A stretch of DNA of 36,275 nucleotides from an uncultured Ruminococcus sp. (GTDB lineage Bacteria; Bacillota; Clostridia; Oscillospirales; Acutalibacteraceae). Made by a program: the position numbers and the translations under genes. The first letter of the stretch is position 1. Every line of letters starts with the position of its first letter. Where the stretch lies: contig CACYIC010000010.1 of assembly GCA_902774325.1 (NCBI GenBank), positions 1-36,275 on the forward strand, given 5' to 3'. Under the pieces are notes generated by a model. The model made no database searches. It was not told where the DNA came from and worked only from the letters and a program-made list of their open reading frames with translations. Shown here piece after piece: positions 1-36,275 of the stretch.

Positions 1-1
1 C

Positions 2-874
2 CAGAGCCTCCGGGATCGCGGCGACAGCAAGCGCCACGGCGTACATCAGGGAGTTGAGTATGACGTCAGCGGAAAAGCCGTTTTTGGAATTCTGCCACAG
101 CGAAAGTCCGAAAACGACCGCGCAGATCAGCATTATTATCAGCGCGAGACGCGAGGAAAACTTATCAAGACTGCGCTGGAGCGGAGTTTTGCGCTCCTTG
201 GCTGAATTCATGAGAGAAGCGATCTTGCCTATTTCGGTGTTCATTCCCGTGGCGGTGACAAGCACCATGGCTCTGCCGTAGGTTACGAGGCTGCCCGAGA
301 AAACCATATTTTTCCGATCGGCAAGGGGCGCCTCGCCCAAGATCGCGCCCTCTTCCTTTTCAACGTTCGTGCTCTCTCCCGTGAGTGAGCTTTCGTTTAC
401 CTGGAGGGAGTAATTGTGGATGATACGCCCGTCGGCTACGACAAGGTCGCCCGCCTCGAGCATGAGGATATCTCCCTCGACGACGTGACGCGAATCTATC
501 TCGACCTTCTGACCGTCTCGGATGACCTTCGCGCCCGGAGACGAAAGGGACTTGAGGCTGTCGAGCGATTTCTGAGCCTTGATATGCTGCACGGTGCCGA
601 GTATGGCGTTCATTATGATGACGGCAAAGATAACTATTGTGCTCTCGATATTACCGGAGATCATGGAAATTATCGCCGCAACGATAAGAATAATGACCAG
701 AAGATCGGCAAATTGACTCAAAAACATCTGAAAAGCGTTCTTGCGTTTACCCTCGACCAGCACATTCTCGCCGTTTTTTTCAAGCGTTTCCTTTGCCCTC
801 TGCGATGACAGCCCCGAGGTCGTGACCTCATAGCTTTGCAGAGCTTCAAGCTCCGAGATTTGATACCAATTCAT
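2..874 (-). CDS. P-type cation-transporting ATPase, N-terminal part (cut by window edge)
   Basis: Membrane ATP-driven cation pump of the PMCA/SERCA-like group (P2 type). 291 residues are readable: a cation-ATPase N-terminal domain (about 1-70), transmembrane segments near 55-72 and 77-95, the actuator domain with the TGES motif at 165-168, further membrane helices near 243-260 and 272-290, and the ion-site PEAL motif (usually PEGL) at the very end. The phosphorylation DKTG motif, the nucleotide-binding domain and the C-terminal helices lie outside the window. The ATG at 872-874 follows a GGAGG site. The gene stands behind a yybP-ykoY-type riboswitch, an RNA class known to sense Mn2+ and to control Mn2+ exporters, so manganese export is the best guess; the protein alone would be called a Ca2+ ATPase. 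Fold certain, ion inferred. Confidence 0.93.
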   Translation of the reverse strand, partial: MNWYQISELEALQSYEVTTSGLSSQRAKETLEKNGENVLVEGKRKNAFQMFLSQFADLLVIILIVAAIISMISGNIESTIVIFAVIIMNAILGTVQHIKAQKSLDSLKSLSSPGAKVIRDGQKVEIDSRHVVEGDILMLEAGDLVVADGRIIHNYSLQVNESSLTGESTNVEKEEGAILGEAPLADRKNMVFSGSLVTYGRAMVLVTATGMNTEIGKIASLMNSAKERKTPLQRSLDKFSSRLALIIMLICAVVFGLSLWQNSKNGFSADVILNSLMYAVALAVAAIPEAL

Positions 875-886
875 AAAAAACCTCCG

Positions 887-937
887 AAAAAAAGAGACCT
901 TTATTGCGCGCGGACAACCGTTTACAATAAAAGTCTC
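887..937 (-). terminator. Riboswitch-controlled intrinsic terminator
   Basis: On the minus strand GAGACUUUUAUUG (937-925) pairs with CAAUAAAGGUCUC (906-894), 13 base pairs including one G-U, followed directly by seven U (893-887). The 5' arm contains the 3' strand of aptamer helix P1, so aptamer and terminator exclude each other. Ligand binding should therefore stop termination and switch the ATPase gene on. Confidence 0.85.
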
Positions 938-1025
938 GTTCTTTAAGATATATCCGATGCTTATAAATACAGCATGGGTCTGGCGATATATACCACGGCT
1001 ATCGCCGCGAACTACTCCCCTTTAT
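927..1025 (-). promoter_or_regulatory. yybP-ykoY-type (Mn2+) riboswitch aptamer
   Basis: The minus strand has the class hallmark GGGGAGUAG just inside helix P1 (AUAAAGG at 1025-1019 with CUUUUAU at 933-927). Inside P1 a GUUC/GAAC helix closes a junction with two arms: a CGGC-GAUA-GCCG hairpin, and a longer arm UAUAUC/GAUAUA carrying a one-sided internal loop (GCCAGACCC) above an AUGCU/AGCAU stem. This matches the known layout in which loops L1 and L3 dock around the metal. L3 differs from the commonest ACAUAC form, which is the main reason for caution. The family senses Mn2+; the downstream gene is a cation ATPase. Confidence 0.78.
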
Positions 1026-1031
1026 ACCATC

Positions 1032-1060
1032 ATTATATCATCGTTGCTTTTTCTTGTCAA
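1032..1060 (-). promoter_or_regulatory. Consensus sigma-A promoter of the riboswitch/ATPase transcript
   Basis: TTGACA (1060-1055), a 17-base spacer and TATAAT (1037-1032) on the minus strand are a perfect vegetative promoter. The start point would fall a few bases before the riboswitch P1 helix. It begins only 8 bases downstream of the clpE stop codon. Confidence 0.9.
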
Positions 1061-1068
1061 GCAATTTT

Positions 1069-3420
1069 TTACAGAGCCTCAACAACAATTCCCTCTCCGT
1101 CGGAGGTGACGTTCACGGCGCTTATTTTGCCGTCGCGCGAGCCGATCATAGCCGCGGCGATCTTTTCCTCAACCTCGCGGCGGATGGTGTGGCGGAGATC
1201 GCGAGCTCCGCTCTTGCCGTCGCAGGACTTCTTCGCGAGATACTCGCAAGCCTTGTCGTCATAGCTGAAGCGGATATGCTTTTCCTCGAGCGCCGGGATA
1301 TACTCCGAGAGCATGAGAGCCGCGATTTTGATGTAATTTTCCTCGGTGAGATTGTTGAAAACGATAACCTCGTCAACTCTCGCGAGAAATTCGGGACGCA
1401 GGAAATCAGAAAGCGCCTTCATGACCTTTTCCTTTGAGGCGTCCTCCTCGGTCTTGCCGAAGCCGAGAGCGCTCTCGCGGGTCGAGGAGCCGGCGTTCGA
1501 GGTCATGACGATAACGGTGTTTTCAAAGTTGACCGCCCTGCCGTGCGCGTCGGTGAGCTTGCCCTCGTCGAGGATCTGCAGCAGGATGTTGAGAACGTCG
1601 GGGTGCGCCTTCTCGATCTCGTCAAAGAGCAGGACCGAATACGGACGGCGGCGAACCTTCTCTGTCACCTGTCCCGCCTCGTCATAGCCGACGTATCCGG
1701 GCGGCGAACCGATGATCTTGGAAACCGAATGCTTTTCCATGAATTCGGACATATCGAGGCGGATAAGCGTTTCGGGAGTATCGAAAAGCTGTTGGCTGAG
1801 AACCTTTACAAGCTCTGTCTTTCCCACGCCCGTCGGACCCACAAAGATAAACGAAGCGGGTCTGCGGCGCGGAGAGATCTGGCAGCGGCTGCGCTTGATC
1901 GCACTGGCAAGAGCCTCGACAGCCTCATCCTGACCGATTATCTTTTTCTTGAGCTCGCCCTCGAGATCGGCGAGCTTTGAAAGCTCGTTTTCTCTGATCC
2001 TTGACGCGGGGATACCTGTCCAAAGCTCGATGACCTTGGCGATATCCTCCTCGGTGACGTGAGCGACAAGCTCCTCGGGGTCGATTTTTTGAAGCTCGCC
2101 GTCAATACGCGCAAGCTCAGTATTCACCTCGGCAAGCTGCTTGTAGTCGATATCGTCGGCAGAGGATATCTCATCCTTTTTCTGGAGAAGGAGCACCTTC
2201 TGCTCGTTGAGGGTATCGCTGTGCTCGAGAGCCTTGTTTCGCAGTGAAGCGCAGGCGCAGCTCTCGTCGAGCAGGTCGATAGCCTTGTCGGGCAGGAAGC
2301 GGTCGGTTATATATCTTTCCGAAAGGACGACCGTCTTGCGGACGATATCATCATCAACTACGACCCTGTGGTGCTTCTCGTAGTACTCCTTGACTCCCGC
2401 GATGACCTCGATCGACTGAGCGATCGTGGGCTCTCCGACCTTAACGGGCTGGAACCTTCTCTCGAGCGCGGAATCCTTTTCGATATATTTTCGGTATTCG
2501 TTAAAGGTAGTGGCGCCGATAACCTGAACCTCGCCTCTCGAAAGAGCGGGCTTGAGGATATTGGCGGCGTTCATCGTACCCTCGCTGTCGCCTGTTCCGA
2601 CCAGGCTGTGGACCTCGTCGATAAAGAGTATCACGTTTCCGCTCTCCTTGATCTCGGTGACAAGACCCTTGATACGGCTTTCAAATTGTCCTCTGAACTG
2701 AGTTCCCGCGACGAGGGAGGTCAGATCGAGGAGTTGGATCTCCTTGTCCTTGAGGCGCTGAGGCACCTTGCCCTGAGCGATCCGGAGCGCAAGACCCTCC
2801 GCGATCGCCGTTTTGCCGACGCCCGGCTCGCCTATAAGACAGGGGTTGTTCTTTGTACGTCTGGAAAGTATCTGAATGACGCGCTCGATCTCAACATCTC
2901 TGCCGACTATACGGTCGATCTTCCCTTCGCGCGCCTTGCGGGTAAGATCCTCGCAGTAGAGATTGATGTGCTTGCGCTTTTTATTCGGCTTATCCTTTTT
3001 GGCGTTGTTCGTCTGCGCCGAACCTGAGCTGTTCGCGCCGTCGTTTTTCTGTCCGCCGAAAATATTGCTGAAGAAGTTGGGAAAAGCGGGCGCGCCGTGC
3101 GAGAAGTCGTCGTCCTCGCTGCCTCCGCTTTCGCTGCGGAACTGCTCCATCTGCTCGGCGAGATTCTGTCCTCCGAGCTGATCCATCAATTCGGACATAT
3201 CTCCGCTGTCGCCCATATTCTGCATCAGGGCGTTCATCTGATCCTGAACCATCTCGAGATCCTCGTCGGAGATCCCCATTTTATTTATAAGATCCTCAAC
3301 AGGCTTGATATTGAGCTCCCTCGCGCAGCTGAGGCAATAGCCCACCGTCGGAGCGTCCTTTGAGTTGTTGTTGGAAACGAAAACGACCGCCTGGCGTTTT
3401 CCGCATCTGCTGCAAAGCAT
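1069..3420 (-). CDS. clpE: ClpE-type AAA+ unfoldase (ATP-dependent Clp protease ATP-binding subunit)
   Basis: Hexameric Hsp100 unfoldase that feeds proteins to ClpP. 783 residues. The N-terminus carries a zinc finger with Cys3, Cys6, Cys29 and Cys32, the feature that separates ClpE from ClpC, which has two Clp-N repeats instead. An acidic, Gly/Asn-rich linker (about 50-150) follows. The first AAA+ module has Walker A GEPGVGKT at 197-204 and Walker B ILFIDE; a short charged coiled-coil segment lies near 395-450; the second module has GPTGVGKT at 528-535. A Leu-Gly-Phe tripeptide at 652-654 fits the ClpP-docking loop. It is last in a minus-strand series, 18 bases after the pgsA-like gene, and has a GGAGG site. 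No CtsR operator was recognised upstream. The symbol rests on the zinc finger. Confidence 0.88.
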
Positions 3421-3438
3421 ATATAACCTCCAATATTA

Positions 3439-4050
3439 TTATTTTTCTTCCTTCCCGTTCTCTTTAGCCTTTTGCAGCTTATCCTCACGGGTGATATCTA
3501 TAAACATCTTTATATAGTTAGACAGAGCAAACAGCATGGCAAGCGCCGTGATGATAAAAAGAACTGTCTGCATCGTCGGATTTTCGTAGTGGAATACCGC
3601 TTTATGAAAAATGATAAGGAAAACGGACAGATAAAAAATCACTGTCGCCGCCTTGCCGTACCACTTTGACAGAGGAGGAGCGATTTTTTTGGTGAGCAGT
3701 ATAAGACCGCCGGTGAGCATCAAGGTATCCTTAACCACAAGGATGAGCATGAGCGGCAGCAGCGAAGGCATATAGATCAGCATACAAACCGCCACCGAAA
3801 TCAGCGTGAGCTTATCCGCTATCGGATCGAGGGTCTTTCCAAGAGCCGTGACCTGATTAAGCTTGCGGGCGACCACGCCGTCAAAGCAATCGGACAGACC
3901 CGAAACGCCTATGCATATCGCTGCCGCGAGGTAGTTTTCATGAATAAAAAAATACATGAAGGGCGCGATCAATATAAAGCGCAAATAGGTGAGCATATTT
4001 GCCACCGTAAAAAGGTCCTTCCAATTAAAAGTCCATTTTTCGTTCTTCAT
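3439..4050 (-). CDS. pgsA: CDP-alcohol phosphatidyltransferase, probably phosphatidylglycerophosphate synthase
   Basis: Integral membrane enzyme that would transfer a phosphatidyl group from CDP-diacylglycerol to glycerol 3-phosphate, the first committed step to phosphatidylglycerol. The 203-residue protein has the full CDP-alcohol phosphotransferase motif D57-G58-x2-A61-R62-x8-G71-x3-D75-x3-D79, the metal and substrate site. About six hydrophobic segments follow the pattern of the family, and the C-terminus is highly charged. ATG with a GGAG site. The family also includes cardiolipin and phosphatidylinositol synthases, and motif alone does not settle the acceptor; PgsA is preferred on length and on its general presence in Clostridia. 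It shares a transcript with clpE. Confidence 0.75.
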   Translation of the reverse strand: MKNEKWTFNWKDLFTVANMLTYLRFILIAPFMYFFIHENYLAAAICIGVSGLSDCFDGVVARKLNQVTALGKTLDPIADKLTLISVAVCMLIYMPSLLPLMLILVVKDTLMLTGGLILLTKKIAPPLSKWYGKAATVIFYLSVFLIIFHKAVFHYENPTMQTVLFIITALAMLFALSNYIKMFIDITREDKLQKAKENGKEEK

Positions 4051-4148
4051 TCTTTACTCCATCTCTTTTTTATCGAAAAATAAGGCGCGTAAAAGCCTGA
4101 AGGGATCAGAACCCGAAAAAGTCCGTTTTCCCGTTTTCTGGCTTTTGC

Positions 4149-4823
4149 CTAACAGAAATAACACATAAATCGAAATACTTTTCCGAAAAAGAAACCGTTG
4201 TCTGATAAAACAGGGTTTGTAAAGGTCATTATAACATAAAATAAATTAATTGCAAGCCATGAAATCACAATTCCTTCGACCGCGCCGAGAATTAAGCCTA
4301 AAAATTTGTTGACGCCCTTGAGAACGGGTATCTCAAAAAAGGTCAGCGCCGCGCGCGCCAGAAGCTTAGCGACTACCGCGAAAACGATAAAAAGCAGAAA
4401 AAACAGCATTATCGAGAGAACGCCGGTCGCAAGGCTTCCAAGCGGTTCCTCTATAGCCGCAGCGAGGGTCTTGGTCTGAGAGCCCTCGACAAAAACCCGG
4501 CGGCTCAAATCTCCGGAATCGGCGCCGAACAGCCCCGAAACCAGCAGAGCCGGGTTCTTTATCAGATTCGGGACAGCCTCGAAGCAGTTTTGAACGGCGT
4601 AAACGGCTCCGTTTTCGGAAATCAGCCGTTCGAGGTTATCTGTCACCGTCTGCTTGATAAAGCTTTGATATATCCATGACGAGAGCCACGCGGACGCGGC
4701 TTTGGCGCACATTGCCGACGCTGCGACAGCCGCAAGATTCAGAAGCGAGCGCACGATACCGCGATGCCAGCCGATTATTGCGAAAAGAATAATCACCGCC
4801 GCTGTAATGAGGTCTGAAACCAT
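4149..4823 (-). CDS. CvpA family membrane protein
   Basis: A 224-residue protein with an N-terminal membrane helix followed by the G-x-x-R-G-x-x-R-S pattern typical of CvpA (residues about 18-27), a less hydrophobic middle part (about 60-125), and two further membrane segments near 130-155 and 170-200, the last with the conserved LGxxxGxxEG stretch. CvpA was first linked to colicin V production in E. coli; its molecular role in Firmicutes is not firmly known, although links to envelope integrity are reported for the family. It begins 12 bases after the DUF5711 gene and is probably part of the ruvC-to-cvpA transcript. About 98 bases without a gene separate it from pgsA; the minus strand there has distant 7-base complementary arms (AAAAGCC and GGCTTTT) but no clean terminator. 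Confidence 0.85.
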   Translation of the reverse strand: MVSDLITAAVIILFAIIGWHRGIVRSLLNLAAVAASAMCAKAASAWLSSWIYQSFIKQTVTDNLERLISENGAVYAVQNCFEAVPNLIKNPALLVSGLFGADSGDLSRRVFVEGSQTKTLAAAIEEPLGSLATGVLSIMLFFLLFIVFAVVAKLLARAALTFFEIPVLKGVNKFLGLILGAVEGIVISWLAINLFYVIMTFTNPVLSDNGFFFGKVFRFMCYFC

Positions 4824-4835
4824 CCTTTTTCTCCC

Positions 4836-6116
4836 TTATGAAGCGGAATCTGGCGAAGCCGGATGATTGAAATCAATAAGTCTTATCTGGTTGACGCTCA
4901 AAACGTAAGCCTTGGTATCGGAGGTGAGCAGCGCCGCCTTCGCTCCGGTACCGGCGTCCGCGGTGTATTTCAGCTCGCCGAGGCTGTTGTAGGCGTAGAG
5001 CGTGTTTCCGTCGAGCACCGCAAGCGTGCCCTTGTAGACCGAAAAGGCGTCCGCGCCGTTATCGGTTTCTATCTCCGCCGTCTTGCCGCCGTTGTCGTCG
5101 TAGGTCGCGAGTATGCAGCTTCTGCCGTCTCCGCTCTTTGAAAGCGCAAGCGCGAAGCTGTTGGAATTGGGCATAAAGCAATAGTTGACCACCGGTCTTT
5201 CATTGTAGCCTACCGCGATCAGATCCTCGCTTCCGGGCTTGACGATATAAGCGGAATTTCTTCCGACAAGCGCGGCGCGGCTTCCGCTGAGGTACTTGCA
5301 GTCAAGGATCGCGTCTCCGTCTATCGTATATGTCGAAACGGGATCTGAAAGCCCGAAGTCGAGAACGTAAACCCCCGCCTTCATAGCGCCGCCGTCGCTG
5401 GTTATGCCGCAGGCGACGCAGCCGGAGCCGTCGGGATTCAACGCCACCGAGTTTATATAGTACTCGGAAAAGGAATATTTAAAAACGCGGTTGTTGTTTT
5501 TATCATAAGCAAAGAGCTCGCTGAGGAAGCCGCTGCCCTCGGTCACTATGCAGTAGCAGCCGTTCCGGCAGACGTCGCCGGTATAGATGACGCCTCCCTC
5601 GGAAACTCCGGTATAGGTGTTTTTATCGAAGCTGAGGAGCTGGTATCCGGTTTCTCCGAGACCGTAAGCCAAAAAGCGGTTCTCACTGCTCTTGAGCACG
5701 GGCTTTGAGTAGCGGAGCTGGATATTCGCAGCCTCCTTGCCCGAGGAATTGAGCGTGACGAAGGAGGTATCGGAGGCATAGGCGACCCTGCTCTGATTGA
5801 CTGTGAAATTGCCGGACTTTACCTCGCTTCCGACGATATTCACGGGAAAGCCTCCGCCGCCGTTTCCGAGCACGTCATAGGTCCACCAAACGGCGATATT
5901 GTCGGGCGAAAGCTTGTCCCTGTTGGCAAAAACAAAGACAACAAGTCCCGCCACAAGAGCGATAACAACGCCGAAAATGATTTTTTTGACAGCCTCGGGG
6001 GACATATCCGTCCGCTCCTGCTCATAGTCGTCGAGCGGCATATCCTCGTAGCTTATTACCTTTCGCTCCTTATTGGGTTTTGATTCCGTAAATCTTCCCT
6101 TTTTCCTGTTAAACAT
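4836..6116 (-). CDS. DUF5711 family membrane-anchored beta-propeller-like protein
   Basis: A 426-residue protein of unknown function that resembles the DUF5711 family of Clostridia. A basic, cytoplasmic N-terminus of about 45 residues leads into one membrane helix (about 46-64), then an outside domain of some 350 residues built from repeated short strands with SxxxxAxxx, V-L-D and D-G-N turns, the look of a beta-propeller. No catalytic motif is seen. The start at 6116 is chosen because an ACGGAG site lies 5 bases before it and because it avoids overlap with truA; a longer reading to 6158 would overlap truA. Its place between truA and cvpA suggests an envelope role, but nothing more specific can be said. 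Confidence 0.75.
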   Translation of the reverse strand: MFNRKKGRFTESKPNKERKVISYEDMPLDDYEQERTDMSPEAVKKIIFGVVIALVAGLVVFVFANRDKLSPDNIAVWWTYDVLGNGGGGFPVNIVGSEVKSGNFTVNQSRVAYASDTSFVTLNSSGKEAANIQLRYSKPVLKSSENRFLAYGLGETGYQLLSFDKNTYTGVSEGGVIYTGDVCRNGCYCIVTEGSGFLSELFAYDKNNNRVFKYSFSEYYINSVALNPDGSGCVACGITSDGGAMKAGVYVLDFGLSDPVSTYTIDGDAILDCKYLSGSRAALVGRNSAYIVKPGSEDLIAVGYNERPVVNYCFMPNSNSFALALSKSGDGRSCILATYDDNGGKTAEIETDNGADAFSVYKGTLAVLDGNTLYAYNSLGELKYTADAGTGAKAALLTSDTKAYVLSVNQIRLIDFNHPASPDSAS

Positions 6117-6118
6117 AA

Positions 6119-6862
6119 TTACTCCGTATAATTTACCTTGTTTAGATAAAGCCCGCACGCCTGCGCGGTCGGACCCGCAAAGCTTCTGTTTTTCTTTTCT
6201 ATTATTTCCGCGATGCCGTCGGGCGGTATCTTTCCCTGCTGGATCCTGAGCAGCGTACCGACCATTATCCTTACCATATTATAAAGGAAGCCGTCCGCCT
6301 CGACGCTCATCAGAACCATTTTTCCTTCCCGGGTAACGGTGAAATGCTTTACATTTCTCCTCATATCCCCCTGCTCGCGCTTATCGAGGGTGCAAAAGGA
6401 GGTGAAGTCGTGCAGCCCCTTGTAAGCCTGCGCCGCGTTGTTGAGCAATTCCTCGTCGAGCGGATAGCGGTAATGGAGGGCATAGCCGTCGAGAAACGGA
6501 TTCCGCACCTCGCTGTTCCATATCTTGTAGATGTACTCCTTGCTTTTGCAGCTGTAGCGGGCGTGAAAATCGAGCGGGACCTCGCGGCAGTCGAGAACAG
6601 CCACCGAAAGCGGCAGCCATCGGTTAAGCGCCGCCTTGAGCCTTTCGGGAGCGATCGGATGCGCGGTTTTCAGGCTCACGCAGTAGCTGAGAGCGTGAAC
6701 TCCGCTGTCTGTTCGGCTGCAGCCCTTCAAATCGGTATAGGAGCCGATTATTTTGGCGAGGGCGGTTTGAAGCGCCTCCTGAACGGTATAGGCGTTCTGC
6801 TGGATCTGCCAGCCGTGAAAGCGGCTTCCGTCGTATTGAATTGTCAGAAGCAGGTTTCTCAA
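6119..6862 (-). CDS. truA: tRNA pseudouridine(38-40) synthase TruA
   Basis: Converts uridines 38-40 in the anticodon arm of many tRNAs to pseudouridine. With the chosen start the protein is 247 residues, the usual TruA length, and begins MRNLLLTIQYDG, the standard opening strand. The catalytic aspartate is D52 in the R-T-D-S-G-V-H-A motif. The start is a TTG whose last two bases are the first two of the TGA stop of ecfT (TTGA), so translation is probably coupled; in-frame ATG codons further upstream (6889, 7003) would add unrelated residues inside ecfT. The ecfA1-ecfA2-ecfT-truA order is common in Firmicutes. Confidence 0.95.
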   Translation of the reverse strand: MRNLLLTIQYDGSRFHGWQIQQNAYTVQEALQTALAKIIGSYTDLKGCSRTDSGVHALSYCVSLKTAHPIAPERLKAALNRWLPLSVAVLDCREVPLDFHARYSCKSKEYIYKIWNSEVRNPFLDGYALHYRYPLDEELLNNAAQAYKGLHDFTSFCTLDKREQGDMRRNVKHFTVTREGKMVLMSVEADGFLYNMVRIMVGTLLRIQQGKIPPDGIAEIIEKKNRSFAGPTAQACGLYLNKVNYTE

Positions 6863-7671
6863 ATCACCGAACCCAGCAACAGATTGCATACTACTACACC
6901 GCCGATCAGCATTCCGGTAACAACAAAGGAAACGATATCCCTGTGATCCATTTTCAGTATTTTCATTCGGGTGCGCCCGCTTCCTCCCCGGTAGCAGCGG
7001 CACTCCATCGCGGTCGCTATATCATAAGCTCTTCTGAACGCCGAAACAAAAAGAGGAATAAGTATCGGCACCAGAGCCTGAACGCGCCTGAAAAGATTTC
7101 CCGACTCCAGATCCGCGCCTCTCGCCTTCTGAGCCTGCATGATCTTGTCGGTTTCCTCGAGCAGGGTCGGAACGAAGCGCAGCGCCAGCGACATCATCAT
7201 CGCTATCTCGTGAACCGGAAAGCGCAGCTTGGCGAGCGGCTTCATCAGTCTCTCGAGAGCGTCCGTTATCTCGGTCGGCGAGGTGGTAAAGGTCAGGCAG
7301 GAGCTTGCGAGTATCAGCGCGACGATGCGCACCGTGACAAAGACGGCTCTGTGGATACCCGCTACGGTCAGCTTGAAGATCCACCACTGCCAGAGAGCCT
7401 CGCCCGAACCGTAGAAAAGGTTGAGCAGCGAGGTGAAGATAACTATCGCGATTATCACCTTTAGGCTTTTGAAATAAAACTTCGCCGGGATTCGGCTGAG
7501 TATCAGAAAGACCGCGCAAAACGCCGCGCAAAGTCCCAGCGAGGCGTAATTGAAGGTGCAGAAGATCAACGCTACGAAGGCGATGAATATCAGGAGCTTC
7601 GCCCTGGGATCCAGCCTGTGGATAAGGCTGCTGCCGGGAAAATACTGACCGAAGGCAACATCTCTTACCAT
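6859..7671 (-). CDS. ecfT: ECF transporter transmembrane subunit EcfT
   Basis: Membrane coupling subunit of an energy-coupling factor (ECF) vitamin/metal uptake transporter; it joins the two ATPases to interchangeable substrate-binding S proteins. 270 residues with five or six hydrophobic segments, and the two C-terminal coupling-helix motifs: K-A-R-G-A near residue 160 and an A-M-E-C-R-C-Y-R-G stretch near 225, which corresponds to the family's second Ala-Arg-Gly-type motif. Its ATG lies 7 bases inside the end of ecfA2, with a GGAGGG site. No S component is encoded nearby, so this is a shared (group II) module whose S proteins lie elsewhere. Confidence 0.93.
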   Translation of the reverse strand: MVRDVAFGQYFPGSSLIHRLDPRAKLLIFIAFVALIFCTFNYASLGLCAAFCAVFLILSRIPAKFYFKSLKVIIAIVIFTSLLNLFYGSGEALWQWWIFKLTVAGIHRAVFVTVRIVALILASSCLTFTTSPTEITDALERLMKPLAKLRFPVHEIAMMMSLALRFVPTLLEETDKIMQAQKARGADLESGNLFRRVQALVPILIPLFVSAFRRAYDIATAMECRCYRGGSGRTRMKILKMDHRDIVSFVVTGMLIGGVVVCNLLLGSVI

Positions 7672-8534
7672 ATCCTTCCCTCCTTTTTCAGCAGCGCCGA
7701 AAGGACGGAAAACGCCTGGTCGACGGTGAGCACTCCCGCGGGGACGTCAAAGCCCCTGTCGCGCAGTCCCTGCATGATCGTGGTGATCTGAGGCACCCTC
7801 AAGCCAAAGGACGAAAGCTCGGCGCCTCTGGCAAAGACCCTGTCGGTCGAATCAAGCATGGCGAGCTGCCCGTGATTCATCACCATTATTCTGTCGGCAA
7901 CGCGGGCGATATCCTCCATGCTGTGCGAAACCAGCATCACGGTATTGCCCTTCTCCTTGTGATAATTGAGGATCTGGCTGAGAAGTATCTCTCTGCCCAT
8001 GGGGTCAAGTCCCGCGGTCGGCTCGTCAAGTATCAGGATCTCGGGATTCATGGCGATCACGCCCGCGATCGCGGCGCGGCGCTTCTCTCCTCCCGAAAGA
8101 TCGAAGGGGGATTTTTCAAGCAGCTCGGGCTTTAAGCCGACAAAATCCGCCGCCTTGCGAACGGAGCTGTCCAGCTCGTCGCCCGTAAGACCGGTATTCT
8201 GAGCGCCGAAGGCGATATCCTTGTACACGGTCTCCTCAAAAAGCTGGTATTCCGGGTATTGGAAAACCATTCCGACCCTGAAGCGCACCTTTCGTATCTC
8301 CTTGGGCTTTGCCCAGATATCCGTTCCCTCAAGCAGCACCTGTCCCTCGGCAGGTCGGATAAGTCCGTTGAGCATCTGCACAAGGGTGGATTTGCCCGAA
8401 CCGGTATGACCGATGATACCGATGAACTCGCCCTTTTTGATCGTAAGGCTCACGTTATCGACGGCGCGCTTCTCAAAGGGCGTGCCCTTGCCGTAAACGT
8501 AGCCGATATTTTTAAGCTCAAGAAGGTCGCTCAT
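7665..8534 (-). CDS. ecfA2: ECF transporter ATP-binding subunit EcfA2
   Basis: One of the two ATPases that drive the ECF transporter. Walker A GHTGSGKS near residue 37, the Q-loop (VFQYPEYQLFEE), the ABC signature LSGGEKRR, Walker B ILILDEPTAGLDP and the switch histidine VSHS are all present. The start at 8534 forms an ATGA overlap with the ecfA1 stop, with a GGAGG site 8 bases before it; the longer reading to 8564 is not needed. 289 residues, standard for the family. Assigned as A2 from its second position in the operon and the LSGGEKRR signature. Confidence 0.93.
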   Translation of the reverse strand: MSDLLELKNIGYVYGKGTPFEKRAVDNVSLTIKKGEFIGIIGHTGSGKSTLVQMLNGLIRPAEGQVLLEGTDIWAKPKEIRKVRFRVGMVFQYPEYQLFEETVYKDIAFGAQNTGLTGDELDSSVRKAADFVGLKPELLEKSPFDLSGGEKRRAAIAGVIAMNPEILILDEPTAGLDPMGREILLSQILNYHKEKGNTVMLVSHSMEDIARVADRIMVMNHGQLAMLDSTDRVFARGAELSSFGLRVPQITTIMQGLRDRGFDVPAGVLTVDQAFSVLSALLKKEGRIW

Positions 8535-9373
8535 TTCAGCACCTCCGCAAGCATTTCTACACATTCTTCCCCGTCAAGAGGGATTTTCTTGATATCCAAT
8601 CCGCAGCCGCGCAGCCTGAATGCGAGCTCCGCCGCCTGGGGAACGTCAAGGCGGTGCTTTTTCAGCAGCTCCACCTGAGAAAAAACCTCCTCGGGCTTTC
8701 CCTGAGTCAGCACCTTGCCTCCGTCCATGACGATGACCCTGTCAGCCTCGACCGCCTCGTCCATATAGTGAGTTATCAGCACGACCGTCATGCCCTTCTC
8801 TCGGTTGAGCTTCAAAAGAGTCGACATGACCTCTTCCCTGCCGCTCGGGTCGAGCATAGCCGTCGGCTCGTCGAGCACGATGCAGTCCGGCTCGATCGCC
8901 AGGATGCCCGCGATCGCTATGCGCTGCTTTTGTCCGCCCGAAAGCTTGTAGGGCGCGTGCAGGCGGTACTCGTACATCCCGACCGCCTTGAGCGCTTCAT
9001 CCACGCGGACTCGGATCTCGGAGGGCTCGATCCCCAGGTTTTCAGGCCCGAAGGCGACGTCCTCCTCAACAATGCTCGCGACGAGCTGGTTATCGGGGTT
9101 CTGGAGCACAAGCCCCACCTGACCGCGGATATCCCAGGTCTTGGCTTCGTCGGAGGTATCGGCTCCCTGAACGAACACCTTGCCGCTGTCGGGCAGAAGC
9201 ATTGCGTTGAGGAGCTTTGAAAGAGTGGATTTTCCGCAGCCGTTGTGACCGATCACCGCCACGAACTCGCCCTTCTCGATCTCGAGCGAAACTCCGTCGA
9301 GAGCGTTCACGTGATCCGGCTTTTCAACATCCTCATACGAAAAATACACCTTATCTACGGTAATAAAGCTCAT
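8531..9373 (-). CDS. ecfA1: ECF transporter ATP-binding subunit EcfA1
   Basis: First ATPase of the ECF transporter, expected to form a heterodimer with EcfA2. 280 residues with Walker A GHNGCGKS, Q-loop LVLQNPDNQLVAS, signature LSGGQKQRIAIAG, Walker B CIVLDEPTAMLDP and the switch histidine ITHY. The ATG follows the stop of the upstream methyltransferase gene by a single base, with a GGGAG site. A C-terminal extension after residue 220 is typical of EcfA proteins. In many Firmicutes the module follows the ribosomal protein gene rplQ; here it follows a recombination/repair block instead. Confidence 0.93.
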   Translation of the reverse strand: MSFITVDKVYFSYEDVEKPDHVNALDGVSLEIEKGEFVAVIGHNGCGKSTLSKLLNAMLLPDSGKVFVQGADTSDEAKTWDIRGQVGLVLQNPDNQLVASIVEEDVAFGPENLGIEPSEIRVRVDEALKAVGMYEYRLHAPYKLSGGQKQRIAIAGILAIEPDCIVLDEPTAMLDPSGREEVMSTLLKLNREKGMTVVLITHYMDEAVEADRVIVMDGGKVLTQGKPEEVFSQVELLKKHRLDVPQAAELAFRLRGCGLDIKKIPLDGEECVEMLAEVLK

Positions 9374-9374
9374 T

Positions 9375-10238
9375 TTATTTCTCCCAAACAGCGGTTGAGC
9401 CGCACGGCAGGATCAAGCCGGTGTCGCTCACCCTTAATCCGATCTCGTCGCTCGAGACCCTGCCGCCGAAGCGGTTTTTCAGCAGCACTCCAAGCAGATA
9501 TTCCATCACGGCGGGAGACAGACCCGTGGTGTAGGAATTGAGGATAAAGAAAACGGGATCGTCGCTGAGGACCTGCTCGCACAGACTCACCAGCGGGTAA
9601 AGCTGTTCCTCGAGCTTCCAGACCTCGCCGTTGGGTCCTCTGCCGTAGGACGGCGGATCCATGATTATGCCGTCGTAGCGGTTGCCTCGGCGGATCTCAC
9701 GCTGCACAAATTTGATGCAGTCGTCGATCAGCCAGCGCACGGGCAGCTCGGAAATACCGCTTGAGATCGCGTTCTCCTTCGCCCACTGAACCATGCCCTT
9801 TGAGGCGTCGACATGACAGACCGTCGCTCCCGCTCTCATGCAGGCGAGAGTCGCGCAGCCCGTATAGCCGAAAAGATTCAGGATCCTGAGTTCTCTGTTT
9901 TCGTTTTTGATTTTTTCGGCGGCTAAATCCCAGTTCACCGCCTGCTCGGGGAATACTCCCGTATGCTTGAAGCCCATCGGCTTGATATTCAGAGTCAAGC
10001 CCTCATAGCCTATCGTCCAGCGGTCGGGCACCTTTTTGTAGGTCTCCCAGTGACCGCCGCCCTTGTTTGAACGGTGGTAGCGCGCGTGAGCGCCGCGCCA
10101 AAGAGGGTTTTTCTTTCCCGTCGACCAAATGATCTGAGGGTCGGGACGGATCAGGATTATCTCTCCCCAGCGCTCGAGCCGCTCTCCGTCGGAGGTGTCG
10201 AGAAGCTCGTAATCCTTCCATTTATCACTGATTCGCAT
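9375..10238 (-). CDS. Class I SAM-dependent methyltransferase (RlmI/RlmK-like)
   Basis: A 287-residue Rossmann-fold methyltransferase that resembles the catalytic domain of the 23S rRNA cytosine methyltransferase RlmI and its relatives. The SAM-binding motif I is LNLFGYTGCATLA near residue 120, with an acidic residue at the end of the next strand (HVDAS), and the DPPSYGRG motif IV lies near 195. The N-terminal PUA domain of RlmI is absent; in its place is a basic stretch of about 80 residues. RNA is the likely substrate because of the DPPS motif, but the target base is unknown. It sits 28 bases after ruvB. Confidence 0.82.
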   Translation of the reverse strand: MRISDKWKDYELLDTSDGERLERWGEIILIRPDPQIIWSTGKKNPLWRGAHARYHRSNKGGGHWETYKKVPDRWTIGYEGLTLNIKPMGFKHTGVFPEQAVNWDLAAEKIKNENRELRILNLFGYTGCATLACMRAGATVCHVDASKGMVQWAKENAISSGISELPVRWLIDDCIKFVQREIRRGNRYDGIIMDPPSYGRGPNGEVWKLEEQLYPLVSLCEQVLSDDPVFFILNSYTTGLSPAVMEYLLGVLLKNRFGGRVSSDEIGLRVSDTGLILPCGSTAVWEK

Positions 10239-10266
10239 TATTGAGATCTTTCCTTGCGTTAATATT

Positions 10267-11352
10267 TTAATTATTCTCGCCGAACAGGGTCGGCTGAGTC
10301 ACCGCGCCCTGAACCGTTCCCTTAGGGAAATCGTAGCCCAGGTGCCTGCAAGCCTCGGCGGTGATGCACCTGCCGCGAGGAGTGCGGCTGAGAAAGCCTA
10401 TTTGCATAAGATACGGCTCATAGACGTCCTCGATGGTGATCGCCTCCTCGCCGATAGCGGCGGCGAGAGTTTCAAGCCCCACGGGGCCGCCGTTGTAGAA
10501 GCGGATGATCGCCTCGAGCATCCGTCTGTCGTTTTGGTCGAGTCCCAGCTCGTCGATCTCCAGGCGGTCAAGCGCGGTTCGGGCGGTTTCAAGGGTTATA
10601 ACTCCGTCGCTCATGACCTGAGCGAAATCCCTGACGCGCTTGAGCATTCGGTTGGCGATTCGCGGAGTACCGCGCGAGCGTGAGGCGATCTCTATGGCGC
10701 CGTCGTACTCGATCTTTATTCCCAATATGCCCGCGCTGCGGATGATGATATCCGCAAGCTCCTCCGGGGTATAGAGCTCGAGCCTGAGCAGGACTCCGAA
10801 GCGGTCGCGCAGAGGAGCCGTAAGCTGTCCCGCTCTCGTGGTCGCGCCTACAAGGGTGAACCTCGGAAGAGGCAGATGATAGGAAGCCGCCATCTGTCCC
10901 TTGCCGGTGATGATATCTATCGCGAAATCCTCCATCGAGGGGTAAAGCACCTCCTCGACAGCGCGGCTCATCCGGTGGATCTCGTCGATAAAGAGCACGT
11001 CGCCCTCGTTCAGATTTGTCAGCAGCGCAGCCAGATCGCCCGGCTTTTCGATCGCGGGTCCCGAGGTTATGCGGATATTGACTCCGAGCTCATTGGCGAT
11101 GATCCCCGCGAGGGTCGTTTTTCCCAATCCCGGAGGTCCGTAAAGCAGCACATGATCGAGAGTTTCGTTGCGGATCTTAGCCGCCTCGATATAGACCCTG
11201 AGATTCTCCTTCGCCTTCTCCTGACCGATATATTCATCGAGGTTTTTAGGTCTAAGCGGGTTTTCGCCCTCGGCGCTGTCCTCGGGGATCTCATGGGTAT
11301 CCATTATTCTGTTTTCAAAATCAAAATCATCCGAAAAATGCGTATTACTCAT
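10267..11352 (-). CDS. ruvB: Holliday junction branch migration DNA helicase RuvB
   Basis: AAA+ motor that drives branch migration of Holliday junctions with RuvA. 361 residues. Walker A GPPGLGKT at 72-79, Walker B VLFIDEIH, sensor I GATTRAG, the arginine finger region LRDRFG and a C-terminal winged-helix domain (about 275-345) with the R-T-P-R-G-R motif. It begins with an ATG that shares one base with the ruvA stop (TAATG), so translation is coupled. About 20 extra residues at the N-terminus are common in Clostridia. Confidence 0.98.
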
Positions 11353-11957
11353 TATTTTCTTCCCATCTCTTTAAGGGTCATGGCTATGAGCTGTTCAACA
11401 GGCAGCGACGGATCGAAGGCGGAAAGCACCGGCGAAACATCCGAGGGCGAATAGCCCAGAACACCGAGAGCCTCGATAGCCTTTGAGATATTTCCCGCAG
11501 AGGCGTTAACGGCTCCCTGCGAGACAGCGGCGAAGGAGTCATCTCCCTTGCCGGCGGATTTTGCGAGCTTGTCCTTCAATTCAAGGATGACGCGCTGCGC
11601 CAGCTTTTTGCCCACGCCCTGCGCGCGCGTGATGGTTTTTACATCGTCCGTCGCTACAGCCAAAGCGATCTGCTCGGGACTGAGCTCGGAGAGCAGCGCC
11701 AGACCGACCTTCGGGCCGACTCCGCTGACGCCGATAAGCGTTTTGTAGGTATCGAGCTCCGCCTTTGTCGCGAAGCCGAAAAGCTCCATCGCGTCCTCGC
11801 GGACGTTCAGGTAAGTATAAAGCGTGACTTCCTCGCCGATTTTGATTCTCTTGAGCGTATTGAGAGTGGTCTGACAGTAGAAGCCGACCCCCGAGCACTC
11901 GACGACGGCGCCGCCCGGCGTGGTATGGATAAGCTTTCCTCTGACGGAATAAAGCAT
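11352..11957 (-). CDS. ruvA: Holliday junction branch migration protein RuvA
   Basis: Tetrameric junction-binding protein that loads RuvB. 201 residues: an OB-fold domain I (about 1-62), two helix-hairpin-helix motifs in domain II (around [19 protein letters not shown] and [19 protein letters not shown]), an acidic/serine-rich linker and a C-terminal three-helix domain III that contacts RuvB (about 150-201). It lies 12 bases after ruvC and overlaps ruvB by one base. Confidence 0.98.
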
Positions 11958-11969
11958 TGCTTCACCTCG

Positions 11970-12485
11970 TTATTGATATTGGGTCCCCTTTTGGTACATG
12001 AGCCTGCGAAGCTCGCTGCCCGCCGCCTGAGCGTGGCAGATAGCTATTGCCAGCGCGTCAGCGGTATCGTCGGGCTTGGGCATCTCCTCGAGCTTCAAAA
12101 GCCTCCTGGTCATCTCCATGACCTGCGGCTTTTTTGCCTTTCCGTAGCCCGTGACCGCGGTTTTGACCTGGAGCGGAGTATATTCAAAGATCGGTATTTT
12201 GAGCTTCTGCGCCGCCAGCAGCGTAACACCGCGCGCCTGCGCCACCTTTATCGCGGTTTTTTGATTGGTTTGGAAATAAAGGCGCTCTATCGACAGCGCG
12301 TCGGGTCGGCATCGGCTGAGGATCGCTGAGAGCTCGTCGTAGATATATTCCAGTCTTTCGTTGAAATCGGTGTGCGCCTCGGTTTCGATCGAGCCGTAAC
12401 CGATAGCCCTGTAGCTGTTGGCATGAAAATCAATCGCGCCCCAGCCTACAATGGCGTAGCCCGGGTCTATTCCAAACACAATCAA
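11970..12485 (-). CDS. ruvC: Crossover junction endodeoxyribonuclease RuvC
   Basis: Holliday junction resolvase. With the chosen TTG start (12485) the protein has 171 residues and begins MIVFGIDPG, the standard RuvC opening with the first catalytic aspartate. The second acidic residue is the Glu of SIERLYF and the last pair is in KPDDTADALAIA, completing the DEDD metal site. A strong GGAGGA site lies 6-7 bases before the TTG, whereas a reading to 12536 would add residues unlike any RuvC and would start within the promoter region. It is the first gene of the ruvCAB-to-cvpA series. Confidence 0.97.
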   Translation of the reverse strand: MIVFGIDPGYAIVGWGAIDFHANSYRAIGYGSIETEAHTDFNERLEYIYDELSAILSRCRPDALSIERLYFQTNQKTAIKVAQARGVTLLAAQKLKIPIFEYTPLQVKTAVTGYGKAKKPQVMEMTRRLLKLEEMPKPDDTADALAIAICHAQAAGSELRRLMYQKGTQYQ

Positions 12486-12526
12486 AACGATTCCTCCGAA
12501 AAAGGCATAATAGTACATTCTGATAC

Positions 12527-12555
12527 AGTATACCACAAAACCTTTTGTTTAGCAA
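12527..12555 (-). promoter_or_regulatory. Sigma-A promoter of ruvC
   Basis: TTGCTA (12555-12550), 17 bases, TATACT (12532-12527) on the minus strand. The start point would fall about 35 bases before the TTG start of ruvC. No LexA-type inverted repeat (GAAC-N4-GTTC) is seen here. Confidence 0.7.
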
Positions 12556-12565
12556 GACAGAATCT

Positions 12566-12606
12566 TGTTTTTTTCACGGCGGACTCTGTTTTTTCACGGA
12601 CGACTC
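12566..12606. repeat. Two-copy 20/21-base tandem repeat
   Basis: Positions 12566-12586 and 12587-12606 are near-identical adjoining copies of a unit beginning TGTTTTTTCACGG and ending GACTC; they differ by one T and by GCG versus ACG. The repeat covers the end of the lipoprotein gene and the region ahead of the ruvC promoter. It is probably a local duplication. Confidence 0.7.
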
Positions 12607-12952
12607 ATTCTTTTTCGAGCCTGAGCAGCCCGTCGCCGCGGCGCAGCTCCAGGGCGGTCTTGCTCACCTTGTACTCAAAGCCGTAGTTTTGCCCTACCTC
12701 CTCATCAAAAATCACAAGCTCCTCCTCGTCCGCGATATATCTGCCTGAGATCCTCGCCTGCTCCCCGCCGTTTTTCAGCGTGAGGCAGGCGCTTTCCCCG
12801 TCAAAGGAAAGCTCCGCCTCGCCGCCGCCCTTGAGCTCCCCCCTCCAGCGGCAAGCAGTCATCTCACTGCCGTAACCCCGAGGGCAGCAGCCGCCGAGCA
12901 AGAAACAACCGATAATTATCAATCCCGCGACAGCCTTCTTCATTTTTTTCAC
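12605..12952 (-). CDS. Small putative lipoprotein of unknown function
   Basis: A 115-residue protein with a lipoprotein signal: basic start (MKKMKK), hydrophobic core at 7-19 and a lipobox LGGC with the lipidated Cys22. The mature part alternates short polar strands (AELSFDGESACLTL, ARISGRYIADEEELVIF), as in small beta-barrel lipoproteins, such as the lipocalin-like modules that describe 'residual' scoring domains in Clostridia. I do not recognise the family with confidence. A GGGG site lies 10 bases before the ATG; a second ATG three codons later is also possible. It ends inside a tandem repeat, is divergent from the DUF2804 gene, and has no clear terminator before ruvC. Confidence 0.7.
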   Translation of the reverse strand: MKKMKKAVAGLIIIGCFLLGGCCPRGYGSEMTACRWRGELKGGGEAELSFDGESACLTLKNGGEQARISGRYIADEEELVIFDEEVGQNYGFEYKVSKTALELRRGDGLLRLEKE

Positions 12953-13028
12953 ACCCCAAAATATAAAATATCATTATAAAGTATTTCGTATCGATCAAGA
13001 TTATTACTTTACAATTTTGTTATTATTC

Positions 13029-13057
13029 TTGAAAAGCAAAATAGCATTTGTTATATT
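13029..13057 (+). promoter_or_regulatory. Sigma-A promoter of the DUF2804 gene
   Basis: TTGAAA (13029-13034), 17 bases, TATATT (13052-13057). It lies 24 bases before the chosen start codon, in an AT-rich divergent intergenic region whose other side serves the lipoprotein gene (only weak promoter-like sequence, TATAAT on the minus strand near 12980, seen there). Confidence 0.75.
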
Positions 13058-13080
13058 ATTACGGGAATGGAGTGAAAGAA

Positions 13081-14088
13081 ATGCAGAAGGAAATACTGTC
13101 CCCCTGCAGGGTATTTGAAATAAACGGAGAGGTTCAAGCCGCCGGCTGGGCAAGGCAAGCGCTTTTTGACTACAACAGCGAGCAGAGCAAGACCTCGGGC
13201 AGACACAGCGAGAGAGACTGCTATTTCGTCAACAACGGCGAGGTCTCGCTATATCTAAGCATCGAAAGCCTGGGAAACGAGTTCTCGGTGAAAATAGCCG
13301 TCGCCGATCTTAAAAGAGGCGGCGTGATCTGCGACAGCGTGGTCAAAAAGACCATTTTTCCCAAAAAAGAGCTGTCCTGCTCCGGAGATGGTGGAGAATT
13401 TCTTTATTCCGACCGCAGACTTCGTCTGCAAATCGTCAATACGACAGTCTCACGCGTAATCAAATGCGAATTTACAAGCTTCGGCGGACTTCACGACCTC
13501 AGCTTCAGCATCGCTCTGATCAAGCTCGGAGGAGAGAGCCTCAACGAGCTGGCTCCCTTTGAGCGCAACCGCAAATTCTTCTATCTCAAGCGCTTCGTTC
13601 CCAAATACACGGCGCGGGGATCTATCCGCGTCGGCAGCATGGAATATTCCTTAAACGAAAATTCAGCCAGAGCCTACTTCGATTGGACTCGCTTTTCAAA
13701 GCCCCGCAAGCACGACTACCAGCGACTCAGCTCCGACTGCCTGCTCGACGGAAAGCGCTTCTCCCTCTGCCTCGCGAGCAGGGTGGGCGACAACCGCTAC
13801 GGCAACGAGAACTGCTTTTTCCTGGACGGAAAGCTCGAAAAGCTCTCTCAGATAAATGTCAAGGGCACTCCCGGCAGGCTTGACAGACCGTTTTATTTCA
13901 AGGGCGGGATGCACGCTCTGGACATCACCTTCAAGCCCTTCACCGTCAAGGGCGACGCGATGACCGCTTCAATGGACAAAACAAAGGTCGTTTTCGGCAG
14001 GCTCTACGGCACCATAAACCGGATCGACATGGAAAAGCCCCTCGAGCTCGACAACGCGCAGGCTCACCTTGTTTTCAGCGAATTTTGA
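13081..14088 (+). CDS. DUF2804 family protein
   Basis: A 335-residue protein that looks like DUF2804, a family of unknown function found in Firmicutes and Actinobacteria. It starts with a Q-K-E-I-L-S-P-C-R-V-F segment in which a cysteine follows proline, then a long series of predicted beta-strands, with the family's A-Y-F-D-W-T-R-F motif near residue 205 and a G-T-I-N-R-I stretch near the end. No signal peptide is seen, so it is probably cytoplasmic. The fold is expected to be lipocalin-like or jelly-roll. Start at 13081 is chosen for the GGAG site 9 bases upstream; an ATG at 13048 lies within the promoter. It runs in the same direction as the Rrf2 gene but that gene has its own promoter. 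Confidence 0.78.
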   Translation: MQKEILSPCRVFEINGEVQAAGWARQALFDYNSEQSKTSGRHSERDCYFVNNGEVSLYLSIESLGNEFSVKIAVADLKRGGVICDSVVKKTIFPKKELSCSGDGGEFLYSDRRLRLQIVNTTVSRVIKCEFTSFGGLHDLSFSIALIKLGGESLNELAPFERNRKFFYLKRFVPKYTARGSIRVGSMEYSLNENSARAYFDWTRFSKPRKHDYQRLSSDCLLDGKRFSLCLASRVGDNRYGNENCFFLDGKLEKLSQINVKGTPGRLDRPFYFKGGMHALDITFKPFTVKGDAMTASMDKTKVVFGRLYGTINRIDMEKPLELDNAQAHLVFSEF

Positions 14089-14095
14089 TTTTCTC

Positions 14096-14124
14096 TTGCC
14101 TTTTCGGTTTTATTGTGATAAGAT
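14096..14124 (+). promoter_or_regulatory. Extended -10 promoter of the Rrf2 regulator
   Basis: TTGCCT (14096-14101), 17 bases, TGA-TAAGAT with the -10 at 14119-14124 and the extended TG just before it. The start codon is 34 bases downstream. No clear inverted repeat for self-repression was recognised. Confidence 0.65.
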
Positions 14125-14158
14125 AACACTGTAAGTATATCGAAAAGGTGGGATTTGT

Positions 14159-14593
14159 ATGAAAATATCGACAAAGGGACGCTACGCTCTGAGGATGCTG
14201 CTCGATCTGGCACAGCACCGCGACGAGGGCTTCATTGCCCTCAAGGATATCGCGGCGAGGCAGGGCATTTCAAAAAAATACCTCGAGCAGATAATCACAA
14301 TTATGAACCATACGGATATCCTCACGGCGAACAGAGGCTATCAGGGCGGCTACAAGCTCACTAAAGCTCCCGATCAATACACCATCGGATATATTCTGAG
14401 GCTGACCGAGGGCGGGCTGGCTCCCGTCGCCTGCCTTGAGCGCGACCCCATTGAATGCGAGCGAGCAGGAGAGTGCATCACGCTCCCGCTCTGGAAGGGG
14501 CTATACAAGGTTATCAACGACTACCTCGACGGCATAACGCTCCAGGATATTATTGACAGCGCCGCGGATAACTCAGACAACTATATCATTTGA
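14159..14593 (+). CDS. Rrf2 family transcriptional regulator (IscR-like)
   Basis: A 144-residue winged-helix DNA-binding protein of the Rrf2 family, which includes IscR (iron-sulfur), NsrR (NO) and CymR (cysteine). The opening MKISTKGRYALRML and the G-Y-x-G-G-Y-x-L wing (residues 60-67) are typical. Three cysteines, C92, C100 and C106, lie where IscR and NsrR bind an iron-sulfur cluster; IscR spacing is 92/98/104, so the first loop here is two residues longer. That suggests a cluster-binding sensor. No isc or suf genes follow: the gene ends at a bidirectional terminator, so its targets lie elsewhere. ATG preceded by a GGTGGG site. Confidence 0.9.
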   Translation: MKISTKGRYALRMLLDLAQHRDEGFIALKDIAARQGISKKYLEQIITIMNHTDILTANRGYQGGYKLTKAPDQYTIGYILRLTEGGLAPVACLERDPIECERAGECITLPLWKGLYKVINDYLDGITLQDIIDSAADNSDNYII

Positions 14594-14651
14594 GCCGAAC
14601 TCGGCTTTGCCGCGCGTTATTCGCGCATTGAACTGTTTTCACCCAAAAGAA

Positions 14652-14700
14652 AAAGGATGACCGGTCACTCGTTTCGAGTATCAGTCATCCTTTGTTTTTT
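14652..14700. terminator. Bidirectional intrinsic terminator
   Basis: AAAGGATGAC (14652-14661) pairs perfectly with GTCATCCTTT (14684-14693), with an inner ACTCG-TTT-CGAGT helix. On the plus strand it is followed by GTTTTTT; on the minus strand by TTTCTTTTGGG. It separates the plus-strand Rrf2 gene from the convergent exonuclease gene. Confidence 0.88.
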
Positions 14701-14714
14701 GATTTATAAGCTTT

Positions 14715-15599
14715 TTATAAGCTTTCGCCTTCGGGAGTTTTTTCCTCCTGCTTCTTTTCAGCCTTTTCAACGATGCGCTTATTGACCTTGACGCCGTCGT
14801 ATTTCTGCTTGAAGGATATCCTTCCCGTAAACTCCCGCCCGCAGCTTGAACAGCGGAAATCTGCAGTGAAGTTTTTGTTGTGGAGCTTCCATTTTTTGAC
14901 GCGCTTCGCGGGCTTTCCGCAGACGTCGCAGCGGAATTTCAGCTGAGAGCGGTCGATCTGAGGAGAACGCAGATCGGTGATAAAGAAAATCCTGAACATC
15001 ATCCGCGAGTAGAATTCCTCGTTTTCGGCATTCAGCACCGAAGCCTCGAGCGGATACCTGTCCCTGAGCAGTTTAAGACATTCAAGGCTCAGATAAGCGT
15101 CCGCGAAGGCGCGGTGAAGATCCTCCTCGGAATACTCCATTCCGATAAGCTCGGCGCAGGTTCCCAGACCCATCTGGTTGCCCTCGTCGTATCTTCCCAG
15201 AGCGCGCTCACAGAACTCCTGCAGATCGCAGTAGGATCTCAAAAACGGAATATGGTAGTCTCCCGTATGGAAGCTGTAGTTATCAATGAGCGCGTGGATA
15301 TCCGAGGTTCCCCAGGTCATCACCGTAGCGTCGCCCAAGAATTTGCTGAATGCGGCGGCGACAGAAAGAAAGTCCGAGCCGTTCTCCCTGAGCTCACGCG
15401 TAGTTATCTTTGTAAGCTGACGCACCTTTCCCGAAACACGCTTCCCTATCCTGGGCTTCACCAGCATGGAAAACTCATCCGTAATATTAAGCTCGTCATC
15501 AATCTTGACCGCGCCGAATTCAATGATCTCATTTACAAAACGGTTCGCGGATCTGCTGAAGGAGCCGTTCCACTCCAAATCCAAAATCACATAGCTCAT
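14715..15599 (-). CDS. DEDDh 3'-5' exonuclease with C-terminal zinc ribbon
   Basis: A 294-residue protein of the DnaQ-like exonuclease superfamily (close in look to KapD and ERI-1 types). The exonuclease fold (about 1-185) has D7-x-E9 (ILDLEW), the second Asp in MTWGTSDIHAL and the final H-R-A-F-A-D-A pair, giving the DEDDh metal site. A second part (about 215-265) holds two CxxC knuckles, CDVC and CSSC, forming a zinc ribbon, followed by a highly charged tail. The substrate is probably single-stranded RNA or DNA; the zinc ribbon may help bind it. Its ATG overlaps the typA stop in an ATGA, so it is translationally coupled to typA. Confidence 0.88.
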   Translation of the reverse strand: MSYVILDLEWNGSFSRSANRFVNEIIEFGAVKIDDELNITDEFSMLVKPRIGKRVSGKVRQLTKITTRELRENGSDFLSVAAAFSKFLGDATVMTWGTSDIHALIDNYSFHTGDYHIPFLRSYCDLQEFCERALGRYDEGNQMGLGTCAELIGMEYSEEDLHRAFADAYLSLECLKLLRDRYPLEASVLNAENEEFYSRMMFRIFFITDLRSPQIDRSQLKFRCDVCGKPAKRVKKWKLHNKNFTADFRCSSCGREFTGRISFKQKYDGVKVNKRIVEKAEKKQEEKTPEGESL

Positions 15600-17419
15600 T
15601 TCTTGCGGAACGCCTGCTTCATTCTCTGTTCCTTGGAAAGGATCCTCTTGCGCATGCGGATGCTCTGAGGCGTGACCTCGACAAGCTCGTCGTCCGCGAT
15701 AAACTCAAGGCACTGCTCGAGCGACATGATCGTAGGCGGGGTGAGCTTGAGCGCGTCGTCCGAGCCGCTCGCGCGGGTGTTTGTGATATGCTTTTTCTTG
15801 CAGACATTTACGGTGATGTCCTCCGACTTGGGACTCGCGCCGACGATCATTCCCTCGTAAACGGGAACGCCCGCGCCGATAAAGAGTCTGCCGCGCTCCT
15901 GAGCCGCGTACAGACCGTAGGTTACGGTGTCGCCCGTTTCAAAGGCTATGAGCGAGCCCTGATGACGGGTGACGATCTCGCCCTTCCACGGCTCGTAGCC
16001 GTCAAAAACGTGATTCATTATTCCGTTGCCGTTCGTATCCGTCAGGAACTCGGGACGGTAGCCCATGAGTCCTCTGGCGGGGATCTTGAATTCGATATGG
16101 GTCACTCCGCCGTCGCGGGTTCCCATGTTTACAAGCTCAGCCTTTCGCGAGCCGAGCTTCTCCATTACGGCGCCGACGTAAGAATCCGGCACCTCCACAA
16201 TGAGGTATTCTATAGGCTCGCAGAGCTTTCCGTCAATGGTCTTTGTGATAACCTCGGGGCGCGAGACCTGAAACTCAAAGTTCTGGCGGCGCATTGTTTC
16301 GATCAGGATGGAAAGGTGCAGCTCGCCTCTGCCCGATACCTTGAAGGTGTCTGCGCTGTCTGTTTCCTCAACGCGCAGAGCGATATTGGTCTCGATCTCC
16401 TTAAAAAGCCTGTCGCGCAGGTTCCTGGAGGTGACATACTTGCCCTCCTTGCCCGCGAACGGAGAATTGTTCACGATAAAATTCATCGTGACCGTAGGCT
16501 CGTCTATCTTTACAAAGGGCAGCGGCTCCACGCAGTCGACCGAGCAAAGCGTCTCGCCGATATTTATCTCGCTTATCCCGCTGATGCAGACGAGGTCGCC
16601 GAGACGGGCTTCCTCGCATTCAATGCGCTTCAGACCCTCAAACTGATAGAGCTTGCCGATCTTGACGTTTTTCGTGGTGCCGTCCGTATGACAGAGCGTT
16701 ACGGTCTGACCGCTTTTGACCGAGCCGCGCTCGACTCTTCCTACTCCGATCCTGCCGACGAAGTTGTCCGCGTCGATATTTGAAACAAGGATCTGCAGAC
16801 CTCCGTCGAGGTCGCCCTCCGGAGCGGGTATCTCGTTGACTATCGCCTCAAAAAGCGGCTTCATGTCCTTAGCCATATCGTTGTAGTCCTCGCCCGCGTA
16901 GCCGTCGCGCGCGGAAGCGTAGATAACGGGAAACTCAAGCTGATCCTCGTCGGCGCCGAGCTCGATAAAGAGATCGAGCACCTCGTCGACTACCTCCTCG
17001 GGACGCGCTCCGGGACGATCGATCTTGTTGAGTACGACCAGCGGCTTTTTGCCCAGCCCGAGAGCCTTTTTGAGCACAAAGCGGGTCTGTGGCATACAGC
17101 CCTCAAAGGCGTCGACAAGCAGCACGACGCCGTCTACCATCTGCAAAATGCGCTCAACCTCTCCGCCGAAATCGGCGTGACCGGGGGTATCCACGATATT
17201 TATCTTGATGCCGTTATACATCACGGCGGTCGGCTTGGACAAAATCGTTATGCCGCGCTCGCGCTCCAGGTCATTTGAATCCATCACACGCTCCGCGACA
17301 TTTTCGTTCTCACGGAACACACCGCTCTGACGCAGAAGCTGGTCAACAAGCGTGGTCTTGCCGTGGTCAACATGAGCGATGATCGCTATATTTCTTAAAT
17401 CTTCTCTCAAACTCATCAA
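15596..17419 (-). CDS. typA: Translational GTPase TypA/BipA
   Basis: Ribosome-binding GTPase of the EF-G family that helps 50S assembly and stress or cold growth. 607 residues, standard length. G1 is AHVDHGKTT, switch [17 protein letters not shown]4 NKIDRPGA; then a beta-barrel domain II (about 205-290), two EF-G-like domains, and the TypA-specific C-terminal domain with the G-E-I-V-x-R-H-Q-G-S stretch near 480-490 and a basic end. It has its own promoter and lacks a terminator before the exonuclease gene. The start ATG is preceded by a GGAG site about 11 bases away; the second codon is also ATG and is better placed for neither. Confidence 0.98.
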
Positions 17420-17452
17420 TAACGCTCCATAAAATCAAATTTTTACTATTAA

Positions 17453-17481
17453 ATTATAGCACCATGGAAAGTCAATTTCAA
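17453..17481 (-). promoter_or_regulatory. Sigma-A promoter of typA
   Basis: TTGAAA (17481-17476), 17 bases, extended TGC-TATAAT (-10 at 17458-17453) on the minus strand, about 34 bases before the typA start. Confidence 0.8.
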
Positions 17482-17619
17482 TTTGTAAATTACATCACCT
17501 TTTGCCCTAATGCGGAAATAATTTTGCTAAATTTTCCTATAATATTTTCCGGCAAAACGCCGAAAAGCAACAAAAAACAAGTAAAAACTACATTTTGTGT
17601 TATTTTTACAATTTTCTTC

Positions 17620-17648
17620 TTTACAATAACTAAGGATTGTTATATAAT
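17620..17648 (+). promoter_or_regulatory. Sigma-A promoter of the acn-icd-rex-comEC series
   Basis: TTTACA (17620-17625), 17 bases, TATAAT (17643-17648), then a 53-base leader before the aconitase start. A TTGTTA half-site (17638-17643) like one arm of a clostridial Rex operator abuts the -10, but the second arm is not conserved. The rest of the 17420-17700 intergenic region is AT-rich and holds only the two divergent promoters. Confidence 0.8.
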
Positions 17649-17701
17649 ATATGTTAGTGTTCTGTTATCTATTGGAACAAATAAAAAACGGAGGTACTTT
17701 T

Positions 17702-19633
17702 ATGGGCTATACTATCGCACAAAAAATTATCAAAGAGCACCTTGTCAGCGGAGAGATGACCGTTGGCAGCGACATCGGTCTGAAAATCGACCAGACGCTC
17801 ACTCAGGACGCCACAGGCACCATGGCTTATATCGAATATGAGGCTATGGGCATTCCCAGAGTCAAAACCGAAAAGAGCGTAGCCTACATCGACCACAACA
17901 CCCTGCAAACCGGCTTTGAAAACGCGGACGACCACAGATTCATTCAATCAGTCTGCAAAAAGCACGGCATCTACTTCTCACGCCCCGGCAACGGGATCTG
18001 CCACCAGGTACATCTTGAGCGCTTCGGCAAGCCCGGCAAGACCCTGATCGGCTCGGACAGCCATACACCCACCGGCGGCGGAATCGGTATGCTCGCGATC
18101 GGCGCGGGCGGTCTCGACGTAGCCGTAGCAATGGGCGGCGGCGCCTACTACATAACCATGCCCAAGATGGTTAGGGTAAACCTCACCGGCAAGCTCTCTC
18201 CCTGGGTATCGGCTAAGGATATCATTCTCGCCGTGCTCAGAGTAATGAGCGTCAAGGGCGGCGTCGGCAAGATCGTAGAGTACGGCGGCGAGGGCGTAAA
18301 GACTCTCACCGTTCCCGAGAGGGCGACGATAACAAATATGGGCGCGGAGCTCGGAGCTACCACCTCGGTATTCCCCTCCGACGAGACCACCAGAGCGTTC
18401 CTTAAGGCTCAGGGCAGAGAGGAGGATTACCGCGAGCTCAGCGCGGACGCCGACGCGGTTTACGACGAGGTCATCGAGATCGATCTCAGCGAGCTCGAGC
18501 CTCTTGCGGCTTGCCCCCATTCTCCCGACAACATCAAAACCATCAAAGAGCTTGAAGGCAAGACGGTGGATCAGGTCTGCATCGGCTCCTGCACCAACTC
18601 GAGCTATCTCGATATGATGCGCGTCGCTCACATCCTCAAGGGCAAGAAGGTCGCGGACAACGTTTCTCTGGCTATCGCTCCCGGAAGCAAGCAGGTATTC
18701 AATATGCTGGCTCTCAACGGAGCTCTCGGCGATATGATCGCGGCGGGCGCGAGGATCCTCGAAAGCGCCTGCGGTCCCTGCATCGGAATGGGTCAGTCGC
18801 CCAACAGCAAGGGCGTTTCCCTGAGAACCTTCAACCGCAATTTTGAAGGCAGAAGCGGCACTGCGGACGGTCAGATATATCTCGTATCTCCCGAGACTGC
18901 CGCGGTTTCCGCCATCAACGGCGTATTCACCGATCCCCGCTGCCTCGGCGCGGCGGCAGAGATCGAAATGCCCGAGAAATTCCTTATAAACGACAATATG
19001 GTCATCGCTCCCGCTCCCGTTGAGGAGATGGACAAGGTCGAGATCCTTCGCGGTCCCAACATCAAGGAGTATCCCAAGACCAGCCCGCTCACCGACTCGA
19101 TCGAGGCTTCCTGCTCTCTCAAGGTCGGCGACAATATCACCACCGACCACATCATGCCCGCGGGCGCCAAGATCCTTCCCCTTCGCTCAAATATCCCGAA
19201 GATCTCGGAGCACTGCTTCACGGTCTGCGACAAGGAGTTCCCCGCCAGAGCAAAGCTGCTCGGCAAGAGCGTCATCGTCGGCGGCGAAAACTACGGTCAG
19301 GGCTCGTCGCGTGAGCACGCGGCTCTCGCTCCCCTCTACCTCGGCGTAAAGGCGGTCCTGGTCAAGAGCTTTGCCCGCATCCACAAGAGCAATCTCATCA
19401 ACGCGGGTATCCTGCCCCTCACCTTCAAGGACGCGGCAGACTACGATAAGATCAAGCTCGGCGATATGCTCGAGCTGCCGAGCGTCAAGGAAGAGATCGC
19501 CGCAGCCTCGGATATCACCGTGGTGAACAAGACTACAGGCGACAGCTTCAAGGCTGAATGCGAGCTTTCCGACAGAACAAGGGCGATCATCATCGCGGGC
19601 GGACTGCTTGACTATACAAAGGAGAACAGCTGA
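17702..19633 (+). CDS. acn: Aconitate hydratase (single-chain, IPMI-like type)
   Basis: Iron-sulfur enzyme that interconverts citrate and isocitrate. 643 residues from the ATG at 17702, which has GGAGG 8 bases before it; a longer reading to 17651 is rejected because it would begin next to the promoter -10. The [4Fe-4S] ligands are C297 (CIGSCTN) and C357/C360 (ACGPCIG). The swivel domain is fused at the C-terminus (from about 505, with [18 protein letters not shown] carrying the substrate-binding serine and arginine). The size is well below the 890 residues of AcnA and fits the shorter bacterial/archaeal aconitase related to isopropylmalate isomerase. The next gene, icd, makes citrate use rather than leucine synthesis the likely role. 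Confidence 0.93.
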
Positions 19634-20841
19634 TGGAAAAAATCAAAATGATAACCCCTCTCGTCGAGATGGACGGCGACGAGATGACCAGGATTATATG
19701 GCAGAAGATCAAGGATATGCTCATCTGCCCCTACGTCGATCTCAAAACCGAGTATTACGATCTCGGACTTGAGCACAGAAACGAAACCGACGATCAGGTC
19801 ACGATCGATTCAGCGAACGCCACCAAAAAATACGGCGTAGCGGTAAAATGCGCGACGATCACTCCGAACGCCGCCAGAATGGACGAGTACAACCTCAAAA
19901 GCATGTGGAAATCGCCCAACGGAACCATCCGCGCGATCCTCGACGGAACGGTGTTCCGCAGCCCGATCCTCGTCAAGGGCATCGTTCCCTACATCCCGAC
20001 CTGGAAGAAGCCCATCTGCATCGCCCGTCACGCCTACGGAGATGTTTACAAGAACACCGAAATGCGCGTTGAGGCAGGCAGCAAGGCGGAGCTTTGCGTG
20101 ACCAAGCCCGACGGCACCGAGGAGCGCAGCACCATCTTTGACTTCACCACCGACGGCGTTATCCAGGGCATGCACAACATCGACAAGAGCATCTCCTCCT
20201 TCGCGAGAAGCTGCTTCAACTACGCCCTCGACCAAAAGCTCGACGTCTGGTTTGCCACAAAGGACACCATCAGCAAGGTCTACGACCACCGATTCAAGGA
20301 TATCTTCAGCGAAATCTTTGAGAACGAGTACAAGGACAAGTTCGAGGAGGCGGGCATCACCTACTTCTATACCCTCATAGACGACGCGGTTGCCCGCGTT
20401 ATCCGCAGCGAGGGCGGTTATATGTGGGCTTGCAAGAACTACGACGGCGACGTTATGAGCGACATGATCGCCACAGCCTTCGGCTCTCTCGCGATGATGA
20501 CGAGCGTGCTCGTTTCGCCCGACGGAACTTATGAGTTTGAAGCGGCTCACGGCACGGTTCAGCGCCATTATTACAAATACCTCAAGGGCGAGGAAACCTC
20601 CACGAACTCCGTGGCGACCCTCTTTGCCTGGACGGGCGCCCTCAGAAAAAGAGGCGAGCTCGACAAGCTGCCCGAGCTTATGAGCTTTGCGGACAAGCTT
20701 GAAGAAGCGACGATCAAAACGATCGAGGACGGGATCATGACAGGCGACCTCTATTTGATCTCTACTCTCGAAAACAAGAAAAAGGTCAACACCGAGGAAT
20801 TTTTGGAGGCTGTGAACGAGCGTCTTGCCGCCTCACTTTAA
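19633..20841 (+). CDS. icd: NADP-dependent isocitrate dehydrogenase (type II, eukaryote-like)
   Basis: Oxidative decarboxylation of isocitrate to 2-oxoglutarate with reduction of NADP. 402 residues, matching the homodimeric type II enzymes rather than the 415-residue E. coli type. It opens with the characteristic [15 protein letters not shown] stretch, has the substrate loop [16 protein letters not shown] (around 95-110), the metal aspartates in [11 protein letters not shown] (around 250), and [11 protein letters not shown] (around 305). The ATG shares one base with the acn stop (TGATG). With aconitase it makes the oxidative branch to 2-oxoglutarate, the usual route to glutamate in anaerobes lacking a full cycle. 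Citrate synthase is not in the window. Confidence 0.96.
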
Positions 20842-20866
20842 GCATTTGCAAAGGAGCAAGTGATTA

Positions 20867-21508
20867 ATGTCTAAAAGTGACAGTATTTCCATGTCGGTAA
20901 TCAGGCGTTTGCCGAGATACTACCGTTTTTTGTCCGAACTGAACGATCAGGGGGTCGACAAGATCTCCTCTACCAAGCTCGCGGAGATCATGAACGTCAC
21001 CGCTTCACAGGTAAGACAGGATCTGAACAACTTCGGAGGCTTCGGTCAGCAGGGCTACGGCTACAGCGTGGCGCAGCTCAGAGAGGAGATCGGAAAGATC
21101 CTGGGGCTTGACAAGAGCTTCAAGGCGATCCTTATAGGCGCGGGCAATTTCGGCTCCGCCGTTGTGAATTATCTGGACTTCAACCGCCTCGGCTTTGAGC
21201 TTGTCGCCTGCTTTGACTGCGACGAAAACAAGGTCGGAAAACGCCTCGGCGGTCTCACCATCAGGCACGACGACGAGCTTGACAGCTTTTTTGAGGAAAA
21301 CCACGTCGACGCGGCTTTCCTCTTTATCCCGCGCAGCGCGGTAGAAAATATCGTTGACAAGCTCTATTCGCTCGGGATCCGCAACTATTGGAATTTCAGC
21401 CACTACGATATCACCACCCGCTACCGCGACACCGTAGTGGAAAACGTCCACCTGAGCGATAACCTGATGACTCTCTGTTATCGCATGAACAATAATCCGA
21501 CAAACTGA
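20867..21508 (+). CDS. rex: Redox-sensing transcriptional repressor Rex
   Basis: Homodimeric repressor that leaves DNA when NADH/NAD+ rises. 213 residues: an N-terminal winged helix (about 1-80, with the T-A-S-Q-V-R-Q-D-L recognition helix at 45-53 and the F-G-G-F-G-Q-Q-G-Y-G-Y wing), then a Rossmann domain with GAGNFG at 91-96 and a domain-swapped C-terminal helix. It lies 25 bases after icd, so it is probably cotranscribed with genes of the branch whose NADPH/2-oxoglutarate output it may balance. Whether it regulates its own operon is inference. Confidence 0.97.
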   Translation: MSKSDSISMSVIRRLPRYYRFLSELNDQGVDKISSTKLAEIMNVTASQVRQDLNNFGGFGQQGYGYSVAQLREEIGKILGLDKSFKAILIGAGNFGSAVVNYLDFNRLGFELVACFDCDENKVGKRLGGLTIRHDDELDSFFEENHVDAAFLFIPRSAVENIVDKLYSLGIRNYWNFSHYDITTRYRDTVVENVHLSDNLMTLCYRMNNNPTN

Positions 21509-21525
21509 CTTTTTGGAGAATAATT

Positions 21526-23769
21526 ATGAAACGACCGATGGGAACTATAGGATTGCTTTTCCTTACCGTTCTTGCGGTCGTTTTCTTTTTCCCCTTCCCC
21601 GCTCTGATCATCTCCGCTATCGTGATAGCCGCGGGATTTCTGGTCGTCGGAACTGTTTTTCTAGTACGCAAGCGCCAAAAGGCGCTTTACGCGGTAGCGA
21701 CGGGCGCGGTCATCCTCGCCGCGCTTTTGAATATATTTCTTTATTGGAATTTTACCTACAAACCCATAGTTGATAATTATTCTGATAAAGAAATAAATGT
21801 GACCGGCTATGTAAACGACGAGATCAGCCTCAAGAATCGCCTGACCCTTGTTCCGATCCAAACCGAAACGGTAAACGGAGAAAACCGCCGCCTTAAAATC
21901 ACTCTGATCTTCACCGGAGAATGCCCACTTGAGGAATTTGACGAGATCAGCGCGGTGCTGACTCCGTCCGCAGACACTTCTCCTTACAGCAAAAGCAAGG
22001 GCGTCTTTCTGTCAGCCACTCAGGGAAAGAGCTTTCTTATCGAGAAAACCGGTGAAAAGCATTTCAGCGTCTTTGATCTGCCGATCAAGGCAAGGATCGC
22101 GCTGAAAGCGTCGCTCAGTCATATCATGGACAGGAACGGCGCGGCAATAAGCAAGGCGATCCTTTTCGGCGACAAAAACGGACTCAGCCGAAAGACGCAA
22201 AGAGACTTCAACAGGACGGGCACAAGCTTTCTTATCGTCGTTTCGGGTCTGCACCTTTCGGTCGCAATCGCGCTGTTCTCGTTCCTGCTCAAGCTCTTTC
22301 ACTCAATGAAGGCGACCTCGGTCGGCGCTGTAACAGCGATCTGGGCTTTTACAGCTGTCTCGGGCTTTACCCCCTCTGTGACAAGAGCCGCAATTACCGC
22401 AACTATATATTTTTTCGGAACGCTGATATTCAAAAACAGCGACGGGATAAACTCTCTCGGCATAGCCGCTTTGATTCTCGCCGTTCCGAATCCCTTTATT
22501 GTGGGAAATATCGGAACCTTGATGTCCTTTTCATCTGTTTTGGGGATCCTTCTCTGGGCAAAACCGATCGCCGATAATCTTGACCGCGTTCTGAGGATCG
22601 ACAGGATCGCCTCTGATAAAACAAAGGTGATAAAGCTCACTTACCCTCAAATGATGAGATACAGAAAACGGATCGTTTTGTTTAGGCGCGCCGCGCAGTT
22701 TTTCACTTCAAGCATCTCGGTCTCGGTTTCAGCCTCTCTTTGGATAGCTCCGATAACTATTCTCGCCTTCGGAAAGATCTCGCCGCTGGTCGTGATAGTC
22801 ACTCTGATAACCGAGCCTATCGCCGCAGTCCTTCTGGTTCTGGCGCTCCTTGCCTCCTTGCTCGGACTTATTCCCGCGCTGCAGATCATCACCGTACCGA
22901 TAGCGGCGGTCATTGAGTTCCTTTCGGGAACGATCATAAATGTCAACGCGTTCTTCGCGGCTCTGCCGATCTCCTACCTTAAAGCAGACAGGCTTTACTG
23001 GTATATATGGCTGGGAGTGACCGCCGCGCTTGTCATTGCGGGATATATCATTCGTAAAAAGGGCTTCTTCACCGCTGCGGCAATCACGCTCTCGGCGGTC
23101 GCCCTGGGACTCGGCTGGGCTGTTACAACGATCACCGATCCGACTGATACCGAGATCGTTCTGCGTCAAAGCGAGAACAAGCTCACCGCCTTCGTGACAA
23201 ACGACGATTACCTTTCAATAGTTTCACTCGGAGGAAAAGCGACCGAATGCGTTGATGTTATCGAAGAGCTGCATTATCGCGGAGACCGCGCCGACAATAT
23301 AATAATCCCCGATATCAGATACAATTCCACGTATCTTTACTCCGTAAAGGACGAGCTTTCCGTGAAAAAAATTTATTACGGCACGGGCTGCGGCACGCAG
23401 CTCGACCTGCCCGGACTCCCCGACGGAGAGGCTCTGCCGAAAAACGGCGTCTATTCAATAAGGCTCAGCGACAAAAGCGCCGATACGCTTATCATCAATG
23501 ACGGAGTATGCTGTCAGCTCATCAGCTTCAACGGCAAGACCGCGCTGTTTGTTCCGCGCAACGCCGATTTGAAAAAGCTTGACAAGAGATATCTGGAGCC
23601 GGATTATTCAATAATTGAAAGCGTTCCCAAAAATATCGACCTGCTCCGCAGCAAAACAATAGTATACACCGGAGCGCAGGGAAAAAGATTTATGAACAAC
23701 CGAAAAATTCTTTCAAAAGTCTGCGGCGAGCTGATTTTGCTTAAAGGCGAAACATATACGATAAAATAG
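21526..23769 (+). CDS. comEC: ComEC/Rec2-like membrane protein with degenerate C-terminal domain
   Basis: Channel protein of DNA uptake, which carries single-stranded DNA across the cell membrane. 747 residues: two or three helices (about 5-75), an OB-like outside domain (about 80-175), and the Competence domain (about 195-480) with LFGDK at 213-217, the SGLHL signature at 240-244 and many membrane helices, up to about 540. The remaining 200 residues occupy the place of the metallo-beta-lactamase domain but lack the H-x-H-x-D-H motif and other metal histidines. So the nuclease-like site is missing or degenerate. It follows rex by 17 bases; no other competence gene is nearby. Use in natural transformation is not shown by this sequence. 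Confidence 0.85.
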   Translation: MKRPMGTIGLLFLTVLAVVFFFPFPALIISAIVIAAGFLVVGTVFLVRKRQKALYAVATGAVILAALLNIFLYWNFTYKPIVDNYSDKEINVTGYVNDEISLKNRLTLVPIQTETVNGENRRLKITLIFTGECPLEEFDEISAVLTPSADTSPYSKSKGVFLSATQGKSFLIEKTGEKHFSVFDLPIKARIALKASLSHIMDRNGAAISKAILFGDKNGLSRKTQRDFNRTGTSFLIVVSGLHLSVAIALFSFLLKLFHSMKATSVGAVTAIWAFTAVSGFTPSVTRAAITATIYFFGTLIFKNSDGINSLGIAALILAVPNPFIVGNIGTLMSFSSVLGILLWAKPIADNLDRVLRIDRIASDKTKVIKLTYPQMMRYRKRIVLFRRAAQFFTSSISVSVSASLWIAPITILAFGKISPLVVIVTLITEPIAAVLLVLALLASLLGLIPALQIITVPIAAVIEFLSGTIINVNAFFAALPISYLKADRLYWYIWLGVTAALVIAGYIIRKKGFFTAAAITLSAVALGLGWAVTTITDPTDTEIVLRQSENKLTAFVTNDDYLSIVSLGGKATECVDVIEELHYRGDRADNIIIPDIRYNSTYLYSVKDELSVKKIYYGTGCGTQLDLPGLPDGEALPKNGVYSIRLSDKSADTLIINDGVCCQLISFNGKTALFVPRNADLKKLDKRYLEPDYSIIESVPKNIDLLRSKTIVYTGAQGKRFMNNRKILSKVCGELILLKGETYTIK

Positions 23770-23791
23770 AGTGCTCTATATAAAAATAAGA

Positions 23792-23831
23792 AGGGTTGAC
23801 TCTCCGCCCGCCCGGGCATTGAGTCAACCCT
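23792..23831. terminator. Hairpin between convergent comEC and dockerin genes
   Basis: AGGGTTGACTC (23792-23802) and GAGTCAACCCT (23821-23831) are perfect 11-base arms with a GC-rich 18-base loop. The minus-strand reading is followed by TCTTATTTTTATATAG and so suits termination of the dockerin transcript; the plus-strand tail is poor in T. Confidence 0.75.
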
Positions 23832-23852
23832 CTAATCACGTTACATTATAAA

Positions 23853-24605
23853 TCAGGACAGATAATCAAGACCGGCTATGCTTTTCTGCAATGCCGTAAC
23901 GTCGTCGACGTCTATTTGCCTGTCACGGTTCATATCATAAATCCCCTTGAATGTATACCACTTTCCTCTGTCAAAATCAATCGCAATGGAAATCCATACA
24001 TCACCTGGATTTTTCTTTACTATTTTTGCCAACACCTTTTGAATCAAAGTCGCGTCCCTGATATCAATCACGTTGTCATGTGTAACGTCGCCTATATATC
24101 TTCCGTATTTCGTACAACTCAGCGCGTCATCAATATCCGCGAATTTTTCTTTAATATAAGCTTTGTCTATGGAATAAAAAACCTCTTCCTCCAAATCATA
24201 TATACCGCATTCATACCAAAACGGAGCGCACGTATCACCTACGCCAATCAATCTGCCGTAAAATATTCCCTGATTGTCCCAAGAGTCTGCCCGATAAGAT
24301 CTGCATGAAAAGAAAAGCCAATCCATTTCTCCGTTCTCATTGTAGTGATAATATTTTTCATCCAAGAAACAGCATAAATATATATAATCCTCCACATCAA
24401 GAACCCGGTTATTATTCTCCTCATAAAGTGTGCGCTCTCTGGTAAGAACACTCTCATTGACATACTGCGGGTACATTTTATATCCTCTGGGAACGGATTC
24501 CATATCTTCACCGGCTGCCTCGACCGCCGAATTCGCGTGTGTGGGAAAGACGCAAACGCCCGCCAAAACTATCATCGATAAAACAGCAGATATTATTTTT
24601 TTCAT
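23853..24605 (-). CDS. Secreted dockerin-containing protein, N-terminal domain unknown
   Basis: A 250-residue exported protein. Signal peptide: MKKIISAVLSMIVLAGVCVF and a likely cleavage near ANS-AVEA (about residue 24-28). The middle part (about 30-165) is rich in Tyr, Asp, Glu and Cys and I do not recognise it. The C-terminus (about 170-250) holds two type I dockerin repeats: G-D-V-T-H-D-N-V-I-D-I-R-D-A-T-L-I-Q-K and Y-D-M-N-R-D-R-Q-I-D-V-D-D-V-T-A-L-Q-K, with the Asp/Asn Ca2+ ligands. Such repeats plug into cohesins on scaffoldins or the cell surface. No glycoside hydrolase or carbohydrate-binding motif is seen. GGAG 10 bases before the ATG fixes the start. The gene is visibly richer in AT than its neighbours, which hints at acquisition. 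Confidence 0.8.
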   Translation of the reverse strand: MKKIISAVLSMIVLAGVCVFPTHANSAVEAAGEDMESVPRGYKMYPQYVNESVLTRERTLYEENNNRVLDVEDYIYLCCFLDEKYYHYNENGEMDWLFFSCRSYRADSWDNQGIFYGRLIGVGDTCAPFWYECGIYDLEEEVFYSIDKAYIKEKFADIDDALSCTKYGRYIGDVTHDNVIDIRDATLIQKVLAKIVKKNPGDVWISIAIDFDRGKWYTFKGIYDMNRDRQIDVDDVTALQKSIAGLDYLS

Positions 24606-24627
24606 AATAATACTCCTTTCTGTTGAT

Positions 24628-24847
24628 TCAAGGATTTGTCGGTAAGGGATCCTGTATAGACACAGCATAACCATGACTTATTGACGGCAGGTTGTTATTG
24701 ACTCTGTTATAGATTATTTCATAATAACCGCTCACACTTGCCTCAAATGATTTTTTTACTCTGACTTTTTTCAAATAAAACACATCCTTTCCAAATCGCA
24801 ATATTGTCTAAATAGGTATTACGCGGCATATTTGATAAGCTCCACAT
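24628..24847 (-). pseudogene. Two overlapping short reading frames, possibly one frameshifted small gene
   Basis: Upstream of the dockerin gene an ATG at 24847, preceded by AAGGTGG, opens a 34-residue frame that stops at 24743. A second frame, open back to about 24800 and ending at 24628, overlaps it and can be read from a TTG at 24774 for 48 residues. The protein-like character passes from one to the other near the GGAAAGGATG stretch (about 24784): Tyr/Asn/Lys-rich text continues smoothly if one base is gained or lost. It could be a broken small gene, a leader peptide pair, or chance. No family is recognised. Confidence 0.22.
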
Positions 24848-24849
24848 GA

Positions 24850-25109
24850 CTAAATCACCACCTTAAGAAATGTTATAATAAATAGATTGTCATATCATAT
24901 TAACCAGTAGTTTACTATTGTTATTATATCATTTTGTACTTATTTAGTATACAAATATTTAACATTTTTTTAATTTTCTACATCTGAGAGCAATTCGACA
25001 TATTTTTATTCTTGTAATTGTTAAATATAAATAAAATTTCATATACAATGTTATAAATTTTTCTGATATAGAATTTTGTCATAGACCCGGTCAATTTTTC
25101 CATGCAACG
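24850..25109. other. AT-rich intergenic region without recognised gene
   Basis: About 260 bases very rich in A and T between the dockerin gene leader and the terminator of the five-gene operon. Several TATAAT-like words occur by chance. I see no convincing promoter pair, RNA gene, or repeat. The base composition differs sharply from the surrounding genes. Confidence 0.6.
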
Positions 25110-25157
25110 AAAAAGGGCGCAGCTCCGTATACTCGCTTATGAGTACGGAGCCCGCCC
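25110..25157 (-). terminator. Intrinsic terminator of the five-gene adenylation/MBOAT operon
   Basis: On the minus strand GGGCG and CTCCGTA-CTC (25157 downward) pair with GAG-TACGGAG and CGCCC (to 25115) with small bulges, followed by five U (25114-25110). It begins 4 bases after the stop of the SGNH gene. Confidence 0.88.
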
Positions 25158-25161
25158 ATTT

Positions 25162-26310
25162 TTACCCTTGAAATTCATCAAGCATTTTTATTGTTTTATA
25201 GTTTTCTCCGAGAGTTTTCTTCTTCTTTGTAACCTTGATCGCGTTATCGGAGAAGCTGTAAAGCTTATCGTAATACTCTACGGCGGTGTCCCAGTCCTCC
25301 TTCTGCTTATCGGTCAGTCCGCCGCCCGTGAGCTGATATTTATCAATGAGAAGCTTACTCAGATAATTGGTAAACTTTTCGTTTCCGTAAATATTCAGGT
25401 GATCCCAGTTGTAAAAATCTGTTTTCGGGTCGATGCCTACTTCCTCATAGCCGCGCTCAAAATTGTAGAAATCATAGCCGTAGCTCTTTATAATATCGCC
25501 CGCGGCGTTCGCCTTCTTGACGCGCTTGTAGGTTTTTTTATAGATTAGGTGAGGCATTCGCATGAATACTACGTTTGTGATATTTTCACTCTTGCAGTAA
25601 TCAAGAAGATCACGAAGCTTGTACTCGAGAAGCGGAGTAAGGTCTACCCTTTCCTCCTCTGTGGCAAGCTGTGAATTGAGAACCTTCTTATTGGGCTTGA
25701 ACTGAGTGGTAACGGTCCTGAAGCCCTTCAAAAGGCTGGTCCCGCGTATATCCTGCTGAACCGAGGTGACCAGTCCGGTAGTTCCCGAGGGATAATCGTT
25801 CCACGTTCCGTGGTACTTGATTATCGGGAAATAATACTCGACCTGATCAGCCGTAGCCAGGTTTTCGTTGATAAAATCTATTTTGTTGGTGTTCAGCGGA
25901 ATATTGTCGGTGAACTTGCGGATATGCCCCTCGTTGTTTTCATTGCGCTCGGTATAGAGGAAGCCGTTTATCTCGATGACAATGAGCTTGGGGTGCTGAG
26001 TGCGGATAACCTCCTTGAGCTGAGCCTTGCAGGAGCCCGCGGTCGCGGATTCCGTCGCGTAAGGAAAGCTCGTATAACCGAAGTTCTTATAAGCAAGAGC
26101 CGAGGAAAAGCCCGCGTAAACATCCGAAGCGCCGATGATAACCATGTCCAGAGAATCCTTGTCCTCCAAATAATAGCCTCTCATGCGAATACGGTTCTGA
26201 TCGTTTCGGCACAGGACGTATTCCTGCAGAATACCGACCGTCACCAGTATCGCCAGCAGCAGACAGGCGACCTTCAAAAGGCGCAGGAGATATGGTTTTG
26301 CTTTTTTCAT
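25162..26310 (-). CDS. DltD-like SGNH-hydrolase-fold protein, membrane anchored
   Basis: A 382-residue protein with one N-terminal membrane helix (about 9-29) and an outside SGNH-like domain. The nucleophile block is V-I-I-G-A-S-D-V-Y (Ser62), and the C-terminal catalytic pair is W-D-H-L-N-x-x-G (D303, H304). DltD, AlgJ and AlgX, partners of MBOAT acyltransferases, have the same plan. It would act outside the membrane in the final transfer of an acyl group from the MBOAT protein to a polymer. It starts 11 bases after the MBOAT gene and is the last gene before a strong terminator. True DltD proteins have a different spacing and an HP motif; it is therefore named only by likeness. Confidence 0.82.
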   Translation of the reverse strand: MKKAKPYLLRLLKVACLLLAILVTVGILQEYVLCRNDQNRIRMRGYYLEDKDSLDMVIIGASDVYAGFSSALAYKNFGYTSFPYATESATAGSCKAQLKEVIRTQHPKLIVIEINGFLYTERNENNEGHIRKFTDNIPLNTNKIDFINENLATADQVEYYFPIIKYHGTWNDYPSGTTGLVTSVQQDIRGTSLLKGFRTVTTQFKPNKKVLNSQLATEEERVDLTPLLEYKLRDLLDYCKSENITNVVFMRMPHLIYKKTYKRVKKANAAGDIIKSYGYDFYNFERGYEEVGIDPKTDFYNWDHLNIYGNEKFTNYLSKLLIDKYQLTGGGLTDKQKEDWDTAVEYYDKLYSFSDNAIKVTKKKKTLGENYKTIKMLDEFQG

Positions 26311-26321
26311 AATTCAAGCCT

Positions 26322-27944
26322 CTAAAACTGCATATATACGAAGTCGGCGGGATTGTAACCCGAGCCGTAGATTCCGAAAACAACTACCGCGATAACCGCG
26401 ACGAACAGCAGCGCGAAGCGAACGATGAACGGACGCCTGTCGAGCAGCTGACGCAAAGTGGTTTCGGCGTTGCGCTCCTGAATAACGGAGGCAATGAATA
26501 TCACCAGACCGCCGAGAATAATGACCAGGAAATCCTTCTTGCCCAAGCCGAGCTCGCTGATCTGCGACCATCCGACAGAAAAATTCTGATCGGTAAAGAA
26601 GAGTCCGAAGGTGCGCATCGCCTGCGAGAATGAAGGCGCTACGTCAAAGACATATCCAACAAGTACGACCAGGAACGTGCGGAACATCTGGAAGAGCACG
26701 AAGAAGAAGTTGGAGCGGTTGATCCTGAGCCTGTCAACGGCGCTGTCAAACAGCGGCTGCATCAAAATGCTTATCATAATGATGAGTCCGTTCCAAAGAC
26801 CGAAGGCAACGTATTTCCAGCTCGCGCCGTGCCATACGCCGACGACCAGGAATACTATCAGCGAGGCAACGCTCGTCGGGAGCACCTTGGCGATATGGGC
26901 GCCTGCGGCGGTCGAGCCGAACTTTGTGGACTTCATCTTCTTGCTGGCGTTAATAAAGACGTTCGACATCGCGACGGGATAGAAGAGGTAGTTTTTCAGC
27001 CACGCGCCGAGAGAGATATGCCAGCGGCGCCAATACTCGCTGATCGACTTCGAGAAGTAGGGACGCTTGAAGTTTTCGATCATATCTATTCCGAAGATCT
27101 GCGCCACGCCTCGGGAAATATCGATTCCTCCCGAGAAATCCGCGTAGAGCTGCAGAGCGTAGAGCAGCACCGTGAAGGTAAGCGTCGTTCCGTTATAGGA
27201 ATTGTAGGAATCGGTAACGGCGGTGATCGCTATGACCGCTCGGTCGGCGACCACAAGCTTTTTGAAGAAGCCCCACAAAATCAGCTCGCAGCCGTATTTG
27301 AAGCGGGTGAAATCAAAGCTGTGACCCTCAAAAAGCTGTTCGGCGAGCTGATCGTAAATGCTGATCGGACCCTGAACGATCTGGGGAAAGAAGGATACGA
27401 ACAGCAGAAGCTTGAGCGGATTCTTCTGAGCCTCGGTCTTTTCGCGGTAAACATCCACGATATATCCCATCGACTGGAAGGTGTAAAAGGAGATGCCCAG
27501 AGGCAGGAAAAGCTGAAGCGTCGGCATTGAGAAAGGTATGGAAAACGCGCCGAGGATATCGTTGAGGCTGCCCGAGAAGAAGTTGTAATACTTCAAAAAA
27601 GCGAGGATCCCGAAGTTGATAACCAGCGCCGAAGCCATAACCAGCCGTTTTATGATTTTGATTTTATTTTTGTATTTCTTTTTTTCGTCCCTGCTCCACT
27701 CCGCTTTTTTGCTTTTCAGCGTCGCGTTTGAGTTTTTGGATATCTTGTTTATCAGCAGAGCTATCAAATACGTGCTTAAGGTCGTGAAAAGAATGAACGC
27801 GACGAATTTATAGCCCGCGACAAGATAGAAGAACAGGCTTCCAGCGAGAAGTACAGTCCATCTGAGCTTCTTCTCGGGAAACAAAAAGTAAACCAGAACG
27901 GTTACAAGAACAAAGAACAGAAAATTTAGAGATGTGTAAGTCAA
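26322..27944 (-). CDS. MBOAT family O-acyltransferase (DltB/AlgI-like)
   Basis: Polytopic membrane enzyme that moves an acyl group from a cytoplasmic carrier across the membrane. 540 residues with about 11 hydrophobic segments. Family marks: P-L-G-I-S-F-Y-T-F-Q at 148-157, Y-A-D-F-S-G at 267-272, S-E-Y-W-R-R-W-H-I-S-L at 302-312, and the catalytic His372 in G-V-W-H-G-A-S-W. The start is a TTG at 27944 with a CGGAGA site about 8 bases before it; no in-frame ATG lies close. It follows the decarboxylase gene by 67 bases, a gap that contains an 8-base-pair hairpin. With an ACP and an adenylation enzyme in the operon the donor is probably an acyl/aminoacyl-ACP. Confidence 0.92.
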   Translation of the reverse strand: MTYTSLNFLFFVLVTVLVYFLFPEKKLRWTVLLAGSLFFYLVAGYKFVAFILFTTLSTYLIALLINKISKNSNATLKSKKAEWSRDEKKKYKNKIKIIKRLVMASALVINFGILAFLKYYNFFSGSLNDILGAFSIPFSMPTLQLFLPLGISFYTFQSMGYIVDVYREKTEAQKNPLKLLLFVSFFPQIVQGPISIYDQLAEQLFEGHSFDFTRFKYGCELILWGFFKKLVVADRAVIAITAVTDSYNSYNGTTLTFTVLLYALQLYADFSGGIDISRGVAQIFGIDMIENFKRPYFSKSISEYWRRWHISLGAWLKNYLFYPVAMSNVFINASKKMKSTKFGSTAAGAHIAKVLPTSVASLIVFLVVGVWHGASWKYVAFGLWNGLIIMISILMQPLFDSAVDRLRINRSNFFFVLFQMFRTFLVVLVGYVFDVAPSFSQAMRTFGLFFTDQNFSVGWSQISELGLGKKDFLVIILGGLVIFIASVIQERNAETTLRQLLDRRPFIVRFALLFVAVIAVVVFGIYGSGYNPADFVYMQF

Positions 27945-27970
27945 AACAATGTCTCCGTTTAATAAATTGG

Positions 27971-28000
27971 ATAAATCCTATTGAATGATGCGGGATTTAT
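27971..28000 (-). other. Intercistronic hairpin between decarboxylase and MBOAT genes
   Basis: ATAAATCC (27971-27978) and GGATTTAT (27993-28000) are perfect 8-base arms with a 14-base loop. The minus-strand tail is CCAATTTATT, not a U run, so it is not a full terminator. It may lower or stabilise parts of the message. Confidence 0.45.
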
Positions 28001-28011
28001 TATCAGATTTT

Positions 28012-29193
28012 TTACGGGGTATTGAAAACATCTGAATAAAGTCTCTCGCGAAGGACGGTAAGACCGTTCTCGCTCGAGTATTTTGAGATAACTGGCATTT
28101 CGCGGCTGAGGAAAACAGCCATGCCCTCCATCGCTGAGTAAGCGCCGGTGCGGCAGAATACCAGCACGTCGCCGATCCTGAGCGAATCAAGCTCGACGTT
28201 TCGCGCGAGAACATCCGCAGTCGTGCAAAGGCTGCCGCAAAGAGTCCAGGGCTCAACGCCGTCGGAGGCGTTATTATTCTTTATATGAATAATTTTCGGT
28301 ATCTGCATACCCTGGAGCTGACCGTCATACTTGAGCTGGTTCATGCCGCCGTCGAGAATGGCGTAGTTGACGCCGCAGTTGGTCTTGACGTCCATGACCT
28401 TCGTTAGGTAATAGCCGCAGGGAGCCGCAAAGAAGCGACCCATCTCAACCGTCAGCTCAGCCTTCTCGGCAAGCTCTCTGAGCTTGGGAGATATCGCCGC
28501 GAGGCGTTCTTCCTCGAGCGCGTCCGCTTCGTCGGTAAAGTAATCGACCGCAAGCCCCGTTCCGTATTCGATCCGCTGAACAGTAAAATCATAATCAGCC
28601 TTTAATCTGTCGATAAGACCGGAGAGATAATCGAGTTCCTTTTCGATCGGCTTGGGCTTGCGCTTTTGGGTGCCGGTGAAATAGTGGATACCGACGATCT
28701 CAACGCCCGGAAATTCGGCGCGGCGGCTGATAAGGTCGAGAACGTCAGCCTCGTCCATACCGAACTGGCTTCCGCCCTTGATATCGGTAGCCCTGAGCAG
28801 CACGGGGAAAACCTTTTCCCTCTTTATCGCCGCGTCATTTATAAGATCGAGGTGAAGTCGGCTTTCGGCGGTAAAGGTCCCGACGCAGTCGTCAGCTGCG
28901 CGGGCAACATCCTCATAGCCCTTTGTGACGCCCGAAAAGATTATTTTGCTCTTGTCAACGCCTGTTTTTTCGCAGATCGTCAGCTCACCCGGAGAGCAAA
29001 CCTCGATCTTGTCAAAAATCTCGGGAAGGCTTCCCAGCAAAAAGGGATTCGCCTTTATCGAAAAGCAAAGACCGATTTTATCGCCGAAGTACTTTTTTAC
29101 AAGCTGCGCCCTGGCGTTGAATTCGTCCAGATTGAAAATATAGGACGGAGTCGAAAGCGCGGGAATCAGCCCGCCGAGCTCTTTCGCGTCCAT
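28012..29193 (-). CDS. Fold-type III PLP-dependent decarboxylase (DapDC/ornithine decarboxylase-like)
   Basis: A 393-residue enzyme of the alanine racemase-fold decarboxylases (group IV). PLP lysine K47 in S-I-K-A-N-P; H170 with the G-T-Q turn of the usual H-x-G-S-Q; E250-M-G-R for the usual E-P-G-R; the D-G-G-M-N stretch at 281-285; C323 in C-G-S-L-C-T-T-A-D, the active-site Cys loop; Y352 in G-A-Y. All core residues for PLP binding are present, so the enzyme should be active. The substrate is unknown. It is 2 bases from the ACP gene and sits in a dlt-like operon, which recalls BtrK, a relative that decarboxylates glutamyl-ACP in butirosin synthesis. A housekeeping diaminopimelate decarboxylase (lysA) is the alternative but the context argues against it. 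Confidence 0.87.
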   Translation of the reverse strand: MDAKELGGLIPALSTPSYIFNLDEFNARAQLVKKYFGDKIGLCFSIKANPFLLGSLPEIFDKIEVCSPGELTICEKTGVDKSKIIFSGVTKGYEDVARAADDCVGTFTAESRLHLDLINDAAIKREKVFPVLLRATDIKGGSQFGMDEADVLDLISRRAEFPGVEIVGIHYFTGTQKRKPKPIEKELDYLSGLIDRLKADYDFTVQRIEYGTGLAVDYFTDEADALEEERLAAISPKLRELAEKAELTVEMGRFFAAPCGYYLTKVMDVKTNCGVNYAILDGGMNQLKYDGQLQGMQIPKIIHIKNNNASDGVEPWTLCGSLCTTADVLARNVELDSLRIGDVLVFCRTGAYSAMEGMAVFLSREMPVISKYSSENGLTVLRERLYSDVFNTP

Positions 29194-29195
29194 GA

Positions 29196-29426
29196 TCAGT
29201 CGTCCTGAAGCTGCTCGATGAGCTTGAGCATAGCCGCTGCCGAGTTGAAGTTGTCGGGAACGAGGTTGTTGGGCTTGATCTCGATGTCAAAGGCGTCGTT
29301 GAGCTCGCCGACGAGAGCCACGATGTCAAAAGAATCGAGCACGCCGTCGGTAATAAGCGCGGTCTCGTTCTCAAAGTCAACGTCGGGTCTGAGTTCCTGT
29401 AAGATTTCCATTAATTCGTCCATCAT
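29196..29426 (-). CDS. Acyl carrier protein (DltC-like)
   Basis: A 76-residue acidic four-helix protein with the phosphopantetheine attachment serine S32 in the V-L-D-S-F-D-I-V motif at the start of helix II. D-S-F is typical of DltC and other amino-acyl carriers, while fatty-acid ACP has D-S-L. It needs a phosphopantetheinyl transferase, not encoded here. It lies between the adenylation enzyme (30 bases before it) and the decarboxylase (2 bases after it), and should carry the group activated by the former. GGAG 9 bases before the first of two adjacent ATG codons. Confidence 0.93.
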   Translation of the reverse strand: MMDELMEILQELRPDVDFENETALITDGVLDSFDIVALVGELNDAFDIEIKPNNLVPDNFNSAAAMLKLIEQLQDD

Positions 29427-29456
29427 GATAAATATCTCCTTTAATAACTTTTTTCT

Positions 29457-30962
29457 TTATTTGAAATATGATTTAAGGGTCTGCATATCTATTTTGCCGT
29501 TTGGCAGAGTAGGCAGAGCCTCCAGATTGATAAGCTTGCGCGGGACCATGAAGGCGGGCATATTCTGACGGAAGTACAAAACGATATCCTTTGAGGTCGC
29601 CTCTCCCGTATAGAAAAGATAAAGCGTTGCCTTCTCCTTGTTGTAGAGCGAGCAGCAGTCGTTCACTCCCCGGACCTTGCGCGAGGTTTCCTCGATCTCG
29701 CCCAGCTCGATACGGTGTCCGAGGTGCTTGATCTGGCGATCCTTTCTGCCGTGGAAAAGCAGATTTCCGTCGGGGGCAAGGCTGCCGAGATCGCCTGTTT
29801 TATAGATCAGCTCGCGGTAATTATCGTTGAGCGGATTCTGCATAAAGGATTTTTCGGTCTGCTCGTGATTTCCGTAATAGCCGAGCGCGAGGATGGGACC
29901 GCTTACGCAGATCTCTCCGATCTCGCCCTCGGGAACAGCCTCGTTCTCCTCGCTGAGCAGCAGGATCCTGTAATTGTCATAGGGCTTGCCTATCGGCAGA
30001 ACGGTGTCGTCGTCAACCTTTTCCGTGACGGTATAATAGGTGCAGGAGGCGGTCGCCTCGGTGGGTCCGTACTGGTTGACATAAAGCACGTCCGGAAGGT
30101 GCTCCTGCCAGATCTTGAGATATTTGCAGGGCATTACAGAGCCGGAGAAGCAGAGCTTTTTGAGGTATTCGGGCTTGCTGAGATCAAAAGCGCCCAGCTT
30201 CGCGGGAAGCTCGACCCCCGCGACGCTCCAGCAGAGAGCGGTGATTTTCTCTCGGTTCAGAGTATCAAAAAGCATTGTCGGAACGGCAAATTCGTTCTTG
30301 GGGATGATATAGGTCGAGGCTCCAAAGGTTATCGGCAGATAGATATCTCTTACCGCGGCGATATAATCGAGCGGGGATTGGTTGCCGAAAACGTCGTCGC
30401 TGTCAACCGAAAGCACCTTCGCGACCGAGTCGATATAGCACATCAGGCTCTGGTGCGAGGTGATAACGCCCTTGGGAACTCCGGTCGAGCCGGAGGTGAA
30501 AATCACATACAAGGGCGAGGTGAGCGTCAGAGTCGCAGCCCTTGAGGAGATAAGCTCCTCGTTTACGGGTGTTTCGAGTATATCCTCCATCACAACTGTT
30601 TCGCCGTCGAAATCGAGCGACTGAGCGATCTCAAGATGAGCTCTGTCAACGAGCATCAGCTTGGTCTTTATTACTCCGAGTATCTGATTGAGCCTTGCCT
30701 TAGGCATATCGCCGTCCATCGGCGCGTAAAAGCAGCCCGCGCGAACCGCGCCCAGAAAGCAGGCGGGAGTTGTAACGTGTCTGCCCGACATGACAGCCAC
30801 GGGACTGCCTGCAGGAAGTCTTTCCGCCAGCGCGGTGCCGATCGATTTTGTCAGAGCGTCGAACTGAGCAAAGGTGAGCTCGCTCTCGCTGTCCCTGAAA
30901 ATCACCTTGCCGGCGAATCGGGAGGCGGTTGAATCGAGCCTGTTAAGAACTGAGGTTTCCAT
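29457..30962 (-). CDS. AMP-forming adenylation enzyme (NRPS A-domain/DltA-like)
   Basis: Stand-alone enzyme of the acyl-AMP ligase superfamily that would activate a carboxylic or amino acid and load it on the ACP. 501 residues, close to DltA. Core motifs: A3 Y-V-I-F-T-S-G-S-T-G-V-P-K-G (152-165), A5 Y-G-P-T-E-A-T (298-304), A7 Y-K-T-G-D-L, A8 G-R-K-D-R-Q-I-K-H-L-G-H-R-I-E, and A10 with catalytic K490 in L-P-N-G-K-I-D. An aspartate (D199, S-P-L-D-Y) falls about where A domains use Asp to hold the substrate alpha-amino group, which favours an amino acid, but the alignment by eye is not certain. First gene of the operon, with its own promoter. D-alanine is not assumed because the operon contains a decarboxylase. 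Confidence 0.9.
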   Translation of the reverse strand: METSVLNRLDSTASRFAGKVIFRDSESELTFAQFDALTKSIGTALAERLPAGSPVAVMSGRHVTTPACFLGAVRAGCFYAPMDGDMPKARLNQILGVIKTKLMLVDRAHLEIAQSLDFDGETVVMEDILETPVNEELISSRAATLTLTSPLYVIFTSGSTGVPKGVITSHQSLMCYIDSVAKVLSVDSDDVFGNQSPLDYIAAVRDIYLPITFGASTYIIPKNEFAVPTMLFDTLNREKITALCWSVAGVELPAKLGAFDLSKPEYLKKLCFSGSVMPCKYLKIWQEHLPDVLYVNQYGPTEATASCTYYTVTEKVDDDTVLPIGKPYDNYRILLLSEENEAVPEGEIGEICVSGPILALGYYGNHEQTEKSFMQNPLNDNYRELIYKTGDLGSLAPDGNLLFHGRKDRQIKHLGHRIELGEIEETSRKVRGVNDCCSLYNKEKATLYLFYTGEATSKDIVLYFRQNMPAFMVPRKLINLEALPTLPNGKIDMQTLKSYFK

Positions 30963-31013
30963 GTATTTCCTCTTTTCCGCAGTTATTCTATTCTACATTA
31001 TCTTGCACTATAA

Positions 31014-31041
31014 ATTATAATACAACAAAAAGAATAGTCAA
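31014..31041 (-). promoter_or_regulatory. Sigma-A promoter of the five-gene adenylation/MBOAT operon
   Basis: TTGACT (31041-31036), 16 bases, TATAAT (31019-31014) on the minus strand, followed by a leader of about 45 bases and AGAGGA before the first ATG. With the terminator at 25110-25157 this bounds a transcript of about 5.9 kb. Confidence 0.78.
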
Positions 31042-31135
31042 GCAATTTCGGATAAAAAAAAGATTTTTTACGAATTTCATAAAGTGTATTTTGACTCAAT
31101 AATCTTTTTATTGCATTTTATAGTCAAGCGTAGAA

Positions 31136-31170
31136 AAGCCCGCGTGAAATGTTCGATTCCATGCGGGCTT
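31136..31170 (-). terminator. Probable terminator of the THUMP methyltransferase gene
   Basis: AAGCCCGC (31136-31143) and GCGGGCTT (31163-31170) are perfect arms with a 19-base loop, 13 bases after the stop codon. The minus-strand tail is only TTCTAC, so it may be leaky. The rest of 30963-31182 holds only this and the divergent-side operon promoter. Confidence 0.6.
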
Positions 31171-31182
31171 CCGAGGTTTTTG

Positions 31183-32304
31183 CTATTTGAAATACATGTA
31201 TATCTGGCATTTGAGCATGCCGTTATAGGTCTTTCTTCTTTTGTCGGCTTTTCTTCCGAAAACCTTTTCAAAGTCGTCGTCGGGAGTGATTATCGTATAG
31301 CTCTTTCCCCTCTGAGGGACGAACCTCTCTCCCATCAGCTTGTAGAGCTTCTCCGCTTCGCTGACGTCCAAAAGCCGCTCGCCGTAGGGAGGATTCGTGA
31401 TCACCGCCTCATAGCCTTCCGAGGGCTTATAATCGCGGAGATCGCGGCGGGAAAAGCTTATCCTGTCGCCGACACCCGCGAGGGCGGCATTGTGCTCCGC
31501 GATCTCGAGCGCCGCGGGATCTATATCGCTGCCGAAGGCTCGAAAGCCGCAGTCCGCGTCGTTTCTCCGCGCCGCCTCCGCCCTCTCGCGCTCAAGCGCG
31601 AAGGCTTCCTTCGGGACGCAGTCCCAGGCTTCACAGGCGAAAAAGCGCCTAAGACCCGGAGCGATATTCAGAGCCTTCATAGCGGCTTCGATCAGGATAG
31701 TGCCGCTGCCGCACATCGGATCTCTGACAAAATGGTTGCGGCGCACCCTCGAGAGCTCAACCATCGCGGCGGCAAGGGTCTCCTTTATCGGAGCCTCGTT
31801 CGACTCCGCTCTGTAACCGCGCTTGTGAAGCCCCGCTCCCGAGGCGTCGAGAAGTATGCTCGCCCTGTCGTTGAGAATCAAAAACTGGATCTGATGGACG
31901 GCGCCCGTTTCCTCGAACCACGAAAGCGTATATTTTTGCGAAAGGCGCGAAACGACCGCCTTTTTTATGATTTTCTGGCAGTCGGGCGTACTCATCAGGG
32001 TCGAATTGTGACATCTTCCCTTCACGGGAAAGGCGTCGCTGACGCCGATGAAGCTCTCCCATCCGATCGCCCTGACGCCCTCAAAGAGCTCGTCAAAGCT
32101 GTGCGCCTCAAATTCTCCGAGCAAAATCTGTATTCTCTCGGCATAGCGCGAATTGAGGTTAGCTCTGGCGAGCGTGGAAAAATCGCCGTCAAACAGCACT
32201 CTGCCGTTTTCGGCTCTGACGTTCTCTATTCCCAAAAATTTAAGTTCGTTGGCGCAAAGCCCCTCCAGTCCGAAGATGCAGGGCGCGCAAAAGGTAAGCT
32301 TCAT
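31183..32304 (-). CDS. THUMP-domain class I RNA methyltransferase (RlmL N-terminal/YpsC-like)
   Basis: A 373-residue protein predicted to methylate guanosine N2 in 23S rRNA, as the N-terminal half of E. coli RlmL does at G2445. A ferredoxin-like/THUMP RNA-binding part spans about 1-160; the Rossmann methyltransferase part has D-P-M-C-G-S-G-T-I-L-I-E-A-A near 200 and the T-N-P-P-Y-G-E-R-L catalytic motif near 305. Length and motifs match Bacillus YpsC. The start ATG at 32304 has GGAG 6 bases before it. It stands alone between two terminators. Confidence 0.92.
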   Translation of the reverse strand: MKLTFCAPCIFGLEGLCANELKFLGIENVRAENGRVLFDGDFSTLARANLNSRYAERIQILLGEFEAHSFDELFEGVRAIGWESFIGVSDAFPVKGRCHNSTLMSTPDCQKIIKKAVVSRLSQKYTLSWFEETGAVHQIQFLILNDRASILLDASGAGLHKRGYRAESNEAPIKETLAAAMVELSRVRRNHFVRDPMCGSGTILIEAAMKALNIAPGLRRFFACEAWDCVPKEAFALERERAEAARRNDADCGFRAFGSDIDPAALEIAEHNAALAGVGDRISFSRRDLRDYKPSEGYEAVITNPPYGERLLDVSEAEKLYKLMGERFVPQRGKSYTIITPDDDFEKVFGRKADKRRKTYNGMLKCQIYMYFK

Positions 32305-32339
32305 ATTCGCTCCTTATTCCTTTTTGAAACTAACAAGAA

Positions 32340-32361
32340 GGGCAGGCAATTATGCCCGCCC
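32340..32361 (-). terminator. Intrinsic terminator of hpf
   Basis: On the minus strand GGGCGGGCA pairs with TGCCTGCCC (one G-U) around a 4-base loop, followed by TTCTTGTTAGTTT. The region 32362-32440 between it and the hpf stop also has a GC-rich self-complementary stretch (GCGCGCGGATCGCGCG) near 32394-32409. Confidence 0.75.
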
Positions 32362-32440
32362 CGTATTATTTTCAGAATTTGACGGATAAATCCGGCGCGC
32401 GGATCGCGCGGTAAGCTCGTCCGTCAGCTTGGACGATATC

Positions 32441-32980
32441 TTATTGCTCCGAAGGCTCGAGAAGACCGTATTTGCCGTCCTGACGCTTGTATACTACGCT
32501 CACAATGCCTGTTTCCGCGTTGGTGAACATGAAGAAATCGTGGTTTATCATATTCATCTGAAGGATAGCCTCGTCCACGGTGAGCGGCTTGACGGGAACA
32601 TGCTTCCTGCGCACGACCTCGTAGACGGTTTCCTCCGGCTCCTCCTCCGCGATCGGCTCATCCGCGAATAAATCGCTGACAGAGCCTGATTTGATGCGTT
32701 TTTCGAGCTTGGTCTTATTCTTGCGAATCTGGCGCATGAGAATGTCCACCACTCTGTCAAGCGCGTCGTTCATCTCGCTCTGAGTGCTTTCGGCGCGGTA
32801 AACCATATTATTGTCCCTGATAGTGACCTCGACAGTCTGGCGGTTTTTCTCAAGGGTGACAACCACATTCGCCACAGCCGAATCAGAGAAAAGCTTCTTG
32901 AATTTGGCGAGCTTCTTCTCGCAGCGTTCCTTAAAGTTATCTCTGAGATTTACTTTTCTGGCAGTATAGGTAATCTTCAT
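32441..32980 (-). CDS. hpf: Ribosome hibernation promoting factor, long form
   Basis: Binds the 30S subunit and joins two 70S ribosomes into an inactive 100S dimer in stationary phase. 179 residues: an N-terminal RaiA/HPF domain (about 1-95, M-K-I-T-Y-T-A-R-K opening), an acidic linker, and the C-terminal dimerisation domain (about 120-175) with V-V-R-R-K-H-V-P-V-K-P-L-T-V-D-E-A-I-L-Q-M and the F-F-M-F-T-N stretch. The long form is the rule in Firmicutes. GGGAGG site 8 bases before the ATG. Confidence 0.97.
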   Translation of the reverse strand: MKITYTARKVNLRDNFKERCEKKLAKFKKLFSDSAVANVVVTLEKNRQTVEVTIRDNNMVYRAESTQSEMNDALDRVVDILMRQIRKNKTKLEKRIKSGSVSDLFADEPIAEEEPEETVYEVVRRKHVPVKPLTVDEAILQMNMINHDFFMFTNAETGIVSVVYKRQDGKYGLLEPSEQ

Positions 32981-33016
32981 AGTATTGCCTCCCTATATTT
33001 AGTTTTATTTGCCTGC

Positions 33017-33036
33017 GGGCAAAAGAGCCTTTGCCC
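33017..33036. other. Short hairpin between the S1-domain gene and hpf
   Basis: GGGCAAA (33017-33023) and TTTGCCC (33030-33036) form a 7-base-pair hairpin just after the S1-domain gene. Neither strand has a proper U run, so full termination is doubtful; hpf may be partly read through from the sporulation block. Confidence 0.45.
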
Positions 33037-33039
33037 GAT

Positions 33040-33528
33040 TTATTTGCGTCCGTTGCCGTTTCCGCGGCGGCTGTAGCCTCGGCTTTCTCCCCCGCGCTTG
33101 AGGTCGCTCATCTTGTCCTCGCTGGTTTGCTTAAAGCGGGACATCATATCCTCAAAGGTCGAGGGGTTGCCTTTCTTTGAGCTTTGCCACTCGTAATTCC
33201 CGGGAGAGGTCACGGGCGGCGCGGGCTTATAGGGCTGTCTGGGGCCGCGCTCGCGCGGCTTTTGACCCTGCTGCTTGGGCTTTTTCTGGTGCTCCTTTGG
33301 GAGAGCCTGCTTCATTGAGAGGCTTATTTTTCCGTCATTGACCGCAAGAACCTTTACCTTGACGGTTTGCCCCACGCTCACATACTCCGAGATCTCATTG
33401 ATGAAGGTGGGAGCGACCTCCGAAATATGTACCATTCCCGTTTTTGATTCAGGCAGATCCACAAATGCACCAAATTTGGTAATTCCCGATACCTTGCCCT
33501 CCAAAATCATTCCGACTTCAATTGCCAT
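33040..33528 (-). CDS. yabR: S1 RNA-binding domain protein (YabR-like)
   Basis: A 162-residue protein with one S1 domain at about 1-75 (VGMILEGKVSGITKFGAFVDL, G-M-V-H-I-S-E-V, V-G-Q-T-V-K-V-K-V-L), followed by a long disordered tail rich in Lys, Pro, Gln, Arg and Gly. It resembles Bacillus YabR and the S1-domain end of polynucleotide phosphorylase. It probably binds RNA or ribosomes; its exact role is not known. It lies 36 bases after divIC, the same order as in B. subtilis (yabO-yabP-yabQ-divIC-yabR), which supports the symbol. Confidence 0.88.
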   Translation of the reverse strand: MAIEVGMILEGKVSGITKFGAFVDLPESKTGMVHISEVAPTFINEISEYVSVGQTVKVKVLAVNDGKISLSMKQALPKEHQKKPKQQGQKPRERGPRQPYKPAPPVTSPGNYEWQSSKKGNPSTFEDMMSRFKQTSEDKMSDLKRGGESRGYSRRGNGNGRK

Positions 33529-33564
33529 AGATTGTGTATACCCGCTAACCCTTTCTCAGATTAT

Positions 33565-33951
33565 TTATTGATCACCGGCGACGTTGATAAATATCCTCTC
33601 ACCCTCGCCGACAAAGCCAAGCTCTTCCTTTGCCATTTTTTCCATATAATCCGAAAGCTGCTGACCCTTGTAGCCGCGAACCTTCTGGATATAATCGGAC
33701 TGTATCTCAACAACGTTGATCTCCTGCTTGAGCTCGCTGAGCTCAGCCTTTTTCTCGGCGATCCTGACGTTCTGGTTTATGATCGTGATGACCGCGTAAA
33801 ACGCGAAGCCAATCGCCGCCAAATATAATAGAATATATCTTTTTTTGTGCTTTTTGACGGGCTTTATTTCCTTAAGCCCTTCCGCTGACTGCGCCTCCGG
33901 CACGACAGCCTGCGCCTTCTTTTTTGAAGGCTTCTTCTTGAAAAGCGGCAT
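33565..33951 (-). CDS. divIC: Septum formation initiator DivIC/FtsB-like
   Basis: Bitopic cell-division protein that joins FtsL and DivIB in the divisome. 128 residues: a basic, Lys/Ala-rich cytoplasmic part (about 1-38), one membrane helix (about 40-60), a coiled coil (about 62-90, I-A-E-K-K-A-E-L-S-E-L-K-Q) and a C-terminal piece with the E-E-L-G-F-V-G-E-G-E motif. The start at 33951 has a GGAAGGA site; a reading to 33966 would include that site in the protein. Position after yabQ is as in Bacillus. Confidence 0.92.
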   Translation of the reverse strand: MPLFKKKPSKKKAQAVVPEAQSAEGLKEIKPVKKHKKRYILLYLAAIGFAFYAVITIINQNVRIAEKKAELSELKQEINVVEIQSDYIQKVRGYKGQQLSDYMEKMAKEELGFVGEGERIFINVAGDQ

Positions 33952-33993
33952 AGTAATTCCTTCCACACTTAATATTCTGTCTTAATACGTAAA

Positions 33994-34410
33994 TTATCCT
34001 TTTCTTCCTTTTATATTATACAATATCTTGCGGGCATATTTCAATAGCTTTTTGAGAAATTTTTTCATTATTTCCGAAATTTTGCGCAATATACTCCCGA
34101 CGCCCCGCACTATCGGAATATAAACAAGGGCGAACAGCCTGCCCAGGGTAAGACGATACGCGATGATCCCCAGAAAAACGCCGATCACCGTATAAAACCT
34201 GACGTATCCCTCGACAAAGCCCAGCGAAAGATAGAAAACCGAGAGGCTGCAAACCAGCATAAAGGCGACGTCGCAGACAAACACCGCCGCCTTGCCCGGA
34301 GAAAAAGCGGTTCTGAAAAGCTTTATTACGCCGTACAGCGCGCCCAGAGCCAGACCCGCGAGGAGCGAATACAAGAATGCAGCAGATTGCTGCGCGAAGG
34401 TCAGCTCCAT
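33994..34410 (-). CDS. yabQ: Spore cortex biosynthesis protein YabQ
   Basis: A 138-residue membrane protein with four hydrophobic segments (about 7-30, 40-62, 68-86, 90-105) and a very basic C-terminal tail (K-K-F-L-K-K-L-L-K-Y-A-R-K). In B. subtilis YabQ is a mother-cell protein in the forespore outer membrane that is needed for cortex formation. Identification rests on size, topology and the position 3 bases after yabP. It indicates that the organism, or its recent ancestors, could sporulate. Confidence 0.88.
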   Translation of the reverse strand: MELTFAQQSAAFLYSLLAGLALGALYGVIKLFRTAFSPGKAAVFVCDVAFMLVCSLSVFYLSLGFVEGYVRFYTVIGVFLGIIAYRLTLGRLFALVYIPIVRGVGSILRKISEIMKKFLKKLLKYARKILYNIKGRKG

Positions 34411-34413
34411 GAT

Positions 34414-34686
34414 CTACCTGAACAGCTTTGAGAGCTTCGTTTTTCCGTTTTGAGAGCCCGTATACTGCATCGCGTTGAGCGTTCCGTCAACCGACACCTC
34501 TCCCGTTTCGAGGTTAAGGCTGTCGATATGAAGGTCATCGCCCTTGATAAGCAGACCGCCCGCCGTTGTTTCGAGGGAAACAGCCGTATCATTGAAGCCC
34601 TTTACGTCCTCTACGCCGGTTATCACGAGCTTGGCGCGGTTATCGATCATCACCGAATGGCGCTTGTTCTTTGGAAGCTCACTCAT
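34414..34686 (-). CDS. yabP: Sporulation protein YabP
   Basis: A 90-residue cytoplasmic protein made of short strands, with the Y-a-b-P family pattern (R-H-S-V-M-I-D-N-R-A-K-L-V-I-T-G-V near the start, then G-L-L-I-K-G-D-D-L-H). Its Bacillus relative is made under sigma-E in the mother cell and is linked to cortex formation with YabQ. The start at 34686 has GGAG about 10 bases before it. A sigma-E-like promoter lies 34 bases upstream. Confidence 0.92.
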   Translation of the reverse strand: MSELPKNKRHSVMIDNRAKLVITGVEDVKGFNDTAVSLETTAGGLLIKGDDLHIDSLNLETGEVSVDGTLNAMQYTGSQNGKTKLSKLFR

Positions 34687-34719
34687 AAAATCATCTCCGA
34701 ATATCAATAGGTCTAATAA

Positions 34720-34748
34720 GATATATGGAGACGATCTCTTAATTATTC
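34720..34748 (-). promoter_or_regulatory. Candidate sigma-E (mother-cell) promoter of yabP
   Basis: On the minus strand GAATAAT (34748-34742), 14 bases, CATATATC (34727-34720). The Bacillus sigma-E consensus is about GMATATT, 14-15 bases, CATACAnT. The spacing is right, one base differs at -35 and two at -10. Confidence 0.4.
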
Positions 34749-34786
34749 TGTTTCAGGCGTTCAAAGCTTTGCTTTTATCAGAGCAA

Positions 34787-34879
34787 GCAGTGCGCGGCAC
34801 TGCGAATTCAGTTGGGGGATCGTATCCCGCCACTGAATTCAGATAATGGGCGCCGCCTATAGAGGCGGGGACCTTATCT
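34787..34879. repeat. Three abutting hairpins between rqcP and yabP
   Basis: Three inverted repeats follow each other with no spacer. First, GCAGTGC-GCG-GCACTGC (34787-34803). Second, GAATTCAGT (34804-34812) with ACTGAATTC (34832-34840), and an inner GGGAT-CGT-ATCCC. Third, AGATAA (34841-34846) with TTATCT (34874-34879), and an inner CCGCCT/AGGCGG. The block of 93 bases can fold almost completely on either strand and lies 6 bases after the rqcP stop. No U run follows on the minus strand, so it is not a simple terminator. It could be a structured RNA, a processing site, or a small intergenic repeat element. Confidence 0.75.
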
Positions 34880-34885
34880 GATTTG

Positions 34886-35125
34886 TTATATCGCCTCATA
34901 CATCGTTGCCGCGTCCTCCTTGCGCACGACATCTCTGACGTCGGTCACGCGGATCCTCACGCTTTTGGCGCCGAGAGTTATTTCGATTTCATCCCCGACC
35001 TTGACGTCGTAGGACGCGCGCTGCACCTTGCCGTTGACCGCGACCCTTCCTGCGTCGCACGCCTCGTTCGCGACGGTTCTGCGCTTTATCAGGCGCGACA
35101 CCTTTAGATATTTATCCAATCTCAT
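34886..35125 (-). CDS. rqcP: S4-domain ribosome quality control protein RqcP (YabO)
   Basis: A 79-residue protein consisting of an S4 RNA-binding domain (M-R-L-D-K-Y-L-K-V-S-R-L-I-K-R-R-T-V-A opening) like Hsp15. In Bacillus, RqcP (formerly YabO) binds stalled 50S subunits with RqcH and supports alanine-tail addition to unfinished chains. The start at 35125 has GGAGG 6 bases before it; the longer reading to 35146 would include that site. Neighbours hup and yabP are as in Bacillus and Clostridium. Confidence 0.93.
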   Translation of the reverse strand: MRLDKYLKVSRLIKRRTVANEACDAGRVAVNGKVQRASYDVKVGDEIEITLGAKSVRIRVTDVRDVVRKEDAATMYEAI

Positions 35126-35171
35126 TTTTTCCTCCAAAAAAAACAATGTTAAGAATCAGGAATCCGCATAA

Positions 35172-35199
35172 AGAATAAAAGAGCCGAAAACTCGGCCCT
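35172..35199 (-). terminator. Intrinsic terminator of hup
   Basis: On the minus strand AGGGCCGA (35199-35192) pairs with TCGGCTCT (35187-35180, one G-U) around a short loop, followed by TTTTATTCTTT. It separates mazG-hup from rqcP. Confidence 0.82.
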
Positions 35200-35211
35200 T
35201 AATTCAAAAAA

Positions 35212-35487
35212 TTACTGATTAACGATATCCTTGAAGCCCTTGCCTGCCTTGAAAGCGGGAACCTTGGAAGCGGGGATCTCGATCGAGTTGCCGGTTCTGG
35301 GATCTACGCCTGTTCTGGCGTTTCTCTGACGCTGCTCAAAAGTACCGAAGCCTGTGAGCTGGATCTTGTCGCCCTCGGCAACAGCCTTGATGATTGTATC
35401 GAGAGCAACGGTAAGAGCCTTGTCAGCGTCCTTCTTGGAAAGACCGGTCTGCTCGGCGATAACCGCAACAAGTTCTGTTTTTTTCAT
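35212..35487 (-). CDS. hup: DNA-binding protein HU
   Basis: Histone-like nucleoid protein; dimers bend DNA. 91 residues with the family opening M-K-K-T-E-L-V-A-V-I-A-E and the DNA-binding arm signature G-F-G-T-F-E-Q-R-Q-R-N-A-R-T-G-x-D-P-R-T-G (about 47-67). GGAGG 9 bases before the ATG. The codon choice is very regular, in keeping with high expression. It is 15 bases after mazG and ends at a clear terminator. Confidence 0.98.
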   Translation of the reverse strand: MKKTELVAVIAEQTGLSKKDADKALTVALDTIIKAVAEGDKIQLTGFGTFEQRQRNARTGVDPRTGNSIEIPASKVPAFKAGKGFKDIVNQ

Positions 35488-35502
35488 AATAAAATACCTC
35501 CG

Positions 35503-36275
35503 TTAAACTTTTTTTCTTAATTTATTTTTAACTTCATCCCAAAGGGAATCAAGTTCTGACAATGGGGCGTTTTTCATGTCGATACCGCGCTCCGCGGCAA
35601 GCTCCTCGACCATTGAAAAACGGCAGATAAACTTTTCTTCGGCAAGATAAAGCGCTTCTTCGCTGTCAATGCCGAGATAGCGCGAAACATTAACGACCGA
35701 GAAAAGCACGTCGCCTATCTCCTCGCGCTGATTTGAATAGCCGCCGTGAGCGATAGCTACCTTGAGCTCGCTTACCTCCTCGGAAAGCTTATTCATCGCG
35801 CCCTCAACGGTTTCCCAGTCAAAGCCCACCTTCGCGGACTTTTTCTGGATTTTTTCACTTCGCATCAGAGCGGGAAGCGCCCTGGAGATGCTCTCCATTG
35901 AGTCGGTCACGGTTTTCTGAGCCTTGGTTTCCATCTTTACGGCGTCCCAATTATCGAGAGCCTCCTCGCTGTTCTCGGCTGACTTATCTCCGAAAACATG
36001 AGGATGACGGATCACAAGCTTTTTGCACAGCTCGTCGACAACATCGTTGAGGTCGAAGTTTCCCGCTTCGCTCTCCATCTCTGAATGAAGCGCGACCTGA
36101 AGCAAAACGTCTCCCAGCTCCTCGCGCATCAAATCGGTATTTCCGGTGTCGATCGCCTCGATAGCCTCGTAGGTCTCCTCGATGAAATTCTTGCGGATCG
36201 ACCGGTGGGTCTGCTCCCTGTCCCAGGGACAGCCTCCGGGTGCGCGAAGGATCTTAACTATCTCTACTAAGTCGT
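35503..36275 (-). CDS. mazG: Nucleoside triphosphate pyrophosphohydrolase MazG (start outside window)
   Basis: House-cleaning enzyme that hydrolyses (d)NTPs to NMP and pyrophosphate. 256 residues are visible, with two MazG domains. The first has G-G-C-P-W-D-R-E-Q-T-H near the window edge, then E-E-T-Y-E and the E-E-L-G-D-V-L-L-Q metal site; the second has E-E-V-S-E-L-K near residue 180 and E-E-I-G-D-V-L-F-S. Reading enters the window two bases into a codon. The missing N-terminus may be only some 15-20 residues, or a fused tetrapyrrole-methylase domain as in Bacillus YabN. Its place before hup and rqcP matches Bacillus. Confidence 0.95.
   Translation of the reverse strand, partial: DLVEIVKILRAPGGCPWDREQTHRSIRKNFIEETYEAIEAIDTGNTDLMREELGDVLLQVALHSEMESEAGNFDLNDVVDELCKKLVIRHPHVFGDKSAENSEEALDNWDAVKMETKAQKTVTDSMESISRALPALMRSEKIQKKSAKVGFDWETVEGAMNKLSEEVSELKVAIAHGGYSNQREEIGDVLFSVVNVSRYLGIDSEEALYLAEEKFICRFSMVEELAAERGIDMKNAPLSELDSLWDEVKNKLRKKV

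Follow-up and report, generated by a model that had tools for sequence, protein, structure and literature searches.

The window analyzed here, a 36,275-nt stretch of DNA from an uncultured Ruminococcus sp., carries five minus-strand genes at positions 30962-25162, encoding an adenylation enzyme (A), an acyl carrier protein (ACP), a fold-type III PLP decarboxylase (DC), an MBOAT acyltransferase and an SGNH protein. A sigma-70-type promoter-like site, TTGACT-16-TATAAT (31014..31041, minus strand), matches the consensus at 11 of 12 positions, is the best match in the region and has the first ATG ~50 nt downstream. At the other end lies an intrinsic terminator with a hairpin and a T-run (25110..25157, minus strand), folding at -31.1 kcal/mol over a 71-nt stretch (z -5.02; 0/200 shuffles). 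The placement of the five genes between one promoter and one terminator in a preliminary description of this locus is thus confirmed; its central idea of dlt-like logic joined to a decarboxylase is borne out, and its interpretation overall is partly supported. No description of the five-gene operon appeared among the matches listed when titles and abstracts of the CC-licensed PMC literature were searched.

In 68 of 95 distinct DC loci all five genes occur together, arranged in either of two orders; L123 was left out of this count since its decarboxylase is split in two. The flanks of the module differ between loci. The five genes are a conserved module, and the recurring gene order that the preliminary description had suggested looking for does exist. 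Its companion suggestion, that recurring cell-wall or glycan neighbors might be found, led to no glycan pathway common to the loci, and no flanking family that could name the acceptor is present at more than 15 of 100 loci. The commonest identified neighbors are a HAD hydrolase, GT2, a MORN protein, PFK, MscS, CobW and a histidine kinase, together with the mraZ-rsmH-ftsL-pbp cluster. The gene immediately upstream encodes a histidine kinase in 6 of the 92 loci that have an upstream gene, and a response regulator plus kinase lies upstream in 5 of 13 type II loci (L026, L027, L029, L037 and L038), with one ORF intervening at L029. Among the flank genes, which are identified in part, there is no sixth conserved member of the module, for example for synthesis of an unusual acid.

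The stand-alone A enzyme (29457..30962, minus strand; 501 aa; PF00501, 8.7e-59) scores 317.0 against a cut-off of 317.4 for AA-adenyl-dom. DltA is its best-scoring single-enzyme NCBIfam equivalog, still under cut-off for both models (TIGR01734, 249.7 versus 559.85; NF003417, 266.5 versus 476 bits), and in the tree A lies outside the DltA clade (SH-aLRT 100). The ACP (29196..29426, minus strand; 76 aa) exceeds the PF00550 cut-off (21.6 versus 20.8 bits) and falls below those of the DltC models (34.6 versus 68 and 20.8 versus 52.35 bits); its phosphopantetheine Ser32, in an LDSFD motif, is invariant in 15/15 aligned sequences. The MBOAT (26322..27944, minus strand; 540 aa; PF03062, 5e-19) has a WHG histidine, H372, that is invariant in 13/13 aligned sequences, and reaches 128.8 of the 375 bits of the DltB equivalog. 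Fused to its own C-terminus is the hexapeptide FVYMQF (26325..26342, minus strand) with the candidate acyl-accepting Tyr537; it fits the FxYxxF motif, for which an acyl-shuttle function is given in the excerpted text of PMC12148441. Among MBOATs of distinct DC loci, the C-terminal residues fit FxYxxF in 69 of 82 cases and [FPI]xYxxF in 81 of 82; the ORFs searched were those of 60 aa and up, a limit that bears on microproteins of DltX size. The SGNH-fold transferase (25162..26310, minus strand), with Ser62 and His304, is probably an extracytoplasmic protein anchored by a single N-terminal helix. Its AlphaFold model matches SGNH enzymes including DltD and PatB and aligns with DltD over 234-242 residues, whereas a PDB sequence search with its profile gave weak matches (best E 0.044). 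The correspondence to four Dlt roles in the preliminary description needs correcting at the MBOAT, which belongs to the PatA type and is not a DltB equivalent.

In the DC (28012..29193, minus strand; 393 aa; PF02784 and PF00278), Lys47, which we presume to bind PLP, is invariant in 15/15 and 29/29 aligned sequences. The claimed kinship with BtrK holds insofar as BtrK (2j66, 105.5 bits) is among the closest solved relatives, level with Aquifex LysA (106.1 bits). Where LysA has C-E, the DC carries C323-T324, a C-T motif common to it and BtrK, and C-[TS] is present in 99/99 rows of DC relatives, including a few duplicates. In the tree, the DC relatives form one clade (SH-aLRT 99) apart from both BtrK and LysA, and the LysA equivalog TIGR01048 gives 169.0 versus a cut-off of 297.9 bits. 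The possibility raised earlier that the DC is the sole lysA of the genome is rejected because a separate lysA-like gene is present at G000:C3:54758-55981 (262.9 bits versus the curated cut-off of 297.9), which retains the C-E motif missing from the operon DC. As for panD, it was found in none of 17 DC-containing genomes searched and in 2 of 6 genomes lacking the DC, being missing from the other 4.

The substrate pocket of A (30045..30368, minus strand) includes D199, I201, R205, S273, Q297 and S306, corresponding in PheA numbering to 233, 235, 239, 301, 322 and 331. All six are identical in 74/74 type I rows (the window among them), 71 of which are distinct, and the type I pocket code is IARxxSQASK. 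A scan confined to types I and II looked for columns fixed (95% or more) with DC and absent (at most 5%) from the 22 A enzymes without a DC: 2 of 501 columns qualified, 233 (D) and 301 (S), and the type-specific A columns are pocket columns in 4 of 4 cases. Three type III enzymes (L116, L121 and L124) lack both D233 and S301. Pocket counts exclude eight A fragments no longer than 440 aa (two apiece from L052 and L123, and one each from L058, L063, L090 and L122) and seven A-like proteins scoring 300 bits or less, namely the distant L186, L190, L195, L202, L203 and L206 and the true DltA of L146. The code of type I is not that of type II; the two types possibly have a single origin (support 70), and therefore the pocket differences could be one event. 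A basic residue at position 239 might be taken to signal activation of a side-chain carboxyl, as in ACV synthetase and the microcystin enzymes. Here, position 239 is Arg in type I and Lys in type II, and because Lys also occurs there in 16 of the 22 DC-less enzymes the residue is not specific; we dropped it as a marker for this reason and because PMC2174460 tabulates Lys239 in a domain that activates Leu. Code strings of ACV synthetase or the microcystin enzymes were not found in the CC-licensed PMC literature searched.

The comparison of this pocket with DltA, also proposed in the preliminary description, revealed a difference: the type I pocket lacks Asp235 as well as the residues at 236, 301 and 322 of 8 DltA-like enzymes, and has Ser at the position of VinN Ser299. 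This counterpart, Ser301, is present in 90 of 93 DC-associated rows. The counterpart of VinN Arg331 is Ser in type I and Asn in type II, and that of Asp230 (PheA 235) is Ile201 in type I and Asp in type II, with VinN numbering taken from PMC11253843 and not from an alignment of VinN here. According to the available portion of that paper, Ser299 and Arg331 are proposed to hold the alpha-carboxylate of methyl-Asp. These features bear on whether the locus could be an ordinary D-alanylation operon with an unrelated lysA-like passenger. Although 4 of 5 genes match Dlt roles and DltA tops the single-enzyme equivalogs for A, we consider this very improbable: all Dlt models tested (DltA, DltB and DltC) are far under cut-off, the shuttle motif is on the MBOAT, and the DC is kept beside A across loci and tied to the pocket changes. 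On model scores, pocket residues and the tree position of A we reject this reading, and by its sequence the operon appears not to be a dlt operon.

Instead, we propose, with slightly more confidence than doubt, that the operon is a self-contained system that attaches an omega-amino acyl group by an ester bond to a polymer of the cell surface, the group being made by on-carrier decarboxylation of an acidic residue. A would activate an acidic amino acid through its side-chain carboxyl; L-Asp is the likeliest substrate, with Glu or 3-methyl-Asp as second choice, and the residue would be loaded onto the Ser32-phosphopantetheine of ACP. On this carrier, the DC would strip the free alpha-carboxyl, yielding beta-alanyl-ACP or GABA-ACP, and the MBOAT would shift the group to its own Tyr537 outside, chemistry suggested by the FVYMQF motif. 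The SGNH fold is consistent with onward transfer through Ser62 to a hydroxyl of the surface polymer, and the end product would be a positively charged ester, resembling D-alanylation with another group. The group, the timing of decarboxylation and the acceptor are what we infer here. We regard this as the best explanation because the module is conserved as a unit amid changing flanks; because the DC forms a separate clade with the BtrK-like C-[TS] in a genome with a separate lysA; because only 233 and 301, both in the pocket, set DC types I and II apart; because panD is in 0/17 DC-containing versus 2/6 DC-less genomes; because the MBOAT bears the FxYxxF shuttle; because trios without MBOAT/SGNH adjoin other transferase or glycan genes; because the genome has its own IspD-, LicD- and PF04464-type gene cluster; and because, in the parts of the sources consulted, VinO works on a thioester (PMC11284099) and deletion of BolN is not rescued by beta-alanine (PMC7756342).

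Several observations count against this proposal, namely the tie of BtrK with LysA, which acts on a free amino acid; the use of a free amino acid by IdnL3 as well; the replacement of VinN Arg331 by Ser/Asn and, in the type of the window, of Asp230 by Ile; the occurrence of a basic residue at 239 in DC-less enzymes too; the type III enzymes without D233 and S301; the possible single origin of types I and II; the type II genomes in which PF04464 was not found; and the absence of panD also from 4 of 6 DC-less genomes.

The same decoration would result from a different order of steps, in which the DC first converts free Asp to beta-alanine, or free Glu to GABA, A loads the product and MBOAT/SGNH exports it, a route that we consider unlikely. 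LysA, tied with BtrK as the closest solved relative, has a free amino acid as its substrate, and Ser at 301 also features in the published codes of domains that activate beta-alanine, in keeping with type I IARxxSQASK. With no panD found in the 17 DC-containing genomes searched, a supply of free beta-alanine would be of use to such cells. Against this route, we know of no fold-type III enzyme that uses free Asp, and in its C-T motif the DC resembles BtrK and not LysA. Characterized enzymes fall on both sides: free beta-glutamate is the substrate of IdnL3, a PLP decarboxylase from a related pathway, whereas BtrK, and VinO by pathway, act on a carrier-bound residue. On-carrier decarboxylation of another diacid (3-methyl-Asp, aminoadipate or diaminopimelate), yielding a 3-aminoisobutyryl, 5-aminovaleryl or lysyl group, seems less probable again. 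The codes of types I and II are unlike, and therefore their groups need not be the same, and VinN favors 3-methyl-Asp; but lysine could be loaded without a decarboxylase, and the partly identified flanks hold no sixth conserved gene for an unusual acid.

Trios of A, ACP and DC also occur without MBOAT/SGNH: at L120, inside a polysaccharide cluster, the trio adjoins two AT3 acyltransferases; at L099 its neighbors are GT2, MatE, ATP-grasp and PIG-L genes; and at L121 it adjoins a hexapeptide transferase gene. Conversely, sister A-ACP-MBOAT-SGNH operons without the decarboxylase occur in the same taxonomic order. The trio precedents (vicenistatin, bolagladin and butirosin) are all secondary metabolites, so that the trio might make a soluble metabolite that MBOAT/SGNH releases or modifies, with no polymer decorated. 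This is highly unlikely in our view, since no further family neighbors the module at more than 15 of 100 loci, the identified flank genes include no PKS or NRPS genes, the L120 and L099 trios lie within surface-polysaccharide-type clusters, and PMC12148441 describes envelope polymers as the acceptors of MBOAT-SGNH pairs that bear the shuttle motif.

Under the preferred on-carrier pathway, a candidate acceptor in this genome would be the polyol-phosphate polymer of the PF04464/LicD cluster on contig C9. PF04464 was found in three type II genomes (G161, G031 and G066) and not in 6 of the 9 searched (G231, G177, G142, G292, G149 and G112); its polymer is therefore not the acceptor everywhere. Classical LTA is a doubtful acceptor because no LtaS-type enzyme was found in the ~91% complete genome of the window, which has no PF00884 match; PF00884 was likewise missing from 7 of 17 genomes searched, and LtaS was rejected as the polymer maker.

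Charge-modifying esters of wall polymers govern cationic-peptide resistance, autolysis and host sensing, and D-alanine is the textbook group. The operon would most likely be a variation on D-alanine attachment in Gram-positive bacteria, the group being built on its carrier by removal of CO2. If true, it would be a new polymer decoration in a group of gut and rumen Firmicutes, and another omega-amino acid made on the carrier would fit the scarcity of above-cut-off DltA in the genomes searched (0/30 in one search, 1/196 in another). More tentatively, as a proposal to which we give not quite even credence, this may be a third kind of bacterial envelope acylation, in which an MBOAT with a built-in shuttle is fed by a carrier on which the group is synthesized by decarboxylation. 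Surface polymers of Ruminococcus and relatives would then bear ester-linked beta-alanine or GABA, not D-alanine, and the A-ACP-DC trio would be a portable maker of acyl groups, partnered by MBOAT/SGNH, AT3 or hexapeptide transferases.

With Dlt (DltA, DltC, DltB, DltX and DltD; D-alanylation of teichoic acids), the operon shares an adenylation enzyme with a dedicated carrier, an MBOAT and an SGNH protein whose model aligns with DltD; unlike the operon, Dlt has no decarboxylase and carries its shuttle on DltX instead of the MBOAT, and the operon A, ACP and MBOAT are under the Dlt equivalog cut-offs, with a pocket unlike that of DltA. The exosortase A trio (TIGR03098/TIGR03099) has a ligase and a PLP decarboxylase of the same broad families, but the operon scores 166.3 and 167.8 bits versus cut-offs of 592.35 and 478.45, and the flank genes that were identified include no exosortase. 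With butirosin (BtrJ/BtrI/BtrK), the likeness lies in BtrK, with LysA the best-matching solved decarboxylase, and its C-T motif; BtrJ is an ATP-grasp ligase and not an adenylation-domain enzyme, and the product is an aminoglycoside side chain. PatA/PatB resembles the operon in its MBOAT with a C-terminal FxYxxF shuttle and SGNH partner, but the PatA donor is acetyl-CoA, where the operon has an ACP and A. According to PMC12148441, Dlt is the one MBOAT/SGNH pathway to use a carrier protein, a pattern that this operon, if our reading is true, would break. The closest precedents are the full trios VinN/VinL/VinO (vicenistatin) and BolO/BolC/BolN (bolagladin), each, like the operon, with a stand-alone A, a stand-alone ACP and a PLP decarboxylase, which feed polyketide or peptide synthases, whereas the trio of the operon precedes an MBOAT and an SGNH protein; its A has Ser at the position of VinN Ser299, but Ile201 takes the place of VinN Asp230 in type I (type II keeps Asp), and Ser or Asn that of Arg331.

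The five-gene order proposed for a search in the preliminary description recurs widely, being found in 68 of 95 distinct decarboxylase loci in two arrangements: adenylation enzyme (A)-ACP-decarboxylase (DC)-MBOAT-SGNH in 56 and A-DC-ACP-MBOAT-SGNH in 12. These 95 are what remains of 100 examined loci (20 fetched around matches, including the lysA control L040, plus the best 80 relatives) after removal of the control, of L123, in which the decarboxylase is in pieces, and of three duplicates. Five further loci hold all five genes in order with one copy extra or split, and the remaining 22 are cut by a contig end, rearranged, or reduced to the A-ACP-DC trio or less. Cell-wall or glycan genes recurring beside the module had been suggested as something to look for; the flanks are variable, with the commonest flank cluster in 15 of the 100 loci. 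Because the five-gene set is kept where the flanking genes are not, A-ACP-DC-MBOAT-SGNH is a conserved module and the functional unit. The decarboxylase was matched in 53/100 genomes of a genus sample (E ≤1e-60), 13/295 of an order sample (E ≤1e-40) and 9/291 of a class sample (E ≤1e-50), samples that overlap and include the window's own genome. A scan of named genomes gave at least 547 relatives, and among the best 80 retained, Ruminococcus albus carries all five genes and the Mogibacterium and Pseudobutyrivibrio records carry only the trio.

The possibility, raised at the outset, that the decarboxylase is the sole lysA of the genome did not hold. A separate lysA (G000:C3:54758-55981) scored 262.9 bits in a search that gave the operon gene 170.8, and both scores lie under the curated LysA cut-off of 297.9. 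The separate gene carries C-E-N-N-D, with C-E also present in the aligned solved LysA enzymes, whereas C-T or C-S occupies this place in 99/99 operon decarboxylase rows, as in the butirosin decarboxylase BtrK; the separate gene and this substitution together rule out lysA as the identity of the operon gene. In a tree the operon decarboxylases group as a single clade (SH-aLRT 99; 28 rows) to which neither BtrK nor LysA belongs; long branches make the position of BtrK uncertain. Aquifex LysA and BtrK are equally good matches to the operon enzyme (106.1 and 105.5 bits, respectively), so that similarity alone cannot tell a free from a carrier-bound substrate.

The substrate pocket of the adenylation enzyme, which was to be checked against DltA, was compared residue by residue at 11 positions (PheA numbering; 233 and 234 added to the usual code) among 93 decarboxylase-locus rows (90 distinct, window included), 22 enzymes from operons lacking the decarboxylase (DC-less) and 8 DltA-like enzymes, one of them over the curated cut-off. 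Type I, to which the window belongs, has D233, I235, A236, R239, S301, Q322 and S331 (74/74 rows), and type II has D233, D235, V236, K239, S301, C330 and N331 (16/16). Both differ at these two positions from the 8 DltA-like enzymes (233: S; 301: I, C, A or V) and from the DC-less enzymes (233: Y or H; 301: G or A; 22/22), the two positions being 233 and 301. In a scan of all 501 columns, run without the three type III enzymes, the only columns whose residue is fixed across both types but missing from the DC-less enzymes were 233 and 301, both in the pocket (hypergeometric P 4e-4), and four of four type-specific columns were pocket positions (233, 301, 330, 331; P 1e-7), both P values ignoring kinship. 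Types I and II may constitute one clade (support 70), so the shift may be a single event. The three type III enzymes are decarboxylase-associated and have neither D233 nor S301; the type III trio in L116, L121 and L124 has the pocket DAKS[CA]VLG[IV]K.

Sections of PMC11253843 equate Ser at 301 with Ser299 of VinN, the vicenistatin adenylation enzyme (S299 versus A301 of GrsA), and part of PMC7756342 proposes that VinN Ser299 and Arg331 recognize the alpha-carboxyl of methyl-aspartate. The Ser299 equivalent is present in types I and II, but Arg331 is not conserved in the operon enzymes. D235 of the adenylation pocket usually binds the amino group; this residue is Ile in type I, and therefore the amino group must be held in another way, with window residue D199 (position 233) a candidate holder.

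Known trios offer precedents. According to sections of PMC11284099, VinN puts 3-methyl-Asp on VinL, the thioester is then decarboxylated by VinO, and decarboxylation on this route needs prior thioester formation; FlvN uses Asp; and IdnL3, a case to the contrary, takes a free amino acid as its decarboxylation substrate. For bolagladin, part of PMC7756342 proposes beta-alanyl-ACP, made from Asp, as the product of BolO/BolC/BolN, and reports that beta-alanine does not rescue a bolN mutant. The distribution of panD (0/17 decarboxylase-carrying genomes versus 2/6 others) fits beta-alanine made on the carrier, an argument that is weak because most of those other genomes also lack panD. A beta-alanyl group is slightly favoured on chemical grounds, since its esters should be more stable than those of alpha-aminoacyl groups and since GABA esters are prone to cyclization. 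We infer an acid substrate for the adenylation enzyme and decarboxylation on the carrier.

Outside the five-gene module, the trio keeps other company. In L120 (Pseudobutyrivibrio sp. MD2005) it is followed by two AT3 acyltransferases within a surface-polysaccharide cluster (L120:585-15953) that also encodes a polysaccharide-export-type gene, a sugar transferase, a pyruvyl transferase and a UDP-GlcNAc 2-epimerase; in L099 it lies alongside GT2, MatE, sugar-transfer ATP-grasp and PIG-L genes; and in L121 a hexapeptide-repeat transferase gene sits between DC and ACP. All three contexts fit a trio that would make activated acyl groups for surface glycans. The L120 cluster additionally contains an ATP-grasp/HAD fusion, a histidine kinase lies upstream in L121, and four consecutive same-cluster genes directly precede the L099 trio (L099:2811-6123), with TIR domains in all three scanned.

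The acceptor would be a polymer. PF00884 had no match in the window's genome (~91% complete), and thus no LtaS-type LTA synthase was found there. The same genome has one PF04464 polymerase, in a cluster (L221) with an IspD-type cytidylyltransferase, an epimerase, LicD and an AT3 protein, and a polyol-phosphate polymer is a plausible acceptor. PF04464 was not found in 6/9 type II genomes searched, so in these genomes the acceptor is a different one or is to be sought elsewhere. Upstream of the operon in 5/13 type II loci are genes for a response regulator and a histidine kinase, an arrangement that would suit an envelope response.

Several neighbours deserve mention. In ten loci (L044, L057, L059, L060, L061, L064, L067, L068, L071, L108) mraZ and the rsmH-ftsL-pbp division genes follow the operon, either immediately or after one intervening gene. 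In the window, DivIC-like and YabQ-like genes upstream of the operon (33040-34410, minus strand) adjoin an S1-domain protein, a sporulation/division neighbourhood, and the gene just downstream (23853-24674, minus strand) encodes a protein whose C-terminal domain resembles a type I dockerin (PF00404, 21.8 bits, just below the cut-off of 22.9), pointing to a cellulosome-type Ruminococcus. Elsewhere in the genome, an open frame of 3011 aa (G000:C33:3230-10708) with several DltA-like adenylation domains is probably a multimodular NRPS.

The MBOAT family extends beyond the decarboxylase, occurring in 59/295 genomes of the order sample (E ≤1e-70) versus 13/295 for the decarboxylase (E ≤1e-40). Among 46 further regions fetched, 3 had the decarboxylase and 1 was a true dlt control; the other 42 comprised 17 with A-ACP-MBOAT-SGNH, 5 with A-ACP-MBOAT in which the SGNH gene was not detected, and 20 with no A enzyme of the operon's family. 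These regions yielded the 22 DC-less A enzymes used in the pocket comparison. The DC-less four-gene loci (including L141, L142, L177, L180, L181 and L183) have at least three pocket types, for example DAKSAGLGMK, SMxxLALDIK and DLKSxGxVDK, and are apparently several further uncharacterized surface aminoacylation systems.

The DltA, DltB and DltC equivalog models were missed by wide margins in the operon, and its A enzymes fall outside the DltA-like enzymes in the tree (SH-aLRT 100), which together exclude membership in Dlt. DltA exceeded its cut-off in 0/30 genomes chosen from cassette-bearing and other relatives and in 1/196 genomes of the class. The window MBOAT ends in FVYMQF, a PatA-like acyl-shuttle motif; the 82 distinct MBOATs of decarboxylase loci include 69 with a terminal FxYxxF and 81 with a terminal [FPI]xYxxF, and for the 43 from loci without the decarboxylase the corresponding figures are 32 for FxYxxF and 42 for a terminal Tyr-x-x-Phe/Tyr. 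In contrast, the true DltB of L146, the sole one whose end was compared, has no FxYxxF end. A PatA-like MBOAT with Dlt-like carrier supply was not found described in the CC-licensed literature searched. The genes and their conservation, together with the shift in the pocket and the acyl-shuttle motif built into the MBOAT, are established at the sequence level. We rate the operon as a putative MBOAT-SGNH envelope acylation system of a new form; given the missed Dlt cut-offs and the shuttle motif, it is best described as a predicted PatA-like MBOAT joined to a Dlt-like carrier supply.
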